Part shown: positions 1 to 64,000 of the stretch, in pieces | Position numbering within the stretch: position 1 is the first letter of the stretch | How the letters are laid out: each line of letters begins with the position of its first letter | NCBI GenBank assembly: GCA_027061805.1 | Contig: JAMOWA010000047.1 | Coordinates: 1-64,000, forward strand | Length of the DNA stretch: 64,000 nt | Direction of reading: 5' to 3' | Source: Thermoanaerobaculia bacterium | GTDB lineage: Bacteria > Acidobacteriota > Thermoanaerobaculia > Thermoanaerobaculales > Sulfomarinibacteraceae | Made by a program: the position numbers and the translations under genes | Notes under the pieces: model-generated | Told to the model about the DNA's origin: nothing | The model's input: only the letters and a program-made list of their open reading frames with translations | Databases searched by the model: none

Positions 1-160
1 AGTCCTGGATCGAGGAGGATTCTTGCCGCATCGGCCCCCACACACCCGGGAAAATGGACCACGGATTCCACGGATTGATCGGATCAGGAAGAAGACAGCA
101 AGAATCCGGATGTGCCTTCGATTTCACCCCTCGCCGATGGGTATGACCTTCAGAGAGTCT
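1..160 (-). repeat. dispersed intergenic repeat family R, copy R1 (cut by the left window edge)
   Basis: Reverse complement (ctctctgaaggtcat...gaaatcga...acatcc...tcttcttc..gatcc..atccgtg.aatccgtgg..catt.t.c.gggtg.gtgggggccgat....aatcc.cctcgatccagga) aligns along its length with 60980-61135. Confidence 0.8.
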
Positions 161-170
161 TGCAAGCGGC

Positions 171-1070
171 TCACCTTTCACCCTCCAGGGCCGCCCTGGC
201 GAGCCGCTTCGCCTCCCGGATCTCGGCGGGACCGGTGTCCTCGTCCACCACGTGCCAGGTGATCCTGTGGCGGCGGCCCAGGGACTCGAGCTCTCTCCAG
301 AGGTCGGCGTGGCGGACGGGGCGGTCGTCACGGGTCCGCCATCCGCGGGCCTTCCACGACCGGATCCAGGCGGTGGCGCCGTCCTTGAGGTACGAGGAGA
401 CGGTGTAGAGGTGGACCCGCGAGGGACGCCGGAGCAACCCGAGTCCCTCCACGGCCGAGACCAGGTGCATGCGGTTGGACGAGGCACCGGGACACCGGCC
501 CGAGGCCGTCTTCTCCTGGTCCCGCCAGCGCAGGATGGCTCCCCACCCGCCGGCGTCCCGGGTGCCGGACCAGGCCACACCCAGGAAGAGGTGGACGGCA
601 TCGGGGTCGTCCAGGGGCAGCCCGGGCACACCCATGGCCCGGCTGGCGAGCCGGTCGGCCAGCTCGTTGTACCGGTCGCCCGAATGGCCGCGGGTCCACT
701 CCCAGGTCACCCGGTGGCGGGCGAGCTCGGCGTCCAGGGCCATCCAGAGGTCCCGGTTCCTGACCGGCTTCTTCGAGGCGGTGAGCCAGCCCCGCCGCTT
801 CCAGCCCTCGAGCCACTCGGTGATGCCCTTCTTCACGTACTCGGAATCGGTGACGAGGCGGACCCGGTGGGGGGAGGGCAGCGCCCGCAGGGCCTCGATG
901 GCCGCGGTGAGCTCCATCCGGTTGTTGGTGGTCTCCTCCTCGGCTCCGGAGAGCTCCACCGGCTCCCGTTCCGGGAAGAGCAGGACGGCGCCCCAGCCGC
1001 CCGGCCCGGGGTTCGGCCGGCAGCCGCCATCGGTGTAGATGGTCACCGTGGGAAGGTTCCCGTCCTCCAC
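171..1070 (-). CDS. tandem RNase H-fold protein: canonical RNase HI domain plus degenerate second RNase H-like domain
   Basis: Domain 1 has [37 protein letters not shown]; domain 2 has [44 protein letters not shown] without the acidic residues. Confidence 0.9.
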
Positions 1071-1089
1071 GATCCGGGCATCTCCGGGC

Positions 1090-1857
1090 TCAGGAATCGG
1101 CCTGCTCCACCGGATGCCCGTTCTCCTGCGCCCTAAAGGCCAGGGCTCGCTCGGTGAGCTCCCGGATATCGTAGGGGGTGGGGCACAGGGTGTCCCTGCG
1201 GTGCTCGAGATCGGCGATGACGGCCCTCTTGAAGCTCCCCTCGCCGTGTTCCCGGATCAGGTGTTCCCGGTACTCCCGGATGTCCACGATCTCCGCGCGG
1301 AGCCGGATGGTCTTGAAGGGACGAGGCAGCAGCTCTCCGGGGGCCTGGATGTGGTGGAGCCCCCCGCTGTAGACCAGGAACATGTACCCCTCGGGAATGG
1401 CCCGGAGGATGTCGGCGATGCCGCCCCGGACGGTCATGGGACGACCCTCGGAGTCGAGTCCGGTCCGGCGCATCATTCGGCCCTCCGGAAGGATGCACAC
1501 CACGGCCTTCTCGTCCACGCGATCCAGCACGGCCTGCCAGGTGTGATCCTTCTTCCGTGTGACCACCACCACGTCGTTGACCAGGAGGCGGAAGAAGAGG
1601 CCCACCTTGCGCCGCATGGTCTTGGCTGCCACCGGGAGGACCCCGTGCCGCGCCAGGGCCCAGATGAAGCGAATCTCGGCTGCACCGGCCAGGATGGGCT
1701 CGTAGAGGCTCGTGTGGTGGAGGATGGCCACGAGACGGAGCCGCTGCCAGCGGTCCGGAGGCGGGGTCTCCACCCACTCCACGTCGAACCGGAAGAACAG
1801 CCGGCTCACGTACTTCACCGAGAGCAGCACGAAGAAGCTGACGAGACTCCGCAGCAT
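1090..1857 (-). CDS. lysophospholipid/glycerol acyltransferase-like protein
   Basis: [11 protein letters not shown]...LPEGRMMRR-type acyltransferase motifs; start chosen at MLRSLVSFF with upstream ggaggaaa SD. Confidence 0.65.
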
Positions 1858-1983
1858 GGTTCCGTTTCCTCCGGCCGGGTGGCCGCTCCACAGGATAAAC
1901 CACACCGCCGGTTCCGCCATGGCGCACTGCGGCAAGAACGGGGGCGCGACCGGGATCGTCGTGGTTCCCCGGGAGGACCGGGG

Positions 1984-3009
1984 CTAGCGGAAGTCCTCGA
2001 TGTCCGAGAACGGGGAGTCCGGGTCGGAGAAGTCGGGCCTGTAGTACGCCGGGGCCTCGCGGAAATCCTGGACGAGATGGTGGTCGCCCTCCATGTGTCG
2101 ATCCAGCGCCTCCAGGGCACGGTCCCATTCGCCGGCGGAGATGGGCCGGGAGAGCAGCGGGTACCCTTCCGACCGCCCCGCCAGGTGCGCGGGGTAGTAC
2201 TGGGCCATGAGGGCGATGCCCACGCGGGGTGAGAGGTTCTCCGCGATCCAGCGGAGACTCTCCTCGACGCCGGCGAGCCCGTTGGGCAGCACGAGCACCC
2301 GGACCAGGAGACCCCGCAGCAGGGTCCCGTCGGGCGCCAGCTCCCAGACCTCGCCCACCTGGCGGAACATCTCGCCGAGGGCCTCGCGGGCCCTCTCCGG
2401 GTAGTCGGGAACCCTGGAGCACACCGCCCCGGCATCCCGGTCCGCGTACTTGAGGTCGGGGAGCCACACGTCCACCACGCCGTCCAGGAGTCGCAGCACC
2501 TCCACCGAGTCGTAGGCGTTGGTGTTGTGGACCACGGGCAGGCTCAGTCCCCGCTGCGCTGCCAGCACCAGGGAACGCACGAGCTGTGGCACCTGGTGGG
2601 TGGGGGAGACCCAGTTGAGGTTGTGGCAGCCGCGATCCTGGAGCTCGAGGAAGACCCCCGCGAGCTCGTCGTGGGAGATGGAGCGTCCCATGAAGTCCCG
2701 GGGGCGCTGCGAGATGTCGTGGTTCTGGCAGAAGACGCAGCGCAGATTGCAGTTGGCCAGGAACACGGTGCCGGAGCCCCGCCGGCCGGAGAGCACCGGC
2801 TCCTCACCGAAGTGCTGGGTCCACGAGGCGACCACGGGATCGGCCCCGGTGGCGCAGGTGCCGAGCTCGCGGTGACGGTCCACCCCGCAGTTCCGGGGGC
2901 AGACGGTGCAGGAGGACAGCATCGCTTCCAGCGCCGCCGCACGACGCTCCAGCTCGCCGCTGCGAAGGAGCTCCTGGTACCCCGGACGCCAGACCCTGCG
3001 TGCCTCCAC
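1984..3009 (-). CDS. radical SAM protein, PflX/COG1313-like (putative pyruvate-formate-lyase-activating-enzyme family)
   Basis: CTVCPRNCGVDR N-terminal cysteines, NCNLRCVFCQNHDIS radical SAM cluster, WLPDLKYAD. Confidence 0.85.
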   Translation of the reverse strand: MEARRVWRPGYQELLRSGELERRAAALEAMLSSCTVCPRNCGVDRHRELGTCATGADPVVASWTQHFGEEPVLSGRRGSGTVFLANCNLRCVFCQNHDISQRPRDFMGRSISHDELAGVFLELQDRGCHNLNWVSPTHQVPQLVRSLVLAAQRGLSLPVVHNTNAYDSVEVLRLLDGVVDVWLPDLKYADRDAGAVCSRVPDYPERAREALGEMFRQVGEVWELAPDGTLLRGLLVRVLVLPNGLAGVEESLRWIAENLSPRVGIALMAQYYPAHLAGRSEGYPLLSRPISAGEWDRALEALDRHMEGDHHLVQDFREAPAYYRPDFSDPDSPFSDIEDFR

Positions 3010-3015
3010 CGGGAC

Positions 3016-3021
3016 AGTGTA
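3016..3021 (-). promoter_or_regulatory. -10-like box TACACT, 6 nt before GTG start (candidate leaderless promoter)
   Basis: minus strand TACACT-gtcccg-GTG. Confidence 0.5.
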
Positions 3022-3115
3022 CCGGAGGTCTCCTGACCGGCTCGGGGGCTGCTATGCTCCGAGGTGTGGACCCGGGTCATCGGGACAGGGTCCGGAGGCT
3101 GCCCGAGGAGGAGGT

Positions 3116-3391
3116 ATGATGACCGCGGAGACCGTGGATCGCATCCTGATCTGGCTCGCGAGAGCCGTGATCCTGTGTGCGGGGCTTCTCCTGGTGGGAT
3201 ACCTGGCGGGACAGGTGGCGGAAGGACCCCCCTCGGGTCTCCGGGAGGCCCGGAGGATCGTGGCCTGGCTGACACTGGGGCTCTCCCTGGCCCTGGCGGG
3301 GGCCAACCGGGTTCTCACGGAACACCCTCTGTTCGAGTACTGGGCCGTCACCCTGGTCGGACTGGTGGCGGGGATCCTCGTGCTGTCCTGA
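3116..3391 (+). CDS. small three-TM hypothetical membrane protein (91 aa)
   Basis: SD gaggagg before ATGATG; hydrophobic segments ILIWLARAVILCAGLLLVGYLAG, IVAWLTLGLSLALAGA, YWAVTLVGLVAGILVLS. Confidence 0.65.
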   Translation: MMTAETVDRILIWLARAVILCAGLLLVGYLAGQVAEGPPSGLREARRIVAWLTLGLSLALAGANRVLTEHPLFEYWAVTLVGLVAGILVLS

Positions 3392-3415
3392 GGGTGTCGC
3401 GAGGTTCCGCGGACC

Positions 3416-6181
3416 TCAGCCGCAGCCGCCGCCGGCTGCCCACTCCGCGTACAGCTGGAGGTCCTCGGCGGCCCTGGAGCCCTCCGTGGACTCGAAGACC
3501 TTCCTGGCCCGTCTTGCCTCGGCGCGCGCCCTGGTCCGCCGGCCCGCCGCACAGAGCGCCCTGGCCAGAGAGAACCGCGTCTCCGCGGCCTCCAGCGGAT
3601 CCGTGAGGGCCTCCTCCCGGATGCGGAGCGCCTGCTCGAAGGCCCGGACCGCCTCGGCGGGCCGTCCCAGCTGGAACAGGATGACGCCCTCCGAGTTGCA
3701 GGCGTAGGCGGTGTAGGGGTGGGTGGAACCGTGGGCGGCCTCCATGATGCGGCGGGCCTCGTGCGCGGCCTCGAGCGCCTCCTCCAGGCGTCCCAGCCTC
3801 CGGAGGACGCTGGTCCTGTTGATCTGGGTGATGCCGGCCTGGGGATGGTCGGGGCCCCAGCCGTTCACCACGACCTCCATCGCCCGGTCGTAGGTGGCCA
3901 GCGCGTCCCCGAGAAGCCCCTGGTCCTCCTGGACGTAGGCCATGTTGTTGAGGACGGGGCCCAGGAGGGGACTCTCCGTGCCGTAGGCGGACTCCTCGAT
4001 GGACAGTGCCCGCTCGAGAACGGCCCGGGCCTCGTCGGCACGGCCGGCCTTGGAGAGGGCTGCACCGAGGCTCACCAGGGGATCGGCCACCAGCGGGTGT
4101 TCCGGTCCCAGGTCCTGCTCCCGGAGCTCGACGGCCTTCCGGTAGTGCCCGATGGCCTCGTCGTAGGCGCCGGTGGCGAACAGCACGTCGGCCAGCTTCT
4201 CGTTGGCCGCGGAGAGGACGGCGGGCGTGCCTCCGGACTCCCTGGCATCGGAGAAGAGCCTGCGCTCGAGATCCAGGGCCTCGGCGTACCGTCCCGCCTC
4301 GAGGAGGACGGTGACTCGCGTCTCCCCGATGGTGCGTTGGAGGGCAGGCGCATGGGGGAGGCGGGAGGCCCGGGCCGCGGCCAGGTCCACCCACCAGAGG
4401 GCGCGGTCGGTGTCGGTCCGGATCGTCGCACCGATCCAGGCCATCCGTTCCGCCGCCCTGGCCGCGACCCGACCGGCTCCCCCGCGTTCCGCCGCCACCA
4501 TGGAGCGGAGGAGGAGGGGCTCGGCGGCGTCGGCGTCCCCGAGGGCCGTCCGGGCGGTTCCCTCCAGCAGCAGGACCGAGGCCAGCAGCGGCTGGTGATC
4601 GAGGCCCCCGGCCCGTTCGAGACCGGCGGCCAGCTCCGCAGCCTCGGGGTAGCGGCCGGCAGCGAGGAGGGCCTCGCCACGGGCGAGCTCGGCCCTTCCG
4701 GCCTCCACCGCCCGCCGCCGGACGGGATCCACGGGAAGGGGATCCTCCTCGAGCATCTCGGTGGCGGAGGTGCAGGGTTCCGGATCCGGGAGGGTGCGCA
4801 GCGCCTCCAGGCCGTTCACGGCGAGCTCGGCATCGGCCGTCTCGAGCAGGGAGACGAAGGCGTCCAGCTCGGCGAGCCGGAGCTCCAGGCAGGCCACCTG
4901 GCGGTCGAGGACCTCCGGCGAGACCTCACCCCTGAGGCGGGACGCCGTGCAGGCCCGGGTGAAGCAGTCCACCCACCGGGCGCCCCTGGTGTCGAGGGCA
5001 CGTCCGAGGCGTTCGGCCAGGAGAAAGGCCCCGGGGAGCCCGGTGGCGGCGAAGGCCTCCTCGACCCGGGCCATGCGACCGGGATTCCATACGGCCTCGA
5101 GCCTGGCGGTCCCCCCGCTGCACAGGGCGGCCCGGCGCCGGCGGACCTCCAGGGCTCCGAGAAGCAGGGCGAGCACGAGGAAGGCCGCCCCGGCGGCCAT
5201 GAACCACCTTCGCCGGACCACCGCGGGATCGTGCGCCAGCTCGGCCAGGAGGGATTCCATGTCGGGGAAGCGTTCATCGGGCACCGGGGCGAGGCCCCTG
5301 ACGATGGCCCTCCGGAGGCGCGCGGGGAGGCGGCGCGAGGTCGGGATCTCCACGCCCGGCCCGGAGGCGTACTGGATCACCCGGGAGAGCCCCTCGCCGG
5401 GGAGGGGATGCCGGCCCACCAGGGCCTCGTACAGGGCCACGCAGAACGCGAACTGGTCGGACCGTGCATCGGCGACCCCCCCGAGCACCTGCTCCGGTGC
5501 CATGTAGCGGGGCGTTCCCACCACGGCACCGGGCAGGGTGAGCGGCGTGGCCGGGCCGGAGTCACCGGATGGGTCCGGAAGGGTGGTGGCATCGGGGCTC
5601 CGGGTCTCCGCGTCGTCGAGGGGAGCCGTTTCCTGCGTTCGGGCCAGCCCGAAATCCACCACGCGGACCCGCCCATCGCGCCCCACGAGCACGTTGCCGG
5701 GCTTGAAGTCCCGGTGGACCAGGCCGGCGCGGTGGGCGGCGGCAAGCCCACGACCGGCCTGGAGGAAGACCCCGACGATCTCCCTCCAGTCCCTGGGGGC
5801 TCCGGCGAGCCACCGGTCGAGGCTCTGCCCCTCGATGAACTCCATGGCGATGAAGGTGTGGCCCTCGTGCTCCCCCACGTCGTGGACCGTGACCACGTTG
5901 GGGTGGGCGAGTTTCGCCATGGCCTGCGCCTCCCGCACGAGACGCTGGCGGGAGAGGTCGTCGCCGCGACCGTGCAGCACCTTCAGCGCGACCTTCCGGC
6001 CGAGCTCGCGGTCGTAGGCGGCGTAGACCACACCCATGCCCCCGGCGCCGATCTTCTCGAGGACCACGTACCGCCCGAGCGTCGCACCGGGACCCAGCCG
6101 GTCCAGCCGATCCGTCACGGGCCGGTCCGGCCGCCGTTCTCTGTCGCCGTTGATCACCGTGGGCTGGTCGTCGTCGTGCAT
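3416..6181 (-). CDS. serine/threonine protein kinase with C-terminal TPR region
   Basis: GRYVVLEKIGAGGMGVVYAAYDRELGRKVALKVL, HRDFKPGNVLV, VVDFGLART, GTPRYMAPEQ; TM helix WFMAAGAAFLVLALLLGAL then TPRs. Confidence 0.93.
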   Translation of the reverse strand: MHDDDQPTVINGDRERRPDRPVTDRLDRLGPGATLGRYVVLEKIGAGGMGVVYAAYDRELGRKVALKVLHGRGDDLSRQRLVREAQAMAKLAHPNVVTVHDVGEHEGHTFIAMEFIEGQSLDRWLAGAPRDWREIVGVFLQAGRGLAAAHRAGLVHRDFKPGNVLVGRDGRVRVVDFGLARTQETAPLDDAETRSPDATTLPDPSGDSGPATPLTLPGAVVGTPRYMAPEQVLGGVADARSDQFAFCVALYEALVGRHPLPGEGLSRVIQYASGPGVEIPTSRRLPARLRRAIVRGLAPVPDERFPDMESLLAELAHDPAVVRRRWFMAAGAAFLVLALLLGALEVRRRRAALCSGGTARLEAVWNPGRMARVEEAFAATGLPGAFLLAERLGRALDTRGARWVDCFTRACTASRLRGEVSPEVLDRQVACLELRLAELDAFVSLLETADAELAVNGLEALRTLPDPEPCTSATEMLEEDPLPVDPVRRRAVEAGRAELARGEALLAAGRYPEAAELAAGLERAGGLDHQPLLASVLLLEGTARTALGDADAAEPLLLRSMVAAERGGAGRVAARAAERMAWIGATIRTDTDRALWWVDLAAARASRLPHAPALQRTIGETRVTVLLEAGRYAEALDLERRLFSDARESGGTPAVLSAANEKLADVLFATGAYDEAIGHYRKAVELREQDLGPEHPLVADPLVSLGAALSKAGRADEARAVLERALSIEESAYGTESPLLGPVLNNMAYVQEDQGLLGDALATYDRAMEVVVNGWGPDHPQAGITQINRTSVLRRLGRLEEALEAAHEARRIMEAAHGSTHPYTAYACNSEGVILFQLGRPAEAVRAFEQALRIREEALTDPLEAAETRFSLARALCAAGRRTRARAEARRARKVFESTEGSRAAEDLQLYAEWAAGGGCG

Positions 6182-6279
6182 GGCCTGGTGCCAGTGTAGC
6201 CCACACCTCCACGGACCGCCCTCCGCTCCCCATGTCCCGGTCTCCCGACGTGCTCACCTCCCCGGCACGTGGACTGGTT

Positions 6280-6443
6280 GCAAGTCCTTCCGGAGGGGAT
6301 TCCTCACCGGTTTGGCCGGACACCGGAAGCACGTTCCGGTCTTCGTTGTCGTCCATCTTCCGGTCCGTGAGATCCTCGGAACCGTGGTTCATGTTCCCGG
6401 GTGGGTGGGGGCCGATATGGCGGGAACCGGCCCCGGTCCAGGA
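6280..6443 (+). repeat. dispersed repeat family R, copy R3 (most diverged)
   Basis: accgtggttcatgttcccgggtgggtgggggccgatatggcgggaacc...ggtccagga matches atccgtggttcattctccggggtgggtgggggccgataccgcaggaatcc...gatccagga at 61070-61133. Confidence 0.7.
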
Positions 6444-6695
6444 CGCTTGCAGACAGCGCACCTTCCACCGGCGGCTCGTGGACAGTGGCAAGTCGGGGAC
6501 GGTGGCTGTCACCGCCGTGGTCAGGAAGCTCCGTGCGCGGGACCCGGGAGGTCCCACGCACGGCCACGGAGGATGGTGCCGTGGTCCGAGCCGTGAATCC
6601 CGGGGGAGGGTGACGGCGATGAACGGGCGTGGGAAGCCGGACATCTTCACGTCCTTGGGTTCACGCACATCTTCGAGACGACCGGGAACGGGGGA

Positions 6696-6885
6696 TCTTG
6701 CGATGGCATCGGCGGCTGGCTTGCCCCGGGGTCAGAGGCCCGCCCGCGCCGAGGAGGCCGGTTGTTGGAGCGCGGACTTCAGTCCGCAGGGACGATCATC
6801 CGTCCCCGTCCTCCTGCGACCCGGGGGAATGCGGGCGGATGCCCTTGATCCGTGGATCCCGGCCCGGAGGCGACGAACAGCGCTA
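6696..6885 (+). repeat. dispersed intergenic repeat family P, copy A (REP-like palindrome core)
   Basis: ggagcgcggacttcagtccgcaggg.c.atcatccgtccc.gtcctcctgcgacccggg.gaatgcggg shared with 60636-60826; palindrome GCGGACttcaGTCCGC at 6772-6787. Confidence 0.8.
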
Positions 6886-7686
6886 CGACCTCGGATCCCG
6901 CCGGGGCCTGACATCCGGGATGGTCGTGATCTTTTCCACATCCTTCTCCCACAGCTCGCGCAGCAGCACGTACTTGGTCCACGTCATCCGGGCTGCGGCC
7001 TTTGACAGGCGGTAACCCAGGGGACCGCCCAGCAGGTATCCCCGTCCGAGCCAGTGGCGCAGGAAGGTGGTCCGGGGCCGCAGCCAGAGATCACCGGGTC
7101 GTGGACGGCGACCCCTGGAGCGGGCCTCCCGCGCACCCAGGATGGCGTAGGCCAGCTGTCGTTCCAGGAGGTCCTCCCAGCCCTCGTGGCTGAAGTGTTC
7201 GATGACCCCCCTGAGCTTTCCCACGGGGCCATCCGTCTCGAGGGATTCGTGGACGGCCACCTCCGCAAAACGGGCCAGCTCCCGGTCGTACAGGCGCGCC
7301 ATGGTGTCCCATGACCATGGCCAGCGCCGGATGGGCTTCCCGGCGAAATGGTTCCTTCGCAGCACGCGGAAGGCGGCGTCAGGAGGTTCCCCGGGGAGGT
7401 CCGCCACGGCGCAGGCCAGCTCTGGCGTGATCCGCTCGTCAGCATCGAGTGAGAAGATCCACCGGTGGCTTGCCAGCTCGGCCGCACGGTTCTTCTGGGC
7501 CCCGTAACCCCGCCACGGCTCCACCTCGACCCTGGCCCCGGCCGCGGCTGCCACGTCGGCCGTCCGGTCGGTGCTCTCCGAGTCGAGCACAAGGACCTCG
7601 TCCGCCCACGCACCGGAGCGGACAGCATCGGCGATCCTCTTCTCCTCGTTGCCTGCGATGATGGCGACCGTGATCCGTGGTGGCAT
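6883..7686 (-). CDS. family 2 glycosyltransferase (LPS core WaaE/KdtX-like)
   Basis: ITVAIIAGNEEKRIADAVRSGAWADEVLVLDSESTDRT, SLDADERI. Confidence 0.88.
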   Translation of the reverse strand: MPPRITVAIIAGNEEKRIADAVRSGAWADEVLVLDSESTDRTADVAAAAGARVEVEPWRGYGAQKNRAAELASHRWIFSLDADERITPELACAVADLPGEPPDAAFRVLRRNHFAGKPIRRWPWSWDTMARLYDRELARFAEVAVHESLETDGPVGKLRGVIEHFSHEGWEDLLERQLAYAILGAREARSRGRRPRPGDLWLRPRTTFLRHWLGRGYLLGGPLGYRLSKAAARMTWTKYVLLRELWEKDVEKITTIPDVRPRRDPRS

Positions 7687-7692
7687 GACCCG

Positions 7693-7698
7693 AGTATA
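7693..7698 (-). promoter_or_regulatory. -10-like box TATACT, 6 nt before ATG
   Basis: minus strand TATACT-cgggtc-ATG. Confidence 0.55.
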
Positions 7699-7914
7699 GC
7701 GGCACGCCGGGACCTTCCCCGTCCTGGAGCCACCCGCCGGACGGGAGAAATGAGCCCGGTGAACAGAGCGGTACCATGTCGTGCATCCCGGCCGGCCCGG
7801 GGGCTGGCGTCGAGAACCGTCGCAGGTGGATGACCACACCGCCGGCCTGAGCCTGTCCGAATCCGAGTGCGGTGACGGTGCCTCCCACCCCGGGATCTGG
7901 GGGCCCGGGGACGG

Positions 7915-9405
7915 CTACCGCTTGAGCTGCTCGAGCCAGGACAGCGCGAGCACCACGCCGAAACCGGTGGCTCCCACGGGCAGCCCGGATCGCTCGCGCT
8001 CCGCCCAGGCGACGCCGGCCACGTCCAGGTGGGCCCACGAGGCCTTCTCCGGCACGAACTGCTGGAGAAAGGCCCCGGCGGTGACGGCCCCTCCCCAGCG
8101 GGAGCCGGCGTTCTTCATGTCGGCCCACTCGCTCTTGAGGTAGGAGAAGTACTCGTCGTAGAGCGGGAGATGCCAGACGCGCTCACCCACCTCCTCGCCA
8201 AGCCGCACCAGCGCCTCGAGCAACTCGTCATCGTTCCCCATGGCCCCGGCGGCCTCGTGCCCCAGCGCCACCACGCAGGCCCCCGTGAGGGTCGCGAAGT
8301 CGATGATGACGTCGGGGTGGAACCGCTCCGCGTACGTCAGGGCGTCTCCCAGCAGCAGCCGGCCCTCGGCATCCGTGTTGTCCACCTCGACGGTCTTGCC
8401 GTTGGCCATGGTGATGATGTCTCCGGGCTTCAGCGCCGTGCCGGAGGGAAGGTTCTCGGCAGAGGGGATGAGCCCCACAACCTTGAAGGGGAGCTCCAGC
8501 TGGGCGGCGGCCCAGAGCACCGCCAGGACCGTCGCGGCGCCGCACATGTCGTACTTCATCCAGCCCATGTCCTTCGCCGGCTTCAGCGAGATGCCACCGG
8601 CGTCGAAGGTGACACCCTTGCCCACCAGGACGATGGACTTCTTGGGCTTCTTGGGCCGGTGCTCCAGCACGATGAGCCGGGGCGATTCCTCCGAGCCCTG
8701 GCTCACGGCGAGGATGCCGCCCATCTTCTCCTTGACCAGCTCCTTGGGCCCGAGCACCGTGACCCGGAGCCCGGCCTCGTCGCCGCAGACCTCCCGGGCC
8801 GTGGAGGCGAGGGCCTCGGGCGTCAGGTCGTTGCCCGGCCTGTTGCCCAGGTCCCGGGCCAGCCGGACCGAGTTGGCGTAGAGGCGGACCCTCTGGAGAC
8901 GGGCCTCGAGCTCCTCCGGCGTCTCGCCGGCCATGGGGACCACGTGGAGGCCGTCGATCTTGTCGAACTCGTTCTTCTTGGACCGGAAGTGATCGAAGGT
9001 GTAGTCGGCCAGGGCCGCTTCCAGCAGGGCGAAGGTCCGGGACTCGGACTCGGCGAGGCCCTTGATCCGGACCGCGATGGCGATCCCGATCTGGTACTCG
9101 TGGTTCTTCGTCGCCTGCCGGACCACCCTCCGGAGTGCCTCCCGCAGCGTGGCGTGGGTCAGCTTCTTCTCGTCGCCCACGCCGATGAAGGTCACGCGAT
9201 GGGCCATCTCCAGCGGACACTCGCCCGAGATGACCTCGCCCTCGTCACCGCGGGGTGACAGGGCCTTCATCTTCTGCTTCAGGGCCTTCCGTTCCTTCGC
9301 GGAGAGCTCGAGCCGGTCCAGGGGATCGGCGCTCGTGCTCTGCAGGATGTAAAGGCAGTCCAGTGGTTCGTCCGGGGTTTCGCGATATTGGTAAAGATCA
9401 GCCAT
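7915..9405 (-). CDS. pepA: leucyl aminopeptidase (M17)
   Basis: VGKGVTFDAGGISLKP, NTDAEGRLLLGDALTYA. Confidence 0.95.
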   Translation of the reverse strand: MADLYQYRETPDEPLDCLYILQSTSADPLDRLELSAKERKALKQKMKALSPRGDEGEVISGECPLEMAHRVTFIGVGDEKKLTHATLREALRRVVRQATKNHEYQIGIAIAVRIKGLAESESRTFALLEAALADYTFDHFRSKKNEFDKIDGLHVVPMAGETPEELEARLQRVRLYANSVRLARDLGNRPGNDLTPEALASTAREVCGDEAGLRVTVLGPKELVKEKMGGILAVSQGSEESPRLIVLEHRPKKPKKSIVLVGKGVTFDAGGISLKPAKDMGWMKYDMCGAATVLAVLWAAAQLELPFKVVGLIPSAENLPSGTALKPGDIITMANGKTVEVDNTDAEGRLLLGDALTYAERFHPDVIIDFATLTGACVVALGHEAAGAMGNDDELLEALVRLGEEVGERVWHLPLYDEYFSYLKSEWADMKNAGSRWGGAVTAGAFLQQFVPEKASWAHLDVAGVAWAERERSGLPVGATGFGVVLALSWLEQLKR

Positions 9406-9445
9406 CTGGTGATCTTTTCCTCCCTCCTTTGCACGTCAGCGTCGC

Positions 9446-9451
9446 ATTATA
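9446..9451 (-). promoter_or_regulatory. sigma70-type -10 (TATAAT) upstream of pepA
   Basis: Perfect TATAAT on the minus strand with leader containing aggaggg SD before the pepA ATG. Confidence 0.55.
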
Positions 9452-9470
9452 CCACAAGATGCCAAGGCGT

Positions 9471-10031
9471 TCAGGAGCAAGGGGTTTTCGAAGACCTGAG
9501 CGCCCGGGCGAAGAGCTCCGCCGTGGGACGATCGAAGGCGGTGAGGCGGACGGTCCGGAGGGATCCTGTGGACTTGTGGCACAGGTGGGCCAGGGCCTCC
9601 TCCACGATGACCCTCGTCCCCTCCTCCTTGGGGTAGCCGAAGATCCCCGTGGAGATGGCGGGCAGCGCCACCGAGGCCGCGCCGAGCTCCCCGGCCAGCG
9701 ACAGCGCGGCACGGACCGCCGACCGGAGCTTCGCCTCCTCGTCGCCCTCGCCCCACCGGGGCCCCACCGCGTGGATGACCCAGCGGGCAGGCAGGTCGCC
9801 GGCCGGGGTCACGGCCGCGGACCCCACCGGCACCGGGGCCACGCGGCGGGACTCCTCCTGGATCGATGGTCCTCCGCGACGGACGATGGCACCGGCGAGG
9901 CCCCCGCCGTGGAGCAGCCGCGAGTTGGCCGCGTTCACGATGGCGTCCACCCGCTCCTCCGTGAGGTCGCCGAGCACGGCCTCCACGGTGACGCCACCGA
10001 CCTCGAGCCGCTCGAGAACCTGTGCGTCCAC
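9471..10031 (-). CDS. macro domain (ADP-ribose-binding) protein
   Basis: [42 protein letters not shown]. Confidence 0.92.
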
Positions 10032-10063
10032 GGAACGATTCTACCGGAGGCGGTGGCGTCCGG

Positions 10064-10069
10064 TACACT
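10064..10069 (+). promoter_or_regulatory. -10-like box TACACT, 6 nt before ATG
   Basis: TACACT-cgggca-ATG. Confidence 0.5.
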
Positions 10070-10075
10070 CGGGCA

Positions 10076-10708
10076 ATGAGGACTGTCGAGTGGGAACCGG
10101 GGACACCGGGCCTGGAACAGGTGCAGCGGATGCTGGAGATGGCCACGTCGCCCGGTGTCCTGGCGATCCGCTTCTCCGGACCGCGGGCCGGGAGCGGCTC
10201 CCTGCCGTGGCAGATCCTCGAGGCATGGACCCGCACCCGTGCGGTGACCGTCTCCGACCTGGCCGGGGACCCGGGGTTTCCCGCCCTGGAGGTGGCTCTC
10301 TGCGCCGACCTCGTGGTCCTCAGGAAGGGCGTGGCGCTCCGGCTCCCCGGCCGGGGGACCGTTCCTCCGGCCGGGCTCGTCTGGGCCGCCGGGAGGGCGG
10401 GCTCCCGGGCGCTTCGGCGGGTGCTGCTCGCGGACGGGGTGCTCGACGGGGAGGAGGTGGTGGATCTGGGGCTCGTCCATCGTCTCGTGGGCGCGGGGGA
10501 TCCCCTTCCGGTCCCCGATCCCCGTTCCGGGGCCGCGCTCACCACGGCCCGCGACCTAGTGCGGGCGGGGGCGTCGTGGGAGGGTTCGCTGGCGCTGGAG
10601 AGGGCGGCGTTCCGGCTGCTCTTCGCCCTGGGCCACCCCGAGGAGGGTGCGCGGGCCTTCCTGGAGCGGCGCGAACCCTGCTTCGGCCGGGAGGAACCGG
10701 AGGGGTGA
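10076..10708 (+). CDS. degenerate crotonase/enoyl-CoA hydratase-like protein
   Basis: FPALEVALCADLVVL..., ALRRVLLADGVLDGEEVVDLGLVHRLV resemble the crotonase core. Confidence 0.6.
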   Translation: MRTVEWEPGTPGLEQVQRMLEMATSPGVLAIRFSGPRAGSGSLPWQILEAWTRTRAVTVSDLAGDPGFPALEVALCADLVVLRKGVALRLPGRGTVPPAGLVWAAGRAGSRALRRVLLADGVLDGEEVVDLGLVHRLVGAGDPLPVPDPRSGAALTTARDLVRAGASWEGSLALERAAFRLLFALGHPEEGARAFLERREPCFGREEPEG

Positions 10709-10781
10709 CGGGTGTCCTGACGGTGGGGCTGCTACCCTGATGCGGCCTGCGGGCAGGACACGTGGGCCGGGAGGAGGGCGC

Positions 10782-11936
10782 ATGGATTTCGGGTGGAACG
10801 AGCAGCAGGAGATGGTGCGGGACATGGTCCGCTCCTTCGCGGAGGACCGGATCCTGCCGGGGGCCGCCGAGAGGGACAGGACCGGAGCGTTTCCCGCGGG
10901 GATTCTCGGGGAGATGGGAGAGCTGGGCCTTCTGGGCATGATGGTCCCCGAGGAGTACGGCGGCGCCGGGATGGACGTGCTGTCGTACCTCCTGGCTGTG
11001 GAGGAGCTGGCCCGGGCGGACGCCTCCATCGCGGTCACCATGACCGTGACCAACTCGGTGTGCTGCTGGCCCATCCTGCAGTACGGGACGGAGGAGCAGA
11101 AGCGGAAGTACCTCACGCCCCTGGCCTCCGGAGAGGTGCTGGGCGGATTCATGCTCACGGAGCCCCAGGCGGGGTCGGATGCGGCGGCCCTCAGGACGCG
11201 CTTCGTGGAGGACGGCGACCACTGGGTCCTCGAAGGGAGCAAGGCGTGGATCACCAACGCGGGGGTCGCGAAGTACTTCGTGTGCCTGGCCACCGAGGAT
11301 CCCGCGCTCAAGGCCCAGGGCATCTCGGCCTTCATCCTCGACGCGGACCAGCCGGGCGTGGTGGTCAACCGGCCCGAGGAGAAGATGGGGCTCCGGTCCT
11401 CCAAGACGGCCATGGTGACGCTGGAGGGGGCGCGGGTGCCCCGGGACGCCATGCTGGGCGCCCAGGGCAGCGGGTTCCGGCTGGCCCTGGCCACGCTGGA
11501 CCATTCACGGCTCGGCATCGCCGCGCAGGCCGTGGGCATCGCCCAGGCGGCGCTCGAGGAATCGCTCCGGTACGCCCGCGACCGCCAGCAGTTCGGCCGG
11601 CCCCTCTACAGGCACCAGGGGATCGCCTTCCGCCTCGCGGAGATGGACACCGAGCTGGCCGCGGCACGGGCGCTGCTCTGGAGTGCCGCCTGGGAGAGCA
11701 CCCGGCCGGGGCGCCACTCCAGGACCTCGGCCCGGGCGAAGCTCCACGCGTCGGAGATGTGCAACCGGATCGTGGCGTGGGCGGTCCAGATCCACGGCGG
11801 CTACGGCTTCTCGAAGGAGTACACCGTGGAGCGGCTCTACCGGGACGCGCGGGTCACCACGGTCTACGAGGGAACCTCCGAGGTCCAGAAGATCGTCATC
11901 TCGCGGGCGCTGCGGGAGGTGGCGGAAGGGCTGTGA
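10782..11936 (+). CDS. acyl-CoA dehydrogenase
   Basis: MLTEPQAGSDAAALRT, IHGGYGFSKEYTVERLYRDARVTTVYEGTSEVQKIVISR. Confidence 0.95.
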   Translation: MDFGWNEQQEMVRDMVRSFAEDRILPGAAERDRTGAFPAGILGEMGELGLLGMMVPEEYGGAGMDVLSYLLAVEELARADASIAVTMTVTNSVCCWPILQYGTEEQKRKYLTPLASGEVLGGFMLTEPQAGSDAAALRTRFVEDGDHWVLEGSKAWITNAGVAKYFVCLATEDPALKAQGISAFILDADQPGVVVNRPEEKMGLRSSKTAMVTLEGARVPRDAMLGAQGSGFRLALATLDHSRLGIAAQAVGIAQAALEESLRYARDRQQFGRPLYRHQGIAFRLAEMDTELAAARALLWSAAWESTRPGRHSRTSARAKLHASEMCNRIVAWAVQIHGGYGFSKEYTVERLYRDARVTTVYEGTSEVQKIVISRALREVAEGL

Positions 11937-11964
11937 CACCCCCGCGGCGTGCTAGGCTCTTGCG

Positions 11965-13806
11965 GTGAAGAGCTTCCTGCGCGTCCTGGGTGTGGCCCGG
12001 CGGCACATGGGCTGGCTGGTGGTGTCGCTGGTCAGCATGGTGCTGGTGGCCGCATCCACGGTCTTCGCCTACAACCTGATCCGGCCGCTCTACGACGAGG
12101 TGCTGTCCGGCAGGCCGGCAGCGAGCCAGGACCAGGCCTTCGAGACCCCCAAGCCTGGGCTCATCGGGAAGCTCGACCAGGTCTCCAACGACATCCAGAG
12201 GCGGCTCTCCCGGCTCGTGGGGCACGACCGCGGGACGGTGCTCCTGCTCGTGCTCATCGCCATCGTGATCAAGAACGTCTTCACCTTCGTCTCCAGGTAC
12301 GCCGTGGCCCAGCTGGGCATGTCCACCATCCGCGACCTCCGGGACCGGATCTTCGACGCCCTCCTGGTGCAGAGCCCGCGCTTCTTCCACGAGATCCCCT
12401 CGGGTGTGCTCATCTCGAGGGTGGTGAACGACGTCAGGATGATCCACGAGGCCCTGGCGGAGCGGTTCGGGGACCTCCTGCAGGACACGCTCACGGTGAT
12501 CCTCCTGCTCGTCTACGTCTTCTCCCTCAACTTCAAGCTGGCCCTCGCGACACTGGTGCTGGCGCCGGTGCTGCTCGCGCCCGTGGTGCACTTCTCCCGG
12601 AGACTCCGCAAGAGGTCGCGCCAGTCCCAGGAGAGGATGGGCGACCTCACGGCCATCCTGGACGAGACCATCAAGGGCATCCGGGTGGTCCAGGCGTTCG
12701 GGATGGAGGCCTTCGAGGCCCGGAAGTTCCGCCAGGCCACCCACAGGCACTACTGGGCCAACCTCAAGGCCCGCGCCATCCAGGCCGCCAACGCTCCGGT
12801 GATGGAGATCGTGGGGGCGGTGGGGGCCCTGGCGCTCATCGGGTACGCCTCCGGTCAGATCGCCCGGGGCACCATGACGCTGGGCGATTTCTCGGCGTTC
12901 CTCCTGGCGGTCTACGGTGCGTACAACCCCGTCAAGCGGCTCAACAAGTTCAACCTGGCCCTCCAGCAGGCCGAGGTGGCCGCCCGGCGGGTCTTCGAGA
13001 TCATCGACGCCCCCGTGGAGGTGACGGACAGGCCCGGGGCCGTGGAGCTCGAGGGGGTGGGGGAGGGGATCCGGTTCGACCACGTCTGGTTCGCCTACGA
13101 GGACGAGGAGTGGGTGCTCCGTGACCTGGACCTGCTGATCCCCTCGGGGAACACGGTGGCGCTGGTGGGGCCCTCCGGGGCCGGCAAGACCACGGTGGCG
13201 CAGCTGGTGCCGCGGTTCTGGGACGTGCAGGGGGGCGCGGTCAGGGTGGGGGGCCGGGACGTGCGGGAGGTGACGCTCGAGAGCCTGCGCGCCCACATCG
13301 GCCTGGTGACCCAGGAGACCGTGCTGTTCAACGACACCGTCCGCGCCAACATCGCCTTCGGCCGGGACGACGCGGACCAGGAGGCCATCGAGGCCGCCGC
13401 ACGCTCGGCCTTCGCCCACGAGTTCATCATGGAGCTCCCGCAGGGGTACGACACCGTCATCGGTGAGGGTGGCCTCAAGCTCTCGGGAGGGCAGCGCCAG
13501 CGGCTGGCCATCGCCCGGGCGCTCTTCAAGGACCCGCCCATCCTGATCCTGGACGAGGCCACCTCGGCCCTGGACACCGAATCCGAGCTCCTGGTGCAGC
13601 GGGCCCTGGAGAACCTCATGGTGGGCCGGACCACGCTGGTCATCGCCCACCGCCTGTCCACGGTCCGGAACGCGGACCTCATCGTGGTGCTGGAGGGCGG
13701 CCGGATCGTGGAGCAGGGGACCCATGCCGAGCTGCTGGGGGCGGACGGGACCTACGCCAGGCTGGTCTCCATGCAGGCGCTCTCCGGTGGCATGGAGGAC
13801 GCATGA
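11965..13806 (+). CDS. ABC transporter with fused TMD-NBD, MsbA-like exporter
   Basis: GPSGAGKTTVAQL, LSGGQRQRLAIARAL, ILDEATSALD; GTG start. Confidence 0.93.
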   Translation: MKSFLRVLGVARRHMGWLVVSLVSMVLVAASTVFAYNLIRPLYDEVLSGRPAASQDQAFETPKPGLIGKLDQVSNDIQRRLSRLVGHDRGTVLLLVLIAIVIKNVFTFVSRYAVAQLGMSTIRDLRDRIFDALLVQSPRFFHEIPSGVLISRVVNDVRMIHEALAERFGDLLQDTLTVILLLVYVFSLNFKLALATLVLAPVLLAPVVHFSRRLRKRSRQSQERMGDLTAILDETIKGIRVVQAFGMEAFEARKFRQATHRHYWANLKARAIQAANAPVMEIVGAVGALALIGYASGQIARGTMTLGDFSAFLLAVYGAYNPVKRLNKFNLALQQAEVAARRVFEIIDAPVEVTDRPGAVELEGVGEGIRFDHVWFAYEDEEWVLRDLDLLIPSGNTVALVGPSGAGKTTVAQLVPRFWDVQGGAVRVGGRDVREVTLESLRAHIGLVTQETVLFNDTVRANIAFGRDDADQEAIEAAARSAFAHEFIMELPQGYDTVIGEGGLKLSGGQRQRLAIARALFKDPPILILDEATSALDTESELLVQRALENLMVGRTTLVIAHRLSTVRNADLIVVLEGGRIVEQGTHAELLGADGTYARLVSMQALSGGMEDA

Positions 13807-14696
13807 GCATTTCCAGCATGACGGGGTTCGGCAGGGCGCGCGGGGTGCTCTCGGACCGTCTGTCCGCCGCCGTCGTCGTACGGTCCGTCAACCACCGCTA
13901 CCTGGACATCCAGACCCGGACGAGCCTGCGGGAGGAGCTCCCCGAGGTGGAGGCACTGGTGCGAAGGTGCATCGCAGCCAGGGTCCGGAGGGGGCGGGTG
14001 GTGGCCCAGATCAACCTGGAGCGGACCGCTCCCCCGGAGTCCTCGCTGGTGGTGGACACGGACGGGATCCTGAAGCTGGTGCGGACACTCCGGACTCTCG
14101 GGGGAGAGGCCGGGGCTGGCGGGGTGGGTGTGGCGGAGGTCCTCGGGGTGCCGGGGCTGGTGACGGTCCAGTCGGCGGAGACGATCCTGGACAGGGACGA
14201 GCTCGACGCTCTCGAGACGGTCGTCACCCGGGCCGTGAACTCCATGGTGGAGGCCAGGCTGGCCGAGGGGGCGGCCCTGGTCACGCAGATCCGCGGGGAG
14301 CTCGGGGAGCTCGACCGCTTCCTGGACTGGCTGGAGCCGGAGCTCCGGGGGCTGAGGGAACGGCTCCTCCAGAGGATCCGTGAGCGCCTGGAGGATCTCC
14401 TCGGGAAGGACGGGGACCTGGACGAGAGCCGTCTCGTGCAGGAGGCGGCGCTCCTGGCCGACCGCTCGGACGTGGCGGAGGAGATGGTCCGGCTGCGCGA
14501 GCACCTGAGCCAGTTCCGGCGCCGACTCGAGGCCGGTGGCGTGGTGGGCCGGGCCCTGGACTTCCTGTGCCAGGAGATCCACCGCGAGCTCAATACCCTG
14601 GGCTCCAAGACCCGGGAGGGGTTCGTGGTGGAGCGGCTCGTGGACGCCAAGACGGCCACCGAGCGCATCCGGGAGCAGGTGCAGAACCTGGAGTGA
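13803..14696 (+). CDS. yicC: YicC/YloC family endoribonuclease
   Basis: SSMTGFGRARG, VRSVNHRYLDI, GRALDFLCQEIHRELNTLGSK. Confidence 0.93.
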   Translation: MSISSMTGFGRARGVLSDRLSAAVVVRSVNHRYLDIQTRTSLREELPEVEALVRRCIAARVRRGRVVAQINLERTAPPESSLVVDTDGILKLVRTLRTLGGEAGAGGVGVAEVLGVPGLVTVQSAETILDRDELDALETVVTRAVNSMVEARLAEGAALVTQIRGELGELDRFLDWLEPELRGLRERLLQRIRERLEDLLGKDGDLDESRLVQEAALLADRSDVAEEMVRLREHLSQFRRRLEAGGVVGRALDFLCQEIHRELNTLGSKTREGFVVERLVDAKTATERIREQVQNLE

Positions 14697-14805
14697 GGCT
14701 CCAGACGGTGCTGCGGGGACGGAAGGAACCGGGTTCCGGAGGGCACCCGCTCCTGACGTGGAGCAGCGCAGGGGACGACGACCTTCTGTTACGATACTGG
14801 ACGCG

Positions 14806-15069
14806 ATGATCTCGAGAAGCCGCCACGCCGCCGTGGTTCTCATGCTGGTCCTTGCGGGTACCGCGGGGTGTGGCCGGCACAGCGCCGATCCCCCGACACT
14901 GTACGTGGTGGCGAGGGCGGGCCCACTGGCCCGGGACCCGCTCGCGACCTTCGACGAGTCCGGCGCCGTGGTCTTCGTCAACGTCTTCGACCAGGTGGTC
15001 CGGTACCCCCCGGGGCCGGGTGACCGCCGGGGGGTCATCGAGCTCGACAGGGTGAGGATCCCGAGGTGA
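14806..15069 (+). CDS. short putative lipoprotein (87 aa) resembling the N-terminus of a periplasmic solute-binding protein
   Basis: VLMLVLAGTAGC lipobox-like; TLYVVARAGPLARDPLATFDESGAVVFVNVFDQVV; overlaps next start (GTGA). Confidence 0.5.
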   Translation: MISRSRHAAVVLMLVLAGTAGCGRHSADPPTLYVVARAGPLARDPLATFDESGAVVFVNVFDQVVRYPPGPGDRRGVIELDRVRIPR

Positions 15070-16670
15070 CCCGGCGGCGGCCACTCCAGCGGCGGATCGT
15101 CCGGTACATCGTGTTCGCGGTGGTGGTGAGCCTCGGAGCGAGCGCGGGCGTCCTGGTGATCTCCAAGCAGAGGTCGCTCATACGGTCCATGGAGGACTCC
15201 GCCACGATGTTCTCGGCCATGATGAGCCTTCCACTGGCTGAGGACGTGGCGGTCTACCGGGACACCGGCCACCATCTCCTTCAGCAGCAGGTGGCTCGCC
15301 TGGCCCGGCTCAACAGGGACCTCGTCCGGATCCGTGTGGTGGACGTTCGGGGGAAGCTGGCCATGGATGCCATCATCGGCGAGGATGACATCACGGTGAG
15401 GGTCTACCCCTCGGGAGAGGCTCCCAGGATGACAGACGGCTCGATTCCCATCGAGGCGGTGGAGGGGGTGGAGGTGGTGGCGGGTCCCATCAGGACCTCC
15501 GCCGGCAGGCGGCTCTTCCGGGTCGTGGCCCCGGCGGTGGAGGAGTGGGGCCGGCACACCTACTCCCTCGTGGCGGACTTCAGCTACGCCAGGATCAACA
15601 CCGAGCTGATCCGGACTGCTCTCGTCACGTTCTTCTTCATCGGTGTCGGGCTCGTCATCGCGTACGCCGTGTCGGTGCTCCTGGCGCGGACCATCACCCA
15701 GAACATCGAGAAGCTTCACGAGGGTGTCCAGCGCATGGCGGCCAACCGCCTCGGGGAGCGGGTATCCCTCGATTCCGAGGACGAGATCCAGGACCTGGCC
15801 GACTCGTTCAACGCCATGGCAGACCGTCTCCACGCCTCCATCGCGGCCCTGCAGGAGGCGTACACGAGGCTGGAATCTCTGGACCAGGCCAAGAGAAACC
15901 TCCTGGCCAACGTCTCCCACGAGCTCAAGACCCCCCTGACGGCCATCCGCGGCTACGTGGAGCTGCTCGCCGAGGGAAAGCTGGCCGAGCTGACACCCCA
16001 GGGTGTGCGGGCCATGGAGGTGTGCCAGAAGAACGTGCTCCGGCTCTCGATGCGGGTGGAGGAGCTCGTGGAGCTGGCCCGACTCGACCGGGAAGACATG
16101 CTGGTGGTCATGAGGCCGCTGGAGATCGCCTCCATGCTCGAGGGCATCGTGGAGACGGTCTGGCCGAGGCTGGAGGAGAAGGACCAGGCCTGCTCGGTGA
16201 GCCTCCAGCCGGGTCTTCCCGAGGTCGAGGGCAGTCAGGAGCACCTGGAGCGGGTGTTCCTGAACCTCGTGGACAACGCCATCAAGTTCACCCCCTCCGG
16301 GGGATTCATCACGATTTCGGCCGAGGTCGCCGGGCGGGGAGGGCGCACGGGCGTCCAGGTCTGCGTGGCCGACACGGGGGTGGGGATCCCCGAGGACGAG
16401 CTGCCCTCGATCTTCGACAGGTTCTTCCAGGTGGACCAGTCCTCGCGGCGGCGTTTCGGCGGCATGGGGCTCGGCCTGGCACTCGCCCACAGGGCCGTTG
16501 AGCTTCACCACGGTGAGATCTGGGTCCAGAGCAGGGTGGGCGAGGGGTCCTCGTTCTTTGTCTGGCTTCCGGTGAAGGAGCAGGAGGAGAGTCGGTCTTC
16601 CGGCGCCGGTCCGGAGGTGCTCTCCTCTGATAGACTGGACCCGGAATTCCGGGGAGGAGCTGAAGCGTGA
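15066..16670 (+). CDS. HAMP-domain sensor histidine kinase
   Basis: NVSHELKTPLTAIRGYVELL, LNLVDNAIKFTPSGG, DTGVGIPEDELPSIFDRFFQVD. Confidence 0.95.
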   Translation: MTRRRPLQRRIVRYIVFAVVVSLGASAGVLVISKQRSLIRSMEDSATMFSAMMSLPLAEDVAVYRDTGHHLLQQQVARLARLNRDLVRIRVVDVRGKLAMDAIIGEDDITVRVYPSGEAPRMTDGSIPIEAVEGVEVVAGPIRTSAGRRLFRVVAPAVEEWGRHTYSLVADFSYARINTELIRTALVTFFFIGVGLVIAYAVSVLLARTITQNIEKLHEGVQRMAANRLGERVSLDSEDEIQDLADSFNAMADRLHASIAALQEAYTRLESLDQAKRNLLANVSHELKTPLTAIRGYVELLAEGKLAELTPQGVRAMEVCQKNVLRLSMRVEELVELARLDREDMLVVMRPLEIASMLEGIVETVWPRLEEKDQACSVSLQPGLPEVEGSQEHLERVFLNLVDNAIKFTPSGGFITISAEVAGRGGRTGVQVCVADTGVGIPEDELPSIFDRFFQVDQSSRRRFGGMGLGLALAHRAVELHHGEIWVQSRVGEGSSFFVWLPVKEQEESRSSGAGPEVLSSDRLDPEFRGGAEA

Positions 16671-17056
16671 GCCGGATATTCGTGGTCGATGACGAGCCGG
16701 ACGTGGTGGAGCTCCTGGAGACGGTGCTCGGAATCGAGGGGTTCACGGTGGAGGTGGCCACCGAGGGCAGGACCGCGCTGGCGAAGATCCTCGCTGACCC
16801 TCCCGACCTGCTGATCCTGGACCTGATGATGCCCGACCTCGATGGCATGGAGCTCCTGAAGCTCCTGCGGCTGGATCCCAGGGGCCTGAAGATCCCCGTG
16901 CTGATCGTCTCGGCCCGGACGGGGCAGCATGACCAGATTGCGAGCCTCCAGATGGGCGCCAACGCATACATCTGCAAGCCCTTCTCCAACAAGGAACTGA
17001 TTTCCCAGATCCGGCAGCTCCTGGGCGAGGCGTCTCCGAGCCGCACCGATGGCTAG
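16667..17056 (+). CDS. single-domain (REC only) response regulator
   Basis: IFVVDDEPDVVELLETVLGIEGF, LILDLMMPDLDGMELLKLL, SARTG, CKPFSNKEL. Confidence 0.95.
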   Translation: MSRIFVVDDEPDVVELLETVLGIEGFTVEVATEGRTALAKILADPPDLLILDLMMPDLDGMELLKLLRLDPRGLKIPVLIVSARTGQHDQIASLQMGANAYICKPFSNKELISQIRQLLGEASPSRTDG

Positions 17057-18314
17057 GAAGCGCGCCGATACCGGAGAGCTGGAGCTTCAGACCCAGCTGC
17101 TCCAGTACCGGGCGAGCCTGTTCGATCCCGAGACCCAGCTGCCCACCCTGGCCGCCGTGCTGGACGAGGTCCGCCGCATGCTCAACGAGCAGAGCGGGAT
17201 CCAGGTGCTCATCCTGCAGATCGAGCAGGAGCAGAGCCTGGAGTCCACGGTGGGCTGGGAACGGTACGACAGCCTGTTGCGCTTCGTGGCCGAGTACCTC
17301 AAGGAGAGCCTCGTGGGGAGCCGTGGTGTCTCCAGCATCCTGTGCCAGGAGCGGGTGCGGGGGGACAGGTTCCTGGTGTTCCTGCCCGACCGGCGGCACG
17401 CCGCCCACCTGATGGAGCTTCTCGCAACACCGCTGGAGGTCCGCGGCAAGGAGCCCGACGAGGTGTGCACCATCGCGCTGCGGATCGGCCAGGGCGACAT
17501 CCGCGTCCGGCCCACCGTCCGGATCGAGCGGTGCATCTACGACGGGATCCTCCAGGCGGAACGCGACTTCGACCGGCGGCGGGAGGAGCAGGACCTGGGG
17601 CGTCTCCGGGAGCTCCATGCGGTGCTCCGCGACCGGAACGTGACCTCGCTCTTCCAGCCCATCTTCAGGTTGCCGCAGCGGACCGTCGTGGGGTTCGAGG
17701 CGCTGTCCCGGGGGCCGAAGGGGACCTACCTGGAACCGGCCGAAAACCTCCTCGGCTTCGCGGAGCGCTCCGGCATGCTGGGGGAGCTGGAGGCCCTGTG
17801 CGTGGAGAAGGCCCTGTCCAACGCCCACCGCCTCCCGCTGGGCTCCACGGTGTTCCTGAACCTCTCGTACCGCGGCCTCGAGTACGTGGAGGGCGAGAAG
17901 GACGGGCTCGCCCAGATGGTGCGGCAGGCGGGGTGGTCGCCCAGGGAGTGCGTGCTGGAGATCACCGAGCACACCTACTCGGAGGACCCCGAACGGATCA
18001 CGCAGCGCGTGCTCAACCTGAGGCAGCAGGGCTTCCGGGTGGCCATCGACGACATGGGGACCGGGTACAGCTCGCTGAACACGCTGGCCGAGCTCCGCCC
18101 CGACTACATCAAGCTGGACCACATGCTGGTCCGGGGCGTGGCCACGGAGCCCATCAAGAGGAACCTCGTCTCGGCCATCACCGGGTTCGCGAGGACCAGC
18201 CAGGCCCTGGTGATCGCCGAGGGCGTCGAGCGGCAGGAGGAGGTCACCGCGCTCCTGGACCTGGGCATCTTCCTGCTGCAGGGCTACTACTTCGGCCGGC
18301 CCGCCCCCGTCTGA
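17049..18314 (+). CDS. EAL-domain protein with degenerate GGDEF-like N-terminal domain
   Basis: EAL set: VVGFEALSR, CVLEITEHTY, AIDDMGTGYSS, YIKLDHMLV, IAEGVERQEE, LLQGYYFGRP; N-term FDPETQLPTLAAVLDEVR...RVRGDRFLVFLP. Confidence 0.9.
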   Translation: MARKRADTGELELQTQLLQYRASLFDPETQLPTLAAVLDEVRRMLNEQSGIQVLILQIEQEQSLESTVGWERYDSLLRFVAEYLKESLVGSRGVSSILCQERVRGDRFLVFLPDRRHAAHLMELLATPLEVRGKEPDEVCTIALRIGQGDIRVRPTVRIERCIYDGILQAERDFDRRREEQDLGRLRELHAVLRDRNVTSLFQPIFRLPQRTVVGFEALSRGPKGTYLEPAENLLGFAERSGMLGELEALCVEKALSNAHRLPLGSTVFLNLSYRGLEYVEGEKDGLAQMVRQAGWSPRECVLEITEHTYSEDPERITQRVLNLRQQGFRVAIDDMGTGYSSLNTLAELRPDYIKLDHMLVRGVATEPIKRNLVSAITGFARTSQALVIAEGVERQEEVTALLDLGIFLLQGYYFGRPAPV

Positions 18315-18405
18315 TCCCTTCGCATCGCCTGGAAGGGGGGCGTGCCGGCTCCACCCGTTCCCCGGCTCCCCTGTGTCCCCGCCCCCCTGCTCCCCGGCCC
18401 TGCTC

Positions 18406-18434
18406 TTGACGTAAAGGCCAGCATGGCCTAATCT
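18406..18434 (+). promoter_or_regulatory. sigma70-type promoter of ffh: TTGACG-N17-TAATCT with AGGCC/GGCCT inverted repeat in the spacer
   Basis: cTTGACGtaaaggccagcatggccTAATCTttcgctcctATG. Confidence 0.7.
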
Positions 18435-18443
18435 TTCGCTCCT

Positions 18444-19790
18444 ATGCTGGAAGGGCTGCAGGACCGGCTCGGGCGCGTCATGAAGACGCTGCGCGGTGAG
18501 GGGCACCTCACCGAGTACCACCTGGACACCGCGCTTCGCGAGATCCGTCTCGCGCTGCTGGAAGCCGATGTCAACGTGGAGGTGGTGCGCGACTTCACGG
18601 AGCGCGTTCGCGAGCGTGCGCTGGGCAAGGAGGTGCTCACCTCGGTGACCCCCGCCCAGATGGTGGCGAAGATCGTCCACGAGGAGCTCGTCCGCCTTCT
18701 GGGCGGCGAGACCACGGAGCTCAGCTTCAAGGGACGTCCCGCGGTGGTGATGCTGGTGGGGCTCCAGGGCTCGGGAAAGACCACCACGGCGGCCAAGATG
18801 GCGAGGTGGATCCGGGACAGGAAGGGGCTCTTCCCCCTGCTCGTGCCCGCGGACACCTCCAGGCCCGCTGCACGGGAGCAGCTCCTGGTCCTCGGGAAGC
18901 AGGCCAACATCCCCACCGTGGACACCCGGGACATGGACGATCCCGAGGCCATCGCGAGGCGGGGCCTCCGCGAGGCGTCCATCAAGGGCTACCAGGTGCT
19001 GATCTTCGACACCGCCGGGCGCCTGCACGTGGACGACGAGCTCATGGGGCAGCTGCTCCGGCTCAAGGAGATCCTGAAGCCCCAGCACATCCTGTTCGTG
19101 GCCGACGCCATGACGGGGCAGGATGCGGTCCGCTCCGCCCGGGCGTTCCACGAGAAGCTCGATGTGAGCGGCGTGATCCTCACCAAGCTGGACGGCGACG
19201 CCCGGGGTGGTGCGGCCCTCTCCGTCCGGGAGGTGGTGGGCCGGCCCATCGTCTTCGCGGGTGTGGGCGAGAGGATCGACGCCCTGGAGCAGTTCCACCC
19301 GGACCGCATGGCCGGCCGGATCCTGGGGATGGGCGACGTGCTCACCCTGGTGGAGAAGGCCCAGGAGGTGGTGGACGAGAAGAAGGCCCGCCGCCTGGAA
19401 GCGAAGCTCAAGAAGAACAAGTTCGATCTCGAGGACCTGAGGGACCAGCTCCGGAGCGTCCGCAAGATGGGACCGCTCCAGCAGGTCATGGAGATGATCC
19501 CCGGCATGTCCGGGGCCATGCCGGGCGGGGGCGTGGCGGAGGGCCAGGAGAGGCAGCTCCGGCGCATGGAGGCGATCATCTGTTCCATGACGCCGAAGGA
19601 GCGCCGACACCCGCAGATCCTCAATGGCTCGAGGAAGAAACGGATCGCCAGGGGCTCCGGGACCAGCGTGGAGGAGGTGAACCGCCTCTTGCGCCAGTTC
19701 GGTCAGATGCGTAAGCTGATGAAGCGGCTTGGCAAGGCCGACCCCCGGTCGCTCAAGCGGCAGCTGGGGATCCGACAGTCCGGCAGGTAG
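18444..19790 (+). CDS. ffh: signal recognition particle protein Ffh
   Basis: GLQGSGKTTTAAKMA, DTAGRLHVDDELM, MTPKERRHPQILNGSRKKRIARGSGTSVEEVNRLLRQF. Confidence 0.97.
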   Translation: MLEGLQDRLGRVMKTLRGEGHLTEYHLDTALREIRLALLEADVNVEVVRDFTERVRERALGKEVLTSVTPAQMVAKIVHEELVRLLGGETTELSFKGRPAVVMLVGLQGSGKTTTAAKMARWIRDRKGLFPLLVPADTSRPAAREQLLVLGKQANIPTVDTRDMDDPEAIARRGLREASIKGYQVLIFDTAGRLHVDDELMGQLLRLKEILKPQHILFVADAMTGQDAVRSARAFHEKLDVSGVILTKLDGDARGGAALSVREVVGRPIVFAGVGERIDALEQFHPDRMAGRILGMGDVLTLVEKAQEVVDEKKARRLEAKLKKNKFDLEDLRDQLRSVRKMGPLQQVMEMIPGMSGAMPGGGVAEGQERQLRRMEAIICSMTPKERRHPQILNGSRKKRIARGSGTSVEEVNRLLRQFGQMRKLMKRLGKADPRSLKRQLGIRQSGR

Positions 19791-19850
19791 AACAACGTTG
19801 ACCACGCGAGCGGCGACCCCGTTCATGTTGCACAGAGGAGGAAAGAACAG

Positions 19851-20093
19851 ATGTTGACCATCAGGCTCCGGCGCATGGGAGCGAAGCACAAGCCCGTCTA
19901 CCGCGTTGTGGTGTCCGATTCGCGGAAGCGCCCCACCTCGGACTTCCTGGACCAGGTGGGTTTCTACGACCCCAACACGGACCCGCCCGAGATCCGCCTC
20001 GACGTCGAGAAGATCGAGGCATGGCAGGGCAAGGGCGCCCAGGTCTCCGAGACCGTGCGCTCGCTCATCCGCAAGGCCAGGAAGGCCCGGTAG
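19851..20093 (+). CDS. rpsP: 30S ribosomal protein S16
   Basis: [28 protein letters not shown]. Confidence 0.97.
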
Positions 20094-20130
20094 AACGCGA
20101 CCACACCACCTCCGACGAAAGGAGCTCCCC

Positions 20131-20370
20131 GTGAGTGCGATGAAGGACCTGTTGACGGAGATCGCCAAGGCACTTGTGGACCACCCCGAGGACGTCCAGG
20201 TGACGGAAGTGGAGGGGGAGCAGACCACCGTGCTCGAGCTGAGGGTCCGGGCCGAGGACCTGGGCAAGGTCATCGGGCGCCAGGGCCGGACGGCACGGGC
20301 CCTCCGGACCCTCCTGGCCGCGGCCGGCATGAAGATCCACAAGCGCTTCGTCCTGGAGATCCTGGAGTAG
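20131..20370 (+). CDS. khpA: KH-domain RNA-binding protein KhpA
   Basis: [36 protein letters not shown]; aaggagc SD before GTG. Confidence 0.92.
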
Positions 20371-20371
20371 G

Positions 20372-20926
20372 GTGTCGGACTCCGTCTCCGCCGGTTCCGG
20401 GCGTGAGTGGCTCGTGGTGGGCTTCGTGCGGAAGCCGCACGGCGTCCATGGCGAGGTCCTCGTGCAGATCCTCACGGACTTCCCCGAGAGGCTCGACGCC
20501 GGGGTGCGATTCGGGCTGGGGCCGGAGAGCGGGCCCGAGGCGTTCCACGCCGTCCACCACGTCCGGTACCACAAGGGGGGCTGGCTGCTGGGCGTCGAGG
20601 GAATCCGGGATCGGAACACCGTGGAGTCCTGGCGGGGGCTGTACCTCTTCCTGCCCGAGCAGAGCCTGGACGAGCTGCCCGAGGGGTACTACTACGAGCA
20701 CCACCTGGTGGGGCTCGCCTGCCGCTCGCCGGAGGGAGAGGACCTGGGCGAGGTCACGGGCATGGACAACGAGGGGCCCCAGGCGCGTCTCGTGGTCCGC
20801 CGGGGCGACCGCGAGTACCTGGTGCCCCACGTCCCGCAGATCGTGGTGGAGGTGGACCTGGAGGCGGGGACCGTCACCATCGACGCCCCGCCCGGCCTGC
20901 TGGACGACCGCTTCCTCGAGGCCTGA
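20372..20926 (+). CDS. rimM: ribosome maturation factor RimM
   Basis: VVGFVRKPHGVHGEVLVQILTDFPERL; gene order. Confidence 0.94.
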   Translation: MSDSVSAGSGREWLVVGFVRKPHGVHGEVLVQILTDFPERLDAGVRFGLGPESGPEAFHAVHHVRYHKGGWLLGVEGIRDRNTVESWRGLYLFLPEQSLDELPEGYYYEHHLVGLACRSPEGEDLGEVTGMDNEGPQARLVVRRGDREYLVPHVPQIVVEVDLEAGTVTIDAPPGLLDDRFLEA

Positions 20927-20944
20927 GCAGTCCGGCGCACAGCC

Positions 20945-21727
20945 ATGCGTTTCGACGTCCTGACCCTCTTCCCGGAGCTGATCCGCGCCTTCCGCACCAC
21001 GGGGGTGCTGGGGAGGGCCGTGGACCAGGGACGGGTGGAGATCGGCGTCCACGACCTCCGGAGCTGGGCCGGCAACCGGTGGGGCCAGGTGGACGACGAG
21101 CCCTACGGCGGCGGGGCCGGCATGGTGATCCAGGCGCCGCCCGTCCTGCGGGCCGTCCGTGACCTCCGGGGAGAGGGGGGCGGGCCGGGCCGTCTCGTGA
21201 TGCTCACCCCCCGGGGCCGGGTGTTCGACCAGCACCTGGCCGAGGAGCTGGCCGGCGCCGGCCGGATCATCCTGCTCTGCGGCCGGTACGAGGGCTTCGA
21301 CGAGCGGGTGAACGAGATCCTGGAGCCCGAGGAGGTGTCCATCGGCGACTTCATCCTCGGGGGTGGCGAGGTGGCGGCCATGGTGGTGATGGAGGCCGTG
21401 GCCCGGCTGGTTCCCGGTGTGGTGGGTGACCCCCGCTCGGTGGAGGAGGACTCCTTCACCACGGGTCTGCTGGATCATCCCGCCTACACCCGGCCCCCCG
21501 AGGTGGAGGGGCACGGCATTCCCGAGGTCCTCAGCTCCGGGCACCACGAGCGGATCCGCAGGTGGCGCCTGGAGGAAGCCGTGCGGCTCACGGTGGAGCG
21601 CCGCCCCGACCTCATCCGGCGCCACTGGGGCCTGTACACTGCCGAGGTCCGTGCGCTGGTCCGGCGCTTCGGGCCGGACCTGGCCCGGAGCTGCGAGACC
21701 CGGGAGGACGGGGACGGTGGCGGGTAA
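20945..21727 (+). CDS. trmD: tRNA (guanine-N1)-methyltransferase TrmD
   Basis: MRFDVLTLFPELI, LCGRYEGFDERV, SIGDFILGGGEVAAMVVMEAVARLVPGVVG. Confidence 0.97.
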   Translation: MRFDVLTLFPELIRAFRTTGVLGRAVDQGRVEIGVHDLRSWAGNRWGQVDDEPYGGGAGMVIQAPPVLRAVRDLRGEGGGPGRLVMLTPRGRVFDQHLAEELAGAGRIILLCGRYEGFDERVNEILEPEEVSIGDFILGGGEVAAMVVMEAVARLVPGVVGDPRSVEEDSFTTGLLDHPAYTRPPEVEGHGIPEVLSSGHHERIRRWRLEEAVRLTVERRPDLIRRHWGLYTAEVRALVRRFGPDLARSCETREDGDGGG

Positions 21728-21853
21728 CCACGGCGGCCGGCGCGGCACAGGGAGGTGCGGCCGGGTGCGCGGTGGTGGTGGCCGGTGCAACCTGACAGTG
21801 AGCGTGACGTATCACACCGTCCGGAACGGGATTCCGGCAGGTGGAGGGGATTC

Positions 21854-23614
21854 ATGAGACGGACCTTCGCAGCGTTGTTGATGGTGCTCGCAGTGGCCGG
21901 TGCGGCCACGGCCCAGGGGCTCGGCGGGGAACCCGTGTTCCAGGTGGGCCTGTCCGCCGACCGCGAGCCGCTGGTGGCCGGGGAGCCCTACCGTCTCCTC
22001 GTGGAGCTCACGGTGGACGAGGGCTGGCACGTGAACACCGAGGACCCCGGCGACGAGTTCGCCGTGGCCACCACGGTGGCGTGGGAGCTCCCCGAGGGCT
22101 GGGCCGCTCCGGCGATGAGCTGGCCTCCCGGCCATGCCATCACGTTCGAATTCTCCGAGGCACCGCTGGAGGTCTGGGAGGGGACGGTGGTCCTCGAGGC
22201 GTCGGGGACGGTCCCCGAGGGCTTCACCGGACCGGCCACGCTGGGGGTGACCGTCACGGCGCAGGCCTGCAACAACTCCACATGCCTTCCGCCCACACCG
22301 GTGGAGGCCTCGCTGGAGGCCGAGGTGGCTCCGGCGGGAACACCCACCAGGATCCTGGTGGCCGCCCCCGCGGCGGACGAGGCGACGGGACCGGAGCCCG
22401 GAGAGCCGGCAGCCGGGGAGGGGGACTCGGTCTCCCGCCTGGCCGGGGCCGGACTTCCGCTCCAGCTCCTCATCGTGTTCCTGGCGGGGCTCGCCCTCAA
22501 CCTGACACCGTGCGTCTACCCGCTCATCCCCATCACCATCGGCTTCTTCTCCTCCCAGGCGAGGGAGGGGAAGGGGGGCACCTTCGCCCTCGCCCTGGTC
22601 TACGTGCTGGGCATGTCGGTGACCTACTCGGTGCTGGGGGTGGTGGCCGCCCTCACCGGCCGGATCCTGGGTACGGCGCTCCAGAGCCCCGTGGTGATCC
22701 TGGGGATCGTGGCCGTGCTGCTGGCGCTGGCGCTCTCCATGTTCGGGCTGTGGGAGATCAGGGTGCCGGGCTGGGCCATGCGGGCCTCCGGCGGGCGCGG
22801 TGGCTACTTCGGCGCCCTGCTCATGGGCTTCATCGTGGGCTTCGTGGCGGCGCCCTGCATCGGCCCCTTCGTCCTCGGGCTGCTCACCTACGTGGGCCAG
22901 CAGGGGAGCCCCTTCCTGGGCTTCGTCCTCTTCTTCGCCCTGGCCATGGGCCTCGGCGTTCCCTACCTCGTCCTGGGCACCTTCACCGGCGCGCTCAACA
23001 AGATGCCGGCCTCGGGGGCCTGGATGATCGGGGTCCGCAAGGTCTTCGGTGTGCTCCTGGTGGCCCTGGCGGCCTACTTCGCGCGTCCCCTCATGTCGGA
23101 CACGATGGGGGCGTGGGTGATGGGCCTCGTGCTCATCCTCGGGGCGCTCTACATGCTGGTGGTGGACCGCACGGGCCACGAGCAGCCGGCCATCGACCGC
23201 GTCATGCGGCTGGCTGCTGCGGCGATCCTGGTGGCCGGTGTCTGGTACCTGCCGCTGGGGTCCGGCACGGAGCACGGCGAGGAGCTGCAGTGGGATGCCT
23301 TCCAGAGGAAGGCCGTGGCCTCCGCCGTGGACTCCGGCGGGCCGGTGATCGTGGACTTCTTCGCCGACTGGTGCGCCCCCTGCCGCGAGCTGGACGAGAA
23401 GACCTTCGGCGACTCGAGGGTGGCCGGGAAGCTCGGATCCTTCGCCCGCTTCAAGGTGGACATGACCACGGCGTCCCCGGAGAACCAGGCGCTGGCCGCC
23501 GAGTACGGTGTCCGGGGCGTCCCCACCGTGATCGTGTACCGGAACGGGCGCGAGGCCTTCCGCATCACCGGTTTCGAGCCGCCGGAGCGGTTCCTGGAGC
23601 GGCTGGAGGAGTAG
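21854..23614 (+). CDS. dsbD: cytochrome c biogenesis/thiol:disulfide interchange protein DsbD
   Basis: N-terminal DsbD-alpha-like domain, TM region LNLTPCVYPLIPITIGFF, C-terminal thioredoxin VDFFADWCAPCRELDEKTF. Confidence 0.94.
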   Translation: MRRTFAALLMVLAVAGAATAQGLGGEPVFQVGLSADREPLVAGEPYRLLVELTVDEGWHVNTEDPGDEFAVATTVAWELPEGWAAPAMSWPPGHAITFEFSEAPLEVWEGTVVLEASGTVPEGFTGPATLGVTVTAQACNNSTCLPPTPVEASLEAEVAPAGTPTRILVAAPAADEATGPEPGEPAAGEGDSVSRLAGAGLPLQLLIVFLAGLALNLTPCVYPLIPITIGFFSSQAREGKGGTFALALVYVLGMSVTYSVLGVVAALTGRILGTALQSPVVILGIVAVLLALALSMFGLWEIRVPGWAMRASGGRGGYFGALLMGFIVGFVAAPCIGPFVLGLLTYVGQQGSPFLGFVLFFALAMGLGVPYLVLGTFTGALNKMPASGAWMIGVRKVFGVLLVALAAYFARPLMSDTMGAWVMGLVLILGALYMLVVDRTGHEQPAIDRVMRLAAAAILVAGVWYLPLGSGTEHGEELQWDAFQRKAVASAVDSGGPVIVDFFADWCAPCRELDEKTFGDSRVAGKLGSFARFKVDMTTASPENQALAAEYGVRGVPTVIVYRNGREAFRITGFEPPERFLERLEE

Positions 23615-23882
23615 AAGGGTGGAGAGAGTGGGAGGGTCCATGACCGGGACGATCTCTGGGACGGGGTGGCGGGGACCGCGGCGTCACGGGCAGGGGCGTG
23701 GGTGCCTGCATGGCCGGGGGCACGACCAGGGTCATGGATGGGGTCGGGGACAGGATCGCGGACATGGACACGGTCACCGTCACGGACTGCCATTGGCCTG
23801 TCTCCATGTCCGCACCGCCTTTCCCCTCGCTTCCTCACCGGGCGGGCGGGGGTGGTGCGGTCACGGCCTGGGCCGCCGGTGG

Positions 23883-23888
23883 TATATT
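23883..23888 (+). promoter_or_regulatory. -10-like box TATATT, 6 nt before ATG
   Basis: TATATT-ccggca-ATG. Confidence 0.55.
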
Positions 23889-23894
23889 CCGGCA

Positions 23895-25616
23895 ATGATG
23901 ATGACCCGGTACCGGACTCTCGTTGCCCTGATCTGGACGTTTCTTCTCGTGCTGGCGGCCCCGGTGGTGTTGCTGGCCCAGGACGTCCGGGATGTGCCGG
24001 ACGATCAGGATGTGCTTGGCGGCATGGGTTTCCGGGACGAGGTGGAGGTGACGGTCCTCAACCTCGAGGTCTACGTGAGGGACGCCGATGGCAGGTCAGT
24101 GACCGATCTCACTGCCGACGACTTCAGGGTTTTCCAGGACGGTCAGCCAAGGAAGATCACCAACTTCGCGTCCTACACCGAGAAGAGCTTCGCGGTGATC
24201 CCGGAGGGAGGAGAGAGTCCTCCCGGGGGTGGGGCGGCCCTGCCCCCCGGGATCAAGCCCATCTCGGTGGTGATCTGGGTGGACAACGAGCACACCCGTC
24301 CGGTGGAGCGAAGCCGGGTCCTTTCCCAGATCAGCCGCTTCGTGTCGAGCTTCATGCGGCCGCCTGTCCGGGTCATGGTGGTGGGATACCAGCGCTCCGT
24401 GAAGGTGGAGCAGCCGTTCACCGGCGACGTTCGCCTGGTGAAGGACGCGCTCAGGAGGCTCCGGCGTGCACCGGCGAGCTTCTCGGAACGGGACAACCGG
24501 CGGCGGGAGATCCTCCGGGGCCTCCAGAACCTCCGGGAGAGGGATCCGAACGTCTCGGGCGGACCCATGGCCCGGATGGACCTGCTCTCCCGGATACGGT
24601 CCTACGCGGACGAGATGTCCCAGAGCCTGGACATGGCGACCGGTGCCCTCCGGCAGCTGATCCTCAGCCTCAGTGGCCTTCCGGGGCGGAAGTACCTGAT
24701 CCACGTCTCCAGTGGGCTTCCCGCCGTCACGGCGCGGGACCTGTTCGAGGCCCACGGCAACGCCTTCCAGAGGGGATCGATCCTTCCCATGCTTTCCATC
24801 TACGACCGGTGGTCCTCCTGGAGGAGCCTGGCGGCGTCGGCCAACGCACAGGGGGTCCACATGTACATGGTGGACGCCTCCGGCCTGGCCTCCGCCGGCT
24901 CGGCCTCGGCGGCCTACGCGAGCCCCGTGGACCCCATGACCACGGCGATCTACTTCAACAACCGGCAGCAGCCGCTGCAGCTCCTGGCGGACACCACGGG
25001 CGGCGAGGCGATCCTCAACGCCAACGACGTGACAGTGGGGCTCGAGAGGTTCCGGGAGGACCTCTTCACCTACTACTCCATCGGGTACGTGGTGGGGGCC
25101 GCCGGGGGTGACACGGTCCACAGGGTGGAAGTCACGGTGCCTGCCCACCCCGACTACGACCTGCGGTACCGGCGGACCGTCGTGGAGAAGTCCCTGGCCA
25201 GCCAGGTCCAGGACAGGGTGCTGGCGGCCCTCGCCTTCGGTGTGGAGCACAACCCCATGGGCATCGGGGTGGAGCTGGGCGCGGCCTCCACGGCCACGGA
25301 GGACAGGTGGCTGGTGCCCGTGACCGTCACCTGTCCCATGAGCTCCCTGGCACTGGTCCCGAGGGGAGAGGAGGCGGTCGGGAACGCCACCGTCTTCGTG
25401 GCGGTGCGGGATCGGGATGGGCAGCAGTCGGACCTGCAGCGCCAGGAGCACGAGGTCAGGATCCCCGTGGCGGATTACAACCTCCTGAAGGACCGGCACC
25501 TCACATTCACTCTCGACCTCCTGATGGTGAGGGGGGTCTTCACCGTGGCGGTGGGTGTCCTCGACGGCGTGAGCCACCAGGCGTCCTACGCCGTGGTCCG
25601 CCGCACGATTCCCTGA
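23895..25616 (+). CDS. secreted VWFA-related domain protein (acidobacterial type)
   Basis: signal peptide; LNLEVYVRDADGRSVTDLTADDFRVFQDGQPRKI, SVVIWVDNEHTRPVERSRVL, LPGRKYLIHVSSGLP. Confidence 0.85.
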   Translation: MMMTRYRTLVALIWTFLLVLAAPVVLLAQDVRDVPDDQDVLGGMGFRDEVEVTVLNLEVYVRDADGRSVTDLTADDFRVFQDGQPRKITNFASYTEKSFAVIPEGGESPPGGGAALPPGIKPISVVIWVDNEHTRPVERSRVLSQISRFVSSFMRPPVRVMVVGYQRSVKVEQPFTGDVRLVKDALRRLRRAPASFSERDNRRREILRGLQNLRERDPNVSGGPMARMDLLSRIRSYADEMSQSLDMATGALRQLILSLSGLPGRKYLIHVSSGLPAVTARDLFEAHGNAFQRGSILPMLSIYDRWSSWRSLAASANAQGVHMYMVDASGLASAGSASAAYASPVDPMTTAIYFNNRQQPLQLLADTTGGEAILNANDVTVGLERFREDLFTYYSIGYVVGAAGGDTVHRVEVTVPAHPDYDLRYRRTVVEKSLASQVQDRVLAALAFGVEHNPMGIGVELGAASTATEDRWLVPVTVTCPMSSLALVPRGEEAVGNATVFVAVRDRDGQQSDLQRQEHEVRIPVADYNLLKDRHLTFTLDLLMVRGVFTVAVGVLDGVSHQASYAVVRRTIP

Positions 25617-25647
25617 TCATCCGAGACGGGCACATGACGGGCACATC

Positions 25648-25675
25648 TTGACAGGGGTATCTCTTGGGGTACCAT
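25648..25675 (+). promoter_or_regulatory. sigma70-type promoter TTGACA-N16-TACCAT upstream of the TonB receptor gene
   Basis: tcTTGACAggggtatctcttggggTACCATga; about 175-nt leader to ATG at 25856. Confidence 0.55.
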
Positions 25676-25855
25676 GATCCAGGAGACACGCCGGGAATCC
25701 ACAGGGAAGGGAGGACAGGTTTCGGACTGGTTTTCATTCGTTCAGAGGCGGAACCGCGGCAGGATTCGAACGTGCGGGCCGCGAGGTCGTCTTTTCTTTC
25801 GAGGAGGCTGGACGCAAGGAACGGAAGAGGGAAGAAGGAAGAAGGAGGAGGATCG

Positions 25856-28777
25856 ATGATACGTAGAACCATCGGAATTGCCGGAGCTCTTCTCGTGGTA
25901 CTGGCCGTGGCGGCACCCGTCATGGGCCAGGGCGTGACGGGTTCCATCACGGGCATCGTGACCCACGATGGGCAGCCGCTGCCTGGGGTTGCGGTGACCC
26001 TGTCGTCACCAGCGCTGCAGGGTCAGCGGACCGTCATCACCGGTCGCGGCGGGAGCTTCAGCTTCCCGGGCCTGCCCCCGGGCGAGTACCTGGTGAAGGC
26101 GACCCTGGAGGGGTTCCAGCCCATGGAGATCCCGGTCAAGGTCACGGTCTCGCAGGGCAAGACCCTCGAGATCAAGATGTACCCCAAGGCCATCGAGGAG
26201 GAGATCGTGGTCACCGGAAGCTACGAGACCGTCAGCACGGACTCGCAGGGTTCGGAGACCATGGAGCAGGACCTCATCGAGAAGCTGCCGGTGCAACGGA
26301 CACCTCAGTCCGCCGTGGCCCTCTCCGCCGGAACGGCGGCCACGGGCCCGGGCGGGAACATCACGATCATGGGCGCACAGTCCTATGAGAACCTCTACAC
26401 CCTCAACGGTGTGGTGCTCAACGAGAACATCCGCGGCCAGCCGTTCAACATGTTCATCGAGGACGCCATCCAGGAGACCACCATCATCACCAGCGGCGTG
26501 TCGGCCGAGTACGGCCGCTTCGCCGGTGGCGTGGTGAACGTGGTGACCAAGACGGGCGGCAACGAGTTCTCGGGATCCCTGCGACTGAGCCTCACCAACG
26601 ACAAGTGGTCGTCGCCGACCCCCAAGACCAGGGACCAGATCGACAAGACCAACAAGGTCTGGGAGGGCACGCTCGGCGGCTACATCCTCAAGGACCACCT
26701 GTGGTGGTTCCTGGCGGGGCGGACCCGGAGCATCTCCTCCACCAGGGAGTTCTACTACGAGGTGGACCAGGGCCCCTACACCAGGACGGACGAGGAGGAC
26801 CGCATCGAGCTCAAGCTCACCGGTGCCATCACGGCCAACCACAGGCTCACGTTCTCCTACATCGACATCGCCAGGGACCAGACCAACATCCCGTTCTTCA
26901 CCCCCGCGGACTGGGGTGCCATCGACCCGTCCCGGTCCCTGCCGCTGACGGGCCTGGCCTTCAACTACACGGGTGTGATCACGGACAACTTCTTCATCGA
27001 GGCCCAGTACTCCGAGCGTGATTTCACCTTCAAGGGCTCGGGTGGTGACGACCGCTCCCTCGAGGGCGGCACGCCCGTCATCGACGGCACGGTGGGTGCG
27101 GTCTTCAATGCGCCCATCTTCTGCGGCGTCTGCTCCGACGAGGAACGCAACAACACGAACTGGCTGGCCAAGGCCTCGTGGTTCCTCTCGCCCGAGAAGG
27201 GCGGCTCGCACGATCTGGTCTTCGGGTACGACGAGTTCGAGGACATCCGGAAGGCCGACAACTGGCAGTCCGCCAGCGGCTGGCTCCTCTGGACCCGGGC
27301 GCCCCAGGACTACTCCACCGGTGCGCCGCTCATGGAGATCCCCACCTACGGGACGTGGATCATCTGGGGCTCGGTGCTCGAGGAGTCCAAGGGCACCAGC
27401 TTCAAGACCAAGTCGCTCTACGTCAACGACACGTGGCGGTTCTCCAACCGGATCACACTGAACCTCGGCCTGCGCTACGACAAGAACGACGGCAAGGATG
27501 CAGGTGGGGCCAAGGTGGCCGACGACTCCCGGGTCAGCCCCCGCCTGGGCCTGAGCTGGGATGTCATGGGTGACGGCGGCTGGATCGTGAACGCCACCTA
27601 CGGCCGGTACGTGACGGCGCTGGCCAACAACATCGCCGACGCCGGTGCCGCGGCGGGCCAGCCCACCTGGGTCGGGTTCCTCTACGGTGGTCCTCCCCTG
27701 AGTGCAGCGGAGCTCGGCGGGAACCACGCCGTGCTCACCGCGCTGTTTGACTGGTTCTTCAACGTCTACGGCGGTGTGAGCAACCCCAGCCTGCGTTTCT
27801 GGGCGGACATTCCCGGCCTCAGCCCCAAGGTTGGCAAGGGCCTGAAGTCCCCCTACGGCGACGAGTTCGGCATCGGTGTCACCCGTCGTCTCGGGAACCG
27901 TGGCGTGCTGCGCGTGGACTACGTGCGTCGCGAGTACGGTGACTTCTACGCCTCCGAGATCGTTCCCCACCGGTGGACCCCCGAGGATCCCATCGCCGGG
28001 ATCCTCGATCTCGCCATCTACAAGAACGAGAATGAGCTGCTGAGCCGGACCTACGATGCTCTCCTGACCCGCTTCGACTACCGGCTCAGTGACAGTATCT
28101 CCATCGGCGGCAACTGGACCTGGTCCAAGGCCTACGGAAACTTCAACGGTGAGACCGGCGGTTCCGGGCCGGTGGCCAGCAGCGTCCGGGAGTACCAGGA
28201 ATACAAGGACCCGTCGTGGAACAGCCCCAAGGGTCCCCTGTCCATCGACCAGCGCCACAAGATCCGTGCCTGGATGGTCTGGGACATCATCTCCACCAAG
28301 CACCACAACCTCTCTCTCAGCGTTCTGGAGAACTTCTTCTCGGGGATGCCCTACCAGGCGGTGGGCTCGGTGGACACGATCCCCTACGTGGGTGATCCCG
28401 CGGACCTCGGCTACGCCGGGAACCCGTCGCCCCCGGGCTACTTCTTCACCCCGCGGGGCCACTACACCACCGACGACATCACCCGGACCGACATCTCGTT
28501 CAACTACTCGTTCTTCTTCAACCTGCTGGGTACCCGCTTCGAGGCGTACATCCAGCCCGAGGTGCTGAACCTCTTCAACCAGCAGGGAGTCGTGGACGTC
28601 AACACCACGGTCTACACCTGCCAGAACCGCAGCTACCTGGAGTGCTTCAACCCGTGGACGGAGACCCCCGTCGAGGGTGTGCACTGGGAGAAGGGCCCCA
28701 ACTTCGGGAAGCCCACCTCCGAGGGCGACTACCAGATGCCGCGGACCTTCCGGGTTTCTCTGGGAATCCGGTTCTGA
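25856..28777 (+). CDS. Oar-like TonB-dependent receptor with carboxypeptidase-regulatory-like N-terminal domain
   Basis: GSITGIVTHDGQPLPGVAVTLSSPALQGQRTVITG, plug TLNGVVLNENIRGQPFN, GVSAEYGRFAGGVVNVVTKTGGNEFSGSLR. Confidence 0.94.
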   Translation: MIRRTIGIAGALLVVLAVAAPVMGQGVTGSITGIVTHDGQPLPGVAVTLSSPALQGQRTVITGRGGSFSFPGLPPGEYLVKATLEGFQPMEIPVKVTVSQGKTLEIKMYPKAIEEEIVVTGSYETVSTDSQGSETMEQDLIEKLPVQRTPQSAVALSAGTAATGPGGNITIMGAQSYENLYTLNGVVLNENIRGQPFNMFIEDAIQETTIITSGVSAEYGRFAGGVVNVVTKTGGNEFSGSLRLSLTNDKWSSPTPKTRDQIDKTNKVWEGTLGGYILKDHLWWFLAGRTRSISSTREFYYEVDQGPYTRTDEEDRIELKLTGAITANHRLTFSYIDIARDQTNIPFFTPADWGAIDPSRSLPLTGLAFNYTGVITDNFFIEAQYSERDFTFKGSGGDDRSLEGGTPVIDGTVGAVFNAPIFCGVCSDEERNNTNWLAKASWFLSPEKGGSHDLVFGYDEFEDIRKADNWQSASGWLLWTRAPQDYSTGAPLMEIPTYGTWIIWGSVLEESKGTSFKTKSLYVNDTWRFSNRITLNLGLRYDKNDGKDAGGAKVADDSRVSPRLGLSWDVMGDGGWIVNATYGRYVTALANNIADAGAAAGQPTWVGFLYGGPPLSAAELGGNHAVLTALFDWFFNVYGGVSNPSLRFWADIPGLSPKVGKGLKSPYGDEFGIGVTRRLGNRGVLRVDYVRREYGDFYASEIVPHRWTPEDPIAGILDLAIYKNENELLSRTYDALLTRFDYRLSDSISIGGNWTWSKAYGNFNGETGGSGPVASSVREYQEYKDPSWNSPKGPLSIDQRHKIRAWMVWDIISTKHHNLSLSVLENFFSGMPYQAVGSVDTIPYVGDPADLGYAGNPSPPGYFFTPRGHYTTDDITRTDISFNYSFFFNLLGTRFEAYIQPEVLNLFNQQGVVDVNTTVYTCQNRSYLECFNPWTETPVEGVHWEKGPNFGKPTSEGDYQMPRTFRVSLGIRF

Positions 28778-28798
28778 TCGTCGTACTCTGTGTTTCCA

Positions 28799-28827
28799 CC
28801 CCGGCACCCAGGTGCCGGGGTTTTTTT
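28799..28827 (+). terminator. Rho-independent terminator after the TonB receptor gene
   Basis: CCCCGGCACC-ca-GGTGCCGGGG stem followed by TTTTTTT. Confidence 0.95.
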
Positions 28828-28957
28828 GTCCATGCAGGGTTTTGGCAGGGAGCCGCCGGTCTTCGGGTCCGAGCAGTCCTTCCGGGGGGTGCGGATCGGC
28901 ATGGCGCGGGGTTGCTGGTACGATGGGTGCGGTGTGGTATTCCAGAGGAGGTTTCTC

Positions 28958-30229
28958 ATGATGTGCAGGCCGGGATTTGTTGTGGGTGCAGTGTTCTACG
29001 TTGCGGTTCTCATGGCTGCTGGTCCGGCGGGGGCCCAGACGGGCCGGGTCCAGGGAACCGTGGTGGATGCCGAGGGGAACCGGCTTCCGGGTGTCACGGT
29101 CACCGTGACCTCACCCTCGCAGCCCACGCTCAAGATCACCAAGAAGACCAACGCGAAGGGAAAGTTCACCGTCGCCCACGTGGATGTGACCGCCCGGTAC
29201 ATCTACACCTTCGAGAAGGACGGCTTCAAGCCGATGCAGGTGATCGTCCGGCCCGCGGCGGGGGGCACCAAGCTGATGACCTTCACCATGAAGCCGGCCG
29301 AGACCGTGGTGGCCGTGAAGGGGGAGGATGGCTCGGTGATACGGGCCGGGAGTGCGGCAGCCATCCAGGTCTACAACGAGGGGGTGAAGGCCCAGGAGGC
29401 CGGTGATCTGGAGGCGGCCGAGGGATTCTACAGGCAGGCGGCCGAGATCGATCCCGAGCTCGCGGCGGCCACCACGGCGATCGCGGCCGTCCGGCTCCTC
29501 CAGGGCGACGCGGCCGGGGCGGCGGCTCTCACCGAGAAGGCCCTCGAGATCGATCCGGACGATCACCGGGCCCTTCAGCTGCGCTATGACGCCTACAGGG
29601 CCCTCGGTGACGAGGCGAGGGCCAGGGAGGCCGCCCGGGCCCTCAGGAGCACGGGAGATGCCACCGACGTGGCTCGCAGGATCTTCAACGAGGGCGTGGA
29701 CGCCTATTCCGAGGGCAAGACCGCCATCGCCGTCTCCAGGTTCCAGCAGGCGCTGGAGCTGGACCCCGACCTCGTTCCGGCCTACCTGGCGCTCTCGGCC
29801 ATGCTGCTGGACCAGGGCGTTCCCGAGCGCTCCCTCTCCCTGGCGGAGTCGGCCCTCGAGCGCGACCCCGGCAACACCAGGGCGCTGCGGCTCAAGCTCA
29901 GGGCTGCCCTCCGGGTGGCCGACACCCGGGCTGCGGTCTCCGCACTGGACGGCCTGGCCGCCTCGGATCCCGGCCAGGCGGTCGGGATCGCGCTGAACGG
30001 GGCAAAGATGCTGTACAACGCCGGAAAGGTGGAGGCCGCCGGCGAGGTGCTTGGCAAGGTCCTGGAGCTGGATCCGAACCAGGCCGGAGCCCACTACCTC
30101 CTCGGTCTCATCGAGTTCAACCGGGGCAACACCGCCGTGGCGAAGGAGCACCTCGAACGCTCCGTCGAGCTGGCCCCCGACTCCCCGGATGCGGCCTCGG
30201 CCAGGGAGATTCTCTCCTACATGAAGTGA
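28958..30229 (+). CDS. secreted TPR protein with N-terminal carboxypeptidase-regulatory-like domain
   Basis: GRVQGTVVDAEGNRLPGVTVTVTSPSQPT then TPRs; SD gaggagg. Confidence 0.88.
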   Translation: MMCRPGFVVGAVFYVAVLMAAGPAGAQTGRVQGTVVDAEGNRLPGVTVTVTSPSQPTLKITKKTNAKGKFTVAHVDVTARYIYTFEKDGFKPMQVIVRPAAGGTKLMTFTMKPAETVVAVKGEDGSVIRAGSAAAIQVYNEGVKAQEAGDLEAAEGFYRQAAEIDPELAAATTAIAAVRLLQGDAAGAAALTEKALEIDPDDHRALQLRYDAYRALGDEARAREAARALRSTGDATDVARRIFNEGVDAYSEGKTAIAVSRFQQALELDPDLVPAYLALSAMLLDQGVPERSLSLAESALERDPGNTRALRLKLRAALRVADTRAAVSALDGLAASDPGQAVGIALNGAKMLYNAGKVEAAGEVLGKVLELDPNQAGAHYLLGLIEFNRGNTAVAKEHLERSVELAPDSPDAASAREILSYMK

Positions 30230-30324
30230 GATCCGAGGATCCCCGTCCGTCGTCCTGGCGCTTGCAAAAGCCCGCCCCGGGCTCCACACTGTGTGTGGAA
30301 CGGGAGGAGCCGGAGGTGAGGACC

Positions 30325-30975
30325 ATGAGACGATCGTCGGGATTCGTGCTGGGTGCTCTGCTGATCGTTGCAGCTGGTGTGTGGGCGGGGCCGCTGGCCG
30401 GGCCGGGTGACGACGGGGTCGTCCCGGCCCCGGCCGAGGGCCAGGGCACCATCGACCGTCCGGGCCGGTTCCTGTGGCGGTACCTCGGGCCGCGGCTCGA
30501 GGTCATCGTGGACACGAGGCACGCCCAGAGCGACCTGGGCCGGACGTGGGTGATCCTCAACGTGGCCATCAGCGGCGAGCAGGGGAAGTCCGTGGAGATC
30601 CCCAGGAAGGGCGTGTTCCTGGAGACCCCGGACGGCACGCGGGTGGGGATCCCCGACCCCCAGGAGTTCGCCAGCCGGTTCGGCGAGATCTCCGCGGCGG
30701 CCCGGCGGGCCATGGTGGCCGCCGATCCGCTGGACTTCGCCCGGGCGGGCCGGCGTCCCTGCTCCCTGGCCTTCCAGCCGTTGCCCCAGCAGGGCGTGGC
30801 CGCGGACTCCGTCTGGGTGAACGTCCGGAGGATCTGCACCGGGTTCCTCTACTTCCCCCTCGGCCACACCGTGGAGCCGGGGACCTACCATCTGGTCATC
30901 GAGCTGGAGGACGGGACCACCATCCGGGTGCCCTTCACGCTGGGGAGTGAGGAAGCCCCCCCGCCCACCCGGTGA
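30325..30975 (+). CDS. secreted hypothetical protein (216 aa)
   Basis: signal peptide MRRSSGFVLGALLIVAAGVWAGP; single clean ORF in + operon order. Confidence 0.7.
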   Translation: MRRSSGFVLGALLIVAAGVWAGPLAGPGDDGVVPAPAEGQGTIDRPGRFLWRYLGPRLEVIVDTRHAQSDLGRTWVILNVAISGEQGKSVEIPRKGVFLETPDGTRVGIPDPQEFASRFGEISAAARRAMVAADPLDFARAGRRPCSLAFQPLPQQGVAADSVWVNVRRICTGFLYFPLGHTVEPGTYHLVIELEDGTTIRVPFTLGSEEAPPPTR

Positions 30976-31123
30976 ATGAGGTGAAGGGGTGAAGGGGTGA
31001 AGGCGTTCCCCGGCCATCCCGGGGAGGGGCCCGTGCCCGTGCCGGTGTCCGTGACCGCGACCGTGACGGTGTCCGTGCCGGTCCCCCCTCGCCGTCTCTC
31101 CTCTGCGCCCCTGCGCCCGGACC

Positions 31124-34100
31124 TCATGAACCGTCCGGCCTGACCACCTCCAGGACCGTTCCGGAGGAGTAGGCGGCGAACTCTGGGGCGTACATGGACT
31201 GGAGGGTGGCCGGTGCCACCCGGAAGGCGCCCGCCATGCCGGCCCGGACCCGGTACTTCAGGGTGTACTCGCCGGCGGGCAGGTGCTCGAAGAAGAACTC
31301 CGTACCCGAGTCGCGGACCTCCTCGTACCAGGCGAGGCCCAGGTCCCAGCGCCAGCGTGACTGCAGGCTTTCCGGTTCGAAGCCGGCGCCCCGCGGGTCC
31401 CTGAGATGGACGTACTCCGCGGCGTGGCGGGCCCGGATGGAGAGGTGGACCTCCACCTGGTCGCCCACGGCGAGGGGTTCACCCTCCGCGAGGGGTCGCA
31501 GCACCCAGCGGGTACCGTCGTTGACGCGGCGGTAGTAGCGGCGCTCCACGGCGAAGAGGTCGCCGTCGCCGGCCGCCGGGAGCTTCTCGGTGGAGAAGTG
31601 CCAGGTGGCCGAGGCGAAGGCCAGGCCCCTGCCCCGCCTGGCCACCTCGATGGTGGACATGGTGGAGGGATCCACCTCCTCGCCGGGGATCACCAGCTGG
31701 TTGTGCGCCCCCGTGTAGGCGTCCGGCTCGAAGACGAAGGTCTGCGAGCGCGGCCCCGCCGTCACGGAGACCTCCTCGCGAACCGACAGGGCCTGCTCGT
31801 GGTCCAGGTACCAGGCCAGGGCGTAGAGGACCTCGGCCGTGGCCCGGGTGGACTTCCAGTGGTTGAGCTTCTTGTTGAGCAGCAGCCACTGCACGAGCCC
31901 GTCGCGCCGCGGGTCGTCCGGGTCCAGCTCGCTGAGCACCCGCAGGGCGAAGGCGTGGGTCTCGATGGTGTCGTTGTACCAGAGCCACGCCCGCTCCTCG
32001 GGGGCCCAGTAGGTCCCCAGGTCGGGGTCGGTCCGGGCGGAGTCCATGACGCTGTCCCAGACCCGGCGCGCGTCCTCGTGGCGGCCGGCCCGCTCCAGCG
32101 TCAGGGCAAGGCAGCCCTTGAGCAACGGCGAGTGCTCCCGCCAGTGGCGGAAGGAGAAGTCGAGCATCCGCTCCCGGTCGTCGGCCGTGAAGACCCCGCC
32201 GGTCCAGTCGTCGTCCGGGTAGCTGGAGAGCACGAAGTTCAGCCACGTGACCAGCTCCCAGCAGCAGTCGTCGGAGAGGGCACGGTCCGCGAGCTCGGTG
32301 ATCCAGTGCCGGTGCAGGTAGCGCCAGCCCCTGATGACGAGGCCCCTGGGGGCGTCCACCCCGAACTCGAGCCCGCGGGCGAAGCCCGCCAGCACGTAGA
32401 GGGTCATGTGGGGCGAGGGGCGGCCGCCCGGGAACCAGGGGAAGCCGCCACTCGAGGCCTGGGCCTTCTCCAGGGCCGCGAGGGCCGAGACCCTCTGGGC
32501 CCTCGCGATGCGGGGGTCCAGGATGCGGAGCAGGCCATCGGCCTCCTGCCCGCCTCCCCGTGAGGAGACCAGCCAGGGGGTTTCCACCAGCTCCATGCGC
32601 CGGTTGGGATCCTCCCGCCCCCAGGCCTCGAAGCGGGTCTCCCGCTGGGCGAGCTTCTCCGCCATCCGCGCCACGGCGGGGTAGTGGTCGAAGAGGCTGG
32701 TGACGATGCCCGTGGAGAGGAAGCGGTTCAGCGTCTGCTCGGTGCACTCGTAGGGGTAGTCCACCAGGTAGGGGAGGGCGTCGAGCACGCTGTAGAAGAG
32801 CTGGGCGTCCACGGTGACCACGAGCTGGTCCGTGATCAGCGTGGGGTCGTCGCCGGCGGCCATGGCCTCGAACTCCAGGGTCCTGCGCTCACCGTCGCGG
32901 AGGGCGGCAAAGCGGGACTGGACCAGGTGCATCCGGCCGGGCAGCACCGGGACCGGGCGCTGTTCCCCGTCCGAGAACCCACCGGCCCGGGCCGTCACCC
33001 GGAAGGCCACGGTGCCCACACGGGCCGGGACGGTCAGGGGGAAGCCCAGGTTCGTGCCCTTCCCCGGCTCCACCGAGAAGGGGACGGAGCGTGCCGTGTC
33101 ATCGTCGAGCCCGAAGAGTGACCGGAGGTCCTCGCCGGTGCCGGGGTCCACGATCTCGAGCTCCAGCGTGCCCTCGAGAGGTGTCTCGCCGGCATTGTTC
33201 ACCACCACCTTCAACGTGGCGCGGTCGCCCTCCCTCAGGAAGCGCGGGAGGTAGGGCCGGACCATGAGCTCCTTGACGCTGCGCGTGGTCCGGTGGGCCG
33301 AGCCGCTCCGGAGGTCCCAGGTGATGGCGTGGACCCAGACGTTCCACTCGGTGACCGAGTCGGGCACCTCGAAGGTGATGACCGCGCTCCCGTCCGGACC
33401 CAGCAGCAGGTGGGGCTTCCAGAAGGCCGTCTCGGCGAAGTTGGTGCGCAGCCCGGCGGGCGGTTCCTGGTGGGATGGCGTCGTTCCCGCGGCCTCGACG
33501 ACGGGTGCGTTGGCCACCATCACCTCCTCCGTGACACCGTCCTCGGCGGCCGCGGCGGGTGGACCCATGGCCATGGCCTTCATCAGGTAACGTGGCCCGC
33601 TCCGGCGACCGGGTCCGCCGATGCCGTAGCCCGAGATCTCCACGATCCTGTCCGGCCGGAAGACCGGGAAGGAGGGCGGTGGCGGCAGCGTGCTCTTCTG
33701 CCAGACCGGGGAGGAGACGCCGAGGGTGGCCCTGGCGGCGCCCGTGAGCGAGCGGTCGGGATGGAGGGAGAGGGGGTCTGGCGGGGTGTGGGGCGCGAAG
33801 ATGTCCAGGCTCCGGTCGTACATGTAGGCCAGGAGCTCGGCCGTACCCGCCTCCAGGGCCTTCCCGTCGTGGCTCTTCACGGTGACGGTGAAGGTCTCCC
33901 TGGTGCCCGGGCGGAGCCTGTCCCTGAAGGTGGCGAAGGCCACGTCCAGCCTCCGGTCGCTCCAGGGGACGTGGAGCCGCACCGTCTGCCGGAGCAGCTG
34001 GTGGTCCCTGAGAAGCGTGAGGGTGAATCCCACGCCGCCGTGGTGCTCGGGCCGGATGGGGATCTCCACCACCCGGTTGCCCTCCTGGTCGGTGTGGAGC

Positions 34101-37100
34101 ACCTGGCGGCCGATCCGGCGGCCGTCCCGCCATGTCTCCAGGACCATCTCCTGGACCCGGAGCCCACTGTGGACCAGCAGGCGGGCCGTCTTCCCGGCCT
34201 CCACCGTGTCCCGCTCGGCGGCGAGCACCAGGGGCAGGGCCAGGGGGGTCCCCCGCGGGGCGGCCGTCACGAGGTTCCGGGTGAGGGTGAAGGTGGCGCC
34301 GAAGGGGTCCTCCGTGGTGTAGACGAGACGGTAGGCGCCGGGATCCAGTGCCGGAAGGTCGAGAGCGGCCCTTCCGGAAGGGCCGTGCTCCAGGTCTCCC
34401 CGGACCACCTCGCGGCCCTCCTTCCACGTGGCGAGGACCGCCTCCGGGCGGTACGAGCTGTCCCAGCGGGGGCGCAGGAGGTCCCCGGGCGTCCGGCAGG
34501 CATTCCCCTGGCGTGCCCCGGGAATCACCCGGGGCTGGTCGGCGGGAAGCAGGGTACGTTCCGGCTGGACGAGCTCCACGAGCCGCCAGTGCCCCGGGCC
34601 CTCCACGGGCGTGCCGTCCAGGTCGGTCCGGAGCACCGTCAGCCGGGCCGGTGATCCGGCGGCCAGGAACCCCGGCGGGTCCTCGAGCCTCGCCTCCACG
34701 GCCACGAAGCCCAGCCGGAACACCCGCTCCGCCGAGCGGGTCTCCCCGCCCTCGTCCGTGGCGTCCACGGCGAGGCGGTAGCGGTAGCTCACGCCGGGCG
34801 AGGCGGCCTCCCGCTCGTCGGCCTCCGGCGTGAACCGGACGGTGAAGCTCCCGTCGGGCCCGAGCTCCGTCTCGCCGGCGGCGATCACCTCGGGGGCCGT
34901 CCGGGGGACGGGCCGCCACCAGGACCACCAGAGCGGGAAGACGGGCTCCCGCGTGACCGTCCAGCGCACGGTTCCCGAGGCCACGGGCAGGCCGAAGTAG
35001 TAGCGGGCCGTGCCCCCGAAGGCCGCCGGGCGGTTCAGCCGGAGCGGCTCGTCGGGGGGCGAGAGCTCCACCTCGAAGGTGGGCCGCCTGTACTCCTCGA
35101 CCCTGAGGGAGGCCAGGCCACCGGGCGAGGTCTCCAGGCGCCAGGCGCCCAGGAGGCGACCTGTGGGGACCGTGAACTCGCCCCAGGCGGAGCCGAAGTC
35201 GTTGGTGGTCACCTCGGCACGTGCCACCTCGTCGCCGTTGGCGTCGCGGAGCCGGACGGTGACGGTCCGGTCCCGGAGCGTCCGATAGCGGACCTCGTCC
35301 CTGCCGCCACTCTTGTAGGCCACCACCTTCCACGAGATGGTCTGGCCCGGCCGGTAGACGCTGCGGTCGGTGTAGACGAGGCAGGCGGACCGCGCATGTC
35401 CCGGACGGAACGGGAACCAGTGGTTTCCCGAGGTCTGGAGCGTCAGGTCGTTGCCGTGATGCCCCAGGAGGAAGAAGCTCCCCCGCACCACCAGCCGGGA
35501 GGGGAACAGCACGCGACCGTCACCGTCCGACGTCTCCCGATCCACAACGGTGTGGCCGTTCCGCCAGTCGTGGCGGTAGAGGGTGACGGTGGCACCGGGC
35601 ACGGGCAGGCCGGTCCGTCCCGAGCGGGCGGTGACCTCCAGGCCCGCATCCAGGTCCCGGACCACGAGGACCAGGTCGGTCAGCAGGAAGTTCTCCGCCA
35701 CCATCACGTTGTTGGCGGGGGAGAAGCTCTCCCGCATGGAGGCCACGATCAGCCAGGCGCCGGGCTCCTCCAGGGGGGGCGTGACGTAGGTGACGTGGTC
35801 GTGGTGGTCGGGGGTCGGGGGCAGCTCCACCGTCCAGCTCGCGTCCGGTCTCCCGCTCCTCATGATGGCCTGTGCCTCGTTCCATGCCGGGCGGAGGTTG
35901 CAATCGTCGGAGCTCTCGATCTGCCGCACCAGGTCGTGGCGCCAGGCGCGGAAGAAGAGGCGCCGCGCGTTCCGGTGGGTGACCTGGATGGAGCGCCTGC
36001 CGGGCCCGTCGGCCGCCATGGTGCTCATGGAGAAGGCCGGGGCCTCGATGGAGGCCACGATGGCCGCGCAGCGCCGTCCCCCCGCGCTGCGGGGGTGGCG
36101 GTCCCGGCCCTCCAGGGCGATCGCGCGGGCCCGGACCAGGGCGTCCGGGCTGTCCTCGCCCCGGACCAGGGTCGCGAGCTCGGCCTGGCCCATGGACCAC
36201 CACGGCAGGCTGGTGTCGAAGGCCTCCAGGCGCCTCTCCAACCGCTGCCGGATGGTGCGGTGGTCGGCGGCCCGTGAGAAGGCCGAGGCCAGGCGCCGCG
36301 TTCGCTCGAGGAAGGCCTCCAGTGCGGCCTCGTCCCGCCCCGCCGCGGCGTGCCACCCCTCCAGGTCGGCCAGGAGGACGGCGAGCTTCGTCAGGGGGTG
36401 GACCGAGGGGTCGGCGAGGTCACACGGCCCCGGTTCCGCGGCCAGGAGCCGTTCCAGGTCCAGGCGGTACACCCCGTTGGACTGGGCGGGGCTCCAGAAC
36501 GAGGAGTCGGCCAGGAACTCCACCCAGAGGTAGGTCACGGCGTCCCGGAGGGTCCCCCGGATCCGTGGGGGGTAGGTGTTCTGCTCCAGGTAGCGGGCGA
36601 GCCGTCCCAGGGGCTCGGCACCCCAGGCCTCCCGGCCCTTCCAGGCCTCCAGGAAGGCCCGGTTCGCCTCGGCAAGGATCTGTTCCATGTCCCACAGCCG
36701 GAGGTCCACCTCGCCGCCGGATGCCACGCGCTCCCGCCGGGCGATCTCCCAGGAGTACTCCCGGACGTAGGTGGCGAGGGCGTGGGCGTACACCAGGTCC
36801 AGCGCGGTCCGCGCGAGGGGGTCGTCCGGCCACGGTTCGGTCCGCAGGAAGCGGACCGCCGTCTCGTAGCCGTGCAGGGCCGTCCGGAGCTTCACCTCCT
36901 CCACCAGGGCCCGGGTCCACTCTCCGGCGTCTCCCGAGGCCTTCGCCCGTTCGAGGATCTCCCCGACCAGGTGGGAGGCGGCCTCCAGCTTCTGGTCGGC
37001 CACCAGGCGGTCCACGTCGTTCCAGGTCACCTGGCCCCCGGGCGCCGGGTCGGGGGGCGGAGCGAGGCCGGGAAGCGTGGCCGCACCCAGCAGGAGGGCG

Positions 37101-37150
37101 GCGAGGATGGCGATGACGGGGCGGCACGATGGGATCCGTTGTTCTGCCAT
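31124..37150 (-). CDS. alpha-2-macroglobulin family protein (2008 aa) with CxEQ thioester motif
   Basis: signal peptide; VYRPGQTISWKVVAY MG domains; PHLLLGPDGSAVITFEVPDSVTEWNVWVHAIT; YPYECTEQTLNRF thioester region at about 32735-32746. Confidence 0.95.
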   Translation of the reverse strand: MAEQRIPSCRPVIAILAALLLGAATLPGLAPPPDPAPGGQVTWNDVDRLVADQKLEAASHLVGEILERAKASGDAGEWTRALVEEVKLRTALHGYETAVRFLRTEPWPDDPLARTALDLVYAHALATYVREYSWEIARRERVASGGEVDLRLWDMEQILAEANRAFLEAWKGREAWGAEPLGRLARYLEQNTYPPRIRGTLRDAVTYLWVEFLADSSFWSPAQSNGVYRLDLERLLAAEPGPCDLADPSVHPLTKLAVLLADLEGWHAAAGRDEAALEAFLERTRRLASAFSRAADHRTIRQRLERRLEAFDTSLPWWSMGQAELATLVRGEDSPDALVRARAIALEGRDRHPRSAGGRRCAAIVASIEAPAFSMSTMAADGPGRRSIQVTHRNARRLFFRAWRHDLVRQIESSDDCNLRPAWNEAQAIMRSGRPDASWTVELPPTPDHHDHVTYVTPPLEEPGAWLIVASMRESFSPANNVMVAENFLLTDLVLVVRDLDAGLEVTARSGRTGLPVPGATVTLYRHDWRNGHTVVDRETSDGDGRVLFPSRLVVRGSFFLLGHHGNDLTLQTSGNHWFPFRPGHARSACLVYTDRSVYRPGQTISWKVVAYKSGGRDEVRYRTLRDRTVTVRLRDANGDEVARAEVTTNDFGSAWGEFTVPTGRLLGAWRLETSPGGLASLRVEEYRRPTFEVELSPPDEPLRLNRPAAFGGTARYYFGLPVASGTVRWTVTREPVFPLWWSWWRPVPRTAPEVIAAGETELGPDGSFTVRFTPEADEREAASPGVSYRYRLAVDATDEGGETRSAERVFRLGFVAVEARLEDPPGFLAAGSPARLTVLRTDLDGTPVEGPGHWRLVELVQPERTLLPADQPRVIPGARQGNACRTPGDLLRPRWDSSYRPEAVLATWKEGREVVRGDLEHGPSGRAALDLPALDPGAYRLVYTTEDPFGATFTLTRNLVTAAPRGTPLALPLVLAAERDTVEAGKTARLLVHSGLRVQEMVLETWRDGRRIGRQVLHTDQEGNRVVEIPIRPEHHGGVGFTLTLLRDHQLLRQTVRLHVPWSDRRLDVAFATFRDRLRPGTRETFTVTVKSHDGKALEAGTAELLAYMYDRSLDIFAPHTPPDPLSLHPDRSLTGAARATLGVSSPVWQKSTLPPPPSFPVFRPDRIVEISGYGIGGPGRRSGPRYLMKAMAMGPPAAAAEDGVTEEVMVANAPVVEAAGTTPSHQEPPAGLRTNFAETAFWKPHLLLGPDGSAVITFEVPDSVTEWNVWVHAITWDLRSGSAHRTTRSVKELMVRPYLPRFLREGDRATLKVVVNNAGETPLEGTLELEIVDPGTGEDLRSLFGLDDDTARSVPFSVEPGKGTNLGFPLTVPARVGTVAFRVTARAGGFSDGEQRPVPVLPGRMHLVQSRFAALRDGERRTLEFEAMAAGDDPTLITDQLVVTVDAQLFYSVLDALPYLVDYPYECTEQTLNRFLSTGIVTSLFDHYPAVARMAEKLAQRETRFEAWGREDPNRRMELVETPWLVSSRGGGQEADGLLRILDPRIARAQRVSALAALEKAQASSGGFPWFPGGRPSPHMTLYVLAGFARGLEFGVDAPRGLVIRGWRYLHRHWITELADRALSDDCCWELVTWLNFVLSSYPDDDWTGGVFTADDRERMLDFSFRHWREHSPLLKGCLALTLERAGRHEDARRVWDSVMDSARTDPDLGTYWAPEERAWLWYNDTIETHAFALRVLSELDPDDPRRDGLVQWLLLNKKLNHWKSTRATAEVLYALAWYLDHEQALSVREEVSVTAGPRSQTFVFEPDAYTGAHNQLVIPGEEVDPSTMSTIEVARRGRGLAFASATWHFSTEKLPAAGDGDLFAVERRYYRRVNDGTRWVLRPLAEGEPLAVGDQVEVHLSIRARHAAEYVHLRDPRGAGFEPESLQSRWRWDLGLAWYEEVRDSGTEFFFEHLPAGEYTLKYRVRAGMAGAFRVAPATLQSMYAPEFAAYSSGTVLEVVRPDGS

Positions 37151-37156
37151 GACACC

Positions 37157-37162
37157 AGTGTA
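37157..37162 (-). promoter_or_regulatory. -10-like box TACACT, 6 nt before ATG
   Basis: minus strand TACACT-ggtgtc-ATG. Confidence 0.5.
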
Positions 37163-37205
37163 GACCCGGCGGGCCCGGAAAGGTTCCCCGAGAGCCCGTT
37201 CCGGG

Positions 37206-37655
37206 TCACGGGCCGATGAGGGGATCGTCGTCGGGAGGCGCCTCGGACCACTCCACGTCGATGGCCTCCGGATCCCGGGGGGCGCCGGAAGGCTGGAAGC
37301 GCCGGGACAGGGCCGCCACGAGGGACCGCCGCACCAGCGCCCGGACCGGTGGTGCCAGGAGGGCGAAGCCGCAGAGGTCCGTGAGGATGCCGGGGGTCAG
37401 CAGGAGCAGCCCCGCGGCCAGGATGAGCGCCGCGTCGGTGAGCCGTGCGGCGGGCAGGCGGCCCGCCTCGAGCTCGGCCTGGATGGCCCGCGCCGTGCGC
37501 AGCCCCTCCAGCCGGGCCAGCCACGCCCCCAGGATCCCGGTCCCGACCACCAGGGCCACGGTGGGGCCGATCCCCACCAGGGAGCCCACCTTCAGCAGGA
37601 GGACGATCTCCACCAGGGGGACCGTGATGAACAGGAGGGCGAGCCAGAACAGCAT
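37206..37655 (-). CDS. fxsA: FxsA family membrane protein
   Basis: [78 protein letters not shown]. Confidence 0.92.
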
Positions 37656-37662
37656 GGCGTGT

Positions 37663-38085
37663 TCAGCGCAGGTGGGGTGCGAGGCGCTCCAGCAGGGCCT
37701 GCTTCGGCAGCGCCCCCACCACCTGCTCCACGGGCCGGCCGTCCTTGAAGAGGATCAGGGTGGGGATGCTCTGGACCCGGTGGGTGCCGGCGGCCATGGG
37801 GCTTGCGTCCACGTTGACCTTCACCACCTTGAGCTTCCCCGCGAGCTCCGAGGCCAGCTCCTCCAGCACGGGGCCCACCATGCGGCAGGGGCCGCACCAG
37901 GGTGCCCAGAAGTCCACCAGCACCGGGACGGGGGCGTCCAGCTCCCGGGAGAAGGTGGCGTCGTCGGCCGTGACGATCCACGGCAGCGCGCCGCCGCACC
38001 TGCCGCACACGGGTGTCTTTCCAGCGGGCGGCGTGCCCACCCTGTTCTTCGCCCCGCAGGCGGGGCACCGGACGATCTCGCTCAT
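37663..38085 (-). CDS. trxC: thioredoxin 2 (zinc-ribbon N-terminus)
   Basis: [12 protein letters not shown]...VCGRCGG zinc ribbon; [22 protein letters not shown]. Confidence 0.94.
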
Positions 38086-38359
38086 GTCATCCTCCTCGTG
38101 GACAACAACCCGGCGCGGTGTCCGGATCTTCCCGGGGCTCCGCAGCCTGCCGTCACGGACCGGACTCCCAGGTCGCCCCCAGGCCCCGGGTGCGGTGGAC
38201 CCCGTTCCCCACGCTCACGCTGTTGCGGACCCGACTCTCGCCGGTCGCGACCTGGACGATCTCCGGGTCCGAGGGATCCCCTCCACATTTCATGGCCGGC
38301 CGGGGTACCATGTGCGGGCCCGCCGCGGGTCGGCGGGGACACCACCGTGGAGGCCGAGC

Positions 38360-39358
38360 ATGCCCGTGAACCTCAGGAACCGTCACTTCCTCAAGCTGCT
38401 GGACTTCGAGCCCGGGGAGATCCTCTTCCTCCTGGACCTCTCCCGGAACCTCCGGGACGCCAGGTACGGCGGCTACGAGGTGCCCAGGCTCGTCGGCAAG
38501 AACATCGCCCTCATCTTCGAGAAGACCTCCACGCGCACCCGGTGCGCCTTCGAGGTGGCGGCCTTCGACCAGGGGGCGCGCGTCACCTACCTGGGGCCCT
38601 CCGGCTCCCAGATCGGGCACAAGGAGACCATGAAGGACACGGCGCGGGTGCTGGGCCGCATGTACGACGGCATCGAGTACCGCGGCTTCGGCCAGGAGGT
38701 GGTGGAGACCCTGGCCGAGCACGCCGGGGTGCCCGTCTGGAACGGGCTCACCGACGAGTTCCACCCCACCCAGGTGCTGGCCGACGTGATGACCATGCTG
38801 GAGGCCTCGGGCAGGCCGCTGCACGAGATCTCCTTCTGCTACCTGGGCGACGCCCGGAACAACATGGGCAACTCCCTCATGGTGGGCGCGGCCAAGCTGG
38901 GCATGGACATCAGGCTGGCGGCACCCCGGGAGTGCTGGCCCGCCGACGCCCTCTACGAGACCTGCCTCGCCGTGGCGGAGGAGACCGGTGCCCGGATCCT
39001 CCGGACCGAGAGCGTGGAGGAGGGCGTGGCCGGGGTGGACTTCCTCTACACCGACGTGTGGGTCTCCATGGGCGAGCCCGCCGAGCGCTGGGCCGAGCGC
39101 ATCGCGCTGCTCAAGCCCTACCAGGTCAACGCGAGGGTGCTCGAGCTCACGGGCAACCCCGAGGTGGGCTTCCTCCACTGCCTGCCGGCCTTCCACAACG
39201 CCGAGACCGCCATCGGCGCCGAGATCCGCGAGAAGTTCGGCCTCGACGGCATGGAGGTCACCGAGGAGGTCTTCGAGTCGGAGCACTCCATCGTCTTCGA
39301 GCAGGCCGAGAACCGCCTCCACACCATCAAGGCCGTGATGGTGGCGACGTTGGGATGA
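38360..39358 (+). CDS. argF: ornithine carbamoyltransferase
   Basis: [45 protein letters not shown]. Confidence 0.95.
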
Positions 39359-39909
39359 TCCCCCACCCGCCCGGAGACGCGGAGGCGCAGGATCGCGAAG
39401 ACGCGGAGAAGGTGGTGGAAAATCAGGAGCTTCGTGAGACGACAGACAGGAGACGTGAGACGAAGGAGTCCCCCGCTCCCGGCTGTGGAGTCGAGGAGAA
39501 CGGGGTTCCTTTCCCGTTCCCCACAGCCTTCACGGCCACGACGACGATCCCGGCTTCCTGAATCAAGAACAACGTACGAGGACGTGAAGAGATGAAGGCA
39601 TGCTCCCGACCGTCCGTCCGAGGCAGAGAGAGGGAGCAGGAGAGAGGAATGGGGTCTCGAGGGCTGGCGTGGGGTGCGGTGGCCCCGGCGGTGGTGCCCG
39701 GGTGCAACAGGCTCACGGGAGAGGTGGGCAACTGTGGCGAGGGGAGGGTGAAAGTGTACCGGGACGCGACAGATCAAGGGTGGAGATTCCGGGGGAGGTG
39801 AGGGATCCGCGAGGACAGGGCTTCCGTCCTGGATTGGATGGGGCCATGGGTGGAGAGATCGAGGAAGGGAAACCCGCTACAATCGTCGGTGGACGACAGG
39901 AGGTCTTGC

Positions 39910-40752
39910 ATGTCTGGTGGGCATTTCGATTTCATGAGCCTGTTCTGGTTGTTCCTGATCATCGCGTCGCTGCAGCCGCTGTTGCAGCAGCGGATGCTGG
40001 CGGGCGCGCGGCTGCGGCTGATGCGGGCCATCGAGAAGGCGCGGGGGAGCCGGCTGATCACGCTGATCCACCGTCAGGAGAAGATGGGCTTCCTGGGATT
40101 CCCGCTGGTGAAATTCATCGACATCCAGGACTCGGAGGAGGTGCTCCGGGCCATCAAGCTCACCTCGGACGACGTGCCCATCGACATGGTGCTGCACACG
40201 CCGGGGGGCCTGGTGCTCGCCGCGGAGCAGATCGCCATGGCGCTCAAGGCGCACCCGGCGAGGACCACGGTCTTCGTGCCCCACTACGCCATGTCCGGTG
40301 GGACGCTCATCGCGCTGGCGGCCGACGAGATCGTCATGGACTCCTGCGCGGTGCTCGGCCCGGTGGACCCGCAGCTGGGCCAGCGGGCTGCCGCGAGCAT
40401 CGTGCGCGTGGTGGAGAGCAAGGGGGTGAAGGACTGCGACGACGAGACCCTCATCCAGGCCGACACCTCCCGCATGGCGCTCGCCCAGGTGCGCAGGACG
40501 GTGATCCAGCTCCTGGAGGGCAAGCTCGAGCCCGACAGGGCCCGTGAGCTGGCCGACACGCTCTCCCAGGGCCACTACACCCACGACCACGCCTTCTACG
40601 TTCATGACATCCAGGACTTCGGCCTCAATGTCTCCACGGAGATGCCCAGGGAGATCTACGACCTCATGGAGCTCCACCCCCAGCCCACGCGGCAGATGCC
40701 CACCGTGGAGTACGTCCCCATGCCATACCCCAGGAGGGGGAACGAGGGGTAG
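39910..40752 (+). CDS. SDH-family Clp-fold membrane-anchored serine proteinase
   Basis: N-terminal TM, DMVLHTPGGLVLAAEQIA, VPHYAMSGGTLIALAADEIVMDSCAVLGPVDPQLG; SD aggagg before ATG. Confidence 0.88.
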   Translation: MSGGHFDFMSLFWLFLIIASLQPLLQQRMLAGARLRLMRAIEKARGSRLITLIHRQEKMGFLGFPLVKFIDIQDSEEVLRAIKLTSDDVPIDMVLHTPGGLVLAAEQIAMALKAHPARTTVFVPHYAMSGGTLIALAADEIVMDSCAVLGPVDPQLGQRAAASIVRVVESKGVKDCDDETLIQADTSRMALAQVRRTVIQLLEGKLEPDRARELADTLSQGHYTHDHAFYVHDIQDFGLNVSTEMPREIYDLMELHPQPTRQMPTVEYVPMPYPRRGNEG

Positions 40753-40756
40753 GAGA

Positions 40757-41165
40757 TCACTCCAGGAAGAGTCCGGCGCCGGGGCCCAGGGAGAGGCCCA
40801 GGAGGAGCCAGGCCACGAGCGGGACCATCCAGGCCAGCATGAAGGCGATGGAGTGGGGGGGCATGGTGGCGATGACGGTGCCCAGGGGGGCGATGCCGAA
40901 GTCCTCCACCGTGGATTTCAGGATCCAGTCCAGACCCGCTCGGGACAGCAGGTCCACGAGAACCACCTCGGCCCCGCTCCCGGGGTCGGCCACGGAGACC
41001 CCAGCCTGGCGGCGAGCCACGAGAGCAGGATCAGGCCCAGGGCCAGCAGGGCGAAGATGGTGGCAGGGTGGGACAGGGCGTCGCCGATCCGTTCATCGGC
41101 GGCGAGGAACCGGGCGAGGATCGGGCAGTGGGGCCTTGGTGGCGGGTTTCCTCCTCCTGGGGCAT
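40757..41165 (-). pseudogene. AbgT-type transporter remnant: N-terminus joined to C-terminus with internal deletion and 1-nt frameshift
   Basis: minus strand DERIGDALSHPATIFALLALGLILLSWLAARLG / VSVADPGSGAEVVLVDLLSRAGLDWILKSTVEDFGIAPLGTVIA + MPPHSIAFMLAWMVPLVAWLLLGLSLGPGAGLFLE. Confidence 0.8.
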
Positions 41166-41240
41166 GTCCTCCAGTGATCCGGGGGGCACTCTACCCCAGA
41201 CGCCGCACCAGAGGGTGGGGGCCGGACCGGTAGGGGAGGT

Positions 41241-41690
41241 TCAGCTCCGGCAGGCCTCGATGCGGTCACGGACATCAGCGAGCCACGGAGCGTAGCGGGA
41301 TCCGGGAGCGATCCTCCCGGACTCGTGGAGCTCCCGCAGAATCCGGAGGCAACTTCTCCAGTGTTCGATGGCCGTGGGGCAGTCTCCAGACCGCTCTGCG
41401 AGCTCGCCCAGCTTGTAGTGGCTCACCACGAGGTCGGTCCGGGCGGTGAGGTTGCCGGGGTGTCCCGTGGCGAGAGTGGTGGAGATGCCAAGACCGCGAC
41501 GGTGGTAGGACTCCGCGGTGTGCTGGTCGCCTGTGGCCATGGCGATGTCACCCACCCTGTTGCAGCAGATGAGGAGGTCCCTCCAGGGCTCGGCATTGTC
41601 CTTGTTGAGGGCGAGGAGATCTTCGGCGATGCCGATGGCCTCGAGGTAGTGGGTCCGTGCCCTCGCGGGACGTCGGCACGGCCACCGTGG
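41241..41690 (-). pseudogene. TPR-protein C-terminal remnant
   Basis: ARARTHYLEAIGIAEDLLALNKDNAEPWRDLLICCNRVGDIAMATGDQHTAESYHRRGLGISTTLATGHPGNLTARTDLVVSHYKLGELAERSGDCPTAIEHW; no plausible intact N-terminus upstream. Confidence 0.6.
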
Positions 41691-41779
41691 GGAGGCCGGC
41701 CGGTGACGATGTCTATCCCGGATGGTACCGGTGGCGGAGGAACGGCCGGCACCATTCTCCCGGCGGAGGCCGGGAGCTG

Positions 41780-42766
41780 TCAGCTGTTGCTGGCAGGGGG
41801 TGTGCGTTCGGCCCGGTGGCCGGATCCGTCAAGGAGGGTCATGGCGATGGCGCCGTAGGCGACCGTCACCAGGAGCGACCAGAGGTGGACCGCGACGCCA
41901 CTGGCGGCGGCCACCTCCACGGGGACGCCCAGGGCGGCGAAGCCGGCTGTCCAGCCGGTCTCCATGGTGCCGAAGGTGCCCAGCACGCCCACCGGGACCA
42001 GCGTGGCCACCGTGGCCGAGGCCGTGCCCACGACCACCTGGCCGAAGGGCCAGGGGTGGCCCATGGCCCGGAGGAGGACCCAGACGGAGCTCCAGATGCC
42101 GGCCCAGGTCAGGAGCGTCAGGGCGAGGGCCGCGGCCAGCAGGGCGGGCCGGGATCGGAGCTCCTCCAGCGTGCGGCGCATCCTTCGGAGGCTCCGGGTC
42201 CAGCGCCTGCCGCGCCTGCCCCGCGGTGCGAGGAGCCGGGTGGCCAGCCCATCCGCCAGGCGGGCGAGAAGGGGCAGGAGCGGGAGCGGCAGGACGAGGA
42301 GGACGGCCGCGCCCAGGACGGCGGGGTGGCGGGTCCCCCAGGTGAGGGCCACGGCGCCGCCGGCCCAGGCGCCCAGGGCGGTCATGTCCAGGGCGCGCAG
42401 TGCCAGGGTGAGTCCGGCGCCCGTGGAGAGCGGGACGCCGGCCTCCCTCCAGAGGAGGGCCGGGAGCGCGAGCTCCCCCAGGCGGGCCGGGACCACCTGC
42501 ACCGTGGCCTGGGCGGCGGTGCCCACAGCCCACGAGCGGCCCAGTGGAAGCCGGGCCAGCAGCGCCAGGCGGAGCGCCCTGAGAAGCGTGACGAGCCCGT
42601 AGATCACGGTGAGCAGGACGACCCCGCGGGGATCGGTGGAGACCAGCAGCTCCACCACGCGGTGGAGGCCCGCCACGGCGAGCACGCCGGCCAGCAGCGC
42701 CAGGGCGATACCCCCGCGGAGGAGCCGCCCCCGCCGGGCCGGCCTCGCCCCGGGCTCAGTCGTCAC
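41780..42766 (-). CDS. lysylphosphatidylglycerol synthase-TM/YbhN-like flippase family membrane protein
   Basis: about 8 TM; QVVPARLGELALPALLWREAGVPLSTGAGLTLALRALD, VLGTFGTMETGWTAGFAALG. Confidence 0.85.
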   Translation of the reverse strand: MTTEPGARPARRGRLLRGGIALALLAGVLAVAGLHRVVELLVSTDPRGVVLLTVIYGLVTLLRALRLALLARLPLGRSWAVGTAAQATVQVVPARLGELALPALLWREAGVPLSTGAGLTLALRALDMTALGAWAGGAVALTWGTRHPAVLGAAVLLVLPLPLLPLLARLADGLATRLLAPRGRRGRRWTRSLRRMRRTLEELRSRPALLAAALALTLLTWAGIWSSVWVLLRAMGHPWPFGQVVVGTASATVATLVPVGVLGTFGTMETGWTAGFAALGVPVEVAAASGVAVHLWSLLVTVAYGAIAMTLLDGSGHRAERTPPASNS

Positions 42767-43694
42767 CGCTCCGGTCCCGCTGGGCCTCCAGCAGCTCCTC
42801 CACCAGCCGCCGGTTCACGGCGATGAGGTCGGCCACCAGCCCCACCACCGCGATCTGGACCCCCACCACCACCAGGACCACCGCCAGGATCAGCGACTGG
42901 AGGTGGCCGCCGTCTCCGCCCAGGGAGAGGTAGAGGAAGCGGAGCAGGAGGAGGAGGCCGGCGAGGATGGGGAGGGTGCCCAGCCTCAGGAAGACCCGGA
43001 GGGGGTTGTAGAGCACCACCACCCGGGCCATGCTCTCCAGCGAGCGCACCACGTAGCCCAGGTTGGAGCGGAAGAGCCTGGATGGGCGCTGAGGGCCCTC
43101 GTTGACGCGGATCGGGACCGACACCACACGGAGGCCCGCCTCGCCCGCCTGGAGGATGGTCTCCAGGGTGTAGGTGAAGCGCGTGAAGACGTGGAGGCGC
43201 GTGGCCGCCGCCCTCGAGATCGCCCGGAACCCCGAGGTGGCGTCCCGGACCTCGGTGCCCGAGAGCTTCCGGACGACCCAGGAGCCCAGGCTCTGGAGGA
43301 GCCGCTTGGTGGGGGAGAAGTGGGGCAGGGAGGCCACGCCCCGGTCGCCGATGACCATGTCGGCCTCGCCCCGCAGGATGGGCGCCACGAGATCCGGGAT
43401 GCAGGAGGCGTCGTACTGGTTGTCGGCGTCGGTGTTGACGATCACGTCCGCACCCATGCGGAGCGACTCGCGGAGGCCCGCGGCGAAGCTCATGGCCAGG
43501 CCCCGGTGGCCCGGCATGGCGAGCACGCGGGCGCCGTGCTCCGCGGCCACCTCGCGGGTGCGGTCGGTGGACCCGTCGTCGATGACGAGCACCTCCACCC
43601 GGTCGAAGCCCGGGACCTCCCGGGGGAGGGCCTCCAGCGTCCCGCCCAGGCTCTCCTCCTCGTTCCACGCGGGGATCTGGATCACGAGCTTCAC
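42756..43694 (-). CDS. dolichol-phosphate-mannose-synthase-like family 2 glycosyltransferase
   Basis: LVIQIPAWNEEESLGGTLEALP, VIDDGSTDRTREVAAEHGA, VNTDADNQYDASCIPDLV; GTG start overlapping upstream stop. Confidence 0.93.
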   Translation of the reverse strand: MKLVIQIPAWNEEESLGGTLEALPREVPGFDRVEVLVIDDGSTDRTREVAAEHGARVLAMPGHRGLAMSFAAGLRESLRMGADVIVNTDADNQYDASCIPDLVAPILRGEADMVIGDRGVASLPHFSPTKRLLQSLGSWVVRKLSGTEVRDATSGFRAISRAAATRLHVFTRFTYTLETILQAGEAGLRVVSVPIRVNEGPQRPSRLFRSNLGYVVRSLESMARVVVLYNPLRVFLRLGTLPILAGLLLLLRFLYLSLGGDGGHLQSLILAVVLVVVGVQIAVVGLVADLIAVNRRLVEELLEAQRDRSGDD

Positions 43695-46345
43695 GCCGCC
43701 GCCTCCCTCCTCCGGGGAATGGCCAGGCCCACGAACCCCAGCATGGACGCCAGGCCGAGGCCACACGCGACCCGCCACCACAGCGGCAGGCCGGCCGTGA
43801 CCTCCACCCGGTGATCTCCCTGGGGAACCGGAACACCCATGAAGACCGCGTCGACCGTCAGCCACTCCACGGGTGAGCCGTCGATGACCACCCGCCACAG
43901 GGGTGGGACCGCGGGAAGCGAGCTCACCAGCAGGACGGGCCGGGACGATTGTACCCGGACGGACCACGACCCGGGGGTCTTCCTGCGGATGGAGACCGTA
44001 GCGGGCTCGCCGGTGCCCCCGGGCTCCTGCAGGCGGGCCGCGAGGGCCTCGTGCCCCGGCGGGACCACGGCGACGGACGCCAGGTCCAGGGGCGGATCCG
44101 CCTGGAGCAGCGTGTCCAGATCGCCCGTCACGGCCCGGTCCACCGTCCAGAACCGCTCCAGGGCTCGCCGGTTCTCCCAGATCCTGAGGTCCCGCCCTTC
44201 CCAGGCCTTCACGTACCCCGAGACGTCCAGGGAGAGCCCCAGGTCGCCGCGGATCGTCCTCCGGCCCCAGGTGAGGGTCCCGCGGAGGCTCGAGGGGTTG
44301 GAGGTCCGCCGGAGCCAGATCCGTCCGGAGGTGATGCGGGGCTCCACCACGAGGCGGTGGACCGTTCCGGTGTCGAGTCGCGCCGGGAGGTCCAGCCAGG
44401 CGGAGCCCTCGCGGGCCAGCCGCGGCGCGGCCACGGTCCAGTCCGCCAGCAGTGTCCTCCCGTCCGCGGACTCCAGCCGGATGCGGAGGTCTCCCTCGGC
44501 CCGTTGGCCCTGGGACGTGGCGTTCAACGCGATCCGCGAGCAGTGCGGCGGGAGCTGGAGCTCCTGGATGACGGGGTCGCGGGTGCGGGCGCGGAGCGGA
44601 CCCAGCAGGGCGCCGCGGGGCTCGATCTCCAGGGTCTCCTGGGCCAGGGAGAGGTCCACGAGCTCGTACCGGGGGTCCTCCAGGACCCACCGGGCCCCGA
44701 GGGCTCCGAGGTAGGGGTGCGTGAGCTCGATGGTGGCGGGGTTGAGCCGGAGGTTCCGGTCGTGGTGGTCCCACACCTGGGGATCGATGGCGCCGAGGAG
44801 CCGCCGGTAGGCCCTGGTCGAGGCGAACCGCGACCGGACGTCCTCCAGGCCGAACCACTGGGCCGTGTCGGGCCACAGCACGTCACCCAGCGGCGCCACG
44901 CGCGCCGTGGTGCCGGCGGTCTTCTCGGCCAGGAACCGGAGCCCGGGGGTCCAGGGAGGGATGGCCTCCTTCGGCCGGAGCCAGGTCAGGAGGTGGCCCG
45001 CCAGGAGCCCCTGCTGGAGGATGATGGCGAGGCCGAGCCAGGGCAGCATGCGTCGGGTCCACACCGGGAGCCCGAGCTCCTCCAGTGCCGCCACGCCATG
45101 TCCGGCGAGGACCGCCGCGGCCAGGGCCACCACCGGCGCGGTCCGCCAGGGGGGGACGTGGGCGAGGCCCGGCACGAGCCCGAGGACCCGCGCCGCCGGT
45201 GTCCAGGCGAGCACGAGGAAGGCGGCGCCCCCGGCCGCAGCCCAGAACCCCGTGCCCCTCCTGCGGGAGGCGAGGCCGAGAAGCGCCAGAGCCGCCGTGA
45301 TCCACCCCACGGTGAGCGCCAGCTCGGCGTAGCCCACGTCCTGCAGGCCGGCAGGAGGCGAGAAGGTCTCCCGGCGGGGGTCGCCCAGGGCGAACGGGTC
45401 CACGAGGAGCCGGACCGCGATCAGGCCGAGTCCAACCCGGTGGGGCGTGGCCTCCAGCGCCCCGGTGGCGCGGGCGCCCGTCATGAAGAGCCCCAGCGAG
45501 GGGGTCAGCACGGCGAGCGCCACAAGGCCGGAGGCGACGATGGCGGCCAGGCGGCCAGCCGCTCCCGTGCGGCCGCCGCCGGGGACCCTGGCGACCGTCC
45601 AGACCGTCGCGAGGGCCAGGCCGAGGACCGTGGCGGTCGCGGACCCGCCCGCCAGGAAGACGAACATCGCGCCGGCGGTGACTGCCGCCGTCCGCCAGGG
45701 CCGGGCCGACCGCGCGGTGCGGTCCAGCGCCCACAGCAGGAGCGGCAGGGCGGCCCACGTGGCGCTGGAGGGCCACAGCCACAGGGCCGACAGGGGTGCT
45801 GCCAGTGCGGAGGCCACGGCCCCGACCGCCGCCGCGGTCTCGCCGAGGCCGAGGCGGCGCAGCAGCAGCCAGGTGCCCACGAGCGCGAGCAGCAGCTTCA
45901 CCAGCACCATGGCCGAGGCGAAACGGGCGGGGTCGAGCCACGGGAGGAAGGGGGCCACGGCCGGGGTCAGCAGGCCGGCGTTCCACGCCAGGGTGCCCAC
46001 GGTACCGCAGGAGAGGTAGGGGTTGAACACGGCCGTGGCCGTCCCATCCCGCCGGGCCGTCTTCATCAGCGGGAGGTAGGCGGTGGCCGGGTCGACGAGC
46101 TGGGCGTTGGAGACCTCCACCGGGTGGTGGCAGGCGTCCCACGGCGGGCGGTTCTGGATCACGTCCATGGGGGAAATGACCCGGCCGAAGAAGAGCACCG
46201 GGAAGAACACGACCACCAGGGCCGCCAGGCCGAGGGCCGTCGCGCGCGAGGGGAAGGTTGCCGCCACCGCGCGATTATCCGCCAACACCCGCTGGCGGGG
46301 CAAACGGGAGTCTCGTGCCGGTTCTCCGGGATCTCCGGGCATCAC
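43691..46345 (-). CDS. YfhO-like polytopic membrane protein (putative GT-C glycosyltransferase)
   Basis: many TM helices; SPMDVIQNRPPWD, VDPATAYLPLMK, FNPYLSCGTV; C-terminal SLPAVPPLWRVVIDGSPVEWLTVDAVFMGVPVPQGDHRVEV typical of YfhO family. Confidence 0.85.
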   Translation of the reverse strand: MMPGDPGEPARDSRLPRQRVLADNRAVAATFPSRATALGLAALVVVFFPVLFFGRVISPMDVIQNRPPWDACHHPVEVSNAQLVDPATAYLPLMKTARRDGTATAVFNPYLSCGTVGTLAWNAGLLTPAVAPFLPWLDPARFASAMVLVKLLLALVGTWLLLRRLGLGETAAAVGAVASALAAPLSALWLWPSSATWAALPLLLWALDRTARSARPWRTAAVTAGAMFVFLAGGSATATVLGLALATVWTVARVPGGGRTGAAGRLAAIVASGLVALAVLTPSLGLFMTGARATGALEATPHRVGLGLIAVRLLVDPFALGDPRRETFSPPAGLQDVGYAELALTVGWITAALALLGLASRRRGTGFWAAAGGAAFLVLAWTPAARVLGLVPGLAHVPPWRTAPVVALAAAVLAGHGVAALEELGLPVWTRRMLPWLGLAIILQQGLLAGHLLTWLRPKEAIPPWTPGLRFLAEKTAGTTARVAPLGDVLWPDTAQWFGLEDVRSRFASTRAYRRLLGAIDPQVWDHHDRNLRLNPATIELTHPYLGALGARWVLEDPRYELVDLSLAQETLEIEPRGALLGPLRARTRDPVIQELQLPPHCSRIALNATSQGQRAEGDLRIRLESADGRTLLADWTVAAPRLAREGSAWLDLPARLDTGTVHRLVVEPRITSGRIWLRRTSNPSSLRGTLTWGRRTIRGDLGLSLDVSGYVKAWEGRDLRIWENRRALERFWTVDRAVTGDLDTLLQADPPLDLASVAVVPPGHEALAARLQEPGGTGEPATVSIRRKTPGSWSVRVQSSRPVLLVSSLPAVPPLWRVVIDGSPVEWLTVDAVFMGVPVPQGDHRVEVTAGLPLWWRVACGLGLASMLGFVGLAIPRRREAAA

Positions 46346-47271
46346 ATCTCGTGCTTCTCCGGCCGGGCGGGGGAGGGTGGGTGGAACGGCCCCGACAGCA
46401 GGCCGAGGAGCTCGGAGCGCGAGCGGGTGCCGGTCTTGCGGTAGAGGTTCTTGAGATGGTCCTTGACCGTGTGTGGGCTGATGCCCAGCTCGCGAGCTGC
46501 GGCGGCGGTGGAGAGGCCGCTGGCCAGAATCTGGAGGAGCTCCTGCTCCCGTGGGGTGAGGTGGTAGGCGGCCGCGAGCAGCGGGAGGCGGGCACCCGCT
46601 GTGGCCGCCACGGGCTGGAGCAGCGCCACCACGCCCTCGAGCTTGCCGCCATCCCTGATCGCCACGAGCTCACAGGCCATCACCGAGCCGTCGGAGAGTG
46701 AGACCAGCACGTTGCGCCTGTCCTCGGCACCCTCCCCGGTCATCTCGATGACCCAGTCCACGACGGTGGTCAGCAGGGGGGACGGCGTGCCCCCGGGCTC
46801 CACCACGCGGATCTCGTCCTCGGTCTGCCGGGAGAGCAGGAGGTCCGCGGGAGGGTTGACATAGATGATGTTGGCGTGCCGGTCGAAGAGCAGCACGAGC
46901 AGGGAGGTGGTGTCCAGTGCAGCCCTGATGAGCGCGAACTGCCGGCGGGTCCTCCGCTCGTAAAGGAGGAGCTCCAGCATGAAACGGACCATCTCCGGGA
47001 AGCTCTCCGGGGGGCGCGTCACCCCGCCGAGCCGGACCGTGGCCTCGAAAAGGCCCTTCATGCGAACATCCACGGCCTGGCCGGGCTCCCCGTCGGCGTT
47101 GCCGGTGGTGTAGACCGCCCTGGACACCGTGCCGTTCTGCTTCAGGCGGAGCTCCAGGGAGCACCAGCGGGCACCGGAGGCCTGGGCCAGTGCCCCGACG
47201 ATCCTTGCCATCACAGGATCGTCCGGATCGGGACACGCGGGCCCCAGCAGGACCTGGGAGCTTCGTCTCAT
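46342..47271 (-). CDS. PAS-like/LuxR-family transcriptional regulator
   Basis: C-terminal YHLTPREQELLQILASGLSTAAAARELGISPHTVKDHLKNLYRKTGTRSRSELL. Confidence 0.9.
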   Translation of the reverse strand: MRRSSQVLLGPACPDPDDPVMARIVGALAQASGARWCSLELRLKQNGTVSRAVYTTGNADGEPGQAVDVRMKGLFEATVRLGGVTRPPESFPEMVRFMLELLLYERRTRRQFALIRAALDTTSLLVLLFDRHANIIYVNPPADLLLSRQTEDEIRVVEPGGTPSPLLTTVVDWVIEMTGEGAEDRRNVLVSLSDGSVMACELVAIRDGGKLEGVVALLQPVAATAGARLPLLAAAYHLTPREQELLQILASGLSTAAAARELGISPHTVKDHLKNLYRKTGTRSRSELLGLLSGPFHPPSPARPEKHEM

Positions 47272-47339
47272 GCCGACCCCCATTGTATCGCGATCCCGAG
47301 AACCACTGCCGTGAGCGACCATGCGGACGCCCCTCGTGC

Positions 47340-47369
47340 TTGACGGGAGAGGCCGGGGCGGGGTACCAC
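47340..47369 (+). promoter_or_regulatory. candidate promoter TTGACG-N18-TACCAC, -10 box 6 nt before GTG
   Basis: cTTGACGggagaggccggggcggggTACCACacggtgGTG. Confidence 0.45.
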
Positions 47370-47375
47370 ACGGTG

Positions 47376-48695
47376 GTGCATCGGGCCAGTCACCACCTCC
47401 GGCTACGACGGCTCTCCGTGCGGCGTTCCGGCGGTGCGTCCCCGGTGTTCGGGGGGCTGGCTCTCGATCTGGGCAGCGGGTCCGTCACCGGGCTCATCGG
47501 ACGCTCGGGTGGCGGCAAGACGACACTCCTCCAGTCCGTGGCGGGCCTGATTCCCTGGATCCATCCTGCCGAGGTCAGGGGCCGGATGGAGCTGGACGGG
47601 GAGGAGCTGGAAGAGCTGGATCCCGGCCAGAGGGCACACCTCGTGGCCACCGCCCTGGACCGGCCCGCCTCCCAGCTCTTCCTGGCCACACCGCGGCAGG
47701 AGCTCGAGGCCGCCCGCCGCCTGTGGGGCGATGCGCCCTTCGGACGGACCGCGGTGGAGTCCCTGGGAGTGGGACCCCTCCTGGACCGGAGGTGCACGAC
47801 GCTCTCCTCCGGCGAGCGGCAGCGGGTGGTCCTGGCCGTGGTCCTCCACGCGGTGCCCAGGCCGCTCCTGCTGGACGAGCCCACGGCGTTCCTGGACCGG
47901 GAAGGGGTCTGGAGCCTCGAGACCCTGCTGGGCGAGGCGTCACGGACCGGGGGGTCGGCACTGGTGGCGGAACAGTCAGGGTGGCGGCTGGGTTCTGCGG
48001 TCACCCGGTGGACGGCCCTGTCCGCCGGGCGCGCGGAGGAGGCCGGTGCTCCCCGGCCACCGGAGCTGCCGGCCCCCGGCCATGCCCCGGGGGAGCGCGT
48101 GCTCCTCCGGGCGAGGGGCGTCACCGTGGAGCGGGGTGGAGCCACCCTCCTCCGTGACGTGTCCCTGGAGCTCCGGGAGGGCGAGGTGGTGCTCCTCGGC
48201 GGGGCCAACGGCAGCGGGAAGACCTCCCTGGCCCGCGTCCTGGCGGGCCTCGACCACCCCCGGAACGGCACCGTGGAGGTGGCCGGGCCCGTCCTGATGG
48301 TCTTTCCAGACGCCGGCCTCCAGCTCTTCGCGGCCACGGTCGAGGCCGAGGTGGCCTCCACGGGCGCCGGTGTGGCGGAGCGGGCCCGCGTCCTCCGGCG
48401 CCACGGCCTGGAACACATGGCGGCCCGGGCACCGTGGACCCTCTCCCGGGGTGAGCGCCAGAGGTTGCTGCACGCCGTGATGGACCTCCTCCGGCCCCGG
48501 GTGCTCATCCTGGACGAGCCGGCCCAGGGGCTCGACGGGGAGGCCCTCGAGACCCTGGTCCGGCTGATCCACCGCCGGGCCGCCAGGGGGCGGGCCTACC
48601 TCCTGATCTCCCATCGGGAGGAGCTGGCGGCGGCAGCCCACAGGAGACTGGAGCTGGTGGACGGCGGGATCGTGGAGCGGGGTGGCGAGCCATGA
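47376..48695 (+). CDS. fused double ATP-binding subunit of an ECF-type ABC transporter (EcfA-EcfA')
   Basis: two NBDs: GRSGGGKTTL / LSSGERQRVVLA / LLLDEPTAFLD and GANGSGKTSLA / LSRGERQRLLHA / ILDEPAQGLD; GTG at 47373 equally possible. Confidence 0.9.
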   Translation: MHRASHHLRLRRLSVRRSGGASPVFGGLALDLGSGSVTGLIGRSGGGKTTLLQSVAGLIPWIHPAEVRGRMELDGEELEELDPGQRAHLVATALDRPASQLFLATPRQELEAARRLWGDAPFGRTAVESLGVGPLLDRRCTTLSSGERQRVVLAVVLHAVPRPLLLDEPTAFLDREGVWSLETLLGEASRTGGSALVAEQSGWRLGSAVTRWTALSAGRAEEAGAPRPPELPAPGHAPGERVLLRARGVTVERGGATLLRDVSLELREGEVVLLGGANGSGKTSLARVLAGLDHPRNGTVEVAGPVLMVFPDAGLQLFAATVEAEVASTGAGVAERARVLRRHGLEHMAARAPWTLSRGERQRLLHAVMDLLRPRVLILDEPAQGLDGEALETLVRLIHRRAARGRAYLLISHREELAAAAHRRLELVDGGIVERGGEP

Positions 48696-49279
48696 GCGAC
48701 CCGCGGCCCTGGACCTGGGCGGCGGTCTTCGGGGGGCTCTGGGGCGCCCTGGAGATGACCGCGGGCACGGCCCTCAAGCTCGCCCGCATCCCGCTCTCGG
48801 GAGCCCTCATGGCCGCCCTGGCCCTGGTGATCCTGGTGACCCTCCGCCGCCTCCAGCCCACGGCGGGGGTCTGCCTTCTGGCCGGTGCCGCGGCGGTGTT
48901 CCTCAAGGTGCTGGCGCTGGGCGGCGTGTTCCCCGGCCCTCTGGTGGCCATGGGGGTGGAGGCCGTCATGGTGGAGGGTGTCTTCCTCGTGGTGGGGTCC
49001 CGTGCCGTGGCGGCCGCCCTGGCGGGGGCCCTGGTGCTGGTGTGGGGCCTCCTCCAGATGGTGGGGATGGTGTGGCTCGTGGCGGGGCTCAGGGTGCTGG
49101 CCTCCTGGGGCGAGGCGCTCGGGGGGCTGGCGGGGCGCGTGGGCACCGGAGGGATTTCCCCCGGCGTCCTGCTGTCGCTCGTGGCCGGGCTCCACGCGGC
49201 GGCCGGGGCTGCAGCCGGCCTCGGCGCCTGGAGGATGGCGGGGCGGGTGGGCCGGCGGCTCCGGGGGGCATCCCGGTGA
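48692..49279 (+). CDS. putative ECF S-component (substrate-binding membrane subunit)
   Basis: about 6 TM; AAVFGGLWGALEMTAGTALKLARIPLSGALMAALALVILV; ATGA overlap with the ATPase gene; operon context. Confidence 0.7.
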   Translation: MSDPRPWTWAAVFGGLWGALEMTAGTALKLARIPLSGALMAALALVILVTLRRLQPTAGVCLLAGAAAVFLKVLALGGVFPGPLVAMGVEAVMVEGVFLVVGSRAVAAALAGALVLVWGLLQMVGMVWLVAGLRVLASWGEALGGLAGRVGTGGISPGVLLSLVAGLHAAAGAAAGLGAWRMAGRVGRRLRGASR

Positions 49280-50406
49280 AGCGGATCCTGGCCGTTCCGC
49301 TCCTGCTGGCTGCCCTGGCCGCCCTCTTCCTGCCGGGTTCCTGGGGGCCGGGGACGGCCTTCCTCCTGGCACTGGCGGGCGCCGCACTGGCGGATCCCGG
49401 CGTGATCCGTGGAACGCTCCGTGCCGGTCTCGTCCTGGGTGCGGTGTTCGCGGCCGCCCTGACGGCCGGGGTCGCCGCCGCCTGGTCCAGCTGGGGGATG
49501 GGAACGTCGCTGGGTGTGGAGCTCCTGCTCAGGATCCTCACCGTCGCCCTGGTGACGGGTACGGTGGCGCGGAGCGTGGACGGGGAGCGTCTCGCCGCCC
49601 TGGCCGGCCGGGCGGGCCTGGGGCGACTGGGCCAGGTGCTCGGCCTCGCCCTCAACACGCTGCCGCACCTGCTGGACACCCTGGACCAGGTGTGGGGGAG
49701 CCTCCGGCTGCGTTCGGGGGGGAGGCTGCGGGCGCTCGTCCGGGCTCCCCGCCTCGCCGAGGTCGTGCTGGCCCATGCCGGCCGTCTGGCGGACGAGGCG
49801 GCGGGGGCGGCGGCGCTCCGGGGCCTCGCGGTCCGGCGGAGCGCACCCGCCGGCCTCGCCCGCGGGCTCCCGGTGGTGGTGGTGACGGGTCCGGGGGGCG
49901 GGGGCAAGACCACCGCGGTGGAGGAGGCGGTGGAGCTCATCAGGAGGGGGGCCGGCGTCTCCGTTGCGGGCTTCGTCCAGCCGGGGATGTGGGGAAAGGA
50001 TGGCCGGGAGGCGTTCCGGGTGCGTGATCTGGTCACCGGGGACGAGGCGATCCTGGCCCGTCGCGTGGAGCGGGGGAGGGGCGAGCACGGGACCCGGTTC
50101 GTCTTCTCCGGCGAGGGTTTCGCGCTGGCGGCCCGGGCGCTCGCGCGGGTGCAGCCGGGCGCCGTCCTGGTGGCCGACGAGCTGGGCCCCGTGGAGCTCC
50201 GGGGCGGAGGACACATGCCGGCCCTCCGGGAGGCCCTGGGCCGGCCCGGTCTCCGGGGCGCTGTGTTCTCGGTACGGCGGCACCTGGTTCCCGCGCTGCT
50301 GGCGGCCCTGGACGCGGCCGACGCCACCGTGGTGACTGTGGACGGGGCCGCCGCCCCGGCCCGGGAGATCGCCCGGCGGTTCTGTGGTGGTGGGAGCTCC
50401 CTGTAA
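49276..50406 (+). CDS. fusion: EcfT/CbiQ-like T-component plus C-terminal THEP1-type nucleoside-triphosphatase
   Basis: N-term TM/coupling region LLLRILTVALVTGTVARSVDGERLAALAGRAGLGRLGQVLGLALNTLPHLLDTLDQVW; C-term VVVVTGPGGGGKTTAVEEAVELI, VAGFVQPG, AVLVADELGPVELRGGGHMPALREAL. Confidence 0.8.
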   Translation: MKRILAVPLLLAALAALFLPGSWGPGTAFLLALAGAALADPGVIRGTLRAGLVLGAVFAAALTAGVAAAWSSWGMGTSLGVELLLRILTVALVTGTVARSVDGERLAALAGRAGLGRLGQVLGLALNTLPHLLDTLDQVWGSLRLRSGGRLRALVRAPRLAEVVLAHAGRLADEAAGAAALRGLAVRRSAPAGLARGLPVVVVTGPGGGGKTTAVEEAVELIRRGAGVSVAGFVQPGMWGKDGREAFRVRDLVTGDEAILARRVERGRGEHGTRFVFSGEGFALAARALARVQPGAVLVADELGPVELRGGGHMPALREALGRPGLRGAVFSVRRHLVPALLAALDAADATVVTVDGAAAPAREIARRFCGGGSSL

Positions 50407-50561
50407 CCCCGGACTGTTCACGAGGGTTCGTGGCGAACGGTGCGAGGCACCGTTGCCGGTGGTGGTCCGACCGCACACACCACCCCACAATGGCAGAACG
50501 GCGTGGCTGGCACCTGTATTTTCCGGGAGGAGGTCCGGAGGGGCTGGTACACTGCATCGCC

Positions 50562-51296
50562 ATGGAAGGGACGTTCCAGCCAGCCAGACGGAGGCTCCCG
50601 CCCATGCCGCCGGCGGTGAAGGTGATGCTTGCGATCAACGTCGTGGTCTTCGTCGTGTGGCTCGCCTCCGGCTCGAGCCCGGCGCTTCGCCGTTTCATGG
50701 TGCTCGACTTCCTCGTCAGCCCGGCTCACCTGGCCCATGGGCGTGTCTGGACCCTCCTGACCTCGGTGTTCTCCCACGCCAGTCTGTGGCATCTCCTGTT
50801 CAACATGGTGGTTCTGGTCAGTTTCGGCCGGATGCTCGAATGGATGATGGGGACGCGGCGGTTCATCCTGTTCTACCTGGGCGCCGGGATCTTCTCATCG
50901 CTCAGCCACTGCCTGACCTCGGCGCTGGTCCTTGGGAAACCGGAGGTCTCGGCGCTGGGTGCCTCCGGGGCGCTCTCGGCCATCCTGATCGTCTTCGCAC
51001 TGAGGTTTCCCCGGGAGAAGATCCTCATCTTCGGGATCATTCCGATCCCCGCCATGGTCGGTGCCCTGGCGTTCGTCGCCCTGGACCTCTGGGGGCTGAC
51101 GGCCCAGGCACACGGAGGAGGACTGCCGATCGGGCACGGAGCCCACCTGGGCGGCACATTGTTCGGGCTCCTCGTGTGGTTCGGTGGAATGAACCGCTTC
51201 CTCGGCTCCAGCCAGCCGGGTGCTCCCCCGGCTTCCTCCGGGCGCACCCAGCCGGTCTGGCACGACCGGTTCCCGCCACCGCCGCTGACGAGGTGA
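50562..51296 (+). CDS. rhomboid-family intramembrane serine protease
   Basis: RVWTLLTSVFSHASLWHLLFNMVVLVSFGRMLE, ALGASGALSAIL catalytic GASG, GHGAHLGGTLFGLLVW catalytic His. Confidence 0.93.
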   Translation: MEGTFQPARRRLPPMPPAVKVMLAINVVVFVVWLASGSSPALRRFMVLDFLVSPAHLAHGRVWTLLTSVFSHASLWHLLFNMVVLVSFGRMLEWMMGTRRFILFYLGAGIFSSLSHCLTSALVLGKPEVSALGASGALSAILIVFALRFPREKILIFGIIPIPAMVGALAFVALDLWGLTAQAHGGGLPIGHGAHLGGTLFGLLVWFGGMNRFLGSSQPGAPPASSGRTQPVWHDRFPPPPLTR

Positions 51297-51303
51297 CGGG
51301 GCC

Positions 51304-52269
51304 ATGGGCCGATCCTTCGACACCGTGGACACGTTCCTGCCGTCTCCGACGGCCTGGCAGGAACGCGGGTTCCGGCGGATCGTCTGGCTCCTGACCACAC
51401 TCGTGGTCGCGCCCACGGCGCTCCTGCTCGTCGTCGGGATCCTCCTCCTCGTACTGTGGCGCTCCCCTGCGAGCCTGACGCTGGGGATCCTCGTCATGGC
51501 GCTCGTGGTCTGTCTGGTCACGGGGTCCGTCATCGCACTGGTCCTTCTCCGCAGGGAGGCGCGTCTTTCCCGCCTCCAGACAGACTTTGTCTCCAAGGTC
51601 AGCCACGAGCTCAAGACACCGCTGACCTCGATCCTGATGTTCTCAGAGATGGTCTCGGATGAGGCGCTTCCCGACCCGGAACGGATCGTCTGCCTCCACG
51701 GTATCCACCGGGAGGCGCTCCGGCTCCGGGACCGGATCGAGCGCCTCCTCGAATGGGGGCGGATGGAGGCCGGACAGCGGGTCTTCCGCGCGGAACGGAT
51801 CGATCCAGCGGCCGTCGTCTCGAAAGCAGTGGAGGAGTTCCGGCGCTCCGCCCGCGGCAGGGAGGTGCCGGTCTCCCTCGAGATCGACGGGCCGTTGCCT
51901 CAGATCGCCGGTGATCCCGCCACACTGGAGGACGCCATGCTCAACCTCCTGGAAAACGCTGCCAAGTACACGGGGGACGAGAAGCGGATCGCGGCGGGTG
52001 CCGTCCCGGACGGCCGGACCGTCCGCCTGTACGTCCGTGACAACGGCAGGGGGGTGCCGCGTCGGGAGCAGAAGCGGATCTTCCAGAAGTTCTACCGGAT
52101 CGACGACCGGCTCGCCCGCGCCGTGGAGGGGACGGGCCTCGGGCTTGCCATCGTCCACCACGTGGCCGCCGGCCACCACGGTCGGGTCGAGGTGGAGAGC
52201 GAACCGGGCGCCGGATCCACGTTCACCCTCGTTCTTCCCGCTCTTTCCTCCGAGGAGGTGGTCCGGTGA
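51304..52269 (+). CDS. sensor histidine kinase
   Basis: FVSKVSHELKTPLTSILMFSEMV, LNLLENAAKYTGDEK, DNGRGVPRREQKRIFQKFYR, GTGLGLAIVHH. Confidence 0.95.
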   Translation: MGRSFDTVDTFLPSPTAWQERGFRRIVWLLTTLVVAPTALLLVVGILLLVLWRSPASLTLGILVMALVVCLVTGSVIALVLLRREARLSRLQTDFVSKVSHELKTPLTSILMFSEMVSDEALPDPERIVCLHGIHREALRLRDRIERLLEWGRMEAGQRVFRAERIDPAAVVSKAVEEFRRSARGREVPVSLEIDGPLPQIAGDPATLEDAMLNLLENAAKYTGDEKRIAAGAVPDGRTVRLYVRDNGRGVPRREQKRIFQKFYRIDDRLARAVEGTGLGLAIVHHVAAGHHGRVEVESEPGAGSTFTLVLPALSSEEVVR

Positions 52270-52955
52270 GTCCGGGTCCCGTGCGAATTCTCGTGGTGGA
52301 GGACGACCCCTCGATCCTCCAGGGACTCGGGCTGGCTCTGGGCAAGGAAGGGTATGAGGTGGGAACGGCGGCGGATGGCCGGGAGGGTATGCGAATGGCG
52401 CTGGACGGCGGGTGGGCTCTGATCGTGCTGGACATCATGCTCCCGGGCCGGAACGGATACGAGATCCTCTCGGCGCTCCGTTCGGCGGGCGATGGCACTC
52501 CGGTGCTCGTCCTGACGGCGCGCTCCGCCGAGCTGGACACGATCCACGGCCTCGATCTCGGCGCGGACGACTGGGTGACGAAGCCGTTCACGTTGGGAGA
52601 GCTGCTCGCACGGATCCGGGCCCTGCTCCGCCGGAGCACCTCCGCCGTGGGCACGGTCCTGGAAACGGGGCCGTTGCGGATCGACACGGCTTCCTGCACT
52701 GTCACCCGGGAGGGTCTTCCCGTCGACCTGACGGCCTCCGAATACCATGTCCTGCTCCTCCTCGTCCGGGCCGCGGGCAGGGTCCTCTCGCGAACCCAGA
52801 TCCTGGAGGCGATCCACGGGCCGGGCCACCACGGGTCGCCCCGGACGGTGGACAACTTCATCGCCCAGCTCCGGACGAAGCTGGAGGAGAACCCCTCCCG
52901 GCCCCGGCTGATCCGTACGGTGCGGGGTTTCGGGTACCGGATCGGCGAGCCCTGA
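52266..52955 (+). CDS. OmpR-family response regulator
   Basis: ILVVEDDPSILQGLGLALGKEGYEV, VLDIMLPGRNGYEIL, KPFTLGELLARIRALLRR, winged helix RTVRGFGYRIGEP. Confidence 0.96.
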   Translation: MSPGPVRILVVEDDPSILQGLGLALGKEGYEVGTAADGREGMRMALDGGWALIVLDIMLPGRNGYEILSALRSAGDGTPVLVLTARSAELDTIHGLDLGADDWVTKPFTLGELLARIRALLRRSTSAVGTVLETGPLRIDTASCTVTREGLPVDLTASEYHVLLLLVRAAGRVLSRTQILEAIHGPGHHGSPRTVDNFIAQLRTKLEENPSRPRLIRTVRGFGYRIGEP

Positions 52956-53003
52956 CACGATCCTGACACACCGTCGAAAGATCCCTGAACATCGGTTGCC
53001 ACG

Positions 53004-54641
53004 ATGCACATGGGCGGACACCTCCGTCCGGAGGCTCGGATGGCGCACAGGACCGCGGACCTTCCACTGATCATCCAGGGCGGCATGGGTGTCGCAATCT
53101 CGGACTGGCGGCTCGCGCGGGCAGTCTCCTCCCGGGGCCAGCTCGGGGTCGTCTCCGGAACCGGGCTTGTTCCGCTGCTGATCGCCCGGCTCGTCCAGGG
53201 CGACCCGGGCGGACATGTCCGGCGGGCCCTCCGGGCCTTCCCGTGCGGGGACACGGCGCGGCGGATCCTCGAACGGTACCCGGCCTCGGAAGACGTCCGT
53301 CCGGTCCAGCCCCGTCTGCCACTCTGGACGCCGGATCCGCCCCGGGAGCTCGAGGAGCTGGGCGCCGTTGCCGCGTTCGTGGAGGTCTGGCTGGCAAGGG
53401 AGGGCCACGGGGGGGCCGTGGGGATCAACCTGCTGGAGAAGATCCAGATGCCCCTGATGGCAACCCTCTACGGAGCGATGCTGGCTGGCGTGGATGTTGT
53501 CATTGTCGGCGCGGGGATCCCCACCCAGGTTCCCGCGATCCTCGACACCTTCTGCCGCCACCTCCCCGCCCGGTACCGTCTCGACCTCCACGGAACCGGG
53601 GACGACCGGGAGCTCACCATCGAGTTCGATCCCCGCCGGGTCTTCCCCGGCATCGCCGAGCATGTCGGCTCGCTTCGCCGGCCACGGTTCCTGCCCATCG
53701 TTGCCTCCGTGGTCCTCGCGAAGGCGATGTTGCGGCGTGCACCGGGAGGAGTCCAGGGATTCGTCGTGGAAGGTCCCGTCGCGGGAGGACACAATGCCCC
53801 GCCCCGCGGCTCCCTGACGCTGGACGAGCAGGGGGAACCCGTGTACGGCCCCCGGGACGAGGTTGACCTGGCGGCGATGGCGAGGCTCGGGCTGCCGTTC
53901 TGGCTCGCAGGGGGGTACGACACCGCCGAGGCCCTCCGGAGGGCACTGGACGCGGGTGCCGCAGGAATCCAGATGGGGACGGCCTTCGCGTTCTGTGAAG
54001 AGTCGGGAATGGACCCCCGGATCAGGCGCCAGGTTCTCGAGGCCGTCCTGGCCGGAACCATCCGGGTCCGGACCGATCCGGTGGTCTCGCCGACCGGGTT
54101 TCCGTTCAAGGTCGCCGAGGTGGCGGGTACCCTGTCCGAGTCCGGCGTCCACTCCGTCCGCCAGCGGGTCTGCGATCTGGGGATGCTGCGCCAGGCCCAC
54201 CGTCTCCCGGATGGACGGTTCGTCTGGCGCTGTTCGGCCGAGCCCGTGGAGACGTTCGTCGCGAAGGGGGGACGCAGGGAGGACGCGGAACCCGCCGTCT
54301 GCCTCTGCAATGCCCTGGCCGCCACGGCCGGCTTCCCACAGGTGCGTCCCGGCGGTATCCTCGAGCCGGCGATCGTCACGTCGGGCGACGGACTGCCCCG
54401 TCTCACCCGTTTCCTCCAGGATGGCAGAACCACGTACACCGTCCAGGATGTCCTGGACGCGATCCTCCAGGAATCCTCCTGGCCGGTCGCTCCCACCGCA
54501 TCCCGCCGCCGCACTCCGGTGCCGCCAGCCGCCGAGTCCCTTCAGAATCCCGGATCGGCGGCCTCGTCCTCCGCGCCCGGCTCCCCGCCGTCGCCCTTCC
54601 GCCCGCGGACCCGCTCCACGGCGGCGTCCAGCACGGAGTAG
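53004..54641 (+). CDS. nitronate monooxygenase (2-nitropropane dioxygenase) family protein
   Basis: IIQGGMGVAISDWRLARAVSSRGQLGVVSGTGL, VEGPVAGGHNAPP, WLAGGYDTAEALRRALDAGAAGIQMGTAFAFCEESG. Confidence 0.9.
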   Translation: MHMGGHLRPEARMAHRTADLPLIIQGGMGVAISDWRLARAVSSRGQLGVVSGTGLVPLLIARLVQGDPGGHVRRALRAFPCGDTARRILERYPASEDVRPVQPRLPLWTPDPPRELEELGAVAAFVEVWLAREGHGGAVGINLLEKIQMPLMATLYGAMLAGVDVVIVGAGIPTQVPAILDTFCRHLPARYRLDLHGTGDDRELTIEFDPRRVFPGIAEHVGSLRRPRFLPIVASVVLAKAMLRRAPGGVQGFVVEGPVAGGHNAPPRGSLTLDEQGEPVYGPRDEVDLAAMARLGLPFWLAGGYDTAEALRRALDAGAAGIQMGTAFAFCEESGMDPRIRRQVLEAVLAGTIRVRTDPVVSPTGFPFKVAEVAGTLSESGVHSVRQRVCDLGMLRQAHRLPDGRFVWRCSAEPVETFVAKGGRREDAEPAVCLCNALAATAGFPQVRPGGILEPAIVTSGDGLPRLTRFLQDGRTTYTVQDVLDAILQESSWPVAPTASRRRTPVPPAAESLQNPGSAASSSAPGSPPSPFRPRTRSTAASSTE

Positions 54642-57637
54642 ACGGCCGGCACCACGAAGAGCGTCAGGATGGTGGAGGTGGTCATGCCGCCGGCGGTGGC
54701 GATGGCCATGGGGGCCCGGGCCTCGGAACCCTCGCCCAGGGCCAGCGCCACGGGGAGCACGCCGAAGATCATGGACACCGCGGTCATCAGGATGGGCCGG
54801 AGCCGGATGGGGCAGGCCTCCATGAGCGCGGCGTGGCGGTCGAGACCCTGGTCGCGCCGCTGGATGGTGAGGTCCACCAGCAGGATGGAGTTCTTGGTCA
54901 CCAGGCCGAAGAGCAGGATGATCCCGATCATGGACATGATGTTGAAGGTGTTGCCCGTGAGGTAGAGGGCCACCAGGGCGCCCACGGCCGCGGGGGGCAG
55001 GGCGAACATGATGGTGAAGGGGTGGATGAAGGAGTCGAACTGGCTGGCCAGCGCCATGTAGACGATGAGCACGGCCAGGCCCAGGGCAAAGAGCAGGGAG
55101 TTCATGGACTCGGCGAACTCCTCGGCCTGGCCAGCGGGCCTGGCGTGGTAGCCCTGGGGCAGCTCCTCGTCCAGGATCTTCTGGAGCTCCTCCAGGGCGC
55201 GGTTGAGGGGGATGCCGGGGAGGTTCGCCGTCAGCAGCAGGCTCCGCTCCCGGTCGGTCCGGTTGATGTTGATGGGGCCATAGCCCGGCCTGATGTGGAC
55301 CACCGAGTCCAGGCGGACCATCTCGCCGGAGGGGGTCCGGACCTGGAGCGCGCCGATGTCCCGCGGGATCCTCGCCTGCCAGGGCACCACCTTGATCCGC
55401 ACGTCGTAGCGCTTGCCGTCCGAGGTGAAGGAGCCCACCTTGCGTCCCGCGATGAGGGAGTAGACCGTGTCGAAGAGTGTGGCCGCGTCGAGCCCCAGGT
55501 CGTGGGCCCGCTCCCGGTCCACGGTGATGTGGAGCTGCGGCTGCTCCAGGTCCAGGTTCGTGTCCACGTCCACCACGCCGGGCACCTCGCCGAAGCGCTC
55601 GGCAACCCGGCGGCCCACGCGATCCAGCTCGTGGATGTCCGGGCCGGTGATGGTGTAGGACATGTCCCAGTCCCCGCCCTCGCTGGTGTTGTAGAAGGAG
55701 AACTGGATCACCCGGGAGGTGAGGCCCTCGATCCCGGCCAGCTGCTTCCGGACCCGGTCCACCACCTCGGACTGTTCGGCCTTGCGGTGGCGCGGCCTGA
55801 CCATGCGGGCGAAGATCACGCCGCTGTTCACCAGCCCGCGCTCCTCGATGTCGATGGCCCCGAAGGCCGAGCGGATCTCGGGCTGGGAGAGCACCACGCG
55901 CTCCGCCTGCTGGAGCAGCCGCTCCATGGCCTGCAGGGAGGTGCCCACGGGGGCCTCCAGGCTCACCATGAACATGGACATGTCCTCGGAGGGGGCGAAC
56001 TCGGCGCCCATGAGGGGCACCAGTGCCACGCTGGCCAGGAGCAGGATCCCTGCGAGGAGGAGCGTGAGCCCCCTGTGGCGGAGGGAGACGGCCAGGGCCC
56101 GGGAGTAGGCCGACTCCAGGCGCTGGAAGCCTCGCTCCAGGAATTCGTAGAGGCGTCCGTGCCTGGGCTGGACGCGCAGCATCCTCGAGCAGAGCATGGG
56201 GGTCAGCGTCAGGGCCACGAAGAGCGAGATGAGGATGGCCACGGCCACGGAGAGGCCGAACTCGTAGAGGAACTGGCCGATGAGCCCCTTCATGTAGGCC
56301 ACCGGGATGAACACCGCGGCGATGGAGAAGGTGGCCGCCATGGCTGCCAGCGCGATCTCGCGCGTGCCGTTGTGGGCCGCCTCCAGCGGGTCCTCGCCCT
56401 CCTCCTGGTGCCGGAAGATGTTCTCGAGCACCACGATGGCGTCATCGATCACCACGCCCACCGAGAGCGCCAGCGCCAGGGTGGTCAGGTTGTTCAGCGA
56501 GAAGCCCATCACCTGCATGAAGCCGAAGGTGGCGATGAGCGAGGTGGGGATGGCCAGGGAGACGATGAAGGTGGAGCGCCAGGACCTCAGGAAGACGAAG
56601 ACCACCAGGATGGCCAGGATGGCGCCGTAGACGATGTCCACCTGGACGTTCTCGATGGACTTCTCCACGTACTCCGCGGCGTCGAAGGCGATGTCGTAGC
56701 CCACGCCGGGGGGGAACTCCTTCTCCAGCTCCGCCATGCGCTCCCGGACCGCGCGGGAGACCTCCACCAGGTTGGCGCCCGAGCGGGGGGCGATGCCGAG
56801 GCCCAGGGAGGGCCGCAGGTTGAAGTGCCCGACGCTCCGCTCGTCCCCCATGCCGTCCTCGGCGAAGCCCACGTCGGCCAGGCGGATGGGGTGGCCGTCC
56901 ACGGTGGCGATGATCATCCGGTTGAAGGCCTCCACGGAGCCGAAGAGGCCCATGTTCCGGACGGCCAGCTCCTCCACCGGCCCCTCGATGAATCCGCCGG
57001 GAAGCTCCAGGTTCTCCCGGCCCAGGGCACCCACCACGTCCTGCACGGTGAGCCCGTGCGCGGCGAGCCTGTCCCGGTCGATCCAGATGCGGATCATGCG
57101 CTCCCGGAAGCCGCCCATGAAGACGTTGCCCACGCCGGGCACCGACTGGAGGCGGGGCCTGACCACGCGGTCGGCGTAGTCGGAGAGGGAGCGCTTGTCG
57201 AGGCCGGACAGCGCGATCCAGAGCATGGGCTGGCTGTTGATGTCCAGCTTCTGGATGACGGGGGGCTCGGCGTCCAGGGGCAGGTTCCCCACCGCGCCGG
57301 AGACCTTGTCCCGCACGTCCTGGGCGGCCGTGTCGATGTCCCGCTCGAGCACGAAGGTGATCCGCACCTGGGAGATGCCCTGGCCCGAGTAGGAGCTGAT
57401 GTGCTTGATCCCCTCGATGGTGTTCACGGCCGACTCGATCACGTCGGTGACGTCGGAGTCCATGACCTCGGGCGAGGCGCCGGGCAGCACCGTCGTCACG
57501 GTGACCACGGGGATGTCCAGGGAGGGGAGCAGGTTGACCGGCAGGCTCAGATACCCCAGCACCCCGAAGACCACCAGGGCCACCATGAGCATCACGGTGA
57601 AGACCGGGCGGCGGATGGCGATGTCGTGGAGGTTCAT
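54542..57637 (-). CDS. RND efflux transporter permease (AcrB/HAE1 family)
   Basis: RRPVFTVMLMVALVVFGVLGYLSLPVNLLPSLDIPVVTV, GVVIDDAIVVLENIFRH, FGLVTKNSILLVDL. Confidence 0.96.
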   Translation of the reverse strand: MNLHDIAIRRPVFTVMLMVALVVFGVLGYLSLPVNLLPSLDIPVVTVTTVLPGASPEVMDSDVTDVIESAVNTIEGIKHISSYSGQGISQVRITFVLERDIDTAAQDVRDKVSGAVGNLPLDAEPPVIQKLDINSQPMLWIALSGLDKRSLSDYADRVVRPRLQSVPGVGNVFMGGFRERMIRIWIDRDRLAAHGLTVQDVVGALGRENLELPGGFIEGPVEELAVRNMGLFGSVEAFNRMIIATVDGHPIRLADVGFAEDGMGDERSVGHFNLRPSLGLGIAPRSGANLVEVSRAVRERMAELEKEFPPGVGYDIAFDAAEYVEKSIENVQVDIVYGAILAILVVFVFLRSWRSTFIVSLAIPTSLIATFGFMQVMGFSLNNLTTLALALSVGVVIDDAIVVLENIFRHQEEGEDPLEAAHNGTREIALAAMAATFSIAAVFIPVAYMKGLIGQFLYEFGLSVAVAILISLFVALTLTPMLCSRMLRVQPRHGRLYEFLERGFQRLESAYSRALAVSLRHRGLTLLLAGILLLASVALVPLMGAEFAPSEDMSMFMVSLEAPVGTSLQAMERLLQQAERVVLSQPEIRSAFGAIDIEERGLVNSGVIFARMVRPRHRKAEQSEVVDRVRKQLAGIEGLTSRVIQFSFYNTSEGGDWDMSYTITGPDIHELDRVGRRVAERFGEVPGVVDVDTNLDLEQPQLHITVDRERAHDLGLDAATLFDTVYSLIAGRKVGSFTSDGKRYDVRIKVVPWQARIPRDIGALQVRTPSGEMVRLDSVVHIRPGYGPININRTDRERSLLLTANLPGIPLNRALEELQKILDEELPQGYHARPAGQAEEFAESMNSLLFALGLAVLIVYMALASQFDSFIHPFTIMFALPPAAVGALVALYLTGNTFNIMSMIGIILLFGLVTKNSILLVDLTIQRRDQGLDRHAALMEACPIRLRPILMTAVSMIFGVLPVALALGEGSEARAPMAIATAGGMTTSTILTLFVVPAVYSVLDAAVERVRGRKGDGGEPGAEDEAADPGF

Positions 57638-58725
57638 GACTCGACCTTCACCGGGATGCCGCGGGTGAGGCCGGCCAGTTTCTCGATGACCAGGTCGCCG
57701 GGCTCCAGGCCGTCAACGATCTCCACCATCCCCTTCTGGCGGCGGCCGGTCTGGACCTTCCGGACCACGACCCTCCCGTCCTCCACCATCATGACCTCGG
57801 GCATGTCCGCGGCCGCAACGGCGGTCCTGGGAAGCCACAGCGAGCGGATGGTGCGGGGGGCCTCGAGCCGCACGGTGGCGAACATCCCCGGTCTCAGGAC
57901 ACCATCCCGGTTGGGGGTGACCCCCACCACCTCGAAGGAGCGGGAGCGGCCCTCCACCACGGGCGAGACGCTGAAGAGGGTGGCCGTGCGCGGGCCGTCC
58001 TCGCCGGCCACGGTGAAGGTGAAGCGCTCGAGACCGGCGAGCTTCCTGACCCAGCGCTCGGGGACCCGGAACGCCACCTTGATCCGCTCTCCCGTGGAGA
58101 GCCGGACAACCGGCGACCCCACGTCCGCCCATTCGCCCGGGTCCACCAGGCGGGCGGCCACCTTGCCCCGGGCCGGGGCGCGCACGACGCTGCGGTCGTG
58201 GTTGCGCCGGGCCAGCTCGTGGGCTGCCCGGGCCCGTTTCACCCGGGCAACGGCCAGGTCGTACCGGGCCTGGACCCTGTCGAAGACGGCCTGGGAGATG
58301 GTCCTGTCGCTGAGCAGGTCCTTCTTGCGGGCCAGCTCCTTCTCCGCCAGGGCCAGGTCGGCCACGGCGGCTCCCAGGTCGGCCTCCGCCTGGTCCAGGC
58401 GCACCCTCCAGGTCTTCCGGTCGATCCAGGCCAGGGCGTCACCCTTCGTGACGGTGTCGCCCACGTCCACGAGGACCCTGTCCACGCTGCCGCTCACCTC
58501 GGCGGGGACCACCACGAGCTCGTCGGAGCGCAGCTCGCCCACCAGCTCCAGAGTGGGCCGCTCCTCCCGGACCTCCGGCTGGATGAGGGTCACGGGCCGG
58601 GGTGCCAGGGCCTCCTCCCGGACCTTCTTCGCCACTTCGGGGGTGTCCGTGCCGCCGCCTCCATGACAGCCGGCGAGTCCGGCGGCGAGGGTCAGTGAAA
58701 CGAGGGTGGGCAGGGTGCGTCGCAT
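57634..58725 (-). CDS. RND efflux periplasmic adaptor (membrane fusion) lipoprotein
   Basis: LTLAAGLAGC lipobox; VSGSVDRVLVDVGDTVTKGDALAWID, DRSVVRAPARGKVAARLVDPGEWADVGSPVVRL. Confidence 0.94.
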   Translation of the reverse strand: MRRTLPTLVSLTLAAGLAGCHGGGGTDTPEVAKKVREEALAPRPVTLIQPEVREERPTLELVGELRSDELVVVPAEVSGSVDRVLVDVGDTVTKGDALAWIDRKTWRVRLDQAEADLGAAVADLALAEKELARKKDLLSDRTISQAVFDRVQARYDLAVARVKRARAAHELARRNHDRSVVRAPARGKVAARLVDPGEWADVGSPVVRLSTGERIKVAFRVPERWVRKLAGLERFTFTVAGEDGPRTATLFSVSPVVEGRSRSFEVVGVTPNRDGVLRPGMFATVRLEAPRTIRSLWLPRTAVAAADMPEVMMVEDGRVVVRKVQTGRRQKGMVEIVDGLEPGDLVIEKLAGLTRGIPVKVES

Positions 58726-60098
58726 CACGGTGTGCTCCTCGGGGTCTCGGTCCCGGTGGAATCCGGGATGGGCTCGTTCAGCTCGCCCGGCAGGGTCACG
58801 CCGGGCACGGGGGTCAGGCCCACCGCATGACGGAGGGCGATGGCGGCGAGCTCGCGGCTCCAGTGGGCGATGATGGCGGAGATCCTCGCATCGGTCAGCT
58901 CGGAGGTGGCGGCCAGGAGATCGGTGGTGGTGGCCTCGCCGGCAGCGTAGGCCTCCTCCACCTGCCGGTGGGCCTCCCGGGCGGCCTGTTTCCGGGTCTC
59001 GGCCGCCTCCAGTGCCGCCACCGCCGTACGGTAGGTGATGGCGGCCCGGTCGGCCTGGTCCCTGATGACGCGGGCCATGCTGCTGCGCAGCACCTCCACC
59101 ATCACCTGGTCCTCCCTGGCCCTGGCCACGCGGGCGGCGGTGACGCCCCCGTCGTAGATGGGGACGCGGAGGTTGAAGGACAGGGAGAGCCAGTTCCGGG
59201 AGGGGAAGTCGGCCCGCTGGCCGAAGTACTGGAGGTTGGCGTCCAGCTCGGGGAGCCACGCCCCCTTCTCCACCTTGATCATGAGGCCGGCGGCCTCGAG
59301 GTCCGTGTCCAGCGCCAGCATCTCCGGCCGCTGCTGCAGGGCGATCCGTTCGAGCTCGGTGGGCTCACCCTCCGGTGCGGGAACGGGGGGCGGGGGGTCC
59401 AGGCGGTCGATGGCGGGGACGCCGGCCAGGCGGGCCAGGCGCCGCTCGGCCAGCTCGGCCTCGCCCTCGGACACCACCATGGCCTGCCGGGCCGCTGCGA
59501 GCTCGGCCGTCCACCGGGCCACGTCCGCGGAGGTCACCTCGCCCACCTCGAAGCGGCGCCGGGCCACCCTGAGCTGCTCCTTCACCTGCTTCTCCATGGC
59601 CATCCTCACCTCGAGACCCTGCCGGGCGGCGATGGTGTCGAAGAAGGCCTGGCTCACCTGGAGGGTGAGGTCGAAGGCCGTGGAGAGCCGCTGGATCTTC
59701 GCCGAGGTCTCGCGGAGCTTCGCCACGTTCTTCGCCCTCCAGGGGCGCAGCCCGTAGAAGAGCGTCTGGCTGACGTTGGCGCTGTAGTTCCAGTCCGAGA
59801 GGGGCTGGATGACGAAGGACTCGCCCTCGCCCAGGGAGAACTTCACCTCGTTCTGGTAGCGCGTGAAGCGGCCGTTGAGGTCCACGTGGGGCAGCAAGGC
59901 CGATCCGGCGAGCTTCACGTCCGCGTGGGCCCGGCGGACGGAGCTCTCGGCACCCACCATCTTCTCGTGGGTCGCCAGGGCGGAGAGCACGAGATCGGGG
60001 AGGGTGGAGGGGGCCTCCTGGGCCGTGGCCGGGACCGCCGGCACGCCTGCGGACAGGGCCAGGATCGTCGCCAGGAGCACGGTGTGTCGCTGTGGCAT
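58725..60098 (-). CDS. TolC-family outer membrane efflux protein
   Basis: signal peptide MPQRHTVLLATILALSAG; RPEMLALDTDLEAAGLMIKVEKGAWLPELDANLQYFGQ; ATGA overlap with adaptor. Confidence 0.92.
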   Translation of the reverse strand: MPQRHTVLLATILALSAGVPAVPATAQEAPSTLPDLVLSALATHEKMVGAESSVRRAHADVKLAGSALLPHVDLNGRFTRYQNEVKFSLGEGESFVIQPLSDWNYSANVSQTLFYGLRPWRAKNVAKLRETSAKIQRLSTAFDLTLQVSQAFFDTIAARQGLEVRMAMEKQVKEQLRVARRRFEVGEVTSADVARWTAELAAARQAMVVSEGEAELAERRLARLAGVPAIDRLDPPPPVPAPEGEPTELERIALQQRPEMLALDTDLEAAGLMIKVEKGAWLPELDANLQYFGQRADFPSRNWLSLSFNLRVPIYDGGVTAARVARAREDQVMVEVLRSSMARVIRDQADRAAITYRTAVAALEAAETRKQAAREAHRQVEEAYAAGEATTTDLLAATSELTDARISAIIAHWSRELAAIALRHAVGLTPVPGVTLPGELNEPIPDSTGTETPRSTP

Positions 60099-60151
60099 GG
60101 AGCTCCTCCTCGGACAGTGGGCCACGGTGGATGCCCGGGCCGGTCTCGTCA

Positions 60152-60394
60152 TCATCGGGATGTCCCTCCGCGGAGCCCGGTGCACAGGACCTGGAGGAAG
60201 TGGAGGAAGGCCTCGCGGCCCCCCGGGAGGTCCGGCGTACGGTCCAGGAAATGGTGGAATCCCGGCCCGTCCATGGCCGCCACGATGAAGAGGGCCGCCT
60301 TCTCCGGGTCGAAGTGCCGGCCGGGCTCTTCCCCGGTGCGCTTCCACCCCTCGCGAGAGTCCGGCGGCACCGATGATGAGACGATTCCGGACAA
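60152..60394 (-). pseudogene. TetR-family regulator remnant (C-terminal ligand-binding part only)
   Basis: WKRTGEEPGRHFDPEKAALFIVAAMDGPGFHHFLDRTPDLPGGREAFLHFLQVLCTGLR; no HTH-encoding sequence upstream. Confidence 0.55.
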
Positions 60395-60635
60395 CTGTCA
60401 TCATCCGGGGAGGATAGCAGACCACCGGTACAGTTTCTGGTTGGTCCGTGTGCTTTCCCGATACATCGAAGACAGGACGGGAATCATCCAGCCTGTCTGG
60501 CTGGCTGGTGTGAATGTTCGGACGCTCCAGGGGTGGGGTCAGAAGTGTTGTCTCCTGAACTGGCACGTCTCCTCTTCGTGTATCGAATGTCCTCGCCCGA
60601 GATCGTTGCGTTGTCTCCAACATTCCTGGGTACAT

Positions 60636-60826
60636 GGAGATGCGATGGCATCGACGTCTACCGTGCCCCGAGGCCGGAGGTCCGTCCACGCCATGGAGGC
60701 CGATTCCTGGAGCGCGGACCTCCGTCCGCAGGGGCCATCATCCGTCCCTGTCCTCCTGCGACCCGGGAGAATGCGGGCTTGCGCCCAAGCTCCATGGGTC
60801 CCGGCCCGGGACGGTGAACGGCGCAA
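60636..60826 (+). repeat. dispersed intergenic repeat family P, copy B
   Basis: matches 6696-6885; palindrome GCGGACctccGTCCGC at 60714-60729. Confidence 0.8.
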
Positions 60827-60979
60827 CGGTCTCATGTTAGCCGCTTGCATACTAAGGCGAAGGAAAGCATCCCGACACAGACGACTGGCAATCTCAAGAC
60901 TGCCGGGGCGTTCTTGCACCGATGACTGGCCATTGGAGCCCTGGTGGCTCGGTCTGGTGCGTTTCGTTCCCCTTGGTAA

Positions 60980-61135
60980 CTCTCTGAGGGTCATGCCTTC
61001 CGGCTTGGCTTGAAATCGAACGTACATCCAGAATTTTTCTATCTTCTTCTAGATCCAATAGATCCGTGTAATCCGTGGTTCATTCTCCGGGGTGGGTGGG
61101 GGCCGATACCGCAGGAATCCACCTCGATCCAGGAG
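60980..61135 (+). repeat. dispersed repeat family R, copy R2
   Basis: aligns with reverse complement of 1-160 and with 6280-6443. Confidence 0.8.
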
Positions 61136-61327
61136 TTTTGCAACAGGCTCATGTTCTTGAAATGTTCCGTGAATCTGAGATTGTGGTATGATCCAGCCCA
61201 ACTAGCGGATTCCCCACGGAGGTTCCTCACGGGCGAGACATTCCAGGTGCTGATCGGCGGCCTCACTGTCAGTGTGGGCCCGTCGCCGGGAGGCCGTCGA
61301 CCCTGAGCGGGAAGGAGGCAACAGCTC

Positions 61328-64000
61328 ATGGCGAGAACATGCCGCGCGAATCCTCCGAACGGGCCCCTGTTGGCACTTGAACGCATGGGACCAGAGGAAC
61401 CTTTCGAAGAGGTTCTCGACTCGTGCTCCGAACTGCTCAGGGGCATGGCACGAGGAGTCCAGGGTCGGCCGAAAGGGGTCCACCTTGCTTCTCTCCTCCG
61501 CACACTGACGGTACGGTACGCGCGGTACGTCCGGGAGACATTCGGTACCCGCCTGTCGCCGGGGCTTGGCAGGGTTCTCGGTACGGGAGAAGGGACGGGG
61601 GGGCGCTCCGAGGGACGACAGAAGGGGAAACGGAGGGAGGAGGCGAGACAGCAGGCCAGGTTCCTGGGACAGGTTGTCGGGCTCGCCTTCCTGTTGCGGG
61701 AGGGAGACGGCTCTCGGCCCCATGTGAAGACCGGAAATCGTCCCCCGGATCGTCCATCTCTCGTGCCGGTCGATAGTGGTCAATCAATTCCCCGGATCCA
61801 GCCGGACGGAATCACCTCCCCGTGGGCTGCTCTGTGGATCCGGCTTGCCGTCATCGACCTGATCGGTTGCGGACCGTTTCTGGACAATATCCTCAAGAGG
61901 AGGGCATTTCGTGAGGGGTTCCGGAGCATGGTGCCGAGAAAGGCGTGGTCCAGGCTCTCCCGGGCCATCAAAGAGTCGGATGACGCATCCTCTCTTGCGA
62001 CCGTCGTGAGGTCTACCGTCGCCACACTCCAGGATGACCTCTTTCCATCCCATGGTGACACCGGGGAGGCGTGGCTCCCCGGTCTTCCCATTCCTCCCTG
62101 GGAAATGGGAGAGGATGCTCCCCAGGCCTGGCTCGAGAAGCTGAGCACCGCATGGCTCTACATTCTCGTGGCGCTCGACGTGGAGCTCCTGCGATACCGG
62201 CACATCCGTGAGACCGTGCAACCAGGCAATCGACAGCCAGGCGATCACGATCCCGGATCCCGGGAACACGATGGGGTGGTCCACAGAGAGCTCATGAGAC
62301 TCTGGGACCTCACCGCGAGGACCTTCCGGGGCTGGATGTGGGCCAGGAAGAACGGGATTGCCGGTGCCTCCACCGGTTTCCGGGTCGCCCTGATGCGGGA
62401 AGTCCTGGCAGGTCGGCCACCCTCGAACGGAACCTCGATCTTCAGAGGTGGAACCGGTACCGCAAACCATCGTTGCTTCCATCTCTCCATCGATTCTCTC
62501 TGGCTCCAGATGTACCTCGTGGAATCGATCACGCGCAACATGGATCTCGTCGAGATCATCCGGGACCACTTTCCGGATCGCCATCTCGCCGTGGTCTTCC
62601 TCCGGCGCTTTGCCGCGCTGGGTGCTCACCTGCTCTGGTCCTTGCTGCGAGAGGAGGAGTCGGGTGGCGACCTTCCCCTGCCCGAGCTTCCCCGCGCAAT
62701 CTCCGGCACCACCGAGGGCGGTGATGGGGAACGGAACAGGCCGGGAGCGAGGTCCGTTCATGCACCTTCCCCGGGCGCCGGGCGGGCATCATCGGGCCAG
62801 CTGGTCTTCGGGCGGGGTGTCGCTCCCGTGGGTATCGAGGAGTACACCGACGCGCTGATCGAGATGGTGGATGTGTACACCCACAACATCATCGAGCTCC
62901 CCTTCGAGATCCACGTGGGACGCTTTCTTCGCTGGTTCCTCGAATCCCAGGGACCCCTCTACCTGCTCAAGCCCCACTACCGCGACCATCTCTACCACGT
63001 GATCGATGTGTTCCTCCTGGGTGATTTCCTCCTCGGGTGTCGCCTCGGACGGGAACGGAGCCGCGTCCGTGATGTCCTGGAAACCCTGCTGGAGCGTGCG
63101 GCGGTCGGGGCAGACGGAAACGGGAAGGATGAGACAGCCACGGTGACGTTTCCCGATCTCAGGAAGAACTGGTGCGTGGCGGGGCTCTTCCACGACATGG
63201 GCTATCCCATGCTCCTCCACCGCGAGCTGGCGGGGAAGGAGCCCGAATCGCTTGTCGGAGAGACGCTCCAGCAGTTCGTCCGCCAGATCCGCAACGCCTT
63301 CCAGGGAAAGGCGGAAGAGCTCGAACAGAGGATCCGTGAGGCGTTCTCGGAGCTCCACGAGAACGAAGCCGGTGCGGCCACCGACCACGGCGTGCTCAGT
63401 GCCCTGATGGTCCGGGACCACATGCGGCGGATCCAGTGGCCGGCCTCGGAACGGCGTCTGGTGGAGGAGTTCGAGCCTGCCCTGACGGCCATCTACCTCC
63501 ACAACCTCCAGAACCGCGTGGTTCGCATCCAGGACGCACCGCTGACCTACCTTCTGGCCTTCTGCGACGAGGTCCAGGACTGGGGCCGGCGAAAGGTGGC
63601 GCCGGACGGCGTCTCGCGGGACGTCACGTGGGCGATCACGGACCCGGCCAACTGGCAGCTGCGTTCGGTGCCGGTCCTGGGGGACCTCCGGCTCGTCGTG
63701 GAGGGGGTCTCCGGACACGACGTGGTGCTGCCCGGTCCGGCCGGCGAGACGGTGCCCTCCCCAGGCCGTCGGGGGGACGGAGTGGGTGCCGGCGAGCATG
63801 ATGTGGTCATCGAGATGTACCAGGTGTACCGGCCCACCAGCACGGAGCTTCTCAACCCGCTCTTCCTGTGGATCTCCAAGGCCCAGAACCTCGAGCGTCT
63901 TGACGCCCGCGATGCTCCGTGGCGGCCCCGTCTGGTCCTCGTGACCGCCGTACCGAGGCACCTCCAGCGCATGGAGCTGACCTACCTCGAGCTGCTCTCG
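61328..64000 (+). CDS. large uncharacterised HD-domain protein (at least 891 codons, runs off right edge)
   Basis: frame open from ATG 61328 (after in-frame TGA 61304-61306; SD ggaaggagg) to 64000; LYHVIDVFLLG, VAGLFHDMGYPML, TDHGVLSALMV, IYLHNLQ, LLAFCDEVQDWGR. Confidence 0.85.
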   Translation, partial: MARTCRANPPNGPLLALERMGPEEPFEEVLDSCSELLRGMARGVQGRPKGVHLASLLRTLTVRYARYVRETFGTRLSPGLGRVLGTGEGTGGRSEGRQKGKRREEARQQARFLGQVVGLAFLLREGDGSRPHVKTGNRPPDRPSLVPVDSGQSIPRIQPDGITSPWAALWIRLAVIDLIGCGPFLDNILKRRAFREGFRSMVPRKAWSRLSRAIKESDDASSLATVVRSTVATLQDDLFPSHGDTGEAWLPGLPIPPWEMGEDAPQAWLEKLSTAWLYILVALDVELLRYRHIRETVQPGNRQPGDHDPGSREHDGVVHRELMRLWDLTARTFRGWMWARKNGIAGASTGFRVALMREVLAGRPPSNGTSIFRGGTGTANHRCFHLSIDSLWLQMYLVESITRNMDLVEIIRDHFPDRHLAVVFLRRFAALGAHLLWSLLREEESGGDLPLPELPRAISGTTEGGDGERNRPGARSVHAPSPGAGRASSGQLVFGRGVAPVGIEEYTDALIEMVDVYTHNIIELPFEIHVGRFLRWFLESQGPLYLLKPHYRDHLYHVIDVFLLGDFLLGCRLGRERSRVRDVLETLLERAAVGADGNGKDETATVTFPDLRKNWCVAGLFHDMGYPMLLHRELAGKEPESLVGETLQQFVRQIRNAFQGKAEELEQRIREAFSELHENEAGAATDHGVLSALMVRDHMRRIQWPASERRLVEEFEPALTAIYLHNLQNRVVRIQDAPLTYLLAFCDEVQDWGRRKVAPDGVSRDVTWAITDPANWQLRSVPVLGDLRLVVEGVSGHDVVLPGPAGETVPSPGRRGDGVGAGEHDVVIEMYQVYRPTSTELLNPLFLWISKAQNLERLDARDAPWRPRLVLVTAVPRHLQRMELTYLELLS

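Follow-up and report, generated by a model that had tools for sequence, protein, structure and literature searches.

The locus described here raises the question of what an ECF-type transporter may import when one of its membrane subunits is joined, in a single chain, to an NTPase of the THEP1 type. It is located in a stretch of 64,000 nucleotides (the window) that comes from the 3.1-Mb draft genome, 96.85% complete, of an uncultured bacterium, probably of the Acidobacteriota. We have analyzed the proteins of the operon, their relatives in other genomes, the genes found beside them and the presence or absence of the genes for molybdenum cofactor synthesis in the genomes that carry them.

The operon and its three proteins

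Three genes, all on the + strand, code for a double ABC ATPase (NBD-NBD), a small S-like membrane protein and a T-THEP1 fusion. Each junction is an overlap of 4 bp, at 48692-48695 and 49276-49279, exactly where a first-pass annotation of this DNA had placed them. The features are the following:

47376..48695, + strand: NBD-NBD double ABC ATPase, 439 aa (the GTG start at 47376 is uncertain)
48692..49279, + strand: S-like membrane protein, putatively substrate-binding, 195 aa, six helices (suggestive fold match)
49276..50406, + strand: T-THEP1 fusion protein, 376 aa (open reading frame, profile matches, homologues)
49276..49845, + strand: T (EcfT-like) membrane/coupling domain, residues 1-190 (CbiQ matches, hhalign)
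49699..49722, + strand: first coupling motif SLRLRSGG, residues 142-149 (aligns with AVKLRSGG of a CbiQ)
49810..49824, + strand: second coupling motif AALRG, residues 179-183 (aligns with the corresponding CbiQ stretch)
49873..50370, + strand: THEP1-type NTPase domain, about residues 200-365 (PF03266, profile and fold matches)
49888..49911, + strand: Walker A GPGGGGKT, residues 205-212 (all 65 sequences have G210 and K211)
50173..50199, + strand: Walker B-type ADELGPVEL, residues 300-308 (D301 invariant and E302 at least 90% conserved in 65 sequences)

Further in-frame start codons exist upstream of 47376. Between the NBD-NBD and T-THEP1 genes no ModB-type permease was found with Pfam and NCBIfam, and the permease parts are S and T. 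No molybdenum gene adjoins the operon in the window, and the search of plasmid records gave no match. A riboswitch, for which the first-pass annotation had proposed a search in homologous operons, was detected neither in the window nor in nine homologous loci. Downstream on the same strand (50562-52955) are a rhomboid protease, a histidine kinase and a response regulator, which nothing links to the transporter.

The reading of the first gene as a double ATPase was confirmed. ABC_tran matched two stretches of the protein (E=2e-39), with Walker A at residues 42 and 276, the signatures LSSGE and LSRGE, and DEP motifs, while the best NCBIfam model was cbiO (E=1.5e-46, below the cut-off of the model). 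The pair of ABC ATPases by which ECF transporters are recognized is present here with both domains in one chain. The S-like protein, on the other hand, matched no Pfam or NCBIfam family at E<=1, the known vitamin and metal S-component families included. Its AlphaFold model (pLDDT 93) has six helices, and the top fold match in the PDB was the ECF S-component 5edl, which we take to be YkoE (probability 0.97, TM 0.56, E 0.89, non-significant). The model is suggestive of an ECF S-component, as had been proposed for this protein.

The T domain is probably a relative of EcfT, the evidence being weak directly and good through relatives. In the window protein, residues 9-183 matched CbiQ with E=0.03, and three sister T proteins did so with E=1e-4 to 3e-4, all of them below the cut-off. 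In L040, a locus of the same phylum in which T is unfused, the CbiQ match was above the cut-off, and the family T profile aligned with this protein by hhalign at E=1.3e-6. Aligned directly by hhalign with seven CbiQ sequences, T did not reach a significant score, though SLRLRSGG and AALRG match the coupling stretches of CbiQ, and the two coupling motifs of an ECF transporter can be recognized in them. Both are kept across the window's family. In contrast to EcfT/CbiQ, the T domain is short and is followed by a C-terminal NTPase, and in the single-chain relatives described below the coupling motifs are missing from the alignment (SLRLRSGG is gapped, AALRG is not conserved).

From its sequence, the C-terminal domain is with certainty of the THEP1 type. 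PF03266 (NTPase_1) matched residues 201-354 with E=2.5e-16 and 60.4 bits against a cut-off of 23.9, the profile matches to 2i3b and 1ye8 had E values of 1.5e-19 and 2e-17, the same two structures were found as fold matches, and NTPase_1 was matched in 65/65 aligned T-THEP1 regions. The domain is conserved and its Walker motifs are intact, and the on-site nucleotide processing that the first-pass annotation had inferred for it is a possible role. It resembles THEP1/NTPase_1 (COG1618) in sequence, fold and Walker motifs, but the known members are free-standing soluble proteins whereas this one is joined to a transporter subunit. Among the relatives, 41 of the 65 also match DUF2478, a family without assigned function (best E 3.6e-9); the window protein has no DUF2478 match.

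Relatives and their gene neighbourhoods

The fusion proposed by the first-pass annotation, and its worry that a stop or frameshift might separate T from THEP1, could be settled from the reading frame and from homologues. The 376-aa frame is uninterrupted by stops, with coding-like GC by codon position across the domain border. Full-length T-THEP1 proteins were found in 14 of the 20 genomes of the window's family, 43-55% identical to the window protein, so the fusion is not an artefact of assembly. The S gene adjoins T-THEP1 in those family loci that were examined, and the family keeps both ABC ATPases and the coupling motifs.

Elsewhere in the phylum the same parts are arranged differently. 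In L040 THEP1, NBD-NBD, S and T are separate genes, L041 has an S-T fusion with a separate THEP1, and three other loci (L038, L039, L042) code for single chains. Such single-chain S-T-THEP1 proteins, of about 575 aa, are found mainly in Bacteroidales. A scan of the collection recovered 146 single-chain relatives, of which 80 were kept, mostly from Bacteroidales, the remainder including some Neomarinimicrobiota and an Elusimicrobia. No ECF-type ATPase gene adjoins these 80 loci, where a UvrA-like and an ABC-F-like protein were all that inspection by eye revealed, and a recognized EcfT was absent in 47/55 single-chain genomes. This branch appears to have lost the ABC ATPases and the EcfT coupling motifs.

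The search for conserved neighbours suggested in the first-pass annotation led to molybdenum-related genes outside the window. The neighbour genes of the 80 loci were clustered before naming, and representatives were then checked against Pfam and NCBIfam. DUF364 was the immediate upstream gene, in the same orientation, in 37, and a ModE-type DNA-binding protein (10 loci), a TonB receptor (8), a DMSO-reductase-family oxidoreductase (6), MobA-like (5) and MocA-like (4) proteins and an XDH-type enzyme (4) were also found. In genomes lacking MoaC, two loci (L167, L170) have MobA, S-T and a molybdopterin oxidoreductase in a row, and a third (L171) brings together a TonB receptor, DUF364, S-T-THEP1, MoeA and MogA. 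Within the window's family, a NapA-type gene is upstream of the operon at L060, in a genome with no MoaC/MoeA/MogA match, a TonB receptor is directly upstream at L066 and a MocA-like gene is downstream at L037. Enzymes found beside such loci are of nitrate reductase, thiosulfate reductase, aldehyde oxidoreductase and AOR types. The structure paper on DUF364 proposes that the protein acts on a derivative of a flavin or pterin, and molybdate and tungstate transport genes are noted there among its neighbours (PMC2954201).

More distant S-like proteins were also seen. Three of them (L043:6877-7554, L044:7852-8529 and L047:10658-11335) adjoin an AOR gene (checked by profile in L043), and genes for a ferredoxin-like and a TonB-receptor-like protein are close by; their genomes, two of which are only about 80% complete, gave no MoaC/MoeA/MogA/MobA match. 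Read by eye, the region around 565-3549 of L075 contains in succession an FdhD-like gene, the frame of an S-T fusion and a stretch resembling the C-terminus of MobA, and the S-like protein at L077:1440-2900 has molybdenum-hydroxylase-type genes on one side and DUF364-like and XdhC-like genes on the other. By the same reading, such proteins adjoin FdhD, XdhC, MobA and XDH-type genes.

Molybdoenzymes and cofactor synthesis in the carriers

We have examined whether carriers of the system have the genes for making the cofactor. Molybdoenzymes were counted as matches to MoCoBD_1 or Molydop_binding. Of MoaA, MoaC, MoaD and MoaE, it was MoaC that stood for cofactor synthesis, searched with an HMM in the order around Maribellus luteus and with one query sequence in the window's family. 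All the counts come from draft genomes, and a gene that goes undetected in a draft may still be there.

The window genome has two MoCoBD_1 molybdoenzymes, and a joined query found no match to MoaC, MoeA, MogA or MobA in it, although in sister genomes the same query recovered MoaC and MoeA at E<1e-24. A genome that is 100% complete (G144) gave the same picture, with two MoCoBD_1 enzymes and no match to the four genes. In the window's family as a whole, MoaC/MoeA/MogA were present in 1/14 carriers (G300) against 4/6 non-carriers (G207, G302, G307, G308), with p=0.014 uncorrected for kinship. G299 and G309 had one weak match each (best E 7.6e-6 and 4.1e-6), far below the MoaC and MoeA matches of the sisters. 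The two non-carriers without MoaC are G078 and G297, the first of them free of molybdoenzymes in both searches.

The Bacteroidales-type order around Maribellus luteus provided a larger sample. Among 198 of its genomes that were searched, S-T(-THEP1) was found in 61, MoaC in 91 and a ModB-like permease in 87. The system is not tied to the loss of cofactor synthesis, because 42 of the 61 carriers also have MoaC; overall the two are positively associated (odds ratio 4). Of the 19 carriers lacking MoaC, all have a molybdoenzyme, against 7/45 MoaC-lacking controls without the system (p=8e-11, uncorrected for kinship), and a ModB-like permease was detected in 0/19. That draft gaps removed both MoaC and the ModB-like gene from all 19 is hard to believe. 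As to the seven controls that have molybdoenzymes and no detected system, two also show MoeA/MogA or ModB-like matches, and here the draft may simply fail to cover MoaC.

These counts bear on the idea of a system resembling ModABC in function, through which molybdate, tungstate or a chelated metal would enter the cell to be used in making the cofactor; a TonB receptor would then serve for the chelate. The presence of DUF364, TonB receptors and regulators of the ModE type beside the loci is compatible with it, as are the molybdate and tungstate transport genes in the DUF364 context (PMC2954201) and the overall association with MoaC. We consider it quite unlikely, since the metal alone would be of no use to genomes that bear molybdoenzymes but lack MoaC (as well as MoeA/MogA in the window's family), and since among genomes with MoaC the share that retains a ModB-like permease is about the same in carriers and non-carriers (34/42 vs 38/49). 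The operon resembles the ModABC/Wtp/Tup transporters in probably serving molybdoenzymes and in having ModE-type regulators nearby; it differs from them in architecture and in that the carriers lacking MoaC have no ModB-like permease.

Probable substrate, mechanism and significance

From the gene structure, conservation, neighbours and presence/absence described above we infer a substrate, a direction and a mechanism. Carriers often have molybdenum enzymes but not the genes for cofactor synthesis, which suggests uptake of the cofactor, and on this comparison of genomes the operon is rather likely to be an importer of molybdenum cofactor or molybdopterin. The cofactor-like option of the first-pass annotation is thereby retained, while the nucleobase or nucleoside that it had also considered is not favoured by genome context or by gene presence and absence. 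The lack of detected MoeA and MogA in the window genome would favour an imported form that already carries the metal. G381, G391 and G489, without MoaC, keep MoeA- and MogA-like genes and would also allow metal-free molybdopterin.

Another substrate or precursor, such as a purine, another pterin or a thiamin precursor, could be imported instead, the molybdenum context reflecting shared physiology. The closest known design is the YkoEDC-type ECF transporter of a thiamin precursor, presumably also with a double-NBD gene and separate S and T, and the S model has 5edl as its top fold match; XDH-type genes adjoin some S-like relatives as well. However, the S-like protein has no sequence match to the YkoEDC S family, T is fused to THEP1, and the context is of molybdenum and not of thiamin. 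The associated enzymes differ in substrate, having in common the Mo/W pterin cofactor alone, and the neighbours MobA, MocA, MoeA and MogA act on the cofactor itself, all of which makes this alternative improbable. The proteins might also belong to a different, undescribed pathway that makes the cofactor, or might export it, as the enzymatic or enzyme-like nature of THEP1 and DUF364 and the flavin or pterin derivative proposed for the latter (PMC2954201) might indicate. This is hardly credible, since the system is built around an S/T membrane module and ABC ATPases, the TonB receptors point inward, and such a pathway would need to replace MoaC, MoeA and MogA together.

For import of the cofactor or molybdopterin the following mechanism can be proposed. 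The three proteins would assemble into an ECF-type importer, in which the S-like protein would bind the cofactor, as Mo-MPT or in a dinucleotide form, or else its pterin part, MPT, and the T domain would couple it to the double ABC ATPase. The fused THEP1 NTPase, at the cytoplasmic exit, may receive the cofactor and hand it on, or may add a second nucleotide-driven step. The importer would supply molybdoenzymes in cells that stopped making the cofactor; in the relatives, a TonB receptor would let the compound in through the outer membrane, and the cofactor would be finished by MobA/MocA. In the single-chain branch THEP1 may be the only engine, because no ECF-type ATPase is adjacent, a recognized EcfT is mostly absent and the coupling motifs are missing from the alignment. 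The full version of this proposal, a dedicated bacterial cofactor importer whose Bacteroidales-type branch lost the ABC ATPases and runs on THEP1 alone as a single S-T-THEP1 chain, seems to us somewhat unlikely.

The molybdenum cofactor is generally taught to be made by each cell for itself, being unstable outside proteins. The nematode C. elegans takes it up from its food, according to work cited by PMC9370521. The literature that we searched, mostly as titles and abstracts and with subscription papers outside its scope, contained nothing joining ECF transporters or importers with uptake of this cofactor. The operon is real and conserved and appears to be an ECF variant undescribed in that literature, for which the comparison of genomes speaks well in favour of a role with the molybdenum cofactor. 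If it is an importer of the cofactor, cofactor auxotrophy and cross-feeding would exist in common anaerobes, the molybdoenzymes of genomes without synthesis genes would be accounted for, and DUF364, a group of TonB receptors and the fused THEP1 domains would gain a testable function.
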